From Brevundimonas sp. (GTDB taxonomy: Bacteria; Pseudomonadota; Alphaproteobacteria; Caulobacterales; Caulobacteraceae), in NCBI GenBank assembly GCA_016742215.1, contig JACVCC010000003.1, positions 186,001 to 250,000 of the forward strand: a stretch of 64,000 nt of DNA. Reading direction: 5' to 3'. The position numbers and the translations under genes are program-made. Each line of letters opens with the position of its first letter. Position 1 is the first letter of the stretch. Below, one piece after another: positions 1-64,000 of the stretch. The notes under the pieces were generated by a model. It made no database searches. It saw only the letters and a program-made list of their open reading frames with translations, and was not told where the DNA came from.

Positions 1-1
1 C

Positions 2-940
2 GGTCTGGCCCTGATGGCGGTCTTCCTGATGAGCCTGCAGTTCGTGCTCGAGGAGGGGGCCAAGAACGACTGGTTCGCCGACGACCACATCCTGTTGCTG
101 GCGGTGGTGACGGCCATCACCGGCCCGGCCTTCATCTGGCGCGCCCTGACCTACTGGAACCCGATCGTCGAACTGCGGGCGTTCAAGAACCGCAACTTCC
201 TTGTCGGCGTGGTGATGACATTCACCGTCGGCTTCGCCCTGTTCGGCGGCACCTTCCTCCTGCCGCTCTTCCTCGGTCGGGTGCGCGAGTATTCGGCGGC
301 CGAGGTCGGCACGACCATGGTCGTCTCGGGTCTGGCCATGTTCGCCACCGGCCCCTTCGCCGGGCGGCTGGCGCGGGCGGTGGATCCGCGCGTGCTGATG
401 TTCGGCGGCTTCATGCTGTGCGCCTGGGGCATGTGGGACGCCCACATGGTCACGACCGAATGGGGCTTCTGGGAGTTCGCCGGGGTTCAGGCCCTGCGCG
501 GCGTCGGCGTCATGCTGGCCATGATCGCGTCGCAGCAGGTGACCATGTCGACCCTGCCGCCGCATATGGTGAAGAACGCCTCGGGGCTGGTGAACCTGTT
601 CCGCAACGTCGGCGGCGCCGTGGGTCTGGCGACCCTGAACACCTCCCTGACCAGCAACACCGCCCTGCACATGAGCGAGCTGACCCAGTCCATCCCGATC
701 ACCAGCAACGCCATGCAGACCATGCTGGCCGGGATGCAGGAGCGGTTCGCCGGCTCCACAGATCCGGCGGGCGCCGCCATGCAGGCGATCAACGGCATGC
801 TGATGCGACAGGCCACCACCTTGGCCTTTGGCGACGCCTTCGCGATGCTGGCCATCGGCTGCGCCATTGCGGCCTTCATCACTCTGCTGGCCAAACCGGT
901 GAAGCCGCAGGCCGGCGCCCCGCCCGTGGACGCCCACTGA
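2..940 (+). CDS. MFS drug efflux transporter, DHA2 (EmrB/QacA) type, C-terminal part
   Basis: The frame is open from the window edge, so this is the 3' part (about 312 residues) of a longer inner-membrane proton antiporter; the first ATG at 14 is internal. At least six hydrophobic segments alternate with short loops, and the segment around LRGVGVMLAMIASQQVTMST followed by ASGLVNLFRNVGGAVGLA is typical of the second half of 14-TM EmrB/QacA-type exporters. Such proteins expel hydrophobic drugs, usually with a periplasmic adaptor encoded upstream (outside the window). The stop overlaps the start of the next gene (TGATG), which encodes a TetR regulator, the usual partner of these exporters. The substrate cannot be told from sequence. 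Confidence 0.85.
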   Translation, partial: GLALMAVFLMSLQFVLEEGAKNDWFADDHILLLAVVTAITGPAFIWRALTYWNPIVELRAFKNRNFLVGVVMTFTVGFALFGGTFLLPLFLGRVREYSAAEVGTTMVVSGLAMFATGPFAGRLARAVDPRVLMFGGFMLCAWGMWDAHMVTTEWGFWEFAGVQALRGVGVMLAMIASQQVTMSTLPPHMVKNASGLVNLFRNVGGAVGLATLNTSLTSNTALHMSELTQSIPITSNAMQTMLAGMQERFAGSTDPAGAAMQAINGMLMRQATTLAFGDAFAMLAIGCAIAAFITLLAKPVKPQAGAPPVDAH

Positions 941-1533
941 TGCCCCGCATTGCCGGCCAGATCGACGAGACCAAGACCGAGGCCATCCTTGAGGCGGCGC
1001 TGGCGCTGTTCGCCGAGAAGGGTGTCTCGACCTCGATGGAGGCCATCGCCCGCAAGGCCGGTGTCTCGCGCCAGACCCTGTACAACCGCTTCCCGTCCAA
1101 GGTGGACATCGGCCGCGCCCTGGCCGAGCGACGCTCGGACGCCATCAGCGCCCCGCTGCGTTCGGGCGGCGATCCGCAGGCGGTGCTGACGGCCATGGCG
1201 GCCAGCCTGCTTCGGAAGATCTGCGGCGATGACGGCAGCGGCTCCATGCGCGGCGTGGCTCTGATGTCGCCGACCGCCCCCGATCTCGCCCTGGCCGTCT
1301 ATGACGCCGGGCCCGCGCAGGGGCTGCGCCGCCTCGCCGACTGGCTGGCCGAGCAGGATCGCCTCGGAACCCTGTCCGTGCCGGAGCCCGCCCTGGCCGC
1401 CGAGATGTTCGTCGGCATGGCGCTGGGCCATGGCCATCTGCGCAGCGTTCTGGGCGTCCCGCACCCGCCCTTCGACCCCGAGGCCCGTGCCGCCGAAACC
1501 GCCCGCCGCTTCATCCGGGCGTTCGCTCCATAA
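940..1533 (+). CDS. TetR/AcrR family transcriptional regulator
   Basis: A 197-residue DNA-binding repressor. Residues 10-55 form the TetR N-terminal helix-turn-helix, with the typical ILEAALALFAEKG helix and the recognition segment GVSRQTLYNRFPSK. The C-terminal two thirds is the variable ligand-binding and dimerisation domain. The ATG overlaps the stop of the MFS exporter by one base, so the two are translationally coupled and the regulator probably controls the exporter operon in response to an exported compound. The ligand is unknown. I chose ATG 940 because it places the HTH about ten residues from the start, as in family members. Confidence 0.9.
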   Translation: MPRIAGQIDETKTEAILEAALALFAEKGVSTSMEAIARKAGVSRQTLYNRFPSKVDIGRALAERRSDAISAPLRSGGDPQAVLTAMAASLLRKICGDDGSGSMRGVALMSPTAPDLALAVYDAGPAQGLRRLADWLAEQDRLGTLSVPEPALAAEMFVGMALGHGHLRSVLGVPHPPFDPEARAAETARRFIRAFAP

Positions 1534-1540
1534 AACATCC

Positions 1541-1679
1541 CCCGTCACCCTCGGGCTTGACCCGAGGGCCGGACGTTGTGGCGAGCTCCGCGTTGATACC
1601 GGCCCACCGACCGCGCCGCATCGGTAAGGCACAGTCCTCCACATCCTCCGGTCCTCGGGTCAAGCCCGAGGATGACGAT
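1541..1679. repeat. Paired inverted intergenic repeat with CCTCGGGCTTGACCCGAGG core
   Basis: Each arm holds a near-perfect palindrome: CTCGGGCTTGACCCGAG around 1550-1567 and its reverse complement CTCGGGTCAAGCCCGAG around 1654-1670. The flanks GTCA(C/T)C and CCGGA are also mirrored, so the two arms (1541-1573 and 1644-1679) form one large inverted repeat with about 70 bases between. This looks like a REP/BIME-type element; the same core recurs between genes in other alphaproteobacterial genomes as far as I recall. It lies between a TetR gene and a creatininase gene and may also act as a terminator for the former. Confidence 0.75.
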
Positions 1680-1725
1680 CGTGTGTGTACGGGTTAGACC
1701 CTCGGCAACTCACGGAGACCGCCCC

Positions 1726-2475
1726 ATGCTGATGCACCTGTCGTCCTGGCCCGAGATCGACGCGCGCCTGAAGTCCACCAGGACGGTGGTGGTGCCGATC
1801 GGCTCGAACGAGCAGCACGGGCCGACCGGCCTGCTGGGCACCGACTGGCTCTGCCCCGAGATCATCGCCCACGCGGCCGAACAGTCGGATGACGGCCTGA
1901 TCGTCGCCCCGACCTTCAACATCGGGATGGCCCAGCATCACCTGGCCTTCGCCGGCACCATCTCCCTGCGCCCCTCGACCTTCATGTCGGCCATCACCGA
2001 CTGGGTCCATTCGTTGGGTCGCCACGGCTTCGAGCGCATCTATTTCCTGAACGGCCACGGCGGGAACATCGCCACCATCGAGGCGACCTTCGCCGAGATC
2101 TACGCCGGGCCCTCGTTCCAGGCGCGCAAGTCGCGGGTCGTGATGAAGCTGCGCAACTGGTGGGACCTGCCGGGAGTCACGCCCCTGTGCAACCGCCTTT
2201 TCCCGACCGGCCACGGCGCCCACGCCACCCCGTCCGAGATCGCCGTGACCCAGGCCGCCTATCCGCAACGCATCAAGGTCGCCGACTACAGCCCGCAGAT
2301 CGCCCCGAACGGCCCGATCCGCGATGCGCTGGACTACCGCGCCCGCTTCCCGGACGGCCGCATCGGCTCGGACCCGGCCCAGGCCTCGCCCGAGAAGGGC
2401 CAGCAGATCATCGATCTGGCCGCGCCCGCGCTGATCAAGGACGTGCAGGCCTTCACCGATGAGGTCTTGCCGTAG
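1726..2475 (+). CDS. Creatininase family protein (metal-dependent amidohydrolase)
   Basis: A 249-residue member of the creatininase/MftE/FAPy-deformylase family, cytoplasmic enzymes that hydrolyse cyclic or linear amides with a divalent metal pair. The N-terminal motif PIGSNEQHGPTGLLGTD provides E29, H31 and D40 as metal ligands, and NGHGGN contributes H111. Length matches the family (about 240-260). ATG 1726 is preferred over an upstream in-frame ATG because a GGAG Shine-Dalgarno lies eight bases before it and because the upstream start would fall in the repeat at 1541-1679. The substrate (creatinine or something else) cannot be decided; no creatinine pathway genes are nearby. Confidence 0.88.
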   Translation: MLMHLSSWPEIDARLKSTRTVVVPIGSNEQHGPTGLLGTDWLCPEIIAHAAEQSDDGLIVAPTFNIGMAQHHLAFAGTISLRPSTFMSAITDWVHSLGRHGFERIYFLNGHGGNIATIEATFAEIYAGPSFQARKSRVVMKLRNWWDLPGVTPLCNRLFPTGHGAHATPSEIAVTQAAYPQRIKVADYSPQIAPNGPIRDALDYRARFPDGRIGSDPAQASPEKGQQIIDLAAPALIKDVQAFTDEVLP

Positions 2476-2501
2476 CCAACGGCGAGGCGCACGATTCCGC
2501 C

Positions 2502-2963
2502 ATGAGCCCGATCGACGAGGCCGCGCGCGCCGCCCGCGCCGGACAGGAACTGCTGGAAGCCTCGGGCGACGTCATCGCCCGGCGGCTGGGCATTGTCGCC
2601 GAGGCCATCCGCGATCCGTCGAAGGCCGACCTGCGCGAACTGACCCTGATGGGCTCAGAGAAGGTCGAGGCCCTGACCGAGTCGGCCACCGTCGGGCTGA
2701 ACGGGGCGATGAATCTCGCGGCCCAGGGCGGAGCCATCGCCGCGCGCGAAACCGCCGCCGCCCGCGGCGCGCTGGACGCCGTGGTCAACGCCCGCACGCC
2801 CGCCGAGGCTGCGCTCGCCCAGACCTCATGGGCGACGGAAGCGATGAGCCGGGCCATGGCCGACAGCTGGGCGCTGGGCGCCTCGATGCTGAAACTTCAG
2901 GCCGACGCGCTTGCGCCCATCCACGCGGCGGCGGTCGCGAACGCCCGCCGCCTGAAGAAGTAA
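2502..2963 (+). CDS. Phasin-like protein
   Basis: A 153-residue, Ala-rich, almost entirely helical protein with no signal peptide or membrane segment. The pattern of the second half, VVNARTPAEAALAQTSWATE followed by a long amphipathic helix and APIHAAAVANARRLKK, resembles the phasin_2 family, which coats polyhydroxyalkanoate granules or acts as a related helical scaffold. No PHA synthase gene is in the window. Its stop (TAA) directly abuts the stop of the convergent amn gene with no spacer. Alternative: a generic helical protein of unknown role. Confidence 0.7.
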   Translation: MSPIDEAARAARAGQELLEASGDVIARRLGIVAEAIRDPSKADLRELTLMGSEKVEALTESATVGLNGAMNLAAQGGAIAARETAAARGALDAVVNARTPAEAALAQTSWATEAMSRAMADSWALGASMLKLQADALAPIHAAAVANARRLKK

Positions 2964-4409
2964 TCACCGGAACGGCGGCTCGTCGAAGGCGCGGAGCTTG
3001 CGGCTGTGCAGGCGGTTGCCCTCGGCGCGCAGCAGGTCGATGGCCTGGATGCCGATCTGCAGGTGCTCGGAGATCGAGCCCTCGTAGAAGCGGTTGGCCT
3101 GACCCGGCAGCTTGATCTCGCCGTGCAGCGGCTTGTCCGACACGCACAGAAGCGTCCCGTAGGGCACCCGGAAGCGATAGCCCTGGGCCGCGATGGTGGC
3201 GCTTTCCATGTCGATGGCGACGGCGCGGCTCTGGTTGAAGCGCAGGGCCGACTTGGAATAGCGCAGCTCCCAGTTCCGGTCGTCGGTGGTGACGACGGTG
3301 CCGGTGCGCAGGCGACGCTTCACTTCCTCGCCCGGGGCGCCCGAGACGATCTTGGCGGCGTCGTACAGGGCGCGCTGCACCTCGGCGATCGACGGGATGG
3401 GGATGTCCGGCGGCAGCACCGCGTCCAGCACGTGATCGTCGCGCAGATAGGCGTGGGCCAGCACATAGTCGCCGATGGTCTGCGAGGGACGCAGGCCGCC
3501 GCAGTGGCCGATCATCATCCACGCGTGCGGCCGGGTGACGGCCAGGTGGTCGCAGATCGTCTTGGCGTTCGACGGCCCGACCCCGATGTTCACCAGGGTG
3601 ATCCCGGCATGGCCCGGCGCGGTCAGGTGATAGGCCGGCATCTGGTGCTTCTTCCACGACGCGTCGGCGATGACGGCGTCCGGGTTCGGCGTGTCGCGCG
3701 TGACCACGACCCCGCCGGAGGTGGAGAAGGTCTCGTAGATGCTGTTCGGGTCCTGCAACTGGGCCACGGCCCAACGCACGAACTCGTCGACGTAGCGGTT
3801 GTAGTTGGTGAAGAGGATGTAGCTCTGCACATCCTCGACCGGCGTGCCGGTGTAGTGGCGCAGGCGGGCCAGCGAGAAGTCGGTGCGCAGGCCATCGAAC
3901 TGGGCCAGCGGGAACTCCTCGTCCGCATCCCACAGGCCATCCGAGATCTCGTCGCCGATGTGGGCCAGGTCGGTGGTCGGGAAGTAGCGGGCGATGGCCG
4001 CCGTCATCGTGGCGTCCAGCACCACGTCCGAGCCGTCCAGCACATAGGGGAAGGGGATTTCCTGCTCCGACGGGCCGACGTCGAACGTCGCGCCATAGTC
4101 TTCCTGCAGCAGGCCCAGCTGCTCGATCAGATAGGGACGGAACAGATCCGGCCGGGTGATCGTCGTCGAATAGACGCCCTGCCGCGACAGGCGGGCATAG
4201 GCGCGGGTGGCGAGGCCGGCAGGGCGATCGCCGAACCAGCTGACCCGAAGTTCCGGATAGGAGAAGAGACCCCTGGCCCGCGCCTCGGCGTCGGGACGCT
4301 CGCCGGTGGCGAGGAAGGTCTTCACCGCTTCACGCAGGTTGGAGACCGATTGGGTGTAGAGGGTTTCGAGGCGGTCCAGCGCCGCCTGTGCTGTCATCGT
4401 ATTTGTCAT
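2964..4409 (-). CDS. amn: AMP nucleosidase
   Basis: A 481-residue cytoplasmic enzyme that cleaves AMP to adenine and ribose 5-phosphate, adjusting the adenylate pool. It has the family layout: an N-terminal AMP nucleosidase domain (about residues 1-180, with HIGDEISDGLWD) and a C-terminal phosphorylase-like catalytic domain with NIGVGPSNAKTICDHLA, WMMIGHCGGLR and the purine/ribose-binding stretch AIDMESATIAAQGYRFRVPY. Length matches Amn of other proteobacteria (about 480-490). The gene runs convergently against the phasin-like gene with abutting stop codons. A second in-frame ATG at codon 5 (MTAQAALDRL) is a possible start. Confidence 0.93.
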   Translation of the reverse strand: MTNTMTAQAALDRLETLYTQSVSNLREAVKTFLATGERPDAEARARGLFSYPELRVSWFGDRPAGLATRAYARLSRQGVYSTTITRPDLFRPYLIEQLGLLQEDYGATFDVGPSEQEIPFPYVLDGSDVVLDATMTAAIARYFPTTDLAHIGDEISDGLWDADEEFPLAQFDGLRTDFSLARLRHYTGTPVEDVQSYILFTNYNRYVDEFVRWAVAQLQDPNSIYETFSTSGGVVVTRDTPNPDAVIADASWKKHQMPAYHLTAPGHAGITLVNIGVGPSNAKTICDHLAVTRPHAWMMIGHCGGLRPSQTIGDYVLAHAYLRDDHVLDAVLPPDIPIPSIAEVQRALYDAAKIVSGAPGEEVKRRLRTGTVVTTDDRNWELRYSKSALRFNQSRAVAIDMESATIAAQGYRFRVPYGTLLCVSDKPLHGEIKLPGQANRFYEGSISEHLQIGIQAIDLLRAEGNRLHSRKLRAFDEPPFR

Positions 4410-4464
4410 GATCTCCCCTAGCGGAAGATCATGACCTTGGCGAGACGGCTACGCTGAACACGCG

Positions 4465-5103
4465 TTACGGCGTGTGTCGAAGCTCGGTCAGGTGCAGGAC
4501 GTCGTTGCGGATCTCGAACCGCAACCGCGCCCAGCCGCCACTCGGACAGCAGTGGCCGTCGCGATCCCGCCACAGCGGGGTCACGGCCCGCATCTGCTCG
4601 AAGTCGATCTCCACCCCGCTCTGGATCGTCAGCCCGTCCGCCATGCCCGGGACCTGATACATCCACTGGTCCAGGTCGACCGGCCGCCAGCGGGCGTCGT
4701 CCCATCGATACAGATGCGCCATCGGACTGGCCGAGGTGCCGCCGCTGGTCCCGCTCAGGATCAGCAGCGGGACGCCGTCCTCGTCCAGCCGCCACCGGGG
4801 CTGTTCGTAGCGCGAGGCCTCGAAATGATGCAGGACCGGGCGCAGGCGGTCGCCGTCCTCCCGCAGCAGCACGATCCCGCCGCCGACGCCGTCGTCACCG
4901 CTCGCCCCCTGCTGGATCTGCCAGTACAGCCGCCCGCCGCCGGGCGCGTCGTTGAAGAAGCCGACCGAATCCACCGAACAGCCGAGGTCCAGCTTGATCG
5001 GGACGCAGGCCCTGCCCAGCTCCTCGAAGGTCGGGCGGTGGGTCCCCGCCTCGGCGGAGCCGGACAGGAGCAGCAGGGCGACGGGCGCAATGGCGATCTT
5101 CAT
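4465..5103 (-). CDS. Secreted protein of unknown function
   Basis: A 212-residue protein beginning with a clear Sec signal peptide (MKIAIAPVALLLLSGSAEAG, cleavage likely after AEA). The mature part is predicted beta-rich and contains C-rich spots (RACVPIKLDLGC near the start, DRDGHCCPSGG near the end) that could form disulphides in the periplasm. ATG 5103 is chosen because it has a GGAGGG Shine-Dalgarno and makes the signal peptide N-terminal; a longer frame to 5202 would bury it. It lies between amn and an esterase gene on the same strand. I do not recognise a family with a known job. Confidence 0.7.
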   Translation of the reverse strand: MKIAIAPVALLLLSGSAEAGTHRPTFEELGRACVPIKLDLGCSVDSVGFFNDAPGGGRLYWQIQQGASGDDGVGGGIVLLREDGDRLRPVLHHFEASRYEQPRWRLDEDGVPLLILSGTSGGTSASPMAHLYRWDDARWRPVDLDQWMYQVPGMADGLTIQSGVEIDFEQMRAVTPLWRDRDGHCCPSGGWARLRFEIRNDVLHLTELRHTP

Positions 5104-5167
5104 GGACGGTCCCTCCGCCGCCCACACTGGACCCGTCTCAAGGGCGGTCCAGTGACGTCTTCTGACG

Positions 5168-6040
5168 TCAGCCCAGCTCGCGGTGCAGGAAGGCGCTGAC
5201 ATCGGCCAGCACCGGGGCCTTCTTGCGGAACAACGGCGAGAAGGTCGCGATCAGATCGGCATGGTTCAGGCCGGGATAGAGCTTCGCCTCGCAACGCCCG
5301 CCGACCGCCCGCATCCGGTCGCACAGGATGGTGGTGTCCTCGGCGTGGACGACATCGTCGTCCGTTCCGTGCCCCAGCCACAGGGGCGGGGCGTCCGCGC
5401 GCACGAAGCTGACCGGCTGGGTGAGCGTCGGATCAGGGACCCGGCCGAAAGCGTTGATCGACGCCGGCACGTCGAACGGCAGGAAGTCATAGGGGCCGGC
5501 CAGCCCCGCCGCCGCCTTGATCAGTCCCGGCGCCTCGACCCCCGCCATGTAGCGCCGGTCCAGGGCGATCATCATGGCCAGATGCGCGCCTGCCGAGTGG
5601 CCGATCACGCCCAGTCGGGCCGGGTCGCCGCCATACTGCGCCGCCAGCTTTCCGGCCTCCGCCGTCGCCGCCGCCGCGTCCTGGATGAAGGCCGGGAAGT
5701 GGACCTCCGGCACGATCCGGTAGTCCGGCACGAACACCACGAACCCCTGCGCCGCCAGCGCCTGGGCGGCCCAGCCATAGACCTCGCGCGAGCCGGAATC
5801 CCACCCGCCGCCGTAGAAGAAGACCAGCATCGGGCGCGGGCTTTCGGCCGGGGCGGTCGGCGCGAAAACGTCCATCGTCTGGCGCGCATCGGCTCCGTAG
5901 CGAAGCCCACGTCCAACCCGCCGGACTCCGCCGTCGCGGGGACCCAGCCCGTTGAGCAGGGCGAGGGGAGAGCAGGCGGCGGCCAGGGCGCCGAGCACGG
6001 GGACGAGCAGGCCTCTTCGGGTCATGCCCCAGATACGCAT
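5168..6040 (-). CDS. Alpha/beta hydrolase, probable lipoprotein carboxylesterase
   Basis: A 290-residue hydrolase of the BD-FAE/carboxylesterase type. The N-terminus has two arginines and a lipobox-like LAAAC, with C23 the probable lipidation site, so it is probably anchored in the envelope. The oxyanion-hole motif YGGGW (residues 76-80), nucleophile GHSAGAH with S149, acid region GTDDDVVH and His in NHADL make a complete catalytic triad. ATG 6040 is used; ATG 6025 (MTRRGLL) is the alternative. It lies downstream of the AsmA-like gene with a 31-base gap, so the two are probably co-transcribed. Substrate unknown; ester-bearing envelope or sugar compounds are possible. Confidence 0.85.
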   Translation of the reverse strand: MRIWGMTRRGLLVPVLGALAAACSPLALLNGLGPRDGGVRRVGRGLRYGADARQTMDVFAPTAPAESPRPMLVFFYGGGWDSGSREVYGWAAQALAAQGFVVFVPDYRIVPEVHFPAFIQDAAAATAEAGKLAAQYGGDPARLGVIGHSAGAHLAMMIALDRRYMAGVEAPGLIKAAAGLAGPYDFLPFDVPASINAFGRVPDPTLTQPVSFVRADAPPLWLGHGTDDDVVHAEDTTILCDRMRAVGGRCEAKLYPGLNHADLIATFSPLFRKKAPVLADVSAFLHRELG

Positions 6041-6071
6041 GATCCGGTCCCGCAGACCACGGTGCGGCGGC

Positions 6072-8141
6072 CTATCGGGCAGAGGAAATCAGCGCGCCGC
6101 AGTTGGCGTCCTCGGCCAGTCCCGGATCGACGAAGGGCAGCAGGGCTGCCAGCGGGTTCAGCAGGGCGCCGATCGCGGCGCCGAGGCCGGCCTGACCGAC
6201 GACCGATCCGGTGTCGATGCCGACCCGCGGCGCGGTCAGCGGCCCCTGCACGACGATCGGCGACCACAGGCGCACCAGCCGCGCCTCCTTGGTCTCGCCG
6301 TCGATCCGCAGGTTCATCGTCTCGGCGCCCAGGTCGATCGTCCCGGCCCCGCGCGCCAGCACCGGCGTCGTGTCGATGACGAAGGTGCGGGCCGTGGCGA
6401 CGCCTTCGGTCACCGAGAAGCTGGCGACCGCGCACCGGATTTCTGCAGTCGACTGGTCTCCGCCCAGCAGGCGGCCCAGTCCCGCCGTGGCGTTGATGCC
6501 CAGCAGTTCGGCGAAGGCCGCCCGCATCCGGCCCTGCGGCACCACCAGGCTGATCGTGCCCCTGGAGTTGTCGGCGAAGTCGTGGATCGACGCCCCCGGC
6601 CCTTCCAACTGCGCCCGGCCCAGCGCCGAGCCGGTCACCGTCGGCGCCCCGCCGCGGGCGGGGATGATCGATTCCAGCGGATAGCCGCGCAGGCGGAAGT
6701 CGACGGCGCTGTAGGGCGTATCGCGCGTCGCATTGATCTTCGCCGTGCCGCGCAGTTCGCCGCGGTTGAAGTTGAACGCCACCGGATCGAGGTTGAGGAT
6801 GCCGTCCTTCAGATCGGCGCCCAGATCGACCTGCCGGATATCCAGCTCGTTGCGCTTCACCCGCGCGGCCCGATAGCGCAGGGTCCCATCCATCGTCCGC
6901 AGGCGTTCGACGTTCAGCGGGGCGTCCGGCAGCAACTTGCCCGGCGTGCCGGACGTCGCGACCGTATTGCCGCCCGACGTCACCTGCGGCTTCGCGCCCA
7001 GAACCGCGCTCAGGTCGTCGATGTCCAGCAGGTTGGAGCGCAGGTCGGCATCCACGCGCCGACGCTCGCCCGGCTTGTCGACGACCAGATCGCCCGACAG
7101 GTCCGACGACCCGACCCGGCCACTGAAATCGGCGAAGGTGAACTTCGCATCGTCGCGCGTCAGCGTGCCCGACAGCCGATAGGGCGGGGTGTTCGGCGTC
7201 GTGATGCCGGTCAGCAGATAGATGTCCGCCAGATCCTGGCCCTGCAGGCTCAGGGTCGAGGTGAACTGGCCCAGATTGAACGGCCGGGTGATCGAGCCGT
7301 CCGCGACAAGCCGCGTGCCCACGCCGGCCAGCGTCGCCTGGAAGCCGTAGGGCCGGTCGCGCCGGATATTGATGAAAGGCCCGCCCTTCACCGTCAGGGT
7401 CAGCGGCGTGCCGTTCATCGAGCCACGGCCATCGAGCGTGAAGCCGGCATCGCCGTCCGTGCCTTCCCGCGCGGTGACCGTGGCGTCCAGCTGGATCCCG
7501 CGGCGCTGCTCGGTCAGGGACAGGGTCCCGTCGCGGATGATCAGGCGGTGGATCGGCGGCAGCTTCATCCCCTCGCCGGTGTCCGGCGCGTCGGGGTTCA
7601 GCTGCCAGCTCTTGCGGCCGTCCTCGGTGGCGATCAGCACCACCTCAGGGCGGGTGATGGCCACGAGCGGCATCTCCAGCTGCCCGGCGAACAGCGACCG
7701 CAGCCGCACGGAGGCCTGCAGGTCGTCGACCTTCAGGGTGTCGCGCTCGCGCGCCCAGTCCGGCCCGCCGATCCGTAGCTCGCGGATCTGGGCCGAGGGG
7801 GTCCAGCTGAACAGCTTCACGTCCAGATCGCCATTCAGCTCGATCTGACGGTCGTATTTCGCCGACGCCCAGCGGCCGATCGGCCCGCGCAGCATGTTCC
7901 AGTCGAACAGGGCCAGGAACAGGACGACGATCAGGATCAGGGCGAGGGTGACGCTGGCGGCGATCTTTTCCGCCGGTCCGGGGCGGCGGGCCGCCGCATA
8001 GACGGGGTCATTGGCCACGACCCAGTCTCTCCATTCGCCGACGCGCCGCCCCGCCGGAACCAGCGCCCGCTCACGCAGCGCGATCCAGTTCGGATTGTCT
8101 TTCAAGGGGTTGGGCAAGGGCTGGACTCCGTCGAAGTCCAC
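6072..8141 (-). CDS. AsmA family envelope protein
   Basis: A 689-residue protein with a cytoplasmic N-terminal tail of about 60 residues, one membrane anchor (about residues 62-84, TLALILIVVLFLALF) and a long periplasmic part made of repeated beta strands. The AsmA signatures are present: DVKLFSWTPSAQIRELRIG near residue 110, INATRDTPYSAVDFRLRG in the middle and a C-terminal DLGAETMNLRIDGETKE segment. AsmA-like proteins are thought to move phospholipid between membranes or influence outer-membrane assembly. Start is GTG 8141 with no clear Shine-Dalgarno, so the exact start is uncertain; the usual AsmA begins close to its membrane anchor. Confidence 0.88.
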   Translation of the reverse strand: MDFDGVQPLPNPLKDNPNWIALRERALVPAGRRVGEWRDWVVANDPVYAAARRPGPAEKIAASVTLALILIVVLFLALFDWNMLRGPIGRWASAKYDRQIELNGDLDVKLFSWTPSAQIRELRIGGPDWARERDTLKVDDLQASVRLRSLFAGQLEMPLVAITRPEVVLIATEDGRKSWQLNPDAPDTGEGMKLPPIHRLIIRDGTLSLTEQRRGIQLDATVTAREGTDGDAGFTLDGRGSMNGTPLTLTVKGGPFINIRRDRPYGFQATLAGVGTRLVADGSITRPFNLGQFTSTLSLQGQDLADIYLLTGITTPNTPPYRLSGTLTRDDAKFTFADFSGRVGSSDLSGDLVVDKPGERRRVDADLRSNLLDIDDLSAVLGAKPQVTSGGNTVATSGTPGKLLPDAPLNVERLRTMDGTLRYRAARVKRNELDIRQVDLGADLKDGILNLDPVAFNFNRGELRGTAKINATRDTPYSAVDFRLRGYPLESIIPARGGAPTVTGSALGRAQLEGPGASIHDFADNSRGTISLVVPQGRMRAAFAELLGINATAGLGRLLGGDQSTAEIRCAVASFSVTEGVATARTFVIDTTPVLARGAGTIDLGAETMNLRIDGETKEARLVRLWSPIVVQGPLTAPRVGIDTGSVVGQAGLGAAIGALLNPLAALLPFVDPGLAEDANCGALISSAR

Positions 8142-8190
8142 ACAACGCGCAACGGCGTCGAAGGCTCAGCAGGACCGGTTCCGGCGCGGC

Positions 8191-8232
8191 TGTAAAATTT
8201 CATACTTTGAACTGTCGTATAATATTTACATT
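8191..8232. promoter_or_regulatory. AT-rich island between divergent genes, likely promoter region
   Basis: This stretch is strikingly AT-rich compared with the rest of the window and holds TATAAT at 8218-8223 and TTGAAC at 8207-8212. The two are only five bases apart, so they cannot be the -35 and -10 boxes of one plus-strand promoter. The island lies between the divergent AsmA-like gene and the small secreted protein gene at 8299, and probably holds the promoter of one or both. Confidence 0.35.
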
Positions 8233-8262
8233 CGCCGCGATCGGCGCATTATTCCGTCCGAG

Positions 8263-8288
8263 TCCTGACCATTTCAGGAGGTTTGGAG
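8263..8288 (+). promoter_or_regulatory. Inverted repeat overlapping a Shine-Dalgarno
   Basis: TCCTGA (8263-8268) and TCAGGA (8274-8279) form a perfect six-base inverted repeat with a five-base loop. Its right arm includes most of AGGAGG (8276-8281). A second, better spaced GGAG lies at 8285-8288, ten bases before ATG 8299. If the hairpin forms in the mRNA it hides the stronger ribosome binding sequence. Confidence 0.45.
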
Positions 8289-8298
8289 ACAGAATCCG

Positions 8299-8604
8299 AT
8301 GCGTCGATTTTCCGCTATCGCCAGCCTCGCGATCCTCGCCGGCCTGACCGCCGGCTCCGCCATCGCCGGTCCCGTCCAGAGCCAGAGCCGCGCTTCCGAG
8401 CGCCCGGTGCTGGTCTGCGCCACCGACGCCGCCACCCGCCGGGCCTTCACCCGCGAACATGGCGCCGCGCCGCAGTTCATCACTGCCCGCGAGGTTCTCT
8501 CGATCCAGCGTTCGGACGCCGGCTGGACGACCCCGCGCTGCATGACCGCGCGCGAATTCGCCCGCTATCGCGAAGCGGCCACCACCTACGCTCGGGCCGG
8601 CTAG
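8299..8604 (+). CDS. Small secreted protein of unknown function
   Basis: A 101-residue protein with an N-terminal signal peptide (MRRFSAIASLAILAGLTAG, cleavage likely after SAIAG) and a mature part of about 77 residues with two cysteines (LVCATD and PRCMTAREF) that could form a disulphide. GGAG at 8285-8288 is correctly spaced for ATG 8299. It is monocistronic: an intrinsic terminator follows and the next gene is convergent. No family recognised. A hairpin in its leader suggests translational control. Confidence 0.65.
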   Translation: MRRFSAIASLAILAGLTAGSAIAGPVQSQSRASERPVLVCATDAATRRAFTREHGAAPQFITAREVLSIQRSDAGWTTPRCMTAREFARYREAATTYARAG

Positions 8605-8626
8605 GGTCCGCATCGACGCCAAAGGA

Positions 8627-8662
8627 AAAGGGCGCTCCTGTCTCCGGGAGCGCCCTTTCTCT
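8627..8662 (+). terminator. Intrinsic terminator
   Basis: A twelve-base perfect stem, AAAGGGCGCTCC (8627-8638) paired with GGAGCGCCCTTT (8647-8658), loop of eight bases, followed by a pyrimidine-rich CTCTT. It ends the small secreted protein gene and, being symmetrical with A/T flanks, may also serve the convergent peptidase gene whose stop is at 8682. Confidence 0.85.
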
Positions 8663-8681
8663 TGTCCGGAGACCGGCTCAA

Positions 8682-10799
8682 TTACTGACCCGAAGCCGGG
8701 GTCTCTTTCAGGTATTTGTTCAGCCAGCCGAACACCTCGTTGTGCCACTGCAGGCTGTTGGCCGGGCGCAGCACCCAGTGGTTCTCGTCCGGGAAGAAGA
8801 CCAGACGGCTCTCGATGCCGCGACGTTGCAGCGCCGTGAAGGTCGACAGGCCCTGCGAGGTCGGGATGCGGAAGTCCAGGTCGCCCTGCACGACCAGCAT
8901 CGGGTCACGCCAGTTGGCCACGTGGTGCACCGGGTTGAAGGCCTCGTAGCCCTCCGGATTGTCGTAATGGGTGCCGCCGTATTCCCACTCGGTGAACCAC
9001 AGCTCCTCGGTGCCATAGGCCATGCCGCGGATGTCGAACACGCCGTCGTGGTTGACCAGGCATTTGAACTCGCCCGGCCAGCGGCCGGCGATCCAGTTGA
9101 TCATATAGCCGCCGTAGGAGGCGCCCAGCGCACAGGCGTTGTCGCCGTCCAGGAAGCTGTAGCGCTCCTGAGCCGCGGCCCAGCCCTTCTGCAGGTCTTC
9201 CAGCGGGCGGTCGCCCCAGTGCTGGCTGATCGAGTCGGTGAAGGCCTGGCCGTAGCCGGTCGAGCCGTGGAAATCGATCATGACGACCGCATAGCCCGCG
9301 CCCGCATAGGTCGACGGGTTCCAGCGGTAGGACCAGCTGTTGCCGAACGAGCCCTGCGGCCCGCCGTGGATCAGGAAGGCGACCGGATACTTCTGTCCCT
9401 CGACATAGTTGGCCGGCTTGATGACATAGCCGTGCACCGTCTCGCCGTTCCAGCCCGGGAAGTTGAACTGCTCGGCCTCGCCGAATGCCATGGTGTCCAG
9501 CTGCGGGTTCACATTGGTGATCTGGCGCGGCATCTCGCGGCCGCGGAAGGTCTTCACGAACAGCTCGCTGGGACGACGCAGGGTGTCCTGCGCGAACAGG
9601 AAGCCCGAGCGCGTCTGCTGGAAGGCCGAGACATGGCCCTCGCCGGTCAGCGGGGTCACGGTGCCGCGACGCACGTCGATGCCGAAGATGCGGGTCTGAC
9701 CCACGTCGCCGGCGGTCGTGTAGAGCGTGCGGCCGTCGCGCGACCATTGCAGGGTGTCGGCCGAACGATCCCAGTCGGCGGCGATCTGACGGGTCTCGCC
9801 CGTCGCCACGTCACGCAGGAAGATCCCGTACTTGTCGGCCTCGAAGCCCGGGCGGGCCATGGCGCGATAGGCGAGAGTCCTGCCGTCCGGCGAGAAGACC
9901 GGGCCCGTGTCCCAGGCGTCGTTGGCGTCGGTCAGGTTGGTCAGCTCGCCCGGCGCCGAGATCGCAACCTGATACAGGTCGAAGTTCGTGCTCCACGGCT
10001 CGCTGTTTCCGGCCTCGCGCGCCGAGAAGACCACGCCCTGGCTGTCCGGGGTGAAGACGAACTCGCTCTCGTCGCCGAACGGCTTGGACGGGGTGTCGCC
10101 GTCGAAGCCGCGCGTCAGGTGCACCGGTGCGCCCGAGCCGTCGACGTTGACCGAGAACAGATGGTTCTGGGTGCCGTCGTTCCACGTATCCCAGTGGCGC
10201 ACGAACATGCGGTCATAGACCTGACCCGTGGCCGGATCGTCGCTGACCGCCTTGGCGCGGTTCACGGTGCAGGCCAGGTCGGCGCAGTCCGGGAAGACCG
10301 CCAGCGACACGATCACCTTCGAGGCGTCGGGGCTGATGCGATAGGCGTTCACGTCCAGCGGCAGGTTGGTGACCTGGGTCGCGCCCGTACCGTCGGCCTC
10401 GGCGCGCCACACCTGGCTGGAGCCCGAGCGGCCCGACAGGAAGTAGATCTTGCCGTCCGAACCCCAGCGGGCCGTGTTGGCGCCGCCCTCGTTCAGGGCC
10501 AGTCGGCGGCCCTCGGCCGGGTTCTGCAGATCGACCAGATAGATGGCTCCGGCGCGGCGGTTGGCGCCCACGTCCGTGGTGGTCAGCGAATAGGTGGCCC
10601 AGCGGCCGTCCGGCGAAACCTGCGGGTCGCCCAGACGGTTGGCCGAGATCATGTCGTTGTAGTCGAACGCCTCGCGCGCGGCGGTCTGGCCAGAAACGGG
10701 GGCGGCGGCCGGAGCGGCCGGGGTCTGGGCCAGAGCCGGGACCGCGGTCGCCAGGGCGATGGCGGCGACGGCGCACGAAAGCAGGGAGCGGTGACGCAT
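8682..10799 (-). CDS. S9 family peptidase (prolyl oligopeptidase / dipeptidyl-peptidase type), secreted
   Basis: A 705-residue periplasmic or secreted serine peptidase. Residues 1-24 form a signal peptide ending in ALAQ. The next part, to about residue 430, is a beta-propeller with repeated blades such as RWGSDGKIYFLSG and LQWSRDGRTLYTT. The C-terminal alpha/beta-hydrolase domain holds the catalytic triad S561 (GASYGGYM), D642 (GDLDFRIP) and H674 (DENHWV). Such enzymes cleave short peptides, often releasing N-terminal dipeptides. AAGGAA lies just upstream of ATG 10799. It is the only gene of its transcript, with a divergent acyltransferase upstream and a shared terminator downstream. Confidence 0.93.
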   Translation of the reverse strand: MRHRSLLSCAVAAIALATAVPALAQTPAAPAAAPVSGQTAAREAFDYNDMISANRLGDPQVSPDGRWATYSLTTTDVGANRRAGAIYLVDLQNPAEGRRLALNEGGANTARWGSDGKIYFLSGRSGSSQVWRAEADGTGATQVTNLPLDVNAYRISPDASKVIVSLAVFPDCADLACTVNRAKAVSDDPATGQVYDRMFVRHWDTWNDGTQNHLFSVNVDGSGAPVHLTRGFDGDTPSKPFGDESEFVFTPDSQGVVFSAREAGNSEPWSTNFDLYQVAISAPGELTNLTDANDAWDTGPVFSPDGRTLAYRAMARPGFEADKYGIFLRDVATGETRQIAADWDRSADTLQWSRDGRTLYTTAGDVGQTRIFGIDVRRGTVTPLTGEGHVSAFQQTRSGFLFAQDTLRRPSELFVKTFRGREMPRQITNVNPQLDTMAFGEAEQFNFPGWNGETVHGYVIKPANYVEGQKYPVAFLIHGGPQGSFGNSWSYRWNPSTYAGAGYAVVMIDFHGSTGYGQAFTDSISQHWGDRPLEDLQKGWAAAQERYSFLDGDNACALGASYGGYMINWIAGRWPGEFKCLVNHDGVFDIRGMAYGTEELWFTEWEYGGTHYDNPEGYEAFNPVHHVANWRDPMLVVQGDLDFRIPTSQGLSTFTALQRRGIESRLVFFPDENHWVLRPANSLQWHNEVFGWLNKYLKETPASGQ

Positions 10800-10942
10800 G
10801 GGCAGGTTCCTTTGTCTTCGGGCGCTGGCGTAGCACCGCCTTTCCGGCGACGAAAGCGGCGACGCTTGTCCTCACAAAGCCGTGCGATCCGGCCCTCATC
10901 CCGCTTGCCGTCCCTCGCGCGACCGGCGACAACCGATGTCGA

Positions 10943-11803
10943 ATGACCGCCGAAGTCCTCGCCCCTGCCAAAGCCGCACCGCACATCTGCGACGTGCTGA
11001 TCGCCGAGCGCGCGCCGCGGCTGACCGCCTCGCCGTTCTGGCCGCTGGTCCGGCCGTTTCTCTACAAGGCGCTGAACTACCGGCAGGCGGTGCGCATGGC
11101 CGATGCCGTCCAGCCGCTCTCGGGCGCCGAGGCGCTGGACTATATGAGCGACCTGCTGGACCTGAAGGTCTCGGTCCTCAACGGCGACCGCATCCCCACG
11201 ACGGGGCGCTGCATCGTCGTGGCCAACCATCCGACCGGCATCGCCGACGGCATCGCCGTCTTCGACGCCATCAAGGCCCGGCGGCCGGACGCCATCTTCT
11301 TCGCCAATGCCGACGCCGTCCGCGTCTCGCCCCGGCTGGGCGAGGCCATCATCCCGGTCGAATGGGTCCACGACAAACGCACCCGCGAGAAGACCCGCGC
11401 CACCCTGCAGGCGGCGAAGGAGGCCTTCGAGGCCGAGCGCTGCGTGGTCATGTTCCCCGCCGGCCGTCTGGCCCGCATCGGCAAGGACGGCTCGGTCACC
11501 GATCCGGAATGGGCGCCGACCGCCGCCTCGCTCGCCCGCAAATACGAGGCGCCGGTCGTGCCGATCCATGTGTCCGGGCCCTATTCGCGCCTGTTCCACT
11601 GGTTCGACCGCTTCTCGCAGGAGCTTCGGGACATCACCCTGTTCCACGAGCTTCTGAACAAGAAGCGCAAGCCCTTCGCCCTGAAGGTCGGCAAGCCGAT
11701 CCCGCCCTCGCGGCTGGATATCGATGCGGCCAAGGCGACCTATGCGCTCAAGGCCTTCACCGAGCGGGTCCTGCCCAGCCAGCCGGACGCCGACTTTGCC
11801 TGA
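10943..11803 (+). CDS. Lysophospholipid acyltransferase-like protein (PlsC/hemolysin-type)
   Basis: A 286-residue acyltransferase. The catalytic block ANHPTGIADG (N95, H96, with D at the end of the motif) and the glycerophosphate-binding MFPAGR (about residues 167-172) match the branch of the PlsC superfamily that includes OlsB- and hemolysin-annotated acyltransferases. It would transfer acyl chains from ACP or CoA to a lysolipid or ornithine lipid precursor at the inner membrane. It opens a run of overlapping plus-strand genes and overlaps the start of tsaE by eight bases. Exact acceptor is undetermined. Confidence 0.8.
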   Translation: MTAEVLAPAKAAPHICDVLIAERAPRLTASPFWPLVRPFLYKALNYRQAVRMADAVQPLSGAEALDYMSDLLDLKVSVLNGDRIPTTGRCIVVANHPTGIADGIAVFDAIKARRPDAIFFANADAVRVSPRLGEAIIPVEWVHDKRTREKTRATLQAAKEAFEAERCVVMFPAGRLARIGKDGSVTDPEWAPTAASLARKYEAPVVPIHVSGPYSRLFHWFDRFSQELRDITLFHELLNKKRKPFALKVGKPIPPSRLDIDAAKATYALKAFTERVLPSQPDADFA

Positions 11804-12263
11804 GCTGTCCGTCTCCCTTCCCGACGCCGAAGCGACAGCCCGTCTGGGCGCCGCCATCGCCCCCCTGTTGCGGCCGGGCGAGGCCCTGCTGCTTTACGGT
11901 CCGCTGGGCATGGGCAAGTCGACGCTGGCCCGCGGCCTGATCCGCGCCCTGACCACGCCCGACGAGGACGTGCCGTCCCCGACCTTCACCCTGGTCCAGT
12001 TCTACGAGAGCGATCCGCCGGTCGCCCATTTCGACCTCTACCGCCTGACCCGTCCGGAAGAGGCGGCCGAGATCGGGCTGGACGAGGCGCTGGACGAGGG
12101 CTGCGCCGTCATCGAATGGCCCGAACGCCTGGGCGACGATCCCGGCCACTGGCTGGGCCCCGACCGCCTCGCCGTCGTCATCGCCGAGCGCGACGGCGGC
12201 CGTGATGCGACATTTTTTGCCGCAGGGGCGTGGGAAGAGCGGCTCAAGGAACTCCATGTCTGA
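11796..12263 (+). CDS. tsaE: tRNA threonylcarbamoyladenosine biosynthesis ATPase TsaE
   Basis: A 155-residue P-loop ATPase needed, with TsaB and TsaD, for the t6A37 modification of ANN-decoding tRNAs. Walker A is GPLGMGKS (residues 35-42); SPTFTLVQFYE, AHFDLYRL and EWPERL are the conserved blocks of the family. The start is a judgement: TTG 11796 gives the normal family length and overlaps the stop of the acyltransferase by eight bases; an ATG at 11742 would add 18 unrelated residues. The stop overlaps the ATG of amgK by eight bases. Confidence 0.87.
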   Translation: MPELSVSLPDAEATARLGAAIAPLLRPGEALLLYGPLGMGKSTLARGLIRALTTPDEDVPSPTFTLVQFYESDPPVAHFDLYRLTRPEEAAEIGLDEALDEGCAVIEWPERLGDDPGHWLGPDRLAVVIAERDGGRDATFFAAGAWEERLKELHV

Positions 12264-13344
12264 TCGCGAACAGCTCCGTCTCGACTTTCTGAAGGCCGCC
12301 GGCCTTGCCGACGCCGCGCGCGACCCGTTGCCCGGGGACGCGTCCACCCGCCGCTACGAGCGCCTGACCACCCCGGACGGCCGCTCCCTGATGCTGATGG
12401 ATCAGGCCGCCTCGGCCGAAAGCCCGCCGGCCGATCCCTCCTGGACGCCCGAACAGCGCCTCACTTCCGGCTGGAACGCCACCGCCCGCCTGTCCGCCGG
12501 CCGGATCGAGGCCTTCGCCGCCGTCGCCGACCACCTGCGCCGCCTCGGCCTGTCCGCCCCCGAGATCGTCGCCGTCGACGCCGCCGCCGGCCTGGCCGTG
12601 CTCGAGGACTTCGGCGACGACCTCTTCGCCCGCGTCATCGAGCGCGGCGAACCCGAAGAGCCCCTCTACCTCGCCGCCGTCGAGGCCTTGGCCACCCTGC
12701 ATGCTGCCGAAGCCCCTGAGGTCCTCACCGGCCCCGCCGGCGACTGGCCGCTTCAGGTCTATGACGAGACCGCGCTGCAGGGCGGGGCGGACCTCTTCGT
12801 CGAATGGCTGCCGAAGCTCGACCCGGAACTGTCCTTCGACGCCGAGGCCATCGCCGACTGGCGCGCCGCCTGGGCCCCCGTCGTCGCCCGCGGCGCCGCC
12901 GGGGCCACCGTCATCGCCCACCGCGACTACCACGCCGAGAACCTCATCCGCCTCTCCGGCCGGTCGGGCGCCCCCATGGTCGGCATGATCGATTTTCAGG
13001 ACGCGGTCCGCGCGCATCCGTCCTGGGATCTCCACTCGCTGCTTCAGGATGCGCGTCGCGATGTTTCGCCCGCGCTCGAGGCGAAGGCTCTGGACCACTA
13101 TTTCCAATTTTATCCACAGGTCGACCGCGCGGTTTTCATGCGCGATTACGCCGGTCTGGCGGCCCTGAACGAGGCGCGAATTCTCGGCATTTTCGCCCGT
13201 CTGATCGTCCGCGACGGCAAGCCGCGCTACGCCGCCTTCATGCCTCGCATGTGGGACCACCTCAACGCCAACCTGAAACAGCCGGGTCTGGAGACGGTCG
13301 CCGCCTGGTTCGACCGGCATGTCCCTGAGGCGAGACGCAAATGA
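12256..13344 (+). CDS. amgK: Anomeric MurNAc/GlcNAc kinase AmgK
   Basis: A 362-residue kinase of the aminoglycoside phosphotransferase fold. The catalytic loop is HRDYHAEN (H222-N229, with D224) and the metal-binding segment is MIDFQDAV (D246). In peptidoglycan recycling AmgK phosphorylates the anomeric hydroxyl of MurNAc, after which MurU makes UDP-MurNAc and so bypasses de novo synthesis (and fosfomycin). The identification rests on the family fold plus the next gene, which encodes a MurU-type nucleotidyltransferase and overlaps by four bases (ATGA). ATG 12256 overlaps tsaE. Confidence 0.88.
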   Translation: MSDREQLRLDFLKAAGLADAARDPLPGDASTRRYERLTTPDGRSLMLMDQAASAESPPADPSWTPEQRLTSGWNATARLSAGRIEAFAAVADHLRRLGLSAPEIVAVDAAAGLAVLEDFGDDLFARVIERGEPEEPLYLAAVEALATLHAAEAPEVLTGPAGDWPLQVYDETALQGGADLFVEWLPKLDPELSFDAEAIADWRAAWAPVVARGAAGATVIAHRDYHAENLIRLSGRSGAPMVGMIDFQDAVRAHPSWDLHSLLQDARRDVSPALEAKALDHYFQFYPQVDRAVFMRDYAGLAALNEARILGIFARLIVRDGKPRYAAFMPRMWDHLNANLKQPGLETVAAWFDRHVPEARRK

Positions 13345-14060
13345 ATTCAGCGCCCAGAACCGCCATGGTGCTCGCTGCCGGCCTCGGCACCCGCATGCGC
13401 CCCCTGACCAATGATCGCCCCAAGGCCCTGGTCGAGGTCGGCGGCCGCGCCCTCATCGACCATGTGCTCGACCGCCTCGCCGACGCCGGCGTGGAAAAGG
13501 CCGTCGTCAACGTCCACTGGTTCGCCGACCGCCTTGAGGCCCACCTCGCGGCGCGCGGCCGCGGCCCCGAAATCGTCATTTCCAACGAGCGCGCCGAGCT
13601 GCTGGAAACGGGCGGCGGCCTGAAGAAAGCCTCGCCCCTGCTGGGTTCCGACCCCGTCTTCGTCGCCAACATCGACAGCGTCTGGACCGACAACAGCGAC
13701 GCCCTCGCCGATCTGTCCCGTCTCTGGGACCCTGAGCGCATGGACGCCGCCCTGCTGCTGGCCAAACGCGAAGGCTCCATCGGTTTCGAGGGCGACGGCG
13801 ACTTCTTCCTCGCCGACGATGGCCGCCTGACCTTCCGCGGTGACGCCCCGTCGGCCCCCTACGCCTATATGGGAGTGCACATTTGCCGGCCCGACTACGT
13901 CGCGAACGGCCCCGACGGACCCTTCTCGCTAAGCCAGTTCTGGCGGCGCTCCGCCGCCGAAGGCCGCCTGTTCGGCTGCGTGCTCGACGGCTACTGGATG
14001 CACGTCGGCGACCCGCAGGCGCGGGACGAGGCTGAAGCGAAACTGACCCGGCAGGCATGA
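13341..14060 (+). CDS. murU: MurNAc-1-phosphate uridylyltransferase MurU
   Basis: A 239-residue sugar nucleotidyltransferase. The N-terminal motif VLAAGLGTRMRPLT and DRPKALVEV bind the nucleotide triphosphate and catalyse transfer; NIDSVW holds the metal-binding Asp. It acts after AmgK, turning MurNAc-1-phosphate and UTP into UDP-MurNAc. ATG overlaps the stop of amgK (ATGA) and the gene's own stop overlaps addB (ATGA again), so expression is coupled. Family members can also act on glucose or mannose phosphates; the AmgK neighbour decides for MurU. Confidence 0.88.
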   Translation: MNSAPRTAMVLAAGLGTRMRPLTNDRPKALVEVGGRALIDHVLDRLADAGVEKAVVNVHWFADRLEAHLAARGRGPEIVISNERAELLETGGGLKKASPLLGSDPVFVANIDSVWTDNSDALADLSRLWDPERMDAALLLAKREGSIGFEGDGDFFLADDGRLTFRGDAPSAPYAYMGVHICRPDYVANGPDGPFSLSQFWRRSAAEGRLFGCVLDGYWMHVGDPQARDEAEAKLTRQA

Positions 14061-17000
14061 ACTCGCGCTTCGATCCCTTCACTGGCGAAGCGCCCCGCTG
14101 GTACGCCATCGAGGCGCACCGGCCCTTCCTCGAGGATCTGGCCAGCGGTGTGCTCGACTGGATGCAGGGCCTGCCGCCCGAGGCTCTGGCCGACGCCGTG
14201 GTTCTGCTGCCCAACCGCCGCGCCGCGCGGGCCTTCACCGAGGCCCTGTCGCTGCGGGCCGAGGGGCGGACCCTGCTGCTGCCGCAGGTCCGGCCGCTGG
14301 GCGATCTGGAGGAGGACGAGCCGCCCTTCGCCCCCGGCGATATCGAGGCCGATCTCCCGCCCGCCATCTCGGCCCTGCAACGCCGGTTCGAGCTGGCCCG
14401 CATGATCGCGCGCCACCACAAGGATGTGCTGCCGTCCCTGCGTGCGCTGGAGATGGCCGAGGCCCTCGCCGGTTTCATGGACTCCTGCCAGATCGAGGAA
14501 GTCACGGAACCGGGACGCGTGAAGTCGCTGGTCGAGGCCGACCTTGCCGCCCACTGGCAGGACTCCGCCGCCTTCCTTTCCGTCGCCGTCGAGGCCTGGC
14601 CCGCGCGCCTGAGAGAGCTGGGCCTGATCGACCCGCAGGATCGCAAGGTCCGACTGCTCAAACGGCTGGCCGCGACCTGGGCCGACCGTCCGCCGCAGGG
14701 TCCGGTGATCGCCGCCGGCTCGACCGGCACCGTCCCCTCCGCTGCTGAGGTCATCGGCGCGGTCGCCAGAGCCCCGCAAGGCTGCGTGGTCCTGCCCGGC
14801 CTCGATCTGGATCTGGAGTCCCGTGCGTGGGACGAAGTCGGCGACCAGCATCCGCAGGGTGCGCTCAAGGCGCTGCTGAGCCGCCACGAGATCGACCGTT
14901 CCACCGTCCGCCGCTGGCCCGCGCCCGAGACCGAAGCCCAGGCCTCGGCCGGTCGCGCGCGCCGTCGCCTGATCGCCGAAGCCCTGAAGCCGCCGCGCTC
15001 GACCGCCGACTGGCGCGAGGCCATCGACGCCATGCAGGCGGGCGGGACCGATCCCATCGGGGAAGGTCTGTCCGGTCTCTCGGTCCTGACCGGCCGCACC
15101 GAAGAGGCCGTCGCCGCGCTGGCTGCCGTCCTGATGCGCGAGGCGATCGAGACGCCGGGCCGCACCTGCGCCCTCGTCACCCCCGACGCCCAGATCGCCC
15201 GCCGGGTGCAGGCGCGTCTCGGCCGCTGGGGCCTTGAGGCTGACTCCTCGGGCGGCACGCCCTTGTCCGGCACGCCGACCGGAGTCCTGCTGGGCCAGAT
15301 CGTCGAACTGGCCGGCGACGGCTTCGGCGCGGTCGGCCTGCTGGCGCTCCTCAAACACCCGCTGGTCAGTCTCGGACTGGACCCTGTCGAGTTGTCCCGT
15401 GACCGGGATGATCTGGAGCGCCACGGCCTGCGCGGCCCCCATCCCGCCGACTTCGCCGCCATCCGCCGCCGGCTGGAGCAGGCCACGAAAGGCCGGCGCG
15501 GCCAGGCCGCAACCGACCATGTGCAGGCCCGCATCGCTGCCGCCCGCACCCTGCTGGACCATCTGGAGCGCGTGCTTCTGCCCGTCCTCGCCGGCTCCGA
15601 AGATCCACGTAGCGTCGACGAACAGGCCATCTATCTGGCCGCCGCGGTCGAGGCGCTGGCCGGTGGTCCGGATCAGGCCTGGCGCGGCGCGGAGGGCGAG
15701 GCCGCGGCTCGCCTGCTGGCCGGGCTGATCGAGGACGGGGCGGCGTCCGACCCCATGACCGGCCGCGCCTTCGCCGACCTGCTGCAGCGGCTGATGGATC
15801 AGGAGGTCGTGCGCACCGGCGGCGCGGCCCACCCGCGCCTGCGCATCCTCGGCGCCATCGAGGCGCGGCTGGTGCGGGCCGACCGGGTCATCCTCGCCGG
15901 TCTGGAGGAGGGCGTCTGGCCACGCGGCGGGGGCGCTGATCCCTTCCTGTCACGCCCCATGCGCTCTACCCTCGGCCTTCCGTCGCCCGAGCGCCGCGTC
16001 GGCCTGTCCGCCCATGACTTCGCCCAGGCCGCCTGCGCGCCCGAGGTCATCCTGCTGCATGCCGAGCGTCGTGGCGGTCAGCCCTCGGTCCGCTCCCGCT
16101 GGCTCTGGCGACTGGAGACGCTGGTGAAGGGTGCGGGCCTGTCCCTGCCGGGCCTGCCTCAGGTCGAGGCCTGGGCGCGCGCACTGGATCGCCCCTCCGT
16201 CTCGCCGCCCGCCAGTCTGAAGCCCGCGACCCGCCCGTCCCCAACGCCGCCCGTCGCGGCTCGCCCGACGCGGATGTCGGTGACCCGGATCGAGGAATGG
16301 GTCCGCGATCCCTACGCCACCTACGCCCGCTTCATCCTCAAGCTGTTCCAGCTGGAGCGCCCCGACGAACGCGTCGACGCCCGCATCCGCGGCACGGCCA
16401 TTCACAGGGCGCTCGAGACCTTTTCACGAGAGTGGGACACGAAGGGCGGCGCGGATGGTCCCGCGCGGTTCTCGAAGCTCTACCTCGACGAACTGCTGGC
16501 CGCCGGTATGGCGGAATCCGCTCTCGCCCGCGAGGCGGTGCTGGGCCGAAACGCTGGCGTCTGGGTTACCGAGTGGGAGGCCAGCCGCCGCGCTGGCGCT
16601 CGCCGCGTCCTGCTGGAGCAGCATGCGGAATGGGTCATACCCATCGACGGGATGGACTTCACTCTGACCGCCGACGCCGACCGGGTCGAGGTGCGGGACG
16701 GCAAGGTCTCGGTCATCGACTTCAAGACCGGCTCGGCGCCCAGCGCCAAACAGGTGAAGACCGGCTTCTCGTCCCAGCTGCCCCTGACCGCCGCCATGGC
16801 CAAGGCCGGCGCGTTCGGCCCTGACGGGCAGGGCGAACCCTCTGAACTGCTTTATGTCTCTGTCACGGGACGAAACCCGCCCGCCCGGATCGAGGACCGC
16901 GCCGGCGACGACGGCGCGGCCATGACCGCCGAAGAGGCCGTGGCCGGTCTGGTCGAGCGCGTCCGCGACTATGCCCGGCCGACCCGCGGCTACGGTTCGC

Positions 17001-17098
17001 GCACCGCTCCGGCCTTCGTCAAACAGCCGCCCTCGGACTACGACCACCTGGCCCGGGTGGCCGAATGGTCCACCGCCGGCGACGGGGAGGAGGGCTGA
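14057..17098 (+). CDS. addB: Double-strand break repair protein AddB
   Basis: A 1013-residue subunit of the AddAB helicase-nuclease, the alphaproteobacterial counterpart of RecBCD that processes DNA ends for recombination. The N-terminal part is a degenerate helicase (VVLLPNRRAARAF in place of a working P-loop). Near the C-terminus is a RecB-like nuclease domain with VIDFKTG (D888, K890) preceded by IRGTAIHRALETF. The iron-sulphur cysteines known from firmicute AddB are not visible around this domain, which fits the alphaproteobacterial form. ATG overlaps murU, and the stop overlaps the ATG of addA. Confidence 0.93.
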   Translation: MNSRFDPFTGEAPRWYAIEAHRPFLEDLASGVLDWMQGLPPEALADAVVLLPNRRAARAFTEALSLRAEGRTLLLPQVRPLGDLEEDEPPFAPGDIEADLPPAISALQRRFELARMIARHHKDVLPSLRALEMAEALAGFMDSCQIEEVTEPGRVKSLVEADLAAHWQDSAAFLSVAVEAWPARLRELGLIDPQDRKVRLLKRLAATWADRPPQGPVIAAGSTGTVPSAAEVIGAVARAPQGCVVLPGLDLDLESRAWDEVGDQHPQGALKALLSRHEIDRSTVRRWPAPETEAQASAGRARRRLIAEALKPPRSTADWREAIDAMQAGGTDPIGEGLSGLSVLTGRTEEAVAALAAVLMREAIETPGRTCALVTPDAQIARRVQARLGRWGLEADSSGGTPLSGTPTGVLLGQIVELAGDGFGAVGLLALLKHPLVSLGLDPVELSRDRDDLERHGLRGPHPADFAAIRRRLEQATKGRRGQAATDHVQARIAAARTLLDHLERVLLPVLAGSEDPRSVDEQAIYLAAAVEALAGGPDQAWRGAEGEAAARLLAGLIEDGAASDPMTGRAFADLLQRLMDQEVVRTGGAAHPRLRILGAIEARLVRADRVILAGLEEGVWPRGGGADPFLSRPMRSTLGLPSPERRVGLSAHDFAQAACAPEVILLHAERRGGQPSVRSRWLWRLETLVKGAGLSLPGLPQVEAWARALDRPSVSPPASLKPATRPSPTPPVAARPTRMSVTRIEEWVRDPYATYARFILKLFQLERPDERVDARIRGTAIHRALETFSREWDTKGGADGPARFSKLYLDELLAAGMAESALAREAVLGRNAGVWVTEWEASRRAGARRVLLEQHAEWVIPIDGMDFTLTADADRVEVRDGKVSVIDFKTGSAPSAKQVKTGFSSQLPLTAAMAKAGAFGPDGQGEPSELLYVSVTGRNPPARIEDRAGDDGAAMTAEEAVAGLVERVRDYARPTRGYGSRTAPAFVKQPPSDYDHLARVAEWSTAGDGEEG

Positions 17099-20000
17099 TG
17101 GCCGCGCTCGACCCGCAGAGCCTCGCCGCCGACCCCGGCGTCAACGCCTTCGTCATGGCCAATGCCGGCTCGGGCAAGACCACGACCCTGGTGTCCCGTG
17201 TCGCCCGCCTGCTGCTGGGCGGCTCGCGCCCGGATGCCGTCCTGTGCCTGACCTTCACCAAGGCCGCCGCCGCCGAGATGCAGCGCCGTCTCTACGAGCG
17301 TCTGGGCAAGTGGGCCGTCGCGCCCGACGCCGAGCTGCGCATCGAACTCGGCAAGCTGGAGCAGCGCGATCCCGGCTCCTACGACCGCGGCCAGCTGTCC
17401 CACGCCCGCACCCTGTTCGCCCGTGCGCTGGAGACGCCGGGCGGGCTGAAGATCCAGACCATCCATGCGTTCTGCGAACAACTGCTGCGCCGCTTCCCGA
17501 TCGAGGCCGGTGTCTCACCCCTGTTCCGCGTCGTCGACGACGTCGAGGCCGAGGCCATCCGGGTCCGCGCCCGCGAGCGGGTGGCCGAGCGCTCCCTGTC
17601 CGGCGACGCCGGCCTGTCCGACGCCTACGCCAGCATGGCCGGCCAGCTGGACTTCCAGGCCTTCGAGCAGATGTTCGTCCGCTTCGAGGAGAAGCGCGCG
17701 GCCATCGCCGCCTGGGTGTCCCACGCCGGCGGCCCCGCCACCCTGCTGCAGCGCATCGCCGATCAGGTCGGGGTCGAGCGGCTGGAAGACCCGGACGCGC
17801 TCGAGGCCGCGGCGGTCACCCCGCCTGCGCTCAACCTAGATCAATGGTTCGCGGCGGCCGGCGGGCTGGCGCAGGGCAATGGCAAGACCGATGCGACGCG
17901 CGGCCTGAAGATTCAGGCCCTTGCCGAGGCCATCCGCGCTGGAGAGGCTCCGGTTGAGAGCGTGCGGGAGGTCTTCTTCACCGCGACCGGTCCGCGCGCC
18001 TCACTGGCGACCAAGGCGGTTCCGACCGCAACGAGCGACTGGCTAATCGAGGAACAGGACCGGCTGCGCGAAGCATTCGACCACGCCCGCGCCTGCCGCG
18101 TGGGCCGCGACACCCTCTTCGCCCTGACCCTCGCGACGACCTATTCGGCCGAGTACGAGGCGGCCAAGGCGGCGCGAGGGGCGCTGGACTTCTCCGACCT
18201 GATCAGCGCGGCCAAGGCGCTGCTGACCAATGAGGAGACCGGCGCGGCCTGGGTGCTGTTCAAGCTGGACGGCGGCGTCGACCACATCCTCGTCGACGAG
18301 GCGCAGGACACTTCGCCCGAGCAGTGGGAGATCGTCCGCGCCCTGACCGACGAGTTCTTCCGCGGCGCCGGCGCGCGCGAGGGAGGGGTCGAGCGCACCC
18401 TGTTCGTCGTCGGCGACGAGAAGCAGTCCATCTTCTCCTTCCAGGGCGCCGCGCCCGAGCGTCTGCTGCGCGAAAGCCAGGAGTATCGAATCCAGATCAC
18501 CGCTGCCGGGCGGCGATTCGAGAACGTCAAACTCCTCGACTCATGGCGTTCCACTCCCGAAGTGCTGAAATTCGTCGATCAGGTCTTCTTCGATGCCGAG
18601 CGAGCGCAAGCTCTGAGCCCGGGACGCGGCCTGATCGGCGATCGTGCGGATGAGAAGATCAAGCACAATGCCGCCCGACCGGATGGCCAGCCCGGCACCA
18701 TCGACGTCTGGGACGCCGTTCAGGAGGAGAAGTCCGAGGAGCGCCGCGCCTGGGACGAGCCGATGGACGCCGACGCGACCCGCGGCGCCCGCCGTCAGGT
18801 GGCCGATCGCATCGTCGCCGAGGTGCGCGGCATGGTCGAGCGCAACGAGGGCGTCCACGACAAGGAGACCCGCCAGTGGCGCGCCGCCGACTGGGGCGAC
18901 GTCCTGATCCTGGTCAAGAAGCGCGGCCCGATGTTCGAGGAGATCCTGCGCGCGCTGAAGCAGGGCGGGGTGCCGGTGGCCGGCGCCGACCGGCTGAAGC
19001 TGTCCGAGCATGCGGTGTTTCAGGATCTGCTGGCGCTGGGCCGCGCGGCCCTGTTCCCCGACGATGATCTGGTTCTGGCCGGGGTGCTGCGCAGCCCCCT
19101 TTGCGATGTATCGGAGACTGACCTCTATGAGCTCGCGCGCGCCGGGATCGACCTTGCGAAGGACCGGTGGACGCAACCCCTCTGGCGGTCGCTTCGCGAC
19201 AGGGCGCAGACCGATGACGCCGCCCGGGCAGCGGTCGAACTGATCGCCGGCTTCCGCGCCGCCGCCCGCGACCGGACGCCGTTCGACCTCTATGCCGGCC
19301 TGCTGAACCGGCTGGACGCCAACGGCCTGACCATGCGCCAGCGCTTCCTGACCCGGCTGGGCGGGGAGGCAGCTGACGCGCTGGACGCCTTCCTCGATCA
19401 GACCCAGGCGGCCGAGATCCGCGGGGTCATGGATCTGGAGCGCCTGTGCCATGCGCTCGCCTCCCTGACCCAGACAGTGAAGCGCGAGATGGACGAGCCG
19501 CGCGGCGAGGTGCGGGTCATGACCGCCCACTCGTCCAAGGGGCTGGAGGCGCCGATCGTCATTCTGCCGGACACCATCTTCGAGGAGCCCAAGGGCGACG
19601 CCCTGCTGGAGACGGAGGAGGGCGGCTTCCTGTGGTGCGGGTCGTCCAAGGCCGACTGCGACGCCTCGGCCGAGGCGCGCGAGGCGCGCAAACGGCGCAA
19701 CGAGGAGGAGTCGATGCGCCTGCTCTACGTCGGCCTGACCCGCGCGAGGGACCGGCTGATCGTCGGCGGCCGCTATGCCTCGAACCGCAAGCTGGAGAAC
19801 CTGCGCGCCTGGTGGGGACCGCTTGACGAGGCGATCGTTTCGCTGGGCGGGCGCGAGATCGAGGGGACGTGCGGCCGCATCCGTCGTTTCGGCGAGGACC
19901 CGAAGTCGTATCCGCGCCTCGAGACCGTCAGCGCCGCCGACGTCGCCACGCCGGACTGGCTGGCACGCGCCGTGTCGGCCGAGCCGGGCGAGCGCACCCT

Positions 20001-20571
20001 GTCCCCCTCGCGCATGGGCGGCCTCGACGGCTCGCCGGCGCCCTCGCCTCTGGCCCGGTCAAGCGGGGGAGGGCTGGGCCGCTTCCGTCGCGGCGATCTG
20101 ATCCACCGGTTGCTTGAGCGCCTGCCGGATGTGGCGGTCGATCTGCGGGCCGATCTCGCTGCACGGCTCCTGTCCCGGGAGCGCGACCTGTCCGACGAGC
20201 AGAAGCAGGAGATGACCGAGGCCGCGCTCGGCATCCTGACAGACGCACGGTTCGCCCCGGTCTTCGGACCCGGGTCCCGCGCCGAGGTCGCGCTGACCGG
20301 CCGGGTCGGCGGCTCCACCGTGTCCGGCCGGATGGACCGGCTGGTGGTCTCGGCGGATCGGGTTCTGGTTGTCGACTACAAGACCAATCGCCCCGCCCCG
20401 CTGAGGATCGAGGACGCCGATCCGGCCTATGTCGTGCAGATGTCCGTCTATGTCTCGATCCTGAGGCAACTCTATCCGGCGCATCGGGTCGAGGCGGCGC
20501 TGGTCTGGACCGACGGCCCGAACCTGATGCCGATCCCGGACGACATGCTGGCGGCGGCGCTGGCGCGCTGA
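17098..20571 (+). CDS. addA: Double-strand break repair helicase-nuclease AddA
   Basis: A 1157-residue UvrD-type helicase with a C-terminal nuclease, partner of AddB. Walker A is ANAGSGKT (residues 21-28); ILVDEAQDTSPEQWEIV, VVGDEKQSIFSFQGA, TAHSSKGLEAPIVILPDT and LLYVGLTRARDRL are helicase motifs II, III, V and VI. The nuclease core is VVDYKTN (D1093, K1095), preceded by GRMDRLV. ATG 17098 (TGATG overlap with addB, GGGAGGAGGG upstream) is preferred over an in-frame ATG 33 bases earlier. The open frame is complete. Confidence 0.95.
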   Translation: MAALDPQSLAADPGVNAFVMANAGSGKTTTLVSRVARLLLGGSRPDAVLCLTFTKAAAAEMQRRLYERLGKWAVAPDAELRIELGKLEQRDPGSYDRGQLSHARTLFARALETPGGLKIQTIHAFCEQLLRRFPIEAGVSPLFRVVDDVEAEAIRVRARERVAERSLSGDAGLSDAYASMAGQLDFQAFEQMFVRFEEKRAAIAAWVSHAGGPATLLQRIADQVGVERLEDPDALEAAAVTPPALNLDQWFAAAGGLAQGNGKTDATRGLKIQALAEAIRAGEAPVESVREVFFTATGPRASLATKAVPTATSDWLIEEQDRLREAFDHARACRVGRDTLFALTLATTYSAEYEAAKAARGALDFSDLISAAKALLTNEETGAAWVLFKLDGGVDHILVDEAQDTSPEQWEIVRALTDEFFRGAGAREGGVERTLFVVGDEKQSIFSFQGAAPERLLRESQEYRIQITAAGRRFENVKLLDSWRSTPEVLKFVDQVFFDAERAQALSPGRGLIGDRADEKIKHNAARPDGQPGTIDVWDAVQEEKSEERRAWDEPMDADATRGARRQVADRIVAEVRGMVERNEGVHDKETRQWRAADWGDVLILVKKRGPMFEEILRALKQGGVPVAGADRLKLSEHAVFQDLLALGRAALFPDDDLVLAGVLRSPLCDVSETDLYELARAGIDLAKDRWTQPLWRSLRDRAQTDDAARAAVELIAGFRAAARDRTPFDLYAGLLNRLDANGLTMRQRFLTRLGGEAADALDAFLDQTQAAEIRGVMDLERLCHALASLTQTVKREMDEPRGEVRVMTAHSSKGLEAPIVILPDTIFEEPKGDALLETEEGGFLWCGSSKADCDASAEAREARKRRNEEESMRLLYVGLTRARDRLIVGGRYASNRKLENLRAWWGPLDEAIVSLGGREIEGTCGRIRRFGEDPKSYPRLETVSAADVATPDWLARAVSAEPGERTLSPSRMGGLDGSPAPSPLARSSGGGLGRFRRGDLIHRLLERLPDVAVDLRADLAARLLSRERDLSDEQKQEMTEAALGILTDARFAPVFGPGSRAEVALTGRVGGSTVSGRMDRLVVSADRVLVVDYKTNRPAPLRIEDADPAYVVQMSVYVSILRQLYPAHRVEAALVWTDGPNLMPIPDDMLAAALAR

Positions 20572-20695
20572 GAGGCGTTGATTTGGGCGCCCGCTGCGCC
20601 CACATGGTTCGTGAACGGGCCGGAATCACCTACGATGACCGGCCGAGACCAGAACAGCGCGCGGCCGGACAGCCGCCCGCCAGGAGACTTCCCCC

Positions 20696-21031
20696 ATGGC
20701 CACCGTCAAGGTCACCGACGACAGCTTCGAGACCGACGTCCTGAAATCCTCGACCCCCGTGCTCGTGGACTTCTGGGCCGAGTGGTGCGGCCCCTGCAAG
20801 CAGATCGGCCCGGCGCTGGAGCAGATCTCGGACGAGCTTTCGGGCCAGGTGACCATCGCCAAGGTCAATATCGACGACAGCCCGATGATCCCGTCGAAGC
20901 TCGGTGTGAAGGGCATTCCGACCCTGATGCTGTTCAAGGACGGCCAGATGGCCTCGATGAAGGTCGGCGCCATGCCCAAGGGCAAGATCGTCGAGTGGCT
21001 GGCCGAGGCCGGGATCGCCTCCGCCGCGTAA
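20696..21031 (+). CDS. trxA: Thioredoxin
   Basis: A 111-residue thioredoxin with the active site WCGPCK (C31 and C34), cis-proline segment KGIPTLMLF and the expected length. It reduces disulphides of cytoplasmic enzymes such as ribonucleotide reductase, using electrons from thioredoxin reductase. AGGAG lies ten bases before the ATG. It follows addA after a 124-base gap in which I see no gene or strong terminator; it may have its own promoter there. Confidence 0.97.
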
Positions 21032-21070
21032 ATTCGCGTCAGACTTGCAGCCACAGTCGATCAGTGTTCT

Positions 21071-21095
21071 CCTTCCGGGGCTGAAGCTCCGGAGG
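21071..21095 (+). promoter_or_regulatory. Hairpin over a Shine-Dalgarno
   Basis: CCTTCCGG (21071-21078) can pair with CCGGAGG (21089-21095) with one bulged base. The right arm contains GGAGG, the ribosome binding site of the gene starting at 21103, so the hairpin would block initiation when formed. Confidence 0.4.
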
Positions 21096-21102
21096 TCCGT
21101 TC

Positions 21103-21399
21103 ATGCTGACTGTCGCACTCGCCGCCGCCGCCCTGCTGTCCGGTTCTGGCCAGGCCGTCGCCGTAATCGCGCGGACCGAGGCTCCGGCCACGGTCCAGCC
21201 TGTATCTGAAGGCGTCGAAACCCGTCGCGTCTGCCGCTACGAACGCGCGACCGGGTCCAACCTTCAGCAGCGCGTTTGTCGTGACCGCCCGATTCAGGGC
21301 GTTCAGGACCAGCAGACCCGCGAGTTCATGCGGAACCTGCAACGTATCCGCTTCCCGGACGGCGGCGCCGCTCCGACGCCCGCCGGCCCTGCGGGCTGA
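21103..21399 (+). CDS. Small secreted two-cysteine protein, first of a tandem pair
   Basis: A 98-residue protein with a short signal peptide (first 18-20 residues) and a mature part built on the motif ETRRVCRYE-x2-TGSN-x3-RVCRD-x-P-x-QG-x-QDQ-x-TREFMR. Two conserved Cys are spaced to form a disulphide in the periplasm. The next gene encodes a close paralogue with the same motif. Expression may be controlled by the leader hairpin at 21071-21095. Function unknown. Confidence 0.72.
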   Translation: MLTVALAAAALLSGSGQAVAVIARTEAPATVQPVSEGVETRRVCRYERATGSNLQQRVCRDRPIQGVQDQQTREFMRNLQRIRFPDGGAAPTPAGPAG

Positions 21400-21434
21400 G
21401 CGCTCGCCTACCCCTTTCTTCCCCGGATAGATCC

Positions 21435-21701
21435 ATGTTCATCATTCAGTTGGCCGCCATGGCCGCCCTGAGCCTGACGCCCGTTCAGGCCGCCCAGACC
21501 CAGCAAGCCGTGGCTCCGACCGCCCCGGCCGCGAACACCGCCGCGGAAACCCGCCGCGTTTGCCGCTTCGAGACCCAGACGGGCTCGAACCGTCGCACCC
21601 GCGTCTGCCGCGATGTGCCGCGTCAGGGCATGCAGGATCAGGGCACGCGCGATTTCATGCGCGACTCTCAGCGCGTGCGGATGCCCGACAGCCCGGGCTG
21701 A
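21435..21701 (+). CDS. Small secreted two-cysteine protein, second of a tandem pair
   Basis: An 88-residue paralogue of the preceding gene. A signal peptide of about 20 residues (cleavage near VQAAQ) is followed by an Ala/Pro/Thr linker and the shared motif ETRRVCRFE-x2-TGSN-x3-RVCRD-x-P-x-QG-x-QDQ-x-TRDFMR, which aligns without gaps. The pair presumably arose by tandem duplication and is read on one transcript (35-base gap). The stop TGA abuts the stop of convergent folC within the palindrome TGATCA. Function unknown. Confidence 0.72.
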   Translation: MFIIQLAAMAALSLTPVQAAQTQQAVAPTAPAANTAAETRRVCRFETQTGSNRRTRVCRDVPRQGMQDQGTRDFMRDSQRVRMPDSPG

Positions 21702-22976
21702 TCAGACCGGCCAGGTCTCCGGCGACGCGCCCAGGACTTCGCCGGCCAGATAAAGCGATCCGCAGATCACAACACGCCCGGCGCCCAGCCGCAGTGCGTG
21801 TTCCAGCGCCTGCCTGACATCGCCCGAAGCCTGGGCTCCGAGCCCATGTCCGCGGGCGACGGCCGCAAGGGCTTCCGGCTCGGCCGCCGCGCCGTCGAAC
21901 GGCACGGTGAAGACCGAGGCGTCACTGTCGCGCAGCGCCTCGAAGAAGCCGCCGGCGTCCTTGTTGGCCAGCATTCCGACGATCAACGCCGTCGGTCGCG
22001 GAGCACGCGCCTGACGTTCGGCCAGCGCGATGGCCAAGGCCCGGCCGGCATGGGGATTGTGCCCCCCGTCCAGCCAGAGCTCGGCCTCCGCCGCGCTCGC
22101 GGCCTCGCCATAGGGGCCGGCGGACAGGCGTTGCAGCCGCGCCGGCCAGCGGACGGTCTGAAGCCCCTCGGCGATCGCCTGTTCCGGCAAATCCAGCTCC
22201 AGCGCCACGGCGACGGCGAGGCCGGCGTTGGCGATCTGGTGCGGCCCGGCCAGCGCGGGCGCAGGGAGATCGAGGAAGCGCTCCTGATCCTGGAATGCGA
22301 GCCCGCCGCGCTCGGCCCAGGCGTCGAAATCGACGCCCATCACGGTCAGCGGTGCGTGGACCGCCTGCGCGACCTCCTCGATCGCGGTCATCGCTTCGTC
22401 GGACTGCCGGGCGACGAGGCCCCGGGCGCCCGGCTTCAGGATGCCGGCCTTCTCGATTGCAATGCCGCGCAGGGACGTGCCGAGGAACTCGGCGTGGTCA
22501 AGGTCTACCGGCGTGATGACGCTGAGAAGGGGACGTTCGATCACATTGGTGGCGTCCAGGACGCCTCCGAGTCCCACTTCGATGATGGCCAGGTCGGCGG
22601 GCGTCTCGCTCATCGCCACAAAGGCTGCGGCCGTGGTGCTCTCGAACACCGTGGCCTGACCGGCGACCGCCTCGATGCGATCGAGGATGCCGCCCAGCTG
22701 CGCGTCGGAGATCAACTCGCCAGCCAGCCGGATGCGCTCGTTGAATCGCACGAGGTGGGGCGAGGTATAGACATGCACCTTCAACCCGGCGGCTTCGGCG
22801 ATGGCGCGAATGAGGGCCACGGTCGAGCCCTTGCCGTTGGTCCCGGCGACGTGGACGACCGGCGGCAGCCGGTGCTGTGGATCGCCCAACGCCGCGCACA
22901 GGGCCTTCATCCGGTCCAGCGACAGGTCGATGCGTTGCGGATGACGGGCGCGCAGGCGCTCGGAGATCGGGTCCAT
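21702..22976 (-). CDS. folC: Bifunctional folylpolyglutamate synthase / dihydrofolate synthase
   Basis: A 424-residue Mur-ligase-family enzyme that adds glutamate to dihydropteroate and to folates in the cytoplasm. The P-loop VAGTNGKGSTVAL is near residue 45, followed by YTSPHLVRFNERIR and the second ATPase motif VGLGGVLDATN. The C-terminal domain has ELWLDGGHNPHAGRALA. It is the last gene of the eight-gene operon descending from 28718 and follows accD by ten bases. Pairing with accD is common in proteobacteria. Confidence 0.95.
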   Translation of the reverse strand: MDPISERLRARHPQRIDLSLDRMKALCAALGDPQHRLPPVVHVAGTNGKGSTVALIRAIAEAAGLKVHVYTSPHLVRFNERIRLAGELISDAQLGGILDRIEAVAGQATVFESTTAAAFVAMSETPADLAIIEVGLGGVLDATNVIERPLLSVITPVDLDHAEFLGTSLRGIAIEKAGILKPGARGLVARQSDEAMTAIEEVAQAVHAPLTVMGVDFDAWAERGGLAFQDQERFLDLPAPALAGPHQIANAGLAVAVALELDLPEQAIAEGLQTVRWPARLQRLSAGPYGEAASAAEAELWLDGGHNPHAGRALAIALAERQARAPRPTALIVGMLANKDAGGFFEALRDSDASVFTVPFDGAAAEPEALAAVARGHGLGAQASGDVRQALEHALRLGAGRVVICGSLYLAGEVLGASPETWPV

Positions 22977-22986
22977 GACCGCGATC

Positions 22987-23880
22987 CTAGGCCGCCCGAC
23001 GCTTTCCGCCCATCAGCATCGACAGGATCTGGCCCAGCACCTTCGGCAGGTCGGAACGGGCGACCACGCGGTCGACCATGCCCTTTTCCTGCAGATACTC
23101 GGCGCGCTGGAAGCTCGGCGGCAGTTTCTCGCGAATGGTCGCCTCGATGACCCGCGGCCCGGCGAAGCCGATCAGGGCGCCCGGTTCGGCCAGATGGACG
23201 TCGCCCAGCATGGCGTAGCTGGCGGTGACGCCGCCCGTGGTCGGGTCGGTCAGAACCACGACGAACGGCAGCTGCGCGGCCTTCAGCTCCTGGATGGCCA
23301 GGGTGGTGCGGGCCATCTGCATCAGGCTGAGCGCGCCCTCCTGCATCCGGGCGCCGCCGGCGGCGGTGAAGCAGACCAGCGGGACATTGCGTTCGATCGC
23401 GGCGCGGGCGGCGGCGATGAAGGCTTCGCCCGCGGCCATGCCCAGCGAGCCGCCCATGAAGGTGAAGTCCTGCACGATCACCACGGCTTCCGTGCCGTCC
23501 AGCTGGCCGAAGCCGATGGCCATGGTGTCCTTGCGGCCGGCGGCCTTGCGGGCGGCGTTCAGGCGGTCCTTGTAGGGTTTGCCGTCCGAGAACTTCAGCG
23601 GATCCTCGGGCACGTCCGGCGTGTCGATCGGTTCATAGTCGCCGTCATCGAAGGTCGCGCGCAGGCGCGTCGGCGCGTCGATACGCATGTGCCGGCCCGA
23701 CGGCGTGACCCACAGGGCGGCCTCGAGGTCCGACCGGTAGAGCATCTCGCCGGTGTCCGGATCCTTGACCCAGAGATTGTCGGGCGTGTCCCGCCGGCTG
23801 ACGATCTTGCGGACGCCGGGGGCGAAGCGGGACAGCCAGCCGCCGCGCTTCTCCTGCTGGGGTTTGTTCTTGTCGACCAT
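22987..23880 (-). CDS. accD: Acetyl-CoA carboxylase carboxyltransferase subunit beta, zinc-ribbon cysteines absent
   Basis: A 297-residue subunit that, with AccA, transfers carboxyl from biotin to acetyl-CoA to make malonyl-CoA. The crotonase-like core is intact: QDFTFMGGSLGMAAGEA, FTAAGGARMQEG, LTDPTTGGVTASYAMLGD and EPGALIGFAGPRVIE. The N-terminal zinc ribbon, which normally carries C-x2-C and a second C-x2-C about 15 residues later, reads WVKDPDTGEMLY (D40 and T43 in the cysteine places) and VTPSGRHMR (T59, and S61/G62 with one residue missing), so all four zinc ligands are gone while the surrounding fold residues are kept. Whether the domain folds without metal is inference. It sits between trpA and folC. 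Confidence 0.96.
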   Translation of the reverse strand: MVDKNKPQQEKRGGWLSRFAPGVRKIVSRRDTPDNLWVKDPDTGEMLYRSDLEAALWVTPSGRHMRIDAPTRLRATFDDGDYEPIDTPDVPEDPLKFSDGKPYKDRLNAARKAAGRKDTMAIGFGQLDGTEAVVIVQDFTFMGGSLGMAAGEAFIAAARAAIERNVPLVCFTAAGGARMQEGALSLMQMARTTLAIQELKAAQLPFVVVLTDPTTGGVTASYAMLGDVHLAEPGALIGFAGPRVIEATIREKLPPSFQRAEYLQEKGMVDRVVARSDLPKVLGQILSMLMGGKRRAA

Positions 23881-23889
23881 CGGGGCGCT

Positions 23890-24720
23890 TTAGACCGTTT
23901 CTGTCGCGCGCGCACCCTTCACCGCATCGGCGAGGCTGCGCACCTTGGCCAGAACGCGCGGCGCGGCGGGTTCGTTCGCGTCCAGAGCGGCGGCGACCTC
24001 ATCGACCAGCACCGAGCCGGCGACGACGGCGTCGGCCACGCGAGCCACTTCGGCGGCGCGCTCGGGCGTCTTGATGCCGAAGCCGACAGCGACCGGCAGG
24101 CCCGACGCCTTGCGCACCCGCTCCACAGCCGGCGCGACCGAGCCGGCCTGGGCTTCTTTCACTCCGGTCACCCCGGCCACCGAGACGTAATAGACGAAGC
24201 CCGAGGTCCGTTCGGCGATCACCTTCAGACGATCGTCGTCCGACGTCGGCGTCGCGAGCCGGATCAGCGACAGCGAACTGCCGTCCAGCGCGTCGGTCAG
24301 CGGTCCGGCCTCTTCAGGCGGGCAGTCCACCACAATCACCCCGTCCACGCCGGCCGCTGCGGCGTCCCGGGCGAAGGCCTCGTGCCCATAGCTTTCGATG
24401 GGGTTCAGATAGCCCATCAGGATCACCGGAGTGGCGTCGTCGCCGTCGCGGAAGGCGCGGGCCAGCTCCAGTGTCCCCTTCAGCGTCAGTCCGGCCTTCA
24501 GCCCGCGCAGGGCCGCGCGCTGGATCGGCGGGCCTTCGGCCATGGGGTCGGAGAACGGAAAGCCCAGTTCGATGATGTCGGCGCCCGCGGCGGGCAGGCC
24601 GCGCAGGATCTCCAGCGCGTCGTCGCGCGAGGGGTCGCCGGCCATCACATAGGCGACGAAGCCGGCCCGTCCCTCGGCCTTCAGGGCCGCGAAACGGGCG
24701 TCGATACGTTGGGTGGTCAT
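23890..24720 (-). CDS. trpA: Tryptophan synthase alpha subunit
   Basis: A 276-residue TIM barrel that splits indole-3-glycerol phosphate into indole and glyceraldehyde 3-phosphate. The catalytic Glu is E51 in IIELGFPFSDP. The second acid, Asp60 in the Escherichia coli enzyme (LADG), is Glu62 here (MAEG), a substitution allowed by the family signature. ILMGYLNPIESYG, VIVVDCPPEEA and PVAVGFGIKTPE are the other conserved blocks. It normally follows trpB directly; here a secreted protein gene lies between them. It is followed ten bases later by accD. Confidence 0.96.
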   Translation of the reverse strand: MTTQRIDARFAALKAEGRAGFVAYVMAGDPSRDDALEILRGLPAAGADIIELGFPFSDPMAEGPPIQRAALRGLKAGLTLKGTLELARAFRDGDDATPVILMGYLNPIESYGHEAFARDAAAAGVDGVIVVDCPPEEAGPLTDALDGSSLSLIRLATPTSDDDRLKVIAERTSGFVYYVSVAGVTGVKEAQAGSVAPAVERVRKASGLPVAVGFGIKTPERAAEVARVADAVVAGSVLVDEVAAALDANEPAAPRVLAKVRSLADAVKGARATETV

Positions 24721-24723
24721 GTC

Positions 24724-25194
24724 TTACTGCGCGGGAGGTCCGGCCGGGTTGGCGGGCTGGGGCGTCGGTGCGCGGGCGGCGCAGACGTCACCGGGGATGG
24801 GCGCCAGGCCGATATACCCGATGGAGTCCGGACCCGCCGGGCGCGAGGTGTCATAGAAGGCCTGCATCTGCAGACCGTCGCAGCCGCCGGCGTCACGGCG
24901 GCGGACGAAGACCACGCGGTTGTCCTCGCCGCCGGCCGGGATCCAGCCCTGGGTCTGGAAGGTGGCGATGTAGCTCTCCGCCAGGGCGCCGATCGAGGCG
25001 AGCGGGGCGCTGACGCAGAAGGCGCGACCGGCGAGGCCGTACAGGTTCCCGCAATCGGGCGACAGGGTCGCTCCCGGCAGCACCAGGGCGTCGGTGTCCA
25101 GTCCCGCGACCGGAGCCGGAGCCGTCGGAGCGTCCTGTGCGACGACCGGGGTCGCCAGAAGGGCCGCGGTCGCGGCCAGGATGAGGGTCTTCAT
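24724..25194 (-). CDS. Secreted protein of unknown function inserted between trpB and trpA
   Basis: A 156-residue protein with a signal peptide (MKTLILAATAALLATPVVAQ) and a mature part with four cysteines (SPDCGN, RAFCVS, GGCDG, GDVC) that could form two disulphides in the periplasm, ending in a Pro/Ala-rich tail. ATG 25194 has a GGAG twelve bases upstream and lies two bases after the trpB stop; the gene ends three bases before trpA. It is therefore embedded in the operon, yet acts outside the cytoplasm and has no obvious link to tryptophan synthesis. No family recognised. Confidence 0.72.
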   Translation of the reverse strand: MKTLILAATAALLATPVVAQDAPTAPAPVAGLDTDALVLPGATLSPDCGNLYGLAGRAFCVSAPLASIGALAESYIATFQTQGWIPAGGEDNRVVFVRRRDAGGCDGLQMQAFYDTSRPAGPDSIGYIGLAPIPGDVCAARAPTPQPANPAGPPAQ

Positions 25195-25196
25195 AG

Positions 25197-26411
25197 TCAG
25201 AGCTCCACGCCCAGATGCTTCGCCACGGCGAAGATGTCCTTGTCGCCCCGCCCGCACATATTCAGCACGACATCGCCGCCCTTGCCCACCTCTTTCGCGA
25301 TCTCGCCGACGCGGGCGAGGGCGTGGCTGGGCTCCAGCGCCGGGATGATGCCTTCCAGTTTCGAGCAGAGCTGGAACGCTTCCAGCGCTTCCTTGTCCGT
25401 GGTGGCGCGATACTCGGCCCGGCCGATGTCCTTCAGCCAGGCATGCTCCGGGCCGATGCCCGGATAGTCCAGACCGGCCGAGATCGAGTGGCCCTCGAGA
25501 ATCTGGCCATCCTCGTCCTGCAGCAGATAGGTCCGGTTGCCGTGCAGCACGCCCGGACGGCCGCCCTGGATCGAGGCGGCGTGGTCCGGACCGTCCAGCC
25601 CGTGGCCGGCGGCCTCGACGCCGATCAGGCGCACGCCGGCGTCGCCGATGAAGGGGTGGAACAGGCCGATGGCGTTCGAGCCGCCGCCGATCGCCGCCAC
25701 GCAGGCGTCCGGCAGCTTCTCCTTGCGCGCCAGCATCGAGGCGCGGACCTCGCGCCCGATGACCGACTGGAAGTCCCGCACCATGGCCGGGTACGGGTGC
25801 GGCCCCGCCGCCGTGCCGATCAGATAGTAGGTGTCCGCGACATTGGTGACCCAGTCGCGCATCGCCTCGTTCATCGCATCCTTCAGCGTGCCGCGGCCCG
25901 AGGTCACCGGAATGACCTCCGCGCCCAGCAGCTTCATGCGGAACACGTTGGGCTGCTGCCGCTCGACGTCCGTGGCGCCCATGTAGATCACGCAGGGCAG
26001 GCCGAAGCGGGCGCAGACTGTGGCGGTGGCCACGCCGTGCTGGCCTGCGCCGGTCTCGGCGATGATCCGGGTTTTGCCCATCCGCATGGCCAGCAGGATC
26101 TGGCCCATGCAGTTGTTCACCTTGTGGGCGCCGGTGTGGTTCAGCTCATCCCGCTTGAACCAGATGTCCGCCGCGCCGAAGTGGGCCGTCAGCCGTTCGG
26201 CCAGATACAGCGGGCTCGGCCGGCCGACATAGTCGGTCAGGAAGCCGTCCAGCTCGGCCTGGAACGACGGATCCGCCTTCGCCGCCTCGTAAGCGTCGTT
26301 CAGCTCATGGATCAGCGGCATCAGGGTTTCGGCCACGAACCGCCCGCCATAGGGGCCGAAGCGCCCCTCTGCGTCGGGCCAGGCGTAGTCGTTGGGCAGG
26401 ATGGCGTTCAC
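25197..26411 (-). CDS. trpB: Tryptophan synthase beta subunit
   Basis: A 404-residue PLP enzyme that condenses indole with serine. The PLP lysine is K97 in [10 protein letters not shown]; the glycine-rich phosphate-binding loop is [13 protein letters not shown] and the C-terminal NMCGRGDKD is present. It forms the alpha-beta complex with TrpA, whose gene lies 0.5 kb downstream in the same operon. It starts 32 bases after trpF. Confidence 0.97.
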
Positions 26412-26443
26412 GGTCAGGGTCTCGCGCGGGGAGGCGGCGGAAA

Positions 26444-27085
26444 TCAGGCGGTGCGAACCGCAGTCAGGAAGGCTGCGATCCGGGCCGGGTCCTTAACACC
26501 CGGCGCGCTTTCCACGCCAGAGGACACGTCCACGAGGGGAGCGCCCGTCGTCCGGATCGCTCCTGCGACATTGTCGGGATCCAGCCCGCCGGCGAGGAAC
26601 CACGGCCGCCCGAATGATCGCCCGGCCAGCAGGCTCCAGTCGAACGACGCCCCCACCCCGCCGGGCAGGGCCGAGCCCTCGGGCGGCTTCGCATCGAACA
26701 TCAGGTGATCAACGACCGGCTCCCAGCCCCCCGCCGCCTCGATGTCCTCCGCCGTGCGAACCGACAGAGCCCGGATGATGCCGGCGCCGGTCAGGGTCCG
26801 GACCTGCGCCGCCCGCTCCGGCGTCTCCTTGCCATGCAACTGGATCAGGTCCGGCTTCAGGATCAGGGCGATCTCGGTCAGCAGGGCGTCGTCGGCATCC
26901 ACCGTCACGGCCACAATCTTCGCCTTGCCGCGCGCCTGCTCGAACAGGGTCGCGGCGTGGAGGGGCTCGATGTGGCGCGGGCTCCTCGGAAAGATCACCG
27001 CCCCGACGAAGGCGGCCCCGCCCCCCAGCGCCGCGTCCAGCGTCTCGGTCGTGGTCAGGCCGCAAATCTTGGCCCGAGCGCTCAC
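26444..27085 (-). CDS. trpF: Phosphoribosylanthranilate isomerase
   Basis: A 213-residue TIM barrel catalysing the Amadori rearrangement of phosphoribosylanthranilate. The catalytic Cys is C8 in AKICGL, with MFDAKP supplying the acid and [11 protein letters not shown] and DVSSGVE binding phosphate. The start is GTG 27085, overlapping the stop of the upstream pseudouridine synthase (GTGA), which indicates coupled translation. Confidence 0.95.
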
Positions 27086-27822
27086 GGCTGGCCTGCGAAG
27101 ATGGCGTCGATCTCCGCCTGATCCAGCAGCCGCCAGTCGCCGGGCGCGAGATCGTCAGGCAGGGCGAGGCCGCCCAGCCGCTCGCGGTGCAAGGCCTCGA
27201 CGTGGTTGCCCACGGCCGCGAACATCCGGCGCACCATGTGATAGCGGCCCTCCGTCACCGACACCCGGGCCTCGGTCGGCGTGACCACCTCCAGCAGGGC
27301 CGGTTTCAGCGGCTTGTCGTCGCCCTCCAGCATCAGTTCGCCCGAGGCGAACAGGGCGCCCTCGGTTCCGGCGAGCGGCCTCGCCAGCGTCGCGCGATAG
27401 ACCTTGGCGACGTGCTTCTTCGGCGAGATGACCCGGTGCAGCAGATCGCCGTCGTCGGTCATGAGCAGCAGGCCCGACGTCTCCTTGTCCAGCCGGCCGA
27501 TGGTCGAGATGGCCGGATCGCGCCGCCGCCAGCGGTCGGGCAGCACGTCATAGACGAGCGCCCCGTCCTCCTTGTGCGAACAGGTCATGCCCAGCGGCTT
27601 GTGCAGCAGGATGACGATGCCCTGCGGCGGATCCAGCGGCTCGCCGTCGATCTCCATCCGCGACGGCAGGTCCGGCGTGACCGGGATACGCTTCGACACA
27701 TCGGTCAGATCCACGCCGTCCAGCACGATCCCGCCCGCCTTGCCTAGCCGCGCCATCTCGTTGCGCGAGCCATAGCCAAGCGAGCTGAGGAGCTTGTCGA
27801 CGCGGGAGGTGGGGGTCTTCAC
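27082..27822 (-). CDS. RsuA-family pseudouridine synthase
   Basis: A 246-residue enzyme that isomerises uridine to pseudouridine in ribosomal RNA. Residues 1-55 form an S4-like RNA-binding domain (VDKLLSSLGYGSRNEMARL), and the catalytic Asp is D112 in GRLDKETSG. RYHMVRRMFAAVGNHVEAL is the C-terminal family block. The size fits RsuA/RluE-type synthases; the precise target nucleotide (16S U516 for RsuA) is not certain. GTG 27822 overlaps the stop of the upstream methyltransferase gene (GTGA) and the stop overlaps trpF. Confidence 0.9.
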   Translation of the reverse strand: MKTPTSRVDKLLSSLGYGSRNEMARLGKAGGIVLDGVDLTDVSKRIPVTPDLPSRMEIDGEPLDPPQGIVILLHKPLGMTCSHKEDGALVYDVLPDRWRRRDPAISTIGRLDKETSGLLLMTDDGDLLHRVISPKKHVAKVYRATLARPLAGTEGALFASGELMLEGDDKPLKPALLEVVTPTEARVSVTEGRYHMVRRMFAAVGNHVEALHRERLGGLALPDDLAPGDWRLLDQAEIDAIFAGQP

Positions 27823-28718
27823 TTCACCGCCTCGAACAGCTTGTAGCCGCCCGCGTCGGCGACCATGCGCACGCGCTTGAAGGCCTCGTTCAGTTCGGCC
27901 TCGTAGGGCAGATGGCGATTGGCGACGATCCAGGCGACGCCGCCCTTCTTCAGCAGGCCGGCGGCCTTGCGGATGAAGGCCTGTCCCAGCCGGCGATCCT
28001 CGGCCCCGCCATCGTGGAAGGGCGGATTGCTGACCACGAAATCGCGGTCGCCGGTCTCCTCGACCAGCCGCACATCGGCCTGCTCGAAGGTCGCGCGCGG
28101 ATCCTCGATGTTGCGGCGTGCCGCCTCGACCGCGCGGCGATCCAGATCGATCAGGTGCAGCCCCGTCACGGCGGGCGAGCGCAGGGTCACGACCGACAGG
28201 GCGCCGTAGCCGCAGCCCAGATCGACGCCCGCGCCCTTCATCGGCGGCAGATGCTCCGCCAGCAGGGCCGAGCCCGGATCGATCCGGTCCCAGGCGAACA
28301 CGCCCGGCTGCGACCAGGCTTCCAGTCCCGGCACGATGCGCGGCGCGCCGCCGGCGATCGCCTCTTCGATGCCCGTCAGGATGTCCGGCCTGATCACCAC
28401 GCAGCGCCGATGGTGGGCCTTGGCCGTCTCGCCGATCTCGACGCCGAACGCCTGAAGTTCCTTCTTCAGCCGGGAGCCGCCCTTGTCCTTGGGAGCCATG
28501 ACGTCCAGCCGTCCGCCGGCCTTCAGCGCCCGAAGCGCCAGCGCCAGGGTGTAACGCCGCTCCAGCACGCCGGGCGGGGCATAGACCATGATGTCGTCGA
28601 CCGAGCCCTCGGCGACGTCCTCCAGCGCGGGCGCGCCGGGGATCAGCGGCGAAACCTGCGTCGCCGCGCCGGGAGGATCGAAAACGACCGGCGGCCGGCC
28701 ATAGAGAAGCGTCGTCAT
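27819..28718 (-). CDS. Class I SAM-dependent methyltransferase, RsmC-like
   Basis: A 299-residue protein with a weakly conserved N-terminal half and a C-terminal Rossmann methyltransferase domain: VDLGCGYGALSV binds SAM and VVSNPPFHDGG is the NPPF active-site motif of enzymes that methylate exocyclic amino groups of guanine in rRNA (RsmC, RlmG). Its target is therefore probably a ribosomal guanine. It is the first gene of the operon that continues with the pseudouridine synthase, so two rRNA-modification genes are coupled. A 64-base gap separates it from divergent recQ. Confidence 0.85.
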   Translation of the reverse strand: MTTLLYGRPPVVFDPPGAATQVSPLIPGAPALEDVAEGSVDDIMVYAPPGVLERRYTLALALRALKAGGRLDVMAPKDKGGSRLKKELQAFGVEIGETAKAHHRRCVVIRPDILTGIEEAIAGGAPRIVPGLEAWSQPGVFAWDRIDPGSALLAEHLPPMKGAGVDLGCGYGALSVVTLRSPAVTGLHLIDLDRRAVEAARRNIEDPRATFEQADVRLVEETGDRDFVVSNPPFHDGGAEDRRLGQAFIRKAAGLLKKGGVAWIVANRHLPYEAELNEAFKRVRMVADAGGYKLFEAVK

Positions 28719-28782
28719 GACTTCTCCCTAGCGGAGGCGGCGGGCCGGTGACACCCCGGAACAAATCCGGCACAACCCCGCG

Positions 28783-30648
28783 ATGCTCGCCGACTCAGTT
28801 TCCGCCCCGACCGCGCCGACGCTGGCCGATGCGCGCGCGACGCTGGAGCGGGTCTGGGGTCATGCCGACTTCCGGGGCCTGCAGAGTGAGGTCGTCGGTG
28901 AAATTCTCGCCGGTCGGGATGTGCTGGCGGTCCTGCCGACCGGCGGCGGCAAGTCGGTCTGCTACCAGATCCCGGCCATGCTCCGGCCCGGCCTCGGACT
29001 GGTGGTGTCGCCCCTGATCGCCCTGATGACCGACCAGGTCGAGGCCCTGAAGCAGCAGGGTGTCTCGGCGGCGAGACTGGATTCGGGCGTATCGATGGAC
29101 GACCGTTCGGCCATCTGGCGTGCGGCGAGGGCGGGCGAACTCGACCTGCTGTATGTCTCGCCCGAGGGACTGGCCCAGCCGCATCTGATCGATCGCCTTC
29201 ACGATCTGCCGCTCAGCCTGATCGCCATCGACGAGGCGCACTGTGTCTCGCAATGGGGACATGACTTCCGGCCGGACTACCGGACGCTCGGCAAGCTGGC
29301 CGAGCTCTTCCCCGGCGTGCCGCGCATCGCCGTGACCGCGACCGCCGACGCCCGGACGCGGGAGGACATCGTCCGCTCCCTGCGCCTCGATGGCGCGCGG
29401 GTCATCGTCGACAGCTTCGCCCGCCCGAATCTTCAGCTCTCGGCCATCCGCAAGGAGAACGCCTCGCGCGCCCGCACCGACGCGGCGGTCATCGATCTGG
29501 TGCGCCTGCGCCGGGGCAAGTCCGGCGTCGTCTACTGCGGCTCGCGCGACGGCTGCGAGCGGGTGGCCCAGGCCCTGCGGGACGCCGGGACCAACGCCAT
29601 CGCCTATCACGCCGGCATGGACGCCAGGGAGCGCGACAAGCGCCTCGAGCGCTTCCTGGCCGAGGACGGGGCGGTGATGGTGGCGACCATCGCCTTCGGC
29701 ATGGGGGTGGATAAGGCCGACGTCCGTTTCGTCATCCACGCCGATCCGCCCGGTTCGCTCGAGGCCTACTGGCAGGAGATCGGCCGGGGCGGTCGCGACG
29801 GCGAACCGGCCGAGGGCATCACCCTGTATGGCCCCTCCGATATCGCCTGGACGCTGAAACGCCTCGATGCCCGGCCGATGGCCGAGGAGGTCAAGGCGGT
29901 CCAGGTCCGCAAGGCCCGCCAGCTGTTCGCCATGCTGGATGGCGCGGTGTGTCGTCCGCAGGCCGTCCGGCGCTACTTCGGCGAGACCGATGCCCGGCCC
30001 TGCGGCGTCTGCGACCTGTGTCAGGACCCGCCGGCGATGTTCGACGCCACCGTGCTGGCCCAGAAGGCGCTGGCGGCGGTGCAGCGGCTGGGCGAGCGCT
30101 TCGGCAAGACCCGCGTGCTGGACCACCTGACCGGCCGGACGAAGGAGGTCCAGCCGTGGGAGGCCGGACTGTCGACCTGGGGCATCGGCAAGGACACGCC
30201 GCTACACACCTGGCGCGATGTGATCGACCACCTGATGTTCGAGGGTCTGCTGGTCGAGGATCCGAACGACAACAAGCCGCTGGTCATGCTGGGCGATCCG
30301 GAGGCGGTGCGCGCCGTCTATCGCAACGAACGCATCATCGAAGTCCGCCTGACCCCGGCCCGCGTCGCCGCCCCGCGCGAACGCGTCCGCAACGGCCGCA
30401 ACGCCGCGCTGGAAACCATGGACGCTGATGTCCGCGCCCGCTTCGAGACCCTGCGCAACTGGCGTCGCGAACGCGCCGCCGAACAGCGCGTGCCGCCCTA
30501 TGTGATTTTCCAGGACAAGACCCTGCTGGAGATCGCCCTGGCCGAGCCGGGCGACCTGCATGCGCTGGAGCACATTCCGGGCGTGGGCCAGTCGAAGCTT
30601 GAGCGCTACGGCAAGGGCGTACTGGCGGCGCTGTCGGCCGCCGCCTGA
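28783..30648 (+). CDS. recQ: ATP-dependent DNA helicase RecQ
   Basis: A 621-residue 3'-5' helicase that unwinds forks and recombination intermediates. Walker A is LPTGGGKSVCYQ, the DEAH box is AIDEAHCVSQWGHDFR, and QEIGRGGRDG is motif VI. The RecQ C-terminal zinc site keeps its four cysteines (VCRPQAVRRYF then PCGVCDLC), and an HRDC domain closes the protein (about residues 530-610). No clear Shine-Dalgarno precedes ATG 28783. The gene ends one base before the stop of convergent htpX. Confidence 0.95.
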   Translation: MLADSVSAPTAPTLADARATLERVWGHADFRGLQSEVVGEILAGRDVLAVLPTGGGKSVCYQIPAMLRPGLGLVVSPLIALMTDQVEALKQQGVSAARLDSGVSMDDRSAIWRAARAGELDLLYVSPEGLAQPHLIDRLHDLPLSLIAIDEAHCVSQWGHDFRPDYRTLGKLAELFPGVPRIAVTATADARTREDIVRSLRLDGARVIVDSFARPNLQLSAIRKENASRARTDAAVIDLVRLRRGKSGVVYCGSRDGCERVAQALRDAGTNAIAYHAGMDARERDKRLERFLAEDGAVMVATIAFGMGVDKADVRFVIHADPPGSLEAYWQEIGRGGRDGEPAEGITLYGPSDIAWTLKRLDARPMAEEVKAVQVRKARQLFAMLDGAVCRPQAVRRYFGETDARPCGVCDLCQDPPAMFDATVLAQKALAAVQRLGERFGKTRVLDHLTGRTKEVQPWEAGLSTWGIGKDTPLHTWRDVIDHLMFEGLLVEDPNDNKPLVMLGDPEAVRAVYRNERIIEVRLTPARVAAPRERVRNGRNAALETMDADVRARFETLRNWRRERAAEQRVPPYVIFQDKTLLEIALAEPGDLHALEHIPGVGQSKLERYGKGVLAALSAAA

Positions 30649-30649
30649 C

Positions 30650-31636
30650 CTAGCCCCACGGACCGCGTTTGACGGTCGAGGCCGGCGTGTCCGAGGTCGG
30701 GACGGCGGTCGAGGCCGGGCGGGGCTGGGTCGCCGGAGGGGCGGCTTCCATCACCGGCGCGGGGCGGACCGGTGTGCGGCCCATCTTCATCGCCAGCTCG
30801 GTCAGCGCCCGCACGCGATTGCCGGTCGCCGGGTGGGTCGAGAACAGGTTGTCCGCGCCCTTGCCCGCCAGCGGGTTGATGATGAACAGCTGGCCCGAGG
30901 CCGGATTGCGTTCGGCGGTCGGATTGTGGATCCGCTTCGCGTAGGCCTCGATCTTCTGCAGGGCCGAGGCGAGGGCGTTGGGGTCCTGCGCGATCTCGGC
31001 GCCGACGCGGTCGGCCTCGTATTCGCGGGCGCGGCTGATCGCCATCTGCACCAGACCGGCGGCCATCGGGGCGAGGATCATCAGGGCCAGTGTGCCGATG
31101 ATGCCGCCGGGCCGTTCGCGGTCGTCGCCGCCGCCGAAGAACAGGGCGAAATTGGCCAGGGCCGCGATGGCGCCGGCGATGGTGGCGGTGACGGTCATCG
31201 TCAGGGTGTCGCGGTTCTTCACATGCGCCAGCTCGTGGGCCATCACGCCGCGGATCTCCTCGCGGGTCAGCATGTCCAGCAGGCCGGTGGTGGCGCAGAC
31301 GGCGGCATTCTCGGGATTGCGGCCGGTGGCGAAGGCGTTGGGCTGGTCGTTCGGGATAATGGCGATCATTGGTCGCGGCATGCCGGCGTCGCGGGCCATC
31401 TGCAGGGTGTCGGCGACATAGGTGCGGACCACGGCGTTCGGGTGGCTCTCGTCCACCGGCTGGGCGCGGTACATCCTCAGCACGATCTTGTCGGCGTTCC
31501 AGTAGCTGAACACGTTCATCCCGCCGGCGACCACCAGGGCGATCAGCATCCCGGTGGCGCCGCCGATCATGTAGCCGATGCCCATGAAGATGGCGGTCAG
31601 CGCCGCCAGCAGGGCGAAGGTCTTGAGGTGGTTCAT
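30650..31636 (-). CDS. htpX: Protease HtpX homologue
   Basis: A 328-residue inner-membrane zinc metalloprotease involved in quality control of membrane proteins. Membrane segments lie at about residues 7-25, 28-45, 148-168 and 178-195. The zinc motif HELAH (H134, E135, H138) faces the cytoplasm, and the third ligand Glu lies in [10 protein letters not shown]. The C-terminal tail after about residue 285 is a Pro/Ala-rich linker, an addition compared with Escherichia coli HtpX. Divergent from the SDH assembly factor gene with 86 bases between. Confidence 0.95.
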
Positions 31637-31680
31637 TCGTCGCTCGAATACCGGTCACTGGCGCATGAAGCGCGCTGATC

Positions 31681-31694
31681 CAATTTGCGAATTG
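31681..31694. promoter_or_regulatory. Inverted repeat between divergent htpX and SDH assembly factor genes
   Basis: CAATT-TGCG-AATTG is a perfect five-base inverted repeat in an otherwise GC-rich region, lying 45 bases upstream of the htpX start and 29 bases upstream of the GTG at 31723. It is a possible operator for either gene; no known motif was recognised. Confidence 0.25.
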
Positions 31695-31722
31695 CAACGC
31701 ACTGGCTCAAGGCAGGGACGCT

Positions 31723-31983
31723 GTGACCGATCATCCCACCCCCGACACCCCGACCGAGACCGACGCCGCCGCGGAAATTGCGCCCGCGTTCAACGCCGAT
31801 GTGCCACACGCGACGCCCGAGCGTCCTCTGACCGAGGCCGCGCGCCGCGCCTTGCTGGAGGCGGCCGAACGTCGCGCCGCTGCCGAGCAGGCCGAACTGG
31901 CGACCGAGCATGGCGGTCCGCGCGGTCCCGAGCCCACCCGCTACGGCGACTGGGAGAAGAAGGGCCTCGCGGTCGACTTCTGA
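31723..31983 (+). CDS. Succinate dehydrogenase assembly factor 4 family protein (DUF1674)
   Basis: An 86-residue soluble protein with a disordered, acidic N-terminus and the conserved C-terminal motif GGPRGPEPTRYGDWEKKGLA-VDF that defines the DUF1674/SdhAF4 family. In mitochondria this protein protects flavinylated SdhA during assembly of succinate dehydrogenase; the bacterial role is inferred by homology. The start is GTG 31723 with a moderate GGCAGGGA upstream. No sdh genes are in the window. Confidence 0.88.
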   Translation: MTDHPTPDTPTETDAAAEIAPAFNADVPHATPERPLTEAARRALLEAAERRAAAEQAELATEHGGPRGPEPTRYGDWEKKGLAVDF

Positions 31984-32041
31984 TCGCGGCGAACGGATCT
32001 GACCGAACGGCGTTAACCCTGTCGTTCAGGAGAGCCCGTTC

Positions 32042-32470
32042 ATGATCCGCACCTTCGCCGCCCTCGCCGCCGTCTCCCTGCTGGCCTGCGCCGGCGCCGC
32101 CTCGGCCCAGACATTCGCGCCGTCGTGGGGGCAGCCGGTCTATCTCGACGCTTGGGGTCGCCCTGTCGGCGGCACGCCGCTGTCCGAGGTCGAGACCCGG
32201 TCCTACGTCGAGACCGGTCGCTGGGCCGACGGCTATCACGAGCGGCCCTATGTCTATGTGCCGGGCCGCGCCCCTCACTACCGTTACGAGGGCTATCGGT
32301 CCGGCTACCGCTACGACCATGGCTGGAGTGACCGCTATCGGAGCAGGCCATACCAGGGCTATCGCGACGAGTGGGGTTATAACGACGACCGCGCTCGCCC
32401 CGGTCGGCAGGGCTATGTGAATCGCGGCCGCGATCGCTACGACGACGCCCCCTATTTCTACGACCGGTAG
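32042..32470 (+). CDS. Secreted Tyr/Arg/Gly-rich protein of unknown function
   Basis: A 142-residue protein. Residues 1-22 are a signal peptide (ending ASAQ). The mature part begins with a conserved-looking PVYLDAWGRPVGG segment and then becomes low-complexity, rich in Tyr, Arg, Asp and Gly (HYRYEGYRSGYRYDHGW and similar). Strong AGGAG at 32028-32032, partly covered by a small hairpin CCTG/CAGG (32018-32030). The next gene encodes a related low-complexity secreted protein, so the two may share a role in the cell envelope or matrix. Function unknown. Confidence 0.68.
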   Translation: MIRTFAALAAVSLLACAGAASAQTFAPSWGQPVYLDAWGRPVGGTPLSEVETRSYVETGRWADGYHERPYVYVPGRAPHYRYEGYRSGYRYDHGWSDRYRSRPYQGYRDEWGYNDDRARPGRQGYVNRGRDRYDDAPYFYDR

Positions 32471-32569
32471 GGTCGAACAGGGTTAAATTGGCTCCTCTCC
32501 GGGGAATACCGGTGATCGGTCTCGCGCCTGCGGTGCAAGCACGGGCCTTCTGGTCTCCAGCGTCGATAA

Positions 32570-32590
32570 CGGCTCCTGAAACGGAGTCCG
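32570..32590 (+). promoter_or_regulatory. Hairpin covering a Shine-Dalgarno
   Basis: CGG-CTCC (32570-32576) can pair with GGAG-TCCG (32583-32590) around the loop TGAAAC, with one mismatch. GGAG at 32583-32586 is the only ribosome binding site for the ATG at 32595, so a formed hairpin would repress translation. Confidence 0.4.
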
Positions 32591-32594
32591 TGAC

Positions 32595-33446
32595 ATGCGC
32601 ATGTTCACCGCGGCCGTCGGCGCCGCCCTGCTCGTCCTCATCGCCGGTCCCGCCCTCGCCGGAGAGCGTGGCGGCGGTCGTGGCGGCGGGCATCACCCTC
32701 AGCCGCCCCAGCCCCCGCGTCCTGCGCCATGCTGTCATCACGGCGGCGGCAATACAAACGTGAACGTCAATGTGAACGCCCAGGCGAGCGCGCAGGCCTA
32801 TGCCTCTGCTGGCTCCTACCTCAACGCCCGCGCCTATGACGTCGGTTCGATCCGGGGTCACGGCGGCTACGGCGGCGTGATCTACACCGGCGGCGGGTAC
32901 GGCGGGGACGCCGGCGGCTATGTCGGCGGCGGCGCGATCTATGACGAAGCCGCGCTGGACGGTCCGGCCTGTCCGTCGGCCCCCTTCGGCTATGTCGTCA
33001 CCGGCTTCGGCCGCGATGAACGACGCCCGTCCCGGTGTAGCTATCGCGGTCGCGACGACGGCTACGATCGTGGCGGCCGGTACGGCTACAGCAGCCGGCA
33101 CGAGAGCTACGAAGAGAGCCGCTACGAATATCGCGAGCGGTACGAGGAGTACGGCGCCTCGGCCTATTACGAGGATCGCGGCGGCTATGGCCACGGCGGC
33201 TACGATCGTGACGACCGGCATGACGGTGGCCGCGGCCGGGATTACGACCGGGACTATGACCGGGGCTGCAACTGCCGCCGTGACCGCGACCCGGCGCCCT
33301 ATCCGGTCCCTCACGCCGAACCTCACCGGCCTGCGCCGGAACACCTCGGCTACTACGGCGACCTGCCGCCTCCGGGAAACATTCCGCCCCAGGCGCCGCC
33401 GCGCGGCGGCTATCCCTACCGGCAGGAGGCCGGCGAGCGGGGCTGA
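32595..33446 (+). CDS. Secreted Gly/Tyr/Arg-rich low-complexity protein
   Basis: A 283-residue protein with a signal peptide of 22 residues (ending PALAG). The mature sequence has zones: a His/Pro/Gly-rich start with a CC pair, an Asn/Val alternating tract NTNVNVNVNAQASAQAYASA that could form a beta strand or amyloid-like segment, a Gly/Tyr zone, a short ordered-looking zone with two Cys (GPACPSAPFGYVVTGFG), a long charged Tyr/Arg/Glu zone and a Pro-rich tail. It resembles structural or matrix proteins in composition only. Convergent with pyrF, two bases between stops. Leader hairpin at 32570-32590. Confidence 0.68.
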   Translation: MRMFTAAVGAALLVLIAGPALAGERGGGRGGGHHPQPPQPPRPAPCCHHGGGNTNVNVNVNAQASAQAYASAGSYLNARAYDVGSIRGHGGYGGVIYTGGGYGGDAGGYVGGGAIYDEAALDGPACPSAPFGYVVTGFGRDERRPSRCSYRGRDDGYDRGGRYGYSSRHESYEESRYEYRERYEEYGASAYYEDRGGYGHGGYDRDDRHDGGRGRDYDRDYDRGCNCRRDRDPAPYPVPHAEPHRPAPEHLGYYGDLPPPGNIPPQAPPRGGYPYRQEAGERG

Positions 33447-33448
33447 GG

Positions 33449-34189
33449 TCAGACGAGGGCGATCGATTCCGCGATCGCCAGCGCCGCCTCGCGCGGATCG
33501 GCCGCGGCCGTGATCGGACGACCCACCACCAGATGGGTCGCGCCGTCCCTGAGCGCCTGTTCCGGTGTCGCGGCGCGGCTCTGGTCGTCCATCGCCGCGC
33601 CGACGGGCCGGATGCCCGGCGTCACGATGAGAAAGTCCGGGCGACCGGCGGCCGTGGCGATCTCGCGCACGCGCCGCGCCTCCTGCGGACTGGATACGAC
33701 CCCGTCGATGCCGGCGTCGAGCGCCTGACGCACCCTCAGCTCGACCAGTTCGGCCGGCGACAGGCTATGATCGTCAGCGGCGACATCCTCGGCGGACAGG
33801 CTGGTCAGGACCGTCACGCCCAGCACCTTCAGGCCTGAGCCCTCGGCTCCTCGACGCGCGGCGGCCATGACCTGCGGTCGGGCATGGACCGTCAACAGGT
33901 CGCAACCGGCTCCGGCCAGACCCGCAGCGGCCTTCTCCACCGTCGCGCCGATGTCGTGGAGCTTCCAGTCGAGGAACACCCGACGACCTTCACCCTTCAG
34001 GGCGCGAGCGAGGCTCATGCCGTCCGTGGCGAACAGCTGCAGGCCGATCTTGTAGAAGCCGACCGCGTCCTGAACCCGGTCGACGAGGGCGTGGGCCTCG
34101 TCGGTGGTCGGGACGTCCAGCGCGCAGATCAGGCGCGGATCCGGCTCGCGGTTCGGCGCGACGTCGACAGTAAGGGCGTGGTCGGTCAT
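33449..34189 (-). CDS. pyrF: Orotidine 5'-phosphate decarboxylase
   Basis: A 246-residue TIM barrel making UMP from OMP. The active-site block reads VFLDWKLHDIGATVEKA, keeping the Asp-x-Lys-x2-x-Asp arrangement; most family members have DLK where this one has DWK. VTPGIRP and HLVVGRPITAA bind the phosphate. ATG 34189 precedes about 16 extra residues before the ICALDVP start of the fold. Not linked to other pyr genes here. Confidence 0.94.
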   Translation of the reverse strand: MTDHALTVDVAPNREPDPRLICALDVPTTDEAHALVDRVQDAVGFYKIGLQLFATDGMSLARALKGEGRRVFLDWKLHDIGATVEKAAAGLAGAGCDLLTVHARPQVMAAARRGAEGSGLKVLGVTVLTSLSAEDVAADDHSLSPAELVELRVRQALDAGIDGVVSSPQEARRVREIATAAGRPDFLIVTPGIRPVGAAMDDQSRAATPEQALRDGATHLVVGRPITAAADPREAALAIAESIALV

Positions 34190-34276
34190 CGACGGACTCC
34201 GGCGAACCGGCTAGACCTTGGGCAGGAGGGCTGCGCGCGTGTCGCCGGTCGGGGTTTTCAGGGGCGAGGTCAGCAC

Positions 34277-34975
34277 ATGGACGCGGTCGAACTGGGGGTC
34301 AACCTGTTCGTGATCCTGTTCGCCCTGCTGGATCCGATCGGCAATCTGCCGATCTTCGCAGCGGCGACGGCGGGAGCCTCTCTCAAACAACGCGTGGCGG
34401 TGTCATGGTGGGTCTGCCTGTTTGCGGCCGTCTTCATGGTGCTGATCTTCTTCACCGGCCTGTGGACCCTGCAGTTCTTCGGCATCTCCATGGCCGCCTT
34501 CCGCATTGCGGGCGGCATCCTTCTGCTGCTGCTCGGCCTCGAGATGGCGCGCGGGGACTTCATCTCAAGCTTCGTGGACAAGGACGCCGCCAGCGATCTG
34601 GCTGACGTGCGGGGCTACGCCAAGCGCCGCTTCCAGCGACTGGTCGTGCCGTTCGCCATCCCGCTGATGATCGGCCCGGGCGCGATCTCGGCCATCATCA
34701 TCCAGGCCGGCGAGGCCGCGAAGCTGGGGCCGACCGGCACCGCCGCCTCGATGGTCGCCATCGCCGCGGCCTGCGTGGTGACCTTCCTCTGCTTCGCCCT
34801 GACCGGCCCGATCAGCCGCCTGCTGGGCGAGGTCGGCCTGGCCATCGTCGTGCGGGTGCTGGGCCTGATCCTGTGCGCCCTGGCCATCCAGTTCATCCTG
34901 ATGGGGCTGGGTGAGGCCCTGCCGGGCATGATCAGCACCGGGGTCATCACGCCCTATCCGAGCGGCGGTCACTGA
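34277..34975 (+). CDS. MarC family integral membrane protein
   Basis: A 232-residue inner-membrane protein with six predicted helices. The start of the first helix, LFVILFALLDPIGNLPIF, and AFRIAGGILLLLLGLEM and VPFAIPLMIGPGAISAIII are typical of the MarC/UPF0056 family. Function unknown; the old link to multiple antibiotic resistance has not held up. ATG 34277 is chosen because it precedes the first membrane helix with GGGGCGAGG upstream; a longer open frame from 33884 overlaps pyrF on the other strand. Confidence 0.88.
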   Translation: MDAVELGVNLFVILFALLDPIGNLPIFAAATAGASLKQRVAVSWWVCLFAAVFMVLIFFTGLWTLQFFGISMAAFRIAGGILLLLLGLEMARGDFISSFVDKDAASDLADVRGYAKRRFQRLVVPFAIPLMIGPGAISAIIIQAGEAAKLGPTGTAASMVAIAAACVVTFLCFALTGPISRLLGEVGLAIVVRVLGLILCALAIQFILMGLGEALPGMISTGVITPYPSGGH

Positions 34976-35000
34976 CGACAGTAAAGGCGGGGAGGGGGCA

Positions 35001-35687
35001 ATGGACGGATCGCCGGGGCTCAGGCCCCACGGCACGCAGGACTGGCAGAGGCTCGACGCCTTCGTCGACGCCGCCTTCGCCTTCGCCGTCTCCCTGCTGA
35101 TCATCAGCGGCACCGAGCCGCTGGCCTCGTTCGAGGATTTGTCGAGGGCGCTGGCCCGAACGCCCGCCTTTGCCTTCGGGTTCGGCCTGATCGTTCTGTT
35201 CTGGCTGTCGCACCGGACGTGGTCGAAGCTCAGCCCGGCGCGCAATGGCTGGACCACGGCGCTCAGCCTGATGCTGGTCTTCACGATTCTGGTCTTTGTC
35301 TTCCCCCTGCGTCTGCTGACGGAGACGGCGACCCACTTCATCTCCGGCGGCGTCCTGCCCGGCGGCGGGCTGATGGATGACATCGCCGACCTGCGCTGGA
35401 CCTATGCGATCTATGGCGCCGGCTTCGCCCTGCTGTCGGGTCTGAACGTGCTGCTGTTCCGGCAGGCGGCGCAGGCGCTGGCCGCAGGCTCGCCGAACCG
35501 CAAGGCGGCGGTGCAGTGGTGTGTGACCTGGGCCCTGTCCGCCGGCGCGGGCCTGCTTTCAGCCGCGATCGCCCTGACACCTGTGCTGGCCGCCGCGCCG
35601 TGGCTGCCGGGCGTGACCTACAACCTCATCCCGCTGGGGCTGTTCCTGATCCTGCGACGGACGAAGGCGAAGCCGGCGGCTGCCTGA
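35001..35687 (+). CDS. TMEM175-like (DUF1211) membrane protein, possible potassium channel
   Basis: A 228-residue inner-membrane protein with six hydrophobic segments. The first helix contains RLDAFVDAAFAFAVSLLI, matching the R-x3-F-x-D signature of the DUF1211/TMEM175 family, some bacterial members of which are potassium-permeable channels. The usual Ser of FSD is Val here (FVD). It starts 25 bases after marC, so the two are probably co-transcribed. The stop abuts the phytase stop within TGATCA. Transport activity is inferred from the family only. Confidence 0.75.
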   Translation: MDGSPGLRPHGTQDWQRLDAFVDAAFAFAVSLLIISGTEPLASFEDLSRALARTPAFAFGFGLIVLFWLSHRTWSKLSPARNGWTTALSLMLVFTILVFVFPLRLLTETATHFISGGVLPGGGLMDDIADLRWTYAIYGAGFALLSGLNVLLFRQAAQALAAGSPNRKAAVQWCVTWALSAGAGLLSAAIALTPVLAAAPWLPGVTYNLIPLGLFLILRRTKAKPAAA

Positions 35688-36785
35688 TCAGAGGTTCAGG
35701 GCCGCGCGGATGTCGCGCCAGTCGATGTATTTAAAGTTCTGGGTGCCGACGTCGTTCACATCGTCCTGAATGACGATCACGCCTTCCGGGAAGGCCTCGC
35801 CGACCGGTCCGCCCAGCGCATCCAGTCCGTCTGTACCGGTGATGCCGTCGACGGCGCCGTCGGTGACCACGAACCGGCCTTTCAGCTCCGGCGCCGGACC
35901 GTCGATGCGCCAGACCGGGAAGGTCGAGTCGCCCTGGCTGGAGCCGATCAGATAGCGCGCATGGCCGTCGTGCAGGACGGTCAGCCCTTCCAGATCAGCC
36001 ACGATCACGCCCGGGGCGATCGGCTGGATCAGGGTGCGACGGTCGCCCGTGGCCGGATCGAGGTCGTAGCGCCACAGGCCCACGTTCTCCTCGCCGATGA
36101 ACAGCGATCCGCTGGCCTCGTCCGCCGCGCAGCCTTCCGAGATGCTGCCGATCTCCGCGCGTCGCACCTCGCGCGACACCTGCTGGCCGTCTGCGCCGAC
36201 GGTCAGGATGAACTGGCGAAGCTCGCCCTCGTGTCCCACAAGCACCGCATGCACCTCGGCGCCGCGGCGGGCGAAGCAGAAGCCGTAGGGCTCGACAACG
36301 TCCGTCGCGATCTGCCCCCACGGCCGCACAGCGTTGTCGTCCTGACCCGCCGGGTCGAAAAGATACAGGGAGATGCCGGTCTTGCCCGGCGTCCGGTCAC
36401 TGGCGCCCAGGACCACCTGGGGCCGCCCCGCGACGCTCAGCCCCTCGACCACGGCGACATTGTTCAGCAGTCCCTCGGGCAGGAACTGAAGGATCTTTCC
36501 GTCGAGCCCGTAGATGTAGAGCCCGGCCTTCTTGTCCGTGCCGGCGACAAAACCCGGTGTCATCACGCCGCCGATCCGCACCGGCGTGGCCGAGGCCCAG
36601 ATCGCCGGATCGTCGGCGGCGTCCTGGCCGGCCGTGCCGACCGACGGCGTCTCCAGTCGCGCCTGAACCGGCGCGCCCTGACCCACGACGCCCTCGCCCT
36701 CGCCCTGATAGTCGACCTCGTGGGTCGCGCAGGCGGACACGGTCAGGGCGGCGCCGAGCGCGAGCATCGTTAGGCGAAGCGACAT
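35688..36785 (-). CDS. Beta-propeller phytase, lipoprotein
   Basis: A 365-residue protein with a signal peptide and lipobox (LTVSACAT, lipidation at the Cys), so it is likely attached to the outer membrane. The mature part shows the beta-propeller phytase pattern: DDPAIWASATP, FVAGTDKKAGLYIYGLDGK, the acidic SEGCAADEASGSLFIGEENV and ADLEGLT, with the Asp/Glu clusters that bind calcium and phosphate. It would release phosphate from phytate outside the inner membrane. It faces a TonB-dependent receptor gene (divergent, 235 bases), suggesting a scavenging unit; a Pho-box-like repeat lies between them. Confidence 0.85.
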   Translation of the reverse strand: MSLRLTMLALGAALTVSACATHEVDYQGEGEGVVGQGAPVQARLETPSVGTAGQDAADDPAIWASATPVRIGGVMTPGFVAGTDKKAGLYIYGLDGKILQFLPEGLLNNVAVVEGLSVAGRPQVVLGASDRTPGKTGISLYLFDPAGQDDNAVRPWGQIATDVVEPYGFCFARRGAEVHAVLVGHEGELRQFILTVGADGQQVSREVRRAEIGSISEGCAADEASGSLFIGEENVGLWRYDLDPATGDRRTLIQPIAPGVIVADLEGLTVLHDGHARYLIGSSQGDSTFPVWRIDGPAPELKGRFVVTDGAVDGITGTDGLDALGGPVGEAFPEGVIVIQDDVNDVGTQNFKYIDWRDIRAALNL

Positions 36786-36897
36786 GGAGGTCTCCCGTTG
36801 GTCGACGCCCGTCGATCACGCGATCTCCCGCCGGTCAATCACGGCTGAATGACGTCTCGATCACGGAAATGCGCCAATCCATCCCGGTCAGGACGAA

Positions 36898-36919
36898 CCG
36901 TCATGTCTCCGTCTGCGAA
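36898..36919. promoter_or_regulatory. Pho-box-like direct repeat
   Basis: CCGTCATGTCT (36898-36908) is followed at an exact 11-base period by CCGTCTGCGAA (36909-36919). PhoB binds 11-base direct repeats whose half-sites resemble CTGTCAT; here the first half differs by one base, the second is weaker. It lies between the divergent phytase and TonB receptor genes, both plausible phosphate-starvation genes. Confidence 0.35.
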
Positions 36920-37020
36920 ACGCCAAGCCGGCGTCGTCAAAGGTTCGCGAGCGCGTCGCCGGACGGGCCTAGCTGAGCCGCGGAGAGCCGGCGGCCGGGG
37001 GGTCGACCGGACGCAGCGGG

Positions 37021-39306
37021 ATGCACCACATGAAACTCGGACTTTTGCTCGGCGCCTCGATCGTGCCGCTGACCCTTGCCGTCGCCCTGCCGGCGGTCGC
37101 CCAGGACGCCCCCGCCACGGCGCTGGAAGAGGTGATCGTCACCGGCCAGCCGGCGATGCGCAACCGGACCGAGGATGTCGTGCCGACGCTGTCCTATGAT
37201 CTGGAGTATTTCCAGCGCTTCGAACCGCTGACGGTCGGCGATGCGCTGAAGCGCGTCCCCTCGGTGACCTTCCTCTCGGACGTGCTTGAATCGGACGGCG
37301 CCCGCCTGCGTGGACTGGATCCGGCCTACACCAAGATCCTGATCGACGGCGAAGAGGTTCCGGGCGCCAATCTGGATCGCTCCTTCTTCGTCGACCGCAT
37401 TCCCGCCGAGCTGATCGAGCGGGTCGAGGTGGTGCGTTCGTCCTCGGCGAACCGCTCGGGCGACGCGGTCGCCGGGACGATCAATATCGTGCTTCGCGAT
37501 GCAGCGGCGCTGGACGGCGGCTATCTGCGCCTCGGCGGTCTGGCCTGGTCGGACAACGAGTATGGCCGCTACGGCGGGACCTACGGAGCCGTCTGGGGTG
37601 GTGAGGCGCTCGGCGGCCGTCTGCTGGTCGGCGCCAACGTTCAGGATCGCCGCAACCCGAAGAACAAGTACAGCATCCGCTACGACGAGCCGGGCGGCAC
37701 GGTCCAGAACACCGAGGTCCAGACCGATGTGCGCGACGGCACGGACTACGCCTTCAACGCCGCCTATGAGGCCGAGATCGGCGGCGGCGAGTTCGAGATC
37801 GCGGGCGTCTTCGTCCGCACCGACCGTTATCAGGACGAGGATTCGATCGAGTACCGCGACGGCATCGAGAACGACGCCAACCTCGACCTGACCAACGACA
37901 ACGATCTGGATATCCGCACGGACAACTTGTCGATCCGGTCCCGCTACTCGCGCGAGATGCTGGGCGGCGAAAGCACGATCAAGCTGGCCTATGCCAATAT
38001 CGACGATCAGCAGTACGAGTTCGAGGGCGAGTCCGAGTACCTGCGCGACGCGATCGCCTATCCGGACGAGGATCGCTACACGCTCGACTCGACCACGACC
38101 GATATCAACGACGAGGAGTGGAAGGCCGCGCTGGAGCACCGCCTCGATCTGTCGAACGGGCTCGAGCTCGAGTTCGGCCTCCAGGGCAACTGGAAGACCC
38201 GCGAGAGCCTGATCGCCGAGACCCCGCGGATCCGATTCAATGTTCCCAACGCGCCGGCCGCCCGTCCTGCCGTTCCGGCCTTTGGCCCGGCAACCCCGGT
38301 GGTGGGTGGAGATGCGACCATTGAGGAGAACCGCCTCGATCCCTACGTCATGCTCTCGGGCGAGAACGGCGCGTTCCGCTGGGAAGCCGGCCTGCGCTAT
38401 GAAACCACCGAGACCACGGTCACTGACGTCGACCACTCGGGCGCCACGCCGGTGACGACCGTCCACGAGACCGACGAGGCCGAACTGCTGCCGTCCTTCA
38501 GCCTGCGCTGGGCGCTGAGCGACGACGATCGCATCACCTTCTCGGCCGCCCGCACGGTGCGCCGTCCGAGCTTCAACTTCCTTTCGCCAGCCCTGCTGAC
38601 GGAAGAGGTCGGCGACAGCGATTTTGTCGGCAACCCGGACCTGCGCGCCGAGATCGCCACCGGCTTCGACCTCGGCTTCGAGCGTCGTCTCGGCCGCCGC
38701 GGCGTCGCTGGCATCAACCTGTTCTACCGGGACATCCAGGACCTGATCGAACACACCAACACCGGAGCCGAAGGTGACGGTGGACCGGGCACCTTCATCT
38801 ACACCGTCGACAACGTCGGCGACGGCAAGGTCTATGGTCTGGAGTTCGACCTTTCGACGCCGCTCGACTTCATCGGCATGGAATCGACCGGGGTCTTCCT
38901 CAACTACTCTTGGCTGGACAGCGAGATCACCGACTTCATGGGCGATCGTCGGTTCAACAGCCAGTCGGACTATGTCCTGAACGCCGGCTTCACCCAGGAC
39001 CTGCCGACCTGGGGCGCCGCGTTCGGCGCGACCTACCGCAAGCAGGGCGACGCCCTCAGCCGCGTCCTGGCCGAAGAAGTGGTCACCACCTACGGCGGCG
39101 ACCTGGAGGTGTTCGTCGAGAAGCGCTTCGGCGAGAACGTCATCGTTCGTCTGACCGGGTCGAACCTGCTGGACTCGTCCAAGGACGAGATCTTCGACAA
39201 GTTCGCCAGCGAGCAGGATCAGATCGCCCGGGATTACGACGAGTATGAGGTCGAGACCGAGAACGCCGGACCATTCTACCAGCTGGTGATGCGCGTCGCG
39301 TTCTGA
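37021..39306 (+). CDS. TonB-dependent outer-membrane receptor
   Basis: A 761-residue receptor. A signal peptide (cleavage after AVAQ, about residue 27) is followed by a TonB box-like ALEEVIVTG, a plug domain (about 45-170, with VGDALKRVPSV, RLRGLDPAYTKILIDG and ELIERVEVVRSSSA) and a long beta barrel ending in the C-terminal VMRVAF with terminal Phe. It imports a large or scarce solute using TonB-ExbB-ExbD energy. The divergent phytase suggests a phosphorus-containing ligand such as phytate or its products, which is inference. ATG 37021 or ATG 37030 (MKLGLL) could be the start. Confidence 0.92.
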   Translation: MHHMKLGLLLGASIVPLTLAVALPAVAQDAPATALEEVIVTGQPAMRNRTEDVVPTLSYDLEYFQRFEPLTVGDALKRVPSVTFLSDVLESDGARLRGLDPAYTKILIDGEEVPGANLDRSFFVDRIPAELIERVEVVRSSSANRSGDAVAGTINIVLRDAAALDGGYLRLGGLAWSDNEYGRYGGTYGAVWGGEALGGRLLVGANVQDRRNPKNKYSIRYDEPGGTVQNTEVQTDVRDGTDYAFNAAYEAEIGGGEFEIAGVFVRTDRYQDEDSIEYRDGIENDANLDLTNDNDLDIRTDNLSIRSRYSREMLGGESTIKLAYANIDDQQYEFEGESEYLRDAIAYPDEDRYTLDSTTTDINDEEWKAALEHRLDLSNGLELEFGLQGNWKTRESLIAETPRIRFNVPNAPAARPAVPAFGPATPVVGGDATIEENRLDPYVMLSGENGAFRWEAGLRYETTETTVTDVDHSGATPVTTVHETDEAELLPSFSLRWALSDDDRITFSAARTVRRPSFNFLSPALLTEEVGDSDFVGNPDLRAEIATGFDLGFERRLGRRGVAGINLFYRDIQDLIEHTNTGAEGDGGPGTFIYTVDNVGDGKVYGLEFDLSTPLDFIGMESTGVFLNYSWLDSEITDFMGDRRFNSQSDYVLNAGFTQDLPTWGAAFGATYRKQGDALSRVLAEEVVTTYGGDLEVFVEKRFGENVIVRLTGSNLLDSSKDEIFDKFASEQDQIARDYDEYEVETENAGPFYQLVMRVAF

Positions 39307-39327
39307 TCCTTCCGGAGAGCGCTGAAT

Positions 39328-39357
39328 GGGGGCCGGGCGGCGACGTCCGGCCCTTTT
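39328..39357 (+). terminator. Intrinsic terminator after the TonB receptor gene
   Basis: GGGCCGG (39330-39336) pairs with CCGGCCC (39347-39353) around a ten-base loop, followed directly by TTTT. It lies 21 bases after the receptor stop. Confidence 0.75.
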
Positions 39358-39513
39358 CCGTCGCCGAACGCGAAAAGGTTAACGGTCAAGCTGGACCGTT
39401 TTCGGAAGTCTGTTTAGGTCGCCTTGGGGGCGAGCGCGGACCGTTGCGGTTCGCCGTTTGCAAGGCATCTCCCGAAGGGGCGCAACGGCGCCAGAACGGG
39501 ACAGTCAGGTCGA

Positions 39514-41322
39514 ATGTTTCTCGAAGGCCAGATCAACTGGATGTGGGTGCTGGGCGCGCTTGCGGCGGCGGGCTGGGCGGTGGGACTCGTCGCGCTCTGG
39601 TTCGCTGTCCGCAACCGGGGCCACCATGTCAGCGCGAGCGATCAACTCGATCTGGTCCAGCGCGTGGCGGAAGACTCGCAGAAGCGGCTGTTCGAGACGC
39701 TGAACGCCATTCCGATCGCCCTGGTCGAGACGGACAAGCAGGGCAAATTCGTCTTCGCCAACCGCGCCGCGCACCAACTGCTGGGCCGTCGCGACGCCGA
39801 GCTGATCGGCCTGCGTTTCCATTCGGCCACCTGGGGCATCACCTTCCCTGACGGCCGCCCGGTGCCGCCCGACCTGCTGCCCAGCGCCCGCGCCCTGCGC
39901 GGCCAGACGGTGAAGGGCTTCCAGCATCTGCTGGCTAATCCCGCCACGCGCCGGAAGATGACCGTCGCGGTCACCGCCATGCCGATCGAGAACGAGCTGG
40001 GCCAGATCACCGGCTCGACCGCCGCCATCGTCGAGGTCGAGGGTCTGCAAACGCCCGAGATCGTCATGCCGGACCTGCCGATCGCCGCCGAGGCTGCGCC
40101 GACCAACGTCGTCGACGACATTACCCGCCGGGTCTTTGACGCCGCCTCCAGCGCCCTGGTCGTGGTCCGGGCAGACGGCAGCGTACGTGAAGCCAACCGC
40201 ACCGCCCTGATGGTGCTCGGCCGCGACGCCGCCGAGGGCGATTTCGCAGACCTGTTCCTCGCGGAGGACGAACGGGTCGAAGGCCGTCAGGCCCTGCGCG
40301 CCGCCATGGCCGCGCCCGCCGGTGAGGCGGAATCCTTCGTGTCCCGAAACGGGGCGCCCGAAGGCATTCGCTGGAACATGCTGCCGCTCACCGACGCAGA
40401 GGGCGCGGTCGATGCCGTCCTGCTGGCCGGCGAACGGGCCGAAGCTGCAGATGCGGACGTCGCGCGGGACGAGGCCGCGTCCGAAGTCGCCGAACCGGTC
40501 GTGATCGCCGATGAGACGTTGAAGCTCGAAGCCGAGACCGCCCGTCGCGAGGCCGAGGCGGCGCTGGCCGAAGCCGCATCCGCCCGCGCCGAGGCCGACG
40601 CCGCCCGGGCCGCCGCGCTGAAGGCGACCGAGGACGCGGAGACGGAACTGCGCGGCGGGCGTCGCATGGAAAGTGTCGGCCGCCTGACCGGTGGCCTGGC
40701 CCACGACTTCAACGCCCTGCTGGGGGTGATGACCGGCGCGCTCGACATGATGCTGCGTCAGGCCGATGACCCCGCCCGGGTCCGCCGCCTGGGCGAGGCG
40801 GCGCTGTCGGCCGGTCGCCGCGGCGAGGACCTGACCCGCCGCCTGACCGCCTTCTCGCAGGGCGATGACGAGCCGGCCCTGCAGGTGCTCGACGCCGGCG
40901 TCCTGCTGCGCGGCATGGAGACCCGACTGCGGGCGCTCGCCGGTCCGGGCGTCGACCTGATGATCGAGGGGCCGCTGGAGCCGTCGCCGGTTCGTCTGGA
41001 CCCGGTCGCCTTCGAGGGCGCCGTGAAGGCGCTGACCCAGAACGCCGTGGACGCGGTGGGGCAGGGCGGTTCGGTTGCCGTGCGGCTGGAAAGGCTGATG
41101 GAGGGCGGGCTTCGCCTGAGTGTCCGCGACTCCGGTCCCGGCATGGATCGCGAACTGGCCGCCCGCGCCATCGAGCCCTTCTTCACCACCCGTGACGGGG
41201 CCGCGGGTCTGGGCCTGTCGCAGGCCTACGCCTTCGCGCGGCAGTCGGGCGGCGTCCTGTCCATCGACAGCGCGCCGGGCGAGGGGGCCGAAATCTCCGT
41301 CACCCTGCCACAAGCCGCCTGA
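39514..41322 (+). CDS. PAS-domain sensor histidine kinase, membrane-bound
   Basis: A 602-residue kinase. One membrane helix (about residues 10-30) anchors it; a PAS domain follows (about 55-170, FETLNAIPIALVETDKQGK) and a second, more divergent PAS-like region (about 205-305, SSALVVVRADGSVREANR). Residues about 330-385 are an Ala/Glu/Arg-rich coiled coil. The dimerisation helix holds the phospho-acceptor H397 in GGLAHDFNALL, and the ATPase domain has N-box QNAVDAV, G1 RDSGPGMD and G2 GLGLSQAYAFARQSGG. No receiver domain or neighbouring response regulator is present, so it is an orphan kinase. ATG 39514 follows a weak AGGTCG. Confidence 0.9.
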   Translation: MFLEGQINWMWVLGALAAAGWAVGLVALWFAVRNRGHHVSASDQLDLVQRVAEDSQKRLFETLNAIPIALVETDKQGKFVFANRAAHQLLGRRDAELIGLRFHSATWGITFPDGRPVPPDLLPSARALRGQTVKGFQHLLANPATRRKMTVAVTAMPIENELGQITGSTAAIVEVEGLQTPEIVMPDLPIAAEAAPTNVVDDITRRVFDAASSALVVVRADGSVREANRTALMVLGRDAAEGDFADLFLAEDERVEGRQALRAAMAAPAGEAESFVSRNGAPEGIRWNMLPLTDAEGAVDAVLLAGERAEAADADVARDEAASEVAEPVVIADETLKLEAETARREAEAALAEAASARAEADAARAAALKATEDAETELRGGRRMESVGRLTGGLAHDFNALLGVMTGALDMMLRQADDPARVRRLGEAALSAGRRGEDLTRRLTAFSQGDDEPALQVLDAGVLLRGMETRLRALAGPGVDLMIEGPLEPSPVRLDPVAFEGAVKALTQNAVDAVGQGGSVAVRLERLMEGGLRLSVRDSGPGMDRELAARAIEPFFTTRDGAAGLGLSQAYAFARQSGGVLSIDSAPGEGAEISVTLPQAA

Positions 41323-41350
41323 GGCGAGTCGGCTGGCGGCGTTCGGTGAT

Positions 41351-41380
41351 CCGGGTATAAACGTTAACGACGTTTCCCGG
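41351..41380 (+). promoter_or_regulatory. Hairpin abutting the Shine-Dalgarno of the gene at 41391
   Basis: AAACGT (41359-41364) and ACGTTT (41370-41375) form a perfect six-base stem with loop TAACG, extended by CCGGG (41351-41355) pairing with CCCGG (41376-41380) after a three-base bulge. The right end overlaps GGGAGG (41379-41384), the ribosome binding site. It could be a translational control hairpin or, as DNA, an operator. Confidence 0.45.
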
Positions 41381-41390
41381 GAGGACGGCC

Positions 41391-41885
41391 ATGAAGGCCC
41401 TGCGTTTCATCATCGTTCTGGTCGTGCTCGGCTATGCCGGCTGGCTGGCCTGGCCCTTCATCCAGCCGCTGATTTCCGGCGGTCCCGGCGTGGCCGAGAT
41501 CGCGGCCGAGGCCAATGCCGAGGCGGGCGGCGACCTGTTCGGCGTCATTCCGGCCTGGGCCTTCTGGGCCGGCGCCGTCGCCCTGTACCTCATCGCGGCC
41601 CTGATGCTGGGTTCGGGCAATCCCAAGGCGGCCATCGCCTACTTCCTCGGCTTCCTCGCCGATGCAGCCCTGCGGCTGGCGCTGGACCGGAACGCCGGAC
41701 CGGGCGACATCGGAGCTCGCTCGGCCGGACCGACGACCATGGCGGCGCCGGAGTCCATCACCTCCAGCCTGCCGGTCGACCCGCTGTGGCTGGTGCTCGG
41801 CGCCCTGGTGGTGCTCGGCATTCTGGTGGTCATCGCCAGCCGCCGCATCCGGCGCAATCGTGTCGCGGGCCAGTTCGCCTACTAA
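41391..41885 (+). CDS. Membrane protein of unknown function
   Basis: A 164-residue protein with three hydrophobic segments: near the N-terminus (about residues 5-30), in the middle (55-75) and near the C-terminus (131-152), the last followed by a basic SRRIRRNR tail. No recognised motif. GGGAGG is eleven bases before the ATG, inside or beside a hairpin. It follows the sensor kinase by 68 bases and precedes lpdA by 122 bases. Confidence 0.7.
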   Translation: MKALRFIIVLVVLGYAGWLAWPFIQPLISGGPGVAEIAAEANAEAGGDLFGVIPAWAFWAGAVALYLIAALMLGSGNPKAAIAYFLGFLADAALRLALDRNAGPGDIGARSAGPTTMAAPESITSSLPVDPLWLVLGALVVLGILVVIASRRIRRNRVAGQFAY

Positions 41886-42007
41886 GGTCGGCCACGGTCT
41901 CCGGTTTCGCCCGGCGCCGTTCGTGACTAGATGTGGTTGACCCGGACGGGCGGGCCGCTAGGTTCCGCCCGCCTCCCCGCGCCCACGTTTCAGACACGAG
42001 AGATCCC

Positions 42008-43429
42008 ATGGCCGAAGCCGCAACCCCCAGCGCCGCATATGACGTCGTCATCATCGGCGGCGGGCCGGGCGGCTATAACGCCGCGATCCGCGCCGGGCAG
42101 CTGGGCCTCAAGGCCGCGTGCGTCGAGATGCGCGATACGCTCGGGGGCACCTGCCTGAACGTCGGTTGCATGCCGTCCAAGGCCTTGCTGCACGCCTCGG
42201 AGCTGTTCGAGGTCGCCGGCAAGGAGTTCGCGACCCTCGGCATCGAGGTCGGCACGCCCAAGGTGAACCTGCCCCAGATGATGGCGCAGAAGGCCGACAG
42301 CGTCGGTCAGCTGACCAAGGGCATCGAGTTCCTGTTCAAGAAGAACAAGATCGACTGGGTGAAGGGCAAGGGCAGGATCGCCGGCGCCGGCAAGGTCGAG
42401 GTGACCGCCGCCGACGGTACGGTCACCACCCTGACCGCCAAGGACATCGTCATCGCCACCGGCTCGGAGCCGACCCCGCTGCCGGGCGTCGACTTCGTCG
42501 AAGGCAAGGTGATCGACTCGACCGGCGCCCTGTCGCTGTCGGCGGTGCCCAAGAAGCTGATCGTCATCGGCGCCGGCGTGATCGGCCTTGAGCTCGGCTC
42601 GGTCTGGCGTCGTCTGGGCGCGGAAGTGACGGTGGTCGAGTTCCTCGACAAGGTCGGCGCCGGCATGGACGCCGAGGTCGCCACCGCCTTCCAGCGCGGC
42701 CTGACCAAGCAGGGCATGACGTTCAAAATGGGAACCAAGGTCACCGCCGCGAAGACCGGCAAGGACGGCGTCGAGCTGACGCTGGAGCCGGCCGCCGGCG
42801 GCGCCGCCGAAACCCTGAAGGGCGACGTGGTTCTGGTCGCTATCGGCCGCCGCCCCTACACCGCCGGCCTGGGTCTGGAGACTGTCGGCATCGAGACGGA
42901 CAAGCGCGGCTTCCTCGTCAACGATCACCTGAAGACCGGCAAGGACGGCATCTGGGTCATCGGCGACGTGACCCACGGCCCGATGCTGGCGCACAAGGCC
43001 GAGGAAGAGGCGGTGGCCGTTATCGAATACATCGCGGGCAAGGCGGGCCATGTCGACTACGACCTGGTTCCCAGCGTCATCTACACCGGCCCGGAAGTGG
43101 CCTGGGTCGGCAAGACCGAGGAGCAGCTGAAGACGGCCGGCGTCGAGTTCCGCAAAGGGAAATTCCCCTTCGCCGCCAACAGCCGCGCCAAGATCAATCA
43201 CGAGACCGAGGGCTTTGTGAAAATCCTCGCCGACGCCAAGACCGACAAGGTTCTGGGCGTTCACATCTACGGCCCGCAGGCCGGCGAGATGATCGGCGAG
43301 GCCTGCATCGCCATGGCCTTCGGCGCGGCGTCGGAAGACATCGCCCGCACCTGCCACGCCCACCCGACCCGCTCCGAAGCCGTCAAACAGGCCGCCATGG
43401 GCGTCGACGGCTGGACGATGCAGGCCTGA
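42008..43429 (+). CDS. lpdA: Dihydrolipoyl dehydrogenase
   Basis: A 473-residue FAD enzyme (E3) of 2-oxoacid dehydrogenase or glycine cleavage complexes. VVIIGGGPGGYNAAI binds FAD, the redox disulphide is C49/C54 in GGTCLNVGCMPSK, LIVIGAGVIGLELGSVW binds NAD, and HAHPTRSEA holds the catalytic His-Glu pair. No complex partner genes are adjacent. ATG 42008 is preferred to an upstream in-frame start because it begins 14 residues before the FAD motif, as in homologues. The stop abuts the stop of the convergent protease gene in TGATCA. Confidence 0.97.
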   Translation: MAEAATPSAAYDVVIIGGGPGGYNAAIRAGQLGLKAACVEMRDTLGGTCLNVGCMPSKALLHASELFEVAGKEFATLGIEVGTPKVNLPQMMAQKADSVGQLTKGIEFLFKKNKIDWVKGKGRIAGAGKVEVTAADGTVTTLTAKDIVIATGSEPTPLPGVDFVEGKVIDSTGALSLSAVPKKLIVIGAGVIGLELGSVWRRLGAEVTVVEFLDKVGAGMDAEVATAFQRGLTKQGMTFKMGTKVTAAKTGKDGVELTLEPAAGGAAETLKGDVVLVAIGRRPYTAGLGLETVGIETDKRGFLVNDHLKTGKDGIWVIGDVTHGPMLAHKAEEEAVAVIEYIAGKAGHVDYDLVPSVIYTGPEVAWVGKTEEQLKTAGVEFRKGKFPFAANSRAKINHETEGFVKILADAKTDKVLGVHIYGPQAGEMIGEACIAMAFGAASEDIARTCHAHPTRSEAVKQAAMGVDGWTMQA

Positions 43430-44428
43430 TCAGGCGTTCAGTTCGTCCTCGATCGTTCGGGTGGTCTGCCGGCGCAGGCCCTCGAACGACACGCGGTTGG
43501 CGGCGAAATCGAGGGTGACTTCCCGGAAACGGCCAAGCATGTCCGCCCCGACCAACAGGGCGGGCGCGCCGGCCAGTCCGAGCGCCTCGAAACAATGCAG
43601 ATCCGCGAACAGCAGCGGCGTCGGCCCCAGGCGCGAGTTGCCCAGCTTGAGGTCATCGACCCGCGCCAGATCCGCCTGCAGGCTCTGGCCGGTGACCCCG
43701 TACAGCGGAACTGGCCGGCTCAGTCGACCGTCCCTGTTACGACGCGCCGCCATGGCGCGCCGCAGGGCGTGATTGCCGATCGAATACTGCGCCCCGCTGT
43801 CGACGAAGGCAGCCACCGGCTGCCCCTCCACGGTCACCTCGGTCAGGATCAGCTGGCCATAGCGGCCCCGGACGGTCCGGATGCCGTCCCGACGGATCCG
43901 TGATCCGAGATTGGCTGCGCCGCCCATGACGATCCGGACCCCCGGCAGGGTGAGGCTTGCCGTCCTGCGTGGCACATTGAACCGCAAGCGGAAGCGGGCG
44001 AGCGCATCCAGGCCGATCAATCCGTCCGCGCCGAGCTGGTTGCGCGGCAGGACCGGACAACGAAGGTCGTGGAAGGCCAGTCCGCTGATATGCATCCGGT
44101 CGACGAAGACGCTGCGGGTGACTGTCGCCGTCGTGATTCCGTGGATCAGGACCGGGTTCCGTTCGGGCAGGCCCAGCTGGTCGGCCACGGTGTCTGCAAT
44201 GGACGTTGCGCCCGCCCCGGTGTCGATGACGAAGGTGAACGGTCCTCGGCCGTCGATCATCACCGCCGCCCCGACCCGGGTGAACAGATTGGCGAGCAGC
44301 TGGATCGGTTCGTGAACCTCGTCTTCGGAGGGCGCCTCCTGCGCCTTCGCCGGCCAGGCGAGCCCGCTCATGGCCAGGCCGAGGCCGGCCATCAGGACCC
44401 GACGATCGACACCGTTGTGGTCGTCCAT
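43430..44428 (-). CDS. Two-lobed retropepsin-like aspartic protease, exported
   Basis: A 332-residue protein with a twin-arginine-like export signal (DRRVLMAGLGLAMSGLAW, cleavage after AKA near residue 29). Two aspartic protease half-sites occur in one chain, TFVIDTGAGATSIAD (about residues 64-78) and AFVDSGAQYSIGN (about 208-220), each followed by a flap-like and a hydrophobic-Gly segment (DGLIGLDAL, LLVGADML). Most bacterial proteins of this family have one half-site and must dimerise; this looks like an internal duplication. It lies downstream of xerC on the same strand after a 97-base gap. Confidence 0.8.
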   Translation of the reverse strand: MDDHNGVDRRVLMAGLGLAMSGLAWPAKAQEAPSEDEVHEPIQLLANLFTRVGAAVMIDGRGPFTFVIDTGAGATSIADTVADQLGLPERNPVLIHGITTATVTRSVFVDRMHISGLAFHDLRCPVLPRNQLGADGLIGLDALARFRLRFNVPRRTASLTLPGVRIVMGGAANLGSRIRRDGIRTVRGRYGQLILTEVTVEGQPVAAFVDSGAQYSIGNHALRRAMAARRNRDGRLSRPVPLYGVTGQSLQADLARVDDLKLGNSRLGPTPLLFADLHCFEALGLAGAPALLVGADMLGRFREVTLDFAANRVSFEGLRRQTTRTIEDELNA

Positions 44429-44525
44429 CTTTTGCGCCGCCTCCCCGTGCGGTCATTTTGCGGGAGTGTAGGCGCCGTTTCCGAAGCGTGGCGAGTCTGT
44501 TGCGATGGAGACGCGGTCCTTGCGA

Positions 44526-45458
44526 TCAGGCCCGCGGATGGGCCGATGAATAGGCGTCCAGCAGGCGTTCTGCGTCGACGGCCGTGTATTTCTGCGTCGT
44601 CGAAAGGCTGGCGTGACCCAGAAGTTGCTGGATCGAACGCAGGTCGGCCCCGGCGCCCAGAAGATGGGTCGCGAAGCTGTGGCGCAGGGCGTGGGGCGTG
44701 GCGCTGGCGGGCAGGCCGAGGCGTCCCCGCAGTTTCTGCATCGCCGCCTGCACCTGTCGCGGGCCCAGCACGCCGCCGCGCTTCGCCCGGAACAGGGCGT
44801 CGTCTGGCGCCAGCGGGAACGGCAGCAGGGCCAGATAGGCCTCGATCGCCTCGGCCACAGCCGGCAGCACAGGCGCCAGCCGCGTCTTGCCGCCCTTGCC
44901 GGTGATCCTCAGCGCCTCCGGCAAGGGGACGTCCGCACGGGTCAGCGACAGGCCCTCCGAAATCCGCAGGCCGCAGCCGTACAACAGGGTCAGAATCGCC
45001 CGATCCCGAGCGGCCTCCCACGGTTCGGCGTCCGGATCGGCCTCGGTCTCCTGCAACAGGCCCCGCGCCTGATCTTCGGTCACAGGTCGGGGCAGGGTGG
45101 GTTTCAGCCGTGGCCCCTTGACCAGAGCCAGCTGGGGCGCGTCCACGCCGCAGCGCCGGTCCAGCCACCCATGGAAGGCCCGGATCGCCGACAGGGTCTG
45201 GCTGATCGACCGGCCGTTCAGCGGACGGTCCCCGCTGCGCCGCTCGGCCAGATGGGCGCGCAGCTCGGCGGCGGTGACAGTTCCGAGATCGCGCAGACCG
45301 ATTGCCTCACCGCGATGTCGCGCCATGAAGCCCAGATAGAGTCGACCAATATGACCATAGGCCTCCAGCGTCCGGGGCGACAGACGGCGTTCGTGCGCCA
45401 GATGCTGCAGCCAGGCGTCCAGCGCCTGATCGGCGGTGATCAGCTGAGGATCGGCCAT
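44526..45458 (-). CDS. xerC: Tyrosine recombinase XerC
   Basis: A 310-residue recombinase that resolves chromosome dimers at dif with XerD. The N-terminal SAM-like domain spans about residues 12-105. The catalytic residues are R165 (GLRISEG), K188 (TGKGGK), H256 and R259 (HALRH), H282 (LLGHASLSTTQKY) and Y291. Its start overlaps the end of the DUF484 gene by 19 bases, the usual arrangement that separates XerC from XerD and integrases. Confidence 0.95.
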   Translation of the reverse strand: MADPQLITADQALDAWLQHLAHERRLSPRTLEAYGHIGRLYLGFMARHRGEAIGLRDLGTVTAAELRAHLAERRSGDRPLNGRSISQTLSAIRAFHGWLDRRCGVDAPQLALVKGPRLKPTLPRPVTEDQARGLLQETEADPDAEPWEAARDRAILTLLYGCGLRISEGLSLTRADVPLPEALRITGKGGKTRLAPVLPAVAEAIEAYLALLPFPLAPDDALFRAKRGGVLGPRQVQAAMQKLRGRLGLPASATPHALRHSFATHLLGAGADLRSIQQLLGHASLSTTQKYTAVDAERLLDAYSSAHPRA

Positions 45459-46144
45459 CGTTCGGCCGTGCGCTCGACCACGCGGGCGATGAAGGCGACC
45501 AGTTCGCAGCCCATGCTGGGGGTGAAGCCGTCCTCGTCGGGCGATCCGAAGGCGCAGATGGCGTGGCGCACCGGCGTCTCGGAGCCCGGGAAATGTGGAG
45601 CCATGCGGATCAGGGCGACCGACTTCACCTCGGCCTCGGCCGCGCCGAACAGGTCCAGACCCTCGAAATTCGGCCCCAGCCAGGTCAGGCCATGCTCGCC
45701 CAGCAAGGCGTCGACGCCGCCGGCCTCCAGCGCCTTCCAGCCGAAGGGCACGCCGCCCGGCTTTTCCAGCGCCACAGAGGCGCCGACCAGACCGAACCGG
45801 CCCTGGGCCACGCCGTCCAGCCGACGCGACAGGTCCGTCGGGTTGCGCGCCTCCATCAGGTCGAGAGCGGCGACATGGGTCTGGGTCTGGGCGGCGAAAT
45901 TGGCGCGGGCGATGGCCTCGATCCGCTTGCGGGCGTCCGCCTCGCGTTCGGCGGCTTCTTCCAGACGCGTCAGCGCGGCCTTGCCGAACTCCACGACATT
46001 GCGGCCGGTCGCCTTCAGGCCCAGCTCTTCCAGCAGGGCCCGGTCGTCGGCGATCAGTTCAGGGTGCGCCTGAAGCCAGTCGCGCACGCGCGGCCAGTGC
46101 AGGTCGTCGGAGGTTTCCGAAAGGGGATCGGTAGCGCTGCTCAA
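45440..46144 (-). CDS. DUF484 family protein
   Basis: A 234-residue protein of the DUF484 family, predicted to hold a GAF-like fold. The N-terminal LHWPRVRDWLQAHPELIADD is typical. A helical segment rich in Glu/Arg/Ala (about residues 55-90) precedes the globular part. The family is regularly encoded just upstream of xerC, as here, but has no established function. It is 21 bases downstream of the transaldolase gene. Confidence 0.9.
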   Translation of the reverse strand: MSSATDPLSETSDDLHWPRVRDWLQAHPELIADDRALLEELGLKATGRNVVEFGKAALTRLEEAAEREADARKRIEAIARANFAAQTQTHVAALDLMEARNPTDLSRRLDGVAQGRFGLVGASVALEKPGGVPFGWKALEAGGVDALLGEHGLTWLGPNFEGLDLFGAAEAEVKSVALIRMAPHFPGSETPVRHAICAFGSPDEDGFTPSMGCELVAFIARVVERTAERWPILS

Positions 46145-46165
46145 CGACCCCTCCCGAGGGCCTGA

Positions 46166-46819
46166 CTAGAGGATGGACTGGCCGGTCTTGCCCCAGTCCG
46201 CGAGGAAGGCATCAAGCCCCTTGTCGGTTAACGGGTGCTTGACCAGGGCCTTGAAAACGTCCGCCGGCAGGGTCGCGGCGTCCGCACCAGCGAGGGCCGC
46301 GGCCGAGACATGGGCCGGATTGCGCAGGCTGGCGGCCAGAACCTCGGTCTCGAAACCGTGGATGTCGTACAGGGTGCGGATCTCTTCCAGCAGGCCGACG
46401 CCGTCGGCGCCGTGGTCTTCCAGACGGCCCACGAACGGCGAGATGAAGGTCGCGCCGGCCTTGGCGGCCAGCATGGCCTGGGCGGCCGAGAAGCACAGGG
46501 TGACGTTGGTCTTGATGCCCTTGTCGGCGAAGGCGCGCGTGGCGCGCAGGCCGTCCCAGGTCAGGGGCAGCTTCACGACCACGTTCGGGGCGATGGCGGC
46601 GAGCTTGTCACCCTCCTTCACCATGGTCTCGAAATCGGTCGCGACGGCCTCTGCGGAGATCGGCCCCTCGACGAGGGCGCAAATCTCGGCGATGACCTCG
46701 GCGATGTTCCGACCCGACTTGGCGATCAGCGACGGATTGGTGGTGACGCCGTCCACCATCCCGGTGGGCAGCATGTCCTTGATGACGGGGACTTCGGCGG
46801 TGTCGAGGAAGAGTTTCAT
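46166..46819 (-). CDS. fsa: Transaldolase / fructose-6-phosphate aldolase family enzyme
   Basis: A 217-residue small transaldolase (FSA/TalC type). The Schiff-base lysine is K83 in [23 protein letters not shown] and [15 protein letters not shown] form the N-terminal signature and [20 protein letters not shown] the middle block. In cells it is likely the transaldolase of the pentose phosphate pathway or a fructose 6-phosphate aldolase; sequence alone does not separate them. ATG 46819 gives the normal family length; the longer open frame upstream overlaps divergent priA. Confidence 0.92.
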
Positions 46820-46849
46820 GCGCCGGTGTTTAGCCGAGGGGGCGAGGCG

Positions 46850-49012
46850 GTGAAAGTCGCATCCGTTCTCATCCCACTGCCGGTGCCCGAGGCCTTCGAC
46901 TATGAGGCGCCCGAGGGGCTGGAGGTCGCGCGCGGCGATCAGGTCGCCGTACCTCTGGGACCGCGGCTCATGCGCGGGGTCGTGTCCGAGGTGCGCGAGA
47001 CCACGGGGTCGAACCGCCGCCTGAAAGCCATCGACCATGTGCTCGAGGATCCGCGCCTGCCGGAGCGGACGGTGGACTTCGTCGAATGGGCCGCCCGATG
47101 GACGCTGAGCGCACCGGGGGAGATGGCCTCCGCGGCCCTGAAGGGGCTACGCGCGCCGCGTCCCCGGCCCGAGCGCCGCGTGCGCCGCGTCGGCGGCCGC
47201 CAGCCGGCCCGCCCGACCGCGACCCGTACCGCCGTGCTGGAGACGCTGGGCGAACGCTCCATGCCCGGGCCCGACCTCGCGCGCGCCGCCGGCGTTTCGT
47301 CCGGCGTGGTGAAGGGCCTTCTGGATGAAGGCGTGCTGGAGACGATCGAGATCGAGGCCGTCGCCGCCTTCGACGCGCCCGATCCGGATCACGCCCCCGC
47401 GACCCTGAATGCGGATCAGGCCGCCGCCGCTGATGCGATCGGCGAGGCCTTGGCTGCCGGGGGCTTCAAACCCTTCCTGCTCGACGGGGTCACGGGCTCG
47501 GGCAAGACCGAGGCCTATCTGGAGGCCGCGGCCCGCGCACTGAAGGCCGATCCGGCGGCGCAGATCCTGATCCTCCTGCCCGAGATCGCCCTGACCCAGG
47601 CGGTGATCGAGCGCATCACCACCCGCTTCGGCGTCGCCCCGGCCGAGTGGCACTCCGGGGTCGCCCCGCCGCGCCGGCGACAGGTCTGGGAGGCGGTGCA
47701 GGCCGGACGGTGCAACATCGTCGTGGGCGCCCGCTCGGCCCTGTTCCTGCCCTACGCCCGCCTGCGTCTGATCGTGGTCGACGAGGAGCATGACGGCTCG
47801 TTCAAGCAGGAGGAGGGGCTTGTCTATCACGGCCGTGATCTTGCGGTGGCGCGAGCCCGGATCGAGGCGGCGACTGTCGTTCTGGCCTCGGCGACACCCT
47901 CGCTGGAGACCCTGTGGAACGCCCATCAGGGTCGCTACGGCTGGCTGAAGCTGGGCGCGCGGCACGGGGCCGCGGTCCTGCCGCAGGTCGATTTGCTGGA
48001 CCTGCGCCCCAATCCGCCCGATCCACAGACCTGGCTGTCGCAGCCGCTGCGCGAGGCGATCGGCGAGACCCTGCTGAAGGGCGAGCAGGCCCTGCTATTC
48101 CTGAACCGGCGGGGCTATGCGCCGGTGGTGCTGTGCCGCGCCTGCGGCCACCGCCTGACAGCCCCGGATACGGACAGCTGGCTGGTCGAGCATCGCTACA
48201 CCGGCCGGCTGGTCTGCCACCTGACCGGCTTCTCGATGGCCAAACCGCGCGTCTGCCCCTCCTGCGGGGCCGAGGACAGCCTCGTGCCGGTCGGGCCGGG
48301 GGTGGAGCGGGTCGAGGAGGAGGTCCGCAACCTCTTCCCCGACGCGCGCACGGCGGTTTTCAGTTCCGACACGGTTCCGGACGGCAAGTCGGCGCGGGCG
48401 CTGATCCAGTCGATGGCGGACGGCGAGATCGACATCCTCGTCGCGACCCAGGCCGCAGCGAAAGGCCACAACTTCCCGCGCCTGACGCTGGTGGGGGTGG
48501 TGGACGCCGACTTAGGTCTGCGCGGCGGCGACCTCCGGGCGGCGGAGCGCACTTTCCAGCTCCTGACCCAGGCGACCGGGCGTGCGGGGCGGGCGGATCG
48601 ACCGGGCCGGGCCCTGTTGCAGACCTGGACGCCCGAGCATCCGGTCCTTCAGGCGCTGGCGGCGGGTGACCGCGACGCCTTCGTCGAGGCCGAGATGGCC
48701 GAGCGCGAGGCGGCCTCCCTGCCGCCTTACGGCCGGCTGGCCGCCCTGATCCTGTCCAGCGAGAACGCCATGGCCGTCGAAAAGACCGCGCGCGAGCTGG
48801 CCGAGGCCATCCCGAACGCCGAGCGTCTGGAAGTCTATGGTCCCGCCGACGCTCCTCTGGCGCTGGTGCGCGGACGCCGCCGCAAGCGCCTGCTGGTGCG
48901 CGCGGATCGGGACGTCGACCTGCAGGGTTTCCTGCGCGTCTGGCTCAGTCGCGTGAAGGTGCCCGCGTCGGTTCGCCTGAACGTGGACGTCGACCCGTAC
49001 AGTTTCCTGTAG
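46850..49012 (+). CDS. priA: Primosomal replication helicase PriA, one zinc site lost
   Basis: A 720-residue helicase that restarts collapsed forks. The N-terminal DNA-binding domain is about residues 1-100, Walker A is [11 protein letters not shown] (about 213), and [12 protein letters not shown] and [10 protein letters not shown] are motifs II and VI. PriA normally has eight cysteines binding two zincs. Here the outer pair C429/C432 (LCRACGH) and C469/C472 (CPSCG) is kept, but the inner site reads APDT (A438, T441) and CHLT (C456, T459), so three of four ligands of the second zinc are missing. Start GTG 46850, with GAGGGGG upstream, lies 30 bases from divergent fsa. Confidence 0.94.
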
Positions 49013-49021
49013 GGGCGCTGA

Positions 49022-49053
49022 CGCTCGCCGCGCAGCGCCTCGCTGCTTGAGCG
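49022..49053 (+). terminator. Stem-loop after priA, weak terminator candidate
   Basis: GCAGCG (49032-49037) pairs perfectly with CGCTGC (49041-49046) around the loop CCT, and an outer CGCTC/GAGCG pair (49022-49026 with 49049-49053) can extend it. There is no T-tract, so it may not terminate alone. It occupies the 48 bases between convergent priA and the cyclotransferase gene. Confidence 0.35.
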
Positions 49054-49060
49054 CGACGTC

Positions 49061-49864
49061 TTACTGCGGCCCCGTCACCCGGATCTCGAAAACGGACGGC
49101 CACCGCTTGCCGGTGACGAACAGCCGGCGCCCCTCCGCATCCCAGGCGATGCCGTTCAGCACGTCGTCGGCCGGATCCATGCCGGTCCGGTCCGGCATCA
49201 GGGTGCGCAGGTCGACCACGCTTTTCACCACGCCGGTGGCCGGATCAATGCGGACGATGAAGTCGGTCTGCCAGACGTTGGCCCAGACTTCCCCATCGAT
49301 CCATTCCAGCTCGTTCAGCCGGGTCAGGCGACGTCCGCCGATGGTGACGGGCACGAAGCCGGACTCGGTCAGGGTGTCAGGGTCGATGAAGCGAAGACGA
49401 TCGGTGCCGTCGGACAGGATCAGCCGGGTCCCGTCGGTGGTCAGGCCCCACCCCTCGCCCTCGTAGTCGAACTCGCCGACGCGGTTCAGGTCGGCGGCGT
49501 TCCAGATGAAGCCCTTGCCGCCTTGCCACGTCAGGCTGAAGACCTTGCCGTTCAGCTCGGTGAGACCCTCGCCGAAATGTTCCAGCGACAGGGTCTGGAC
49601 CCGCGTCGCCACCCCGTCCTCGAGCCGGACGTGCCGGACGGAGGAGGGATAGCGGCCGGTGCTCTCGATGAAGGCGCCGTCGCGCCAGACGAGGCCCTGG
49701 GTGAAGGCCTCGCGATCATGCGGCCAGACACGAACCACCTCGAACCCATGGACGGGAACGGCAGCCTGGGCCTGTGCCGGAGCCTGAGCAGGCGGGGCGG
49801 CGGTCTGGGCGACCGCCGCCATCGGCAGGAACAGCAGGGCTACTCCAACCGCCGCCATGCGCAT
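49061..49864 (-). CDS. Glutaminyl-peptide cyclotransferase, secreted
   Basis: A 267-residue protein with a signal peptide (cleavage after AVAQ, residue 20) and an Ala/Pro/Gln linker, then a five-bladed beta-propeller of the plant/bacterial glutamine cyclotransferase family. WPHDREAFTQGLVWRDG, DGTDRLRFIDPDTL, LNELEWIDGEVWANVW and VLNGIAWDAEGRRLFVTGK are the conserved blocks. It turns N-terminal Gln of exported proteins or peptides into pyroglutamate. It lies three bases downstream of the TerC gene and is probably in its operon. Confidence 0.9.
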   Translation of the reverse strand: MRMAAVGVALLFLPMAAVAQTAAPPAQAPAQAQAAVPVHGFEVVRVWPHDREAFTQGLVWRDGAFIESTGRYPSSVRHVRLEDGVATRVQTLSLEHFGEGLTELNGKVFSLTWQGGKGFIWNAADLNRVGEFDYEGEGWGLTTDGTRLILSDGTDRLRFIDPDTLTESGFVPVTIGGRRLTRLNELEWIDGEVWANVWQTDFIVRIDPATGVVKSVVDLRTLMPDRTGMDPADDVLNGIAWDAEGRRLFVTGKRWPSVFEIRVTGPQ

Positions 49865-49867
49865 GGA

Positions 49868-50713
49868 TCAGACTCCGGGTTCGGCCGTCTCGGCCTTGTT
49901 GAGCTGGGCCTGATGGGCCTCCTCGGCGGCTCGTTTCTTGGCCGAGGAGTTCCGGGACAGCATGTTCAGACCCTCGACCATCGCCGAGAACGCCATCGCT
50001 GCATAGATGTAACCCTTCGGCACGTGCACGCCGAAGCCGTCGGCGATCAGGACCGCGCCAATCATCAGCAGGAAGCCCAGCGCCAGCATCACGACGGTCG
50101 GGTTCTTGTCGATGAACTCGGCCAGCGGGTCGGCGGCCAGCAGCATCACCAGAACGGCGAAGACGACGGCGATCATCATGACCACGACATGGTCGGTCAT
50201 GCCGACGGCGGTCAGGATCGAGTCGATCGAGAACACCAGGTCCAGCAAGATGATCTGGAAGATGGCCGATCCGACGTTGTTGATCACGACGTCCTTCTTG
50301 TCCTTCTCCAGAAGGGCGTGGGACGGCGTCGTGTCCGTGGCGTGGTGGATCTCCTTGGTGGCCTTCCACAGCAGGAACAGGCCGCCGGCGATCAGGATCA
50401 GGTCGCGCCAGCTGAAGGCAGTGTCGAAGCTCGGTTCGCCGTGGCTGTTTACGGCGCCCTGGATGCCCAGATCGAAGACCGGCGCTGTCAGGCCGACGAT
50501 CCAGCCGATGGTGGCCAGCAGGCCGAGGCGCATGATCAGGGCCAGACCGATGCCGATCCGACGCGTGCGCTGACGATGTTCGGGGGGCAGCTTGTTCGAC
50601 AGGATCGAGATGAAGATCAGGTTGTCGATGCCCAGAACCACCTCCATCACCACCAGGGTGATCAGAGCCGCCCAGGCGGTCGGGTCGTTCAGAAGAGGGG
50701 TGAAGTCGAACAT
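49868..50713 (-). CDS. TerC family integral membrane protein
   Basis: A 281-residue inner-membrane protein with seven or eight hydrophobic helices. The acidic motifs inside helices, [16 protein letters not shown] and [15 protein letters not shown], are the signature of TerC, a family tied to tellurite resistance and more recently to metal (manganese) export or metal loading of secreted proteins. The short charged C-terminus after about residue 250 is cytoplasmic. ATG 50713 is chosen over an upstream in-frame start because AGGAG lies 12 bases before it. Confidence 0.92.
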
Positions 50714-50810
50714 CGGGGGGTGGCGCTCCTGTGGGCTTGCCGTTGAATGCCCTGTGTAGCGGGGCGGTTGCAGGCGTCGCAATGTGGCGTGATGCGGCGG
50801 CCTGTCTCGG

Positions 50811-50839
50811 TTGCGATGCGGGGGCAGGGGTGCTATCAG
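50811..50839 (+). promoter_or_regulatory. Candidate housekeeping promoter of the atp operon
   Basis: TTGCGAT (50811-50817) and GCTATCAG (50832-50839), 14 bases apart, resemble the Caulobacter housekeeping consensus TTGACGS-N10-14-GCTANAWC with two mismatches in each box. It would give a leader of roughly 125 bases before atpH. Confidence 0.4.
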
Positions 50840-50876
50840 GCGCCCGGCTGAGCCGGAGGGCGCGTTATTGAACGCG
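50840..50876 (+). promoter_or_regulatory. Two overlapping hairpins in the atpH leader
   Basis: Hairpin one pairs GCGCCC (50840-50845) with GGGCGC (50858-50863), with an inner GGC-TGA-GCC. Hairpin two is CGCGTT-ATTG-AACGCG (50861-50876). They share CGC at 50861-50863 and cannot form together in full, so the leader has two alternative folds. The rest of the leader to GTG 50972 has no gene. Confidence 0.35.
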
Positions 50877-50971
50877 TCCCCAAAGTGCTTTCTTCAAGCA
50901 TTTCAAGCCTTTGGTCGGTGCGGTAACGCGACCGGCCTCAACCCGAACGCTAACCCGCGCGGACCTTATAA

Positions 50972-53111
<2,140 letters not shown>

Positions 53112-53144
53112 GACCCTGACCGGATAGCGAGAGAGTAGCGCCGG

Positions 53145-55620
<2,476 letters not shown>

Positions 55621-55623
55621 GTC

Positions 55624-55893
55624 ATGGCCGGCAAGCTCAGCTTCTCGCTGGTGTCGCCTGAACGCGAGGTCTTCTCGGGCCTCGTGGATCAGGTGGACGC
55701 GCCGGGCGTCGAAGGCGACTTCGGCGTTCTGCCCAACCATGCCCCGTTCATGACCGCCCTGCGCGAAGGCGTGGTCACCGTGATCGACGGCTCCAGCCGT
55801 CGCCTGTTCGAGGTGCACGGCGGCTTCGCCGACGTCACCCCGGCCGGCCTCACCATCCTGGCCGAGAAGGCCTCGGAACTGACCGCCGCCTGA
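55624..55893 (+). CDS. atpC: ATP synthase F1 subunit epsilon, short form
   Basis: An 89-residue subunit that makes up the beta-sandwich of epsilon (SFSLVSPEREVFSGLVDQVD, GDFGVLPNHAPFMTALREG) and ends at TILAEKASEL. The C-terminal two-helix domain of Escherichia coli epsilon (about residues 90-138), which inhibits ATP hydrolysis, is absent, as in other short alphaproteobacterial forms. It starts three bases after atpD and is followed by a strong terminator. Confidence 0.95.
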   Translation: MAGKLSFSLVSPEREVFSGLVDQVDAPGVEGDFGVLPNHAPFMTALREGVVTVIDGSSRRLFEVHGGFADVTPAGLTILAEKASELTAA

Positions 55894-55911
55894 GGCAGTC
55901 GTGCTCCAGTC

Positions 55912-55948
55912 AAAAAGCCCCGGTCAGCTCCGCTGGCCGGGGCTTTTT
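55912..55948 (+). terminator. Intrinsic terminator of the atp operon
   Basis: A twelve-base perfect stem AAAAAGCCCCGG (55912-55923) with CCGGGGCTTTTT (55937-55948), loop of 13 bases, ending in TTTTTCTT. It lies 19 bases after the atpC stop. Confidence 0.93.
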
Positions 55949-55960
55949 CTTGGGCCGCGA

Positions 55961-56079
55961 AGAGAGGGATTAGGTTCGGGGGATTAGGGATTAGGGAGCT
56001 GGCCGGCGAACGCTCGCCAATCTCGATCCTAATCACCCCTGGTCCCTGATCCCTAATCCCTATTCCCTAGTCCCTCTCT
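55961..56079. repeat. TAGGG-rich imperfect inverted repeat, element A
   Basis: The left arm (55961-56000) starts AGAGAGGGATTAGG and goes on with GGATTAGGGATTAGGGAG; the right arm (56041-56079) is close to its reverse complement and ends TCCCTAGTCCCTCTCT. Between them are about 40 bases of ordinary GC-rich sequence. Within each arm the unit GGGATTA (or TAATCCC) repeats. It fills most of the gap between the atp terminator and the sugE leader. A related element is at 57586-57685. Confidence 0.75.
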
Positions 56080-56118
56080 TGACCCCCACGCCGGGCGCCC
56101 TAGATAGCCCGTGCAAGA

Positions 56119-56186
56119 CGAGGCCACGTCCTCGCCCCGCATCGCGGGCCAAGTCCGGGACGGCCCGGCCCTTTGCAAGGAGGGCC
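56119..56186 (+). promoter_or_regulatory. Structured sugE leader, candidate guanidine-II-like riboswitch
   Basis: Three hairpins in a row: CGAGG-CCACGT-CCTCG (56119-56134), CCCGC-ATC-GCGGG (56136-56148) and CCGGG-ACGG-CCCGG (56155-56168). A fourth, GGCCCT (56167-56172) with AGGGCC (56181-56186), would trap the Shine-Dalgarno AGGAGGG (56178-56184) and shares two bases with the third, so the two compete. Guanidine-II riboswitches use hairpins capped by ACGR loops closed by G-C pairs, and control sugE/gdx genes; the third hairpin fits that pattern. The first hairpin has ACGT, not ACGR, so the match is partial. Confidence 0.45.
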
Positions 56187-56193
56187 GTATTCC

Positions 56194-56523
56194 ATGGCCT
56201 GGGTTTCTCTCATCATCGCCGGCCTGTTCGAGATCGTCTGGGCCTATTTCATGAAGCAGTCGCACGGCTTCACCCGCCTGTGGCCCAGCGTGGCCACCAT
56301 CGGCTTCATGGCCATCAGCTTCGCCCTGCTGTCCTGGTCGATGAAGAGCCTGCCGATGGGCACGGCCTATGTCATGTGGACGGGTATCGGCGCCGTCGGG
56401 GCCTTCATCGTCGGCGTGGTCCTGCTGGGCGAGCAGCTCAGCGTCCTGCGCATCCTTGCGGCGGTTCTGGTGGTTTCGGGACTCATCCTGTTCCGCCTGG
56501 CGCCGGGTGGAGAGGCCCACTAG
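56194..56523 (+). CDS. sugE: Guanidinium exporter SugE/Gdx (small multidrug resistance family)
   Basis: A 109-residue four-helix inner-membrane antiporter. The first helix carries the substrate- and proton-binding Glu in AGLFEIVWAYFMK, and SMKSLPMGTAYVMWTGIGAV is diagnostic of the SugE/Gdx branch as opposed to EmrE. These proteins exchange guanidinium for protons as dual-topology dimers. A strong AGGAGGG precedes ATG 56194, within a structured leader that may sense guanidine. No urea or guanidine carboxylase genes are nearby. Confidence 0.92.
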   Translation: MAWVSLIIAGLFEIVWAYFMKQSHGFTRLWPSVATIGFMAISFALLSWSMKSLPMGTAYVMWTGIGAVGAFIVGVVLLGEQLSVLRILAAVLVVSGLILFRLAPGGEAH

Positions 56524-56635
56524 CGCGACCAAGCGGCGACGGCACGACCGGAGCCCCTCGTAGAGCGTCCAGCATCGGCCGTCCGGGCGAATCCTGTCCG
56601 GGCGGTCATCGGACCGCGCCAGTGGGAGTCCGAGC

Positions 56636-57115
56636 ATGCTGACGATCATCGCCATGATGGCCGCCCTGACTGTGGCGGCGACATCGCCCCAGACCTCGCC
56701 GGACCGGGCGGCCTTCGAGAGCCTGAAGGCCATGCGCGGCGATTGGCGCGAGGTCGGCCGACCACGCCCCTTCACGCTGAACTACCGCACGATGTCGAGT
56801 GACAAGGTCGTGGTCGAAACCTGGACCGGATCGAACGGGCAGCAGAGCATCACGGTCTTCCTGATGGAGGGTGAAAGGCTGATCGCGACCCGCTACTCAG
56901 CTTTGGGTAGCCATCCGACCATGTCGCTGACATCCGCCACAGACGGCGAGCTGGCGTTCACATTCAGGTCAGCGGTCAATCCGCCGACCGGGGACGGCCC
57001 CTACATCCGCGCCATGTCAATACGACGCGACGGCAACCGCATGACGCGCACCGACACCTTCCACGCCTATGGCGCCGACGAGACCAGTCGCTGGCAGCTG
57101 GCCCGCGTTCGCTAG
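56636..57115 (+). CDS. Secreted protein of unknown function
   Basis: A 159-residue protein with a short signal peptide (MLTIIAMMAALTVAATS). The mature part has a helical start (DRAAFESLKAMRGDWREV) and then beta strands such as VVETWTGSNGQQSITVFLME and RMTRTDTFHAY, suggesting a small barrel reminiscent of lipocalin-like folds; this is a guess from pattern. GGGAG is eight bases before the ATG, and a perfect hairpin GCGGTC-ATCG-GACCGC lies at 56602-56617. The stop TAG overlaps the stop of convergent rppH in CTAG. Confidence 0.68.
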   Translation: MLTIIAMMAALTVAATSPQTSPDRAAFESLKAMRGDWREVGRPRPFTLNYRTMSSDKVVVETWTGSNGQQSITVFLMEGERLIATRYSALGSHPTMSLTSATDGELAFTFRSAVNPPTGDGPYIRAMSIRRDGNRMTRTDTFHAYGADETSRWQLARVR

Positions 57116-57585
57116 ATCAGCAGGGCCGCGAAGGTCGAGACGACCTGCTCATAGGCCTCGCGCTTGAATGGCACGATCAGGTCCGGCGCCTCGTCCAACC
57201 GTCCCCAGCGCCAGGCGTCGAACTCGATCTCCTCGTGCTGTTCGAGGTCGATCTCGGCTTCCTCGCCGGTAAAGCGGAAGGCGAACCAGCGCTGTTTCTG
57301 CCCCTTCCAGCCGCGCGCCTGTTTTGACCCGCCGTAATCGGCCGGGAAGTCATAGGCGACCCACTGCTGGATCTCGCCGATCAGTTCGGCCGAGGTGACG
57401 CCGGTTTCCTCGGCCAGCTCGCGTCGGGCGGCGGCTTCATAGTCCTCGCCTTCATCGACCCCGCCCTGCGGGAACTGCCAGTTATACGGTCCCGGCGTCC
57501 CCGCGCGCCGCCCGTACCAGACGCGTCCGTCCGGATGGAACAGCACGACGCCGACGTTGGGGCGGTAGTTCGAGAGGTCTCTCAT
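57112..57585 (-). CDS. rppH: RNA pyrophosphohydrolase RppH
   Basis: A 157-residue Nudix enzyme that removes pyrophosphate from mRNA 5' ends and so starts decay. The Nudix box spans residues 41-63 (GGVDEGEDYEAAARRELAEE then TGV); NYRPNVGVVLFHPDG and WQFPQGG are family features. Length is typical. The ATG is only one base from repeat element B and has no Shine-Dalgarno in front of it, so translation may depend on coupling or the start may lie elsewhere. It ends overlapping the convergent secreted protein gene. Confidence 0.93.
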   Translation of the reverse strand: MRDLSNYRPNVGVVLFHPDGRVWYGRRAGTPGPYNWQFPQGGVDEGEDYEAAARRELAEETGVTSAELIGEIQQWVAYDFPADYGGSKQARGWKGQKQRWFAFRFTGEEAEIDLEQHEEIEFDAWRWGRLDEAPDLIVPFKREAYEQVVSTFAALLI

Positions 57586-57685
57586 AGGGGCTAGGTTCTA
57601 GGGGTTAGGTTCTAGGGAAGAAAGACGCAGAGGTTAGGAGCCAGAAGACCTCGCCCGAGCCCCTAGCCCCTAGAACCTAGTCCCT
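57586..57685. repeat. CTAG/TAGGG-rich inverted repeat, element B
   Basis: Left arm 57586-57618 reads AGGGGCTAGGTTCTAGGGG and continues GTTAGGTTCTAGGGA; right arm 57657-57685 is close to its reverse complement. Six copies of CTAG, a tetranucleotide usually rare in proteobacteria, fall within 100 bases. It fills the whole gap between the rppH start and the stop of the polysaccharide deacetylase-like gene (same strand), so the rppH leader is made of the repeat. It resembles element A at 55961-56079 in composition and layout. Confidence 0.75.
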
Positions 57686-57690
57686 CCAAC

Positions 57691-58887
57691 CTATCTTCCC
57701 GGCCTTTGCGTCATCGCCGACGCCGGGGCCAGCTGGATGCCGCGGGCGTCCAGACCGGCGGTCCAGCGGGCGATGGCCTCGACCGTCACCGGATAGCTGA
57801 AGCCCGTGCCGAATGACTGGCCGCGGGCTTTCGCCAGAGCCTCGAGCGCGTTCAGCTGACCGACGATGGCGGCGGCCGACTGTTCCTCGTCGATGATGCG
57901 GTTGGCGCTCGCGCGAGCCCATGCGCCGGGCTTGCGGCTCATGGAGCCGTCGTCGAGGAAGGCGATGCCCTTGGCCCGCAGGGTCGCCATGAAGGACGAC
58001 ATGCCCGCTTCCGAACCGGCGAAGCGGTCGCCCAGATAGTTGGTCACGCCGAAATAGCCGGTGGCGCGGCTCAGCAGCCAGTTCATGCGCGCCTGGATCT
58101 CGGCCGGCTCCGACGAGGCCAGCAGGGTGTAGGGGCCGGGGTCGGTCGACGGATAGCCGGTCGGCTCCATCGGGATCTCGATCATCACCTCGTGGCCCTG
58201 TGCGCGGGCCAGATCGATCCAGCCCTGCAGACCCTCGGCATAGGGGACGAAGCTCAGCGTCACCTCGGCCGGCAGGCGTTCGATGGCGGCCCGCGTCGTC
58301 GCGGCGTTCAGGCCCAGACCGCCGACGACCAGGGCGATGCGCGGGCGGCCGTCCGAGACGAAGGGGCGGGCATAGGCCTGGGCCGGGACGCGGCCGTCGG
58401 GCGCGATGCGGGGCAGAGGGCCGTCGGGGCCCGGCTGGTGCAGGCCGGCGATGGGCGCCGCGGTGAGGGGGCGGGCGGCGACGCGCGGCGCGGTCACGGC
58501 GGCGCCCTCGCCCGAGACGACCGCGCCATCCGGCAGGGTCAGGATGGCTTCGCCGTTCAGCGCAGGATCGCCATCGGCGGAAAGGTCGGCGTACAGGCCG
58601 CCGGCGCCGAGCGTGAAGGCTTCAAGGCCGGTCGGGATCGGCTCGCCGGCGCTGGCGGGCGCGTTGCGCTTGAGCGCGACCCTGGCCGAGGGCGCGCCGG
58701 CGCGCGGGTCACCCAGAACCGTGACGAACAGGGCGGCGGCGGCGATCAGCAGGACACCGGCCAGTGACACCGCAACCGGTGGCTTGCGCACATAGCGTCC
58801 CACGACCGACAGACGGTCGCGGAAAGACGCCTTCTCCGGAGGAGCTCCGGCGGTGGCGGCGAGAACGGACTGGCGCTTTGCGAACAT
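57691..58887 (-). CDS. Divergent polysaccharide deacetylase family protein (DUF610)
   Basis: A 398-residue envelope protein with a cytoplasmic tail, one membrane helix (about residues 38-60, VAVSLAGVLLIAAAALFVTV) and a periplasmic domain of the divergent polysaccharide deacetylase family: RIALVVGGLGLNAATT, VTLSFVPYAEGLQGW, VMIEIPMEPTGYP and NYLGDRFAGSEAGMSSFM. The family normally lies beside envC and ctpA, as here, and is presumed to act on peptidoglycan or to regulate amidases; enzymatic activity is unproven. It follows ctpA by 102 bases. Confidence 0.88.
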   Translation of the reverse strand: MFAKRQSVLAATAGAPPEKASFRDRLSVVGRYVRKPPVAVSLAGVLLIAAAALFVTVLGDPRAGAPSARVALKRNAPASAGEPIPTGLEAFTLGAGGLYADLSADGDPALNGEAILTLPDGAVVSGEGAAVTAPRVAARPLTAAPIAGLHQPGPDGPLPRIAPDGRVPAQAYARPFVSDGRPRIALVVGGLGLNAATTRAAIERLPAEVTLSFVPYAEGLQGWIDLARAQGHEVMIEIPMEPTGYPSTDPGPYTLLASSEPAEIQARMNWLLSRATGYFGVTNYLGDRFAGSEAGMSSFMATLRAKGIAFLDDGSMSRKPGAWARASANRIIDEEQSAAAIVGQLNALEALAKARGQSFGTGFSYPVTVEAIARWTAGLDARGIQLAPASAMTQRPGR

Positions 58888-58989
58888 GGGTCAGGGCGGC
58901 TCGTTGGAGTCCGTGGCCACGGACTCCCTCGCGCTCACACTGACGGGCGTCGGTTAAGAAAGCCTAACGCACTGTTATCCATGTTGGCG

Positions 58990-60363
58990 TCACTCGCCGC
59001 CTTCGGGCTCCGCGGCGTTGGCGGCCACCACGATGGCATTGGGGTCGGTGACGACGATGCCTTCCGGCGCGGCGGCCAGACGGGTCAGGACGCCGCCGGC
59101 GCGCAGCACGTCCAGCGCCCGCTCCAGCTGATAGTCCTTGTCCGTGTCGTAATCCTCGCCCGGAGCCTCGTGCGGCGTGTGCGGCCCCTTGCGTTCGGCG
59201 CCGATCGAGGCGTCCAGCGCGGTTGCGTAGGCGGCCTCCGAATAGACGAAGCTGGACCGCGAGACGATCCGCGCCTCGGCGGCCGAGCGGGCGACCTCCA
59301 GGTCCGGCTCGATGCCGACCTTCTGGATCGAGGCGCCCGACGGCGTGTAGTAGCGCGCCGTGGTGATCGACAGGGCGCCGTCCGCGCCATTGCGCAGCGG
59401 AATCACGGTCTGGACCGAGCCCTTGCCGAAGCTGGTCAGGCCCACGATCGTCGCGCGCTCGTGGTCCTTCAAGGCGCCGGCCACGATCTCCGAGGCCGAG
59501 GCCGAGCCGTAGTTGATCAGCACGACCACAGGCAGGCCGCCGGTCAGGTCGCCGCGAGTGGCCGAATAGCGCTGGATCTGGTCCGGCTTGCGGCCGCGCT
59601 GGCTGACGATCTCGCCGCGCTCGAGGAAGGCGTCCGACACGGCGATGGCCGCGTCCAGCAGACCGCCGCCGTTATTGCGCAGGTCGAGGACATAGCCCTT
59701 GATCGCCGGGTTCTCGCGCTTCAGGCGCTCGATGGTCTCGGTCAGCTCGCGGCCGGTGTTCTCGTTGAAGGCCGAGACGCGCAGATAGGCGAACTCGCCC
59801 TCGATGCGCCCGGTCACGGATTCGATGCGGATGACTTCGCGGGTCAGGGTGACCTCGCGCGGCTCCTCGCCGTCACGCAGGAAGGTGACCTTGATCGAGG
59901 TGCCGACGGCGCCGCGCAGCTTTTCGGACACCTGGCTGACGCTCAGGCCGGAGGCGTTCTGACCCTCGATCGACGAGATGACGTCGCCGGCCTGCACGCC
60001 CGCGCGCGCCGCCGGGCCGCCGTCCATCGGCGAGATGACCTTCACCAGGCCGCCGTCCGAAGAGATGGTCAGGCCCACGCCCGAGTAGTGACCCTCCGTC
60101 CGCTCGCGCAGCTGGCCGTAGCCCTCGGGCGCCAGATAGTCCGAATGCGGATCGAGCGCGCCCATCATGCCCTGCAGGGCGGCCTCGATCAGCTTCTTGT
60201 CGTCGACCGGCACCACATAGGCCTGCTCGACGATGCCCAGAACGTCGCCGAACAGGGCGATCATGCGGAAGGCCTCATTCCGCGGGGTCTGTCCGGCGGC
60301 GGTGGCCGCTCCCAGTCCGATCACGGTGGCGGCGGCGGCGCCGATCATCAGCAACTTGCGCAT
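58990..60363 (-). CDS. ctpA: C-terminal processing serine protease (S41 family)
   Basis: A 457-residue periplasmic protease. A signal peptide (about 24 residues) is followed by helices, a PDZ domain (about residues 85-170, VKVISPMDGGPAARAGVQAG) and the S41 catalytic domain with the nucleophile in INYGSASASEIVAGAL and the catalytic Lys in LTSFGKGSVQTVIPL. It trims C-termini of envelope proteins, often peptidoglycan hydrolases, which fits the envC-like gene 148 bases upstream. The acidic C-terminal tail is of unknown use. Confidence 0.95.
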   Translation of the reverse strand: MRKLLMIGAAAATVIGLGAATAAGQTPRNEAFRMIALFGDVLGIVEQAYVVPVDDKKLIEAALQGMMGALDPHSDYLAPEGYGQLRERTEGHYSGVGLTISSDGGLVKVISPMDGGPAARAGVQAGDVISSIEGQNASGLSVSQVSEKLRGAVGTSIKVTFLRDGEEPREVTLTREVIRIESVTGRIEGEFAYLRVSAFNENTGRELTETIERLKRENPAIKGYVLDLRNNGGGLLDAAIAVSDAFLERGEIVSQRGRKPDQIQRYSATRGDLTGGLPVVVLINYGSASASEIVAGALKDHERATIVGLTSFGKGSVQTVIPLRNGADGALSITTARYYTPSGASIQKVGIEPDLEVARSAAEARIVSRSSFVYSEAAYATALDASIGAERKGPHTPHEAPGEDYDTDKDYQLERALDVLRAGGVLTRLAAAPEGIVVTDPNAIVVAANAAEPEGGE

Positions 60364-60511
60364 TCGTCTTCTTTCGGCGGGTCGGGTCGACCCATATCGT
60401 CAGTGTCGATCCGCCCGCGTCCAAATCGTGGCCGAGCGGTGATCCGCCGATAAAATCAGCGTCATCAGGGCTTGGGAAGCGATTTCGCCTGACAGGTCCC
60501 GACCTTTGCGA

Positions 60512-61582
60512 TCAGCGCAGCCACGGCGACGGGTCGACCGGTCGTTCCTCGCGGCGCAGCTCGAAATAGACCTCGCCGTCCTGCGCCGAACGGCCCAGCG
60601 CCTGCCCATCCGCAACGCGCGCGCCTTCCTCGACCGACACATCATCCAGCCCCGCGACCACGGCGCGCCAGCCCGGTCCCAGATCGAGGATCACCACTTG
60701 GCCCCAGCCCGACAGCGGGCCGACGTGGACGACGCGGCCGGCGGCCGGCGCGACCGCCTCGACCCCGTCTGCGCGCCAGCGCCATCCCGAGGAACGTCCG
60801 CCGAAGCGGGCAGAGGGCGCGCCGGATACAGGCGGCGTCAGCCGGTTCCGTCCGGCCGGCAGACGGGCCGCGGTCGTTTCGACCTCGACGTCCGCCACAG
60901 GAACGGCGGCCCCCAGACTGCGCAGGCGCGACTCCAGCGTTCGCGCTGCCCGCTCCGCGGCCCGGGCCTCGGCGACCAGTACCGACTGGAGCGCCGCCTT
61001 GCGTGCTGACAGATTCTCCATCTCCGCCCGCCGGTCGCCGCGCGCGCTCTCGGTCGTGAACAGCTGTTCGCTGTTCAGGGCGGCCAGCCGGCGGATGCGA
61101 ACGATCTCGGCTTGCCGGTTCGACAGCCCGTTCGCGCGCGCCTGAAGCTCCGGCGTGATGGCGCGAAGCAGGATGCTGGCCCGCACCGTGTCGACCGCCT
61201 TGTCCGACGGCACCAGCAGGGGCGGCGGCGGCTTGCGCGACATCATCTGCAGGGCCGAGAGCAGCCGCGACTGCTTGCCCTGATTGCGCGACATCTCGGC
61301 CACCAGACCCGCCTCCCTCTGGCCCAGTTCGCGCAGACGGGCGCGCTGGCCGGCGATCAGGGCGTCGTCCTGTCCGACCGCTGCGCGCAGGGACGCCAGT
61401 TGGCGATCGAGATCGGCGATCTCATGCGCGGCCTGATCGGCCTCGGCTCTCAGGCGACGGGCGCGGGCGCTCTCGTCCCGATACTCGGCCTGCAGGCGCG
61501 CGACATCGCGCTCCTGCGGCGCCGCGGCGGCGACGGGCAGGGCTATCAGGCCAGCCAGAATGACAGGGAGGGCGAGCCGCAT
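60512..61582 (-). CDS. envC: EnvC-like murein hydrolase activator with degenerate M23 domain
   Basis: A 356-residue periplasmic protein: signal peptide (about 20 residues), coiled coils (about residues 25-110 and 160-225) and a C-terminal LytM/M23-like domain. The zinc ligands of active M23 peptidases are missing: the HLHFE motif is replaced by EVYFELR, and no H-x3-D is present before VEAVAPAAGRVVHVG. This is as in EnvC, which is not an enzyme but activates amidases at the division septum. Its ATG overlaps the rlmH stop by one base. Confidence 0.88.
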   Translation of the reverse strand: MRLALPVILAGLIALPVAAAAPQERDVARLQAEYRDESARARRLRAEADQAAHEIADLDRQLASLRAAVGQDDALIAGQRARLRELGQREAGLVAEMSRNQGKQSRLLSALQMMSRKPPPPLLVPSDKAVDTVRASILLRAITPELQARANGLSNRQAEIVRIRRLAALNSEQLFTTESARGDRRAEMENLSARKAALQSVLVAEARAAERAARTLESRLRSLGAAVPVADVEVETTAARLPAGRNRLTPPVSGAPSARFGGRSSGWRWRADGVEAVAPAAGRVVHVGPLSGWGQVVILDLGPGWRAVVAGLDDVSVEEGARVADGQALGRSAQDGEVYFELRREERPVDPSPWLR

Positions 61583-62046
61583 CAGTCCCGATGATAGGGC
61601 GATCCGGCCAGAATGGTCACGGCCCGATACAGCTGCTCGGCCAGCATCGCGCGGGCCAGGGCGTGCGGCCAGGTCTGCGGCCCGAAGGCCAGGGTCGAGG
61701 AGGCCGCCGCCCGCACGCTCTCGTCCAGTCCGTCCGCGCCGCCGATGGCGAAGACCAGCTTGCGCTCGCCCCGATCCCTCAGCGTGGCGATGTGGTCGGC
61801 GAAGGCGCGGCTCGAGTAGGTCTTGCCCCGCTCGTCGCAGGCGATCAGGTGAGCGCCTTCGGCCGCCTTCAGGATCAGCTCGCCTTCCGGCGCCTTGCCC
61901 GGCTTGCGCGGTTCCAGATCGATGAGTTCGAGCGGACCGAGCCCGAGCGCCCGCCCGGCCAGGGTCGCGCGCTCGGCATAGTCGGCGGCCAGTGTGGCCT
62001 CGGGTCCTCGACCGGGCTTGCCGATGGCGATGACGCCCAGCTTCAT
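61582..62046 (-). CDS. rlmH: 23S rRNA (pseudouridine-1915-N3) methyltransferase RlmH
   Basis: A 154-residue SPOUT methyltransferase with the knotted SAM site formed by LVFAIGGADGLDESVRAAA and the C-terminal HALARAMLAEQLYRAVTILA and SPYHRD. It methylates pseudouridine 1915 of 23S rRNA on the assembled 70S ribosome. It lies 15 bases downstream of rsfS, another ribosome factor, and overlaps the start of the envC-like gene. Confidence 0.97.
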   Translation of the reverse strand: MKLGVIAIGKPGRGPEATLAADYAERATLAGRALGLGPLELIDLEPRKPGKAPEGELILKAAEGAHLIACDERGKTYSSRAFADHIATLRDRGERKLVFAIGGADGLDESVRAAASSTLAFGPQTWPHALARAMLAEQLYRAVTILAGSPYHRD

Positions 62047-62061
62047 CCGGCGATCAGCGGA

Positions 62062-62466
62062 TCAGGCGCGACTGTCGGTGCGGTGACCGCTCTCGACCGA
62101 CCAGATCTTCTCGATGTTGTAGAAGGTGCGCACTTCCGGGCGGAACAGGTGGACGATCACGTCGCCTGCATCCAGCAGAACCCAGTCGCAGTGCGGCAGG
62201 CCCGAGACCTTCACACGGCCAAGGCCGTGATCCTTCATCAGACGCTGGAGGTGGTCGGCCAGGGCACCGACGTGACGGTGCGAGCGGCCCGAGGCCACGA
62301 TCATGGCGTCGGACATCGGGCTCTTGCCGCGCAGGTCGATCAGGACGATGTCCTGCGCCTTGTCGTCATCGAGCTTGGCCAGAATGGCGTTTTCGAGATC
62401 GGTGGAGCCGACGGGGAGGGGAGCCTGCGGACCGTCTTCCGAGCGGAGCGGTTCGAACTCTTCCAT
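62062..62466 (-). CDS. rsfS: Ribosome silencing factor RsfS
   Basis: A 134-residue protein that binds ribosomal protein L14 and keeps the subunits apart during starvation. The family core is AQDIVLIDLRGKSPMSDAMI, VASGRSHRHV and the C-terminal DWVLLDAGDVIVHLF and FYNIEKIW. The first 20 or so residues are an acidic extension. It is followed by rlmH and preceded by nadD, the conserved order. A 116-base gap before it could hold a promoter; nothing definite was seen. Confidence 0.95.
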   Translation of the reverse strand: MEEFEPLRSEDGPQAPLPVGSTDLENAILAKLDDDKAQDIVLIDLRGKSPMSDAMIVASGRSHRHVGALADHLQRLMKDHGLGRVKVSGLPHCDWVLLDAGDVIVHLFRPEVRTFYNIEKIWSVESGHRTDSRA

Positions 62467-62582
62467 CTCATGGGCGGTGTTCGAAACGGCGTCGTCTTGC
62501 GCGTCGTACGCGGTAGAGGGGGTCAGCGGAGGGCTCCAGAGAGGCTACTAAAGCGGCAGTCTACCACAGACGGCCCCTGCCG

Positions 62583-63257
62583 TCACGCGCCGCCCTTGCG
62601 CGCCGCCTGTCGCAGGGCTGTCGAGGAGCGATGGTTCAGCGGCGCGGTCAGATAGGTCCAGGCCGGCGCCTCCAGATCGGGAAGCAGTTTCGCCTTGTCG
62701 GCGGACACCCGTGCCCCCGCGAACCGGGCGGCCGCGGGCGCGGTCCGGCTATCCAGAAGCGAGCCCGGCCGGGCGATCACGGCCATCGGCATCAGCCGCA
62801 TGATGTCGGTCCAGCCCCTCCAGCGGTGGAAGCTGGCCAGATTGTCCGACCCCATCAGCCATACGAACCGCACGCCGGGGTGGCGGGCCACCAGCATCCT
62901 GAGGGTGTCGATGGTCCACTGCGTGCCCATCCGCGTCTCGACGTCCGAGATGATCATCGCCGGACCCGATGCCGCCAGTCGTGCCGCCTGCTCTGCCGAG
63001 GCCATCCGCTCGGCCAGCGGCGCGCTTTCGCGGGCGTCCTTCAGCGGGTTCTGTGGCGAGACCAGCCAGACCACCCGGTCCAGCCCCAGCCGCCGCATGG
63101 CCGTCTCGGCGACATGGGCGTGACCGTCGTGCGCGGGATTGAACGAGCCGCCGAACAGTCCGACCGCCATGCCCGGCGACAGGTCCAGCCCGTCGCGCAG
63201 GGCGCCCCTGCGGGGTCCGAAGGCTCTCGGCGCGGGACCGGCATGGAAGAAGGACAA
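62583..63257 (-). CDS. nadD: Nicotinate-nucleotide adenylyltransferase
   Basis: A 224-residue (or shorter) enzyme making deamido-NAD from nicotinate mononucleotide and ATP. The nucleotide-binding GLFGGSFNPAHDGH and the C-terminal RSSTALRQAARKG (ISSTxxR motif) are present, with FVWLMGSDNLASFHRW in the middle. The start is uncertain: the frame is open to a TTG at 63257, but ATG 63170 begins three residues before the nucleotide motif and would give a 195-residue enzyme. Neither has a clear Shine-Dalgarno. Confidence 0.92.
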   Translation of the reverse strand: MSFFHAGPAPRAFGPRRGALRDGLDLSPGMAVGLFGGSFNPAHDGHAHVAETAMRRLGLDRVVWLVSPQNPLKDARESAPLAERMASAEQAARLAASGPAMIISDVETRMGTQWTIDTLRMLVARHPGVRFVWLMGSDNLASFHRWRGWTDIMRLMPMAVIARPGSLLDSRTAPAAARFAGARVSADKAKLLPDLEAPAWTYLTAPLNHRSSTALRQAARKGGA

Positions 63258-63340
63258 GGCGGGCTCGCGCGACTTTTGCTCAGCCGTGCCCTAACACGCC
63301 GGAACCCGCCTCGCCAGCATTCCGCACGCGGACCGTTCCG

Positions 63341-64000
63341 TCAGCCCGTGAAGCTGTCGCAGTGGCGTTTCACCAGCGCTGTATACTCCGCCAGCGTGCC
63401 GGCGATGTCGGCCTCCTCGCGCAGGGCATCGACGCGGTCAGGACTCTCCAGTGGAAAGGGCTCCCAGACGCCCGGAGCGGTGCAGCGACCCTGGGTGCCG
63501 TACCGCTGGGGTCGGTTCTCGGCCACGGCGATGCGGTCGAACAGATAGCCGTAGTTGCCGCCCGACACCTCGCCCTGTTCCACCAGCGGTTCCATCAGGG
63601 CCAGCACATGGCGCTGGAAGTCGCGGTCGTTGTCCGCGTGCTGGGCCATCAGCCAAGCCGAGCTGGAAGCCCGCTCACCGGTGGCGCTGCGGGTGAACCA
63701 GCCGTTGGCGGCGACGTCGGCCTTCAGCCATTCGGTGTTGTCCTTGTCGGTGATGCAGGTCGCGCGCCCAAGGCGGCTCATCAGGCGGGCGTTGGCGGCA
63801 GGGCTGACCTCGCCCCAGACCTGGGCGCCGGCGTCAAAGGCGTGACGGTGCAACTGGTCCCGGGCCGCCCGGCGCTCCAGCTCCCGTGCACGGGGGTTGG
63901 TGTCGGCAGCTGCGCGCACGTATCGGTCGGAAGCCCATTTGAAAGGCTCCTCGGTCGAGACCTGTCCGTTCTCCATGCCCTCGACGAACAGCAGCCATTT
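63341..64000 (-). CDS. DUF6624-like protein, 5' part outside the window
   Basis: The frame is open to the window end, so only the C-terminal 219 residues are seen; the ATG at 63976 is internal. The segment AWLMAQHADNDRDFQRHVLA, GNYGYLFDRIAVAE, RYGTQGRC and WEPFPLESPDRVDALREEA resembles the DUF6624 family, which has no known function. Upstream residues are probably exported, but the signal is not visible. It is on the same strand as nadD with an 83-base gap. Confidence 0.7.
   Translation of the reverse strand, partial: KWLLFVEGMENGQVSTEEPFKWASDRYVRAAADTNPRARELERRAARDQLHRHAFDAGAQVWGEVSPAANARLMSRLGRATCITDKDNTEWLKADVAANGWFTRSATGERASSSAWLMAQHADNDRDFQRHVLALMEPLVEQGEVSGGNYGYLFDRIAVAENRPQRYGTQGRCTAPGVWEPFPLESPDRVDALREEADIAGTLAEYTALVKRHCDSFTG

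Follow-up and report, generated by a model that had tools for sequence, protein, structure and literature searches.

The guanidine-II riboswitch is a minimal cooperative device in which two like hairpins bind two ligands. In its crystal structures, as set out in the available text of PMC5486947, the C and G of the ACGR loops pair across the two loops, the A packs against the closing pair of the partner hairpin, and the purine is flipped out. Guanidinium lies on the closing G, where the G of its own loop and the phosphates of the tight turn hold it; according to the same text (PMC5486947), the direct ligand contacts all come from one loop, with the partner hairpin orienting that loop. The available parts of a 2022 study from Breaker's group consider singlets that lack further structural support improbable in nature and leave room for mixed pairs (PMC9481103), and an account of vertebrate RNAs, likewise available in part, suggests that off-consensus hairpins might join a consensus hairpin in a single pocket (PMC12335538). 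GGAM-5, as presented in the text and Table 1 of PMC7736828, is a motif with 328 examples in Alpha- and Betaproteobacteria; most lie before sugE, the remaining genes have no precise function, and first tests gave no guanidine binding. In a partial search of the guanidine-II riboswitch literature, which did not extend to the founding papers PMC5340285 and PMC5558903 and so does not establish absence, we found no description of the variant reported below.

The window analysed here is a 64,000-nt stretch of a Brevundimonas sp. genome in which atpC (55624–55893), followed by a terminator hairpin with arms at 55912–55928 and 55932–55948, precedes sugE/gdx (56194–56523, forward strand, start codon at 56194), with rppH (57112–57585) farther on. 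The sugE/gdx product is a 109-aa guanidinium exporter of the Gdx type in the SMR family, which matched PF00893 in Pfam (E 3.9e-29) and scored 123.6 bits against the NCBIfam SugE model, slightly below its cut-off of 126. All of the Gdx residues checked, E13, W16, S42, Y59 and W62, were found in it, and it has the marks of the Gdx subtype (W16 replacing Gly/Ala, together with E13, S42 and W62); the roles of E13, S42, W62 and W16 were taken from the available text of PMC7695847. Two other elements flank the gene. For an ORF of 159 aa 3′ of sugE (56636–57115), neither Pfam nor NCBIfam gave a family at E 0.001, and a long imperfect inverted repeat between atpC and sugE (55960–56080; 43-nt arms, 79%) is made of GGGATTAGG-like units and resembles a REP-type element, related pieces being found elsewhere in the genome (eight matches, of which two are the repeat at this site and its reverse arm).

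The sugE leader contains, on the forward strand, a hairpin P1 (56119–56134; CGAGG-CCACGU-CCUCG) whose enlarged loop (56124–56129) is not ACGR, a linker hairpin (56136–56148; CCCGC-AUC-GCGGG), and a hairpin P2 (56155–56168; CCGGG-ACGG-CCCGG) with a canonical ACGR loop (56160–56163), the presumed guanidinium site. P1 and P2 are 20 nt apart, the Shine-Dalgarno sequence GGAGG (56179–56183), read from the sequence, starts 10 nt past P2, and gdx comes next. Because GGCCCTTT (56167–56174) is complementary to GGAGGGCC (56179–56186), a stem GGCCCUUU/GGAGGGCC with loop GCAA (56167–56186) could sequester the Shine-Dalgarno sequence and serve as the expression platform; it shares the GG at 56167–56168 with P2, so the two structures are predicted to be mutually exclusive. 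The ACGG hairpin, the partner loop (CCACGT in DNA), a third hairpin between them and the stem sharing GG with the ACGG hairpin had all been claimed in the original prediction, and every letter and position of it proved correct when the sequence was read again. A likely promoter read from the sequence (56079–56106, forward strand; TTGACC at 56079–56084, a 16-nt spacer and TAGATA at 56101–56106) would probably put the transcript start a few bases 5′ of P1. TTGAC/TAGAT-like boxes were seen by eye at the equivalent place in four variant relatives (L011–L013 and L015), and a strict consensus promoter scan called none at 56079–56106.

This arrangement resembles guanidine-II (mini-ykkC, RF01068) in several respects. 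Two GC-rich hairpins stand in series near the ribosome binding site of an exporter gene, the ACGR loop of P2 is closed by a G–C pair, P2 overlaps the stem that would sequester the Shine-Dalgarno sequence, both loops hold the ACG trimer that the kissing contact requires according to the available text of PMC5486947, and the 20-nt linker falls inside the 7–40 nt range given in the portion of PMC7544219 available to us. In close relatives, moreover, the canonical form (GAGG-ACGA-CCTC..CCGGG-ACGA-CCCGG) occupies the equivalent place before the homologous sugE. By contrast, the P1 loop is CCACGU rather than ACGR, with two nucleotides inserted and U in place of the purine, a covarying hairpin fills the linker, and the match to the family model is below the gathering score. 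The Rfam Guanidine-II model aligned both hairpins at 56116–56168 with 21.9 bits, against a gathering cut-off of 32; nothing in the whole window reached an Rfam gathering score. The leader was nonetheless the top RF01068 match of its own genome assembly (about 70% complete), the runner-up scoring 16.4 bits.

A lone ACGR hairpin is not rare by chance, as five with at least five Watson–Crick pairs were present on the two strands of the window and 50 shuffles gave a mean of 2.4 (range 0–7). Nor was the whole leader unusually stable (z −1.48), 11 of 200 shuffles folding equally well. The significance of the leader thus comes from its position, its partner hairpin and its conservation. A covariance model of the variant (R1, 48 sequences) gave the window leader 62 bits and the rest of the window at most 9.9, the former value being partly by construction because the window sequence is one of the 48 rows. 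No locus of the odd-P1 type exceeded the Rfam cut-off among 20 tested, or among two more (L192 and L196), compared with 13 of 18 canonical loci.

To place the odd loop, we collected sugE-like genes by protein search from 61 relatives, from 385 genomes belonging to the class and from 398 belonging to the order, taking from the 61 relatives the 30 places that became loci and leaving out weaker SMR matches, and read the DNA before 140 such genes without regard to RNA. In 25 of the 140 leaders there was no ACGR hairpin near the start, and 24 of the corresponding proteins were less than 56% identical to the SugE of the window. The remaining 115 alphaproteobacterial leaders were selected for having an ACGR P2; in these, P1 was canonical ACGR in 62 (ACGA in 54, ACGG in 8), CCACGU in 44 (39 called by script and five, L243, L247, L188, L192 and L260, by eye), another enlarged loop in six (CCACGA twice, and CCACGC, CAACGA, AACGA and AACGG once each) and uncalled in three. 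The caller was restricted to hairpins holding ACG, so that the presence of ACG in all odd loops is partly by construction. Among 90 distinct variant leaders, 84 were called CCACGU; most of these 90 were retrieved with a pattern in which the loop and the inner part of P2 are fixed, and the invariance of the loop is therefore to be judged on the sugE-anchored set. One of the 90, L111, was entered as CCACGC and left out of the linker and folding counts, a chance upstream match having been picked as its P1.

These homologues bear out the suggestion that the window carries a diverged or one-handed form with a single canonical loop, and the ACGG hairpin, whose loss in close relatives would have told against it, was not lost. 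Judged by this distribution, the odd P1 marks a subtype that is conserved across Alphaproteobacteria and is not a decayed copy. Unlike the leaders with two ACGR hairpins (62, a set nearly identical to the canonical 62), which had 22 different P2 14-mers, all 44 CCACGU sugE-anchored leaders had the P2 14-mer CCGGGACGGCCCGG. We had considered this invariance as proof that P1 and P2 coevolved and set it aside, since five canonical leaders from other genomes (L309–L312 and L314) also carry CCGGGACGGCCCGG; descent may thus explain the invariant P2.

Pairing was supported by covariation in three parts of the leader. In the 48-row alignment, three of the four P1 pairs were changed on both sides, in six cells in total, a result matched by none of 500 shuffles, and in one Brevundimonas variant, L354, every change in the P1 stem is compensated (CGGGA-CCACGU-UCCCG), a closing A–U replacing G–C. 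The Shine-Dalgarno stem, which is paired in the predicted ligand-free fold of the window, scored 15.5 for pairing in 84 distinct leaders, compared with 11.45 (sd 0.38) when arms were swapped between sequences and 12.86 for the top of 300 shuffles. Its fourth pair was CG in 28 leaders, AT in 16, GC in 15, GT in 9, TA in 4 and TG in 4. Six or more pairs were found in 65% of the 84 leaders versus 29% in shuffles; in the other 35%, the stem starting from GG had fewer than six. Linkers from 87 distinct variants also paired better than half-swapped ones (13.72 versus 11.94, sd 0.22), supporting the third hairpin, whereas 58 canonical linkers did no better than swapped ones (8.19 versus 7.90, sd 0.23). 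Covariation had been proposed as a check on the ACGG stem as well as on the Shine-Dalgarno stem: it was found in the latter and in P1, and P2, being invariant in the 48-row variant alignment, has no covariation support there and is uninformative either way.

We then determined how the two forms are distributed. This sugE is present in 83 of 131 genomes of the genus, with the variant beside the gene in 47 (R1 at least 37 bits) and the canonical form in 36 (an RF01068 match, above cut-off in 21); the letters were read for all 47 variants, giving 45 CCACGU and two CCACGC. None of the 131 genomes had both a variant match of at least 37 bits and an RF01068 match over the cut-off. Such a distribution is what interchangeable devices would give. 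A pattern scan in which each species was represented by one genome, with the loop and inner P2 fixed by construction, found at least 119 stretches, and among the 80 loci listed from it, 51 had a sugE-like gene within 600 nt 3′ of the motif. Class was named for 49 of these 51, all Alphaproteobacteria, in the orders Caulobacterales, Sphingomonadales, Acetobacterales, Hyphomicrobiales, Rhodospirillales, Parvularculales and Rhodobacterales. The other 29 listed loci, three of them in Alphaproteobacteria, were scattered across many phyla like chance matches. When R1 was run against 398 genomes of the phylum, the 18 matches comprised 12 CCACGU (five already read as L009, L016, L018, L232 and L233), five canonical, three of which were outside the class, and one CCACGA with a damaged P2; none of the 18 showed the CCACGU form outside Alphaproteobacteria.

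In a SugE protein tree, 95 variants fell within one subfamily (SH-aLRT 98) together with 47 canonical members. E13, W16 and W62 were present in 95 of 95 variant-linked SugE proteins and S42 in 94 of 95, and the Gdx residues were the same in the variant-linked and canonical-linked groups. At least six switches between variant and canonical were required on this tree, in which few forks were resolved (106 columns). A single origin of the variant was accordingly rejected as a conclusion; with such poor resolution, gain, loss and transfer are not separable.

Several variant switches were seen outside the usual setting. Two of the three non-sugE alphaproteobacterial loci, L108 and L143, resemble genuine switches in front of other genes. 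Three Brevundimonas genomes lack this sugE (G072, G087 and G091; L319, L320 and L321, L108 being, by length, the L320 contig), and in them the variant precedes a CBU_0592 family gene, the product of which is a small membrane protein (NF047864; two proteins scanned). In L321 the sugE ATGGCC is seemingly fused to that gene. In seven further genomes with the gene, the switch was absent from the preceding 110 bases, and in one of these, L325, the gene is apparently directly 3′ of atpC. The arrangement may reflect either a new target gene or a relic of sugE loss. In a Mesorhizobium MAG (L143:4232–4277), a variant switch is followed by a 59-aa ORF and a gene of the ornithine cyclodeaminase family, the 600 nt downstream containing no sugE-like gene, and Sphingopyxis sp. 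LC81 has a second complete variant switch 3′ of sugE (L081:6169–6234), running into a nuoA-like gene (PF00507). A CCACGA-type leader with P2 loop GCGA precedes a sugE that looks damaged by eye (L315; G191:C2:236773–236823) and is an apparent decaying copy. A plasmid search found a related leader and an SMR gene of 71% identity on two Sphingobium plasmids.

On balance, we consider it probable that the leader is an asymmetric guanidine-II variant, an ON switch through which guanidinium would promote translation of its exporter Gdx. With ligand absent, the 3′ end of P2 (GG, 56167–56168) would begin the stem sequestering the Shine-Dalgarno sequence. When guanidinium is present, P2 would bind one ligand in its ACGG loop and close fully through docking on P1, and the closed P2 would leave the Shine-Dalgarno stem without its base, allowing translation to start. 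P1 would be the docking partner, since CCACGU retains the ACG whose C and G could form C–G and G–C pairs with the CG of P2. The pocket of P1 would be changed, since an additional CC follows the closing G ahead of the A, and U replaces the conserved purine after ACG. Because CC splits the closing G from the A at the tight turn that holds guanidinium, one site is expected rather than two cooperative ones, and lower cooperativity would follow from one ligand in P2 with P1 holding the structure. Variant and canonical leaders share the gene position, the Gdx subfamily and its key residues, which favours guanidinium as the ligand for both. On the other side stand the score below the Rfam gathering cut-off, the six cells in which P1 covaries, the invariance of P2, the 35% of leaders whose GG stem is shorter than six pairs and the low plain-folding probabilities of P1 and P2 given below. 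The available text from Breaker's group also reports that a single consensus hairpin works poorly with a mutated partner (PMC9481103), a point against a device with one site unless CCACGU makes up for it. Because P1 lacks the ACGR loop and the leader falls below the Rfam cut-off, we regard it, from these features, as a conserved asymmetric variant that would work like guanidine-II and not as a plain member. The original prediction of a guanidine-II-type leader before gdx is thus supported by the homologues.

A changed specificity, in which the CCACGU pocket accepts another guanidino compound or a cation, or the two hairpins bind two different ligands, one each, appears unlikely. The strong retention of CCACGU, in 44 of the 50 non-canonical sugE-anchored P1 loops and 45 of the 47 variants of the genus, is consistent with it, and mixed pairs with another aptamer are left open in the available text of PMC9481103. 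Guanidine-IV provides a precedent in Gd4v, a variant with a distinct ligand that, like the form described here, is a guanidine riboswitch look-alike conserved across many genomes; according to the available text of PMC9788692, however, the genes of Gd4v are unlike guanidine genes, whereas the present variant is mostly associated with gdx. GGAM-5 might be the same RNA, given that both lie before sugE and that the variant also precedes the CBU_0592 gene in three genomes of the genus, although GGAM-5 includes Betaproteobacteria and the CCACGU form was confined to Alphaproteobacteria in the phylum sample (12 of 18 matches, 398 genomes). If the two are the same, the non-binding of guanidine in the first tests, as given in the available text of PMC7736828, would favour a changed specificity and count against our preferred explanation. 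Against the change stand the identical gene position, Gdx subfamily and key residues of the canonical form, and the fact that each of the 83 sugE genomes among 131 of the genus carries either the variant or the canonical form next to the gene.

It is rather unlikely that the leader represents a widespread alphaproteobacterial hybrid riboswitch, in which unlike hairpins form one kissing aptamer, with P2 binding guanidinium and CCACGU either binding a second ligand or filling its own pocket. In the first version, the CCACGU hairpin would bind a different ligand, making the leader a natural two-input gate built from two hairpins of 14–16 nt. In the second, one inserted C may take the place of guanidinium at the Hoogsteen edge of the loop G and so act as an internal mimic of the ligand. 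Bases other than C also occur at the insertion, the loops being CAACGA and AACGA in two members.

We judge it improbable that both loops bind guanidinium and the leader is an ordinary cooperative guanidine-II, in which the hexaloop would form a normal pocket through ACG and a flipped-out last base. The ACG trimer and the G–C closing pair are retained in nearly all variants, the last loop base is sometimes A or C, and base 10 is described in the available text of PMC5486947 as extrahelical and making no ligand contact, all of which speaks for this reading. The insertion, however, sits between G6 and A7, that is, at the floor of the pocket and at the turn, and in L188, L260, L308 and L354 the closing pair is A–U, which removes the stacking G.

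P1 could instead mainly base-pair, CGUCC with GGACG of P2 and AGGCCA with UGGCCU of the start region, as a clamp in the OFF state. The window leader reaches its lowest predicted energy in this clamped fold (−42.8 kcal/mol), 7.7 kcal/mol below the fold with P1 and P2 both formed (−35.1 kcal/mol), and in 53% of 89 leaders the pairing of P1 with the start region had a probability above 0.5. Plain folding, which ignores loop–loop contacts and ligand, gave a probability above 0.5 to P1 in 17% of 89 variant leaders, to the inner P2 pairs in 35% and to the GG–Shine-Dalgarno stem in 64%. The P1–P2 part of the clamp, however, exceeded 0.5 in just 31% of 88 variants, codon 2 was GCC in 57 of 89 variants versus 37 of 64 canonical leaders, indicating little or no enrichment, and the duplex was broken in L258, L273 and L277, with P2 not compensating. 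A start-codon clamp or P1–P2 duplex was therefore rejected as the cause of the loop, its P1–P2 part being predicted in fewer than one in three homologues and codon use giving it no clear support, and we hold this reading to be quite improbable. A decayed, non-functional guanidine-II remnant, which would agree with the score under the Rfam cut-off, is very unlikely as far as sequence can show, the loop being conserved in the seven named orders despite freely varying linkers and with compensatory changes in the stem.

The asymmetric guanidine-II variant provides a large natural set of devices with one canonical hairpin, together with a canonical counterpart that precedes the same gene in other members of the genus, which makes the role of the second site and of cooperativity directly testable. 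If our interpretation is correct, gdx control goes unannotated at the Rfam cut-off in many Sphingomonadales, Caulobacterales, Acetobacterales and other bacteria, and the variant may explain the orphan motif GGAM-5.
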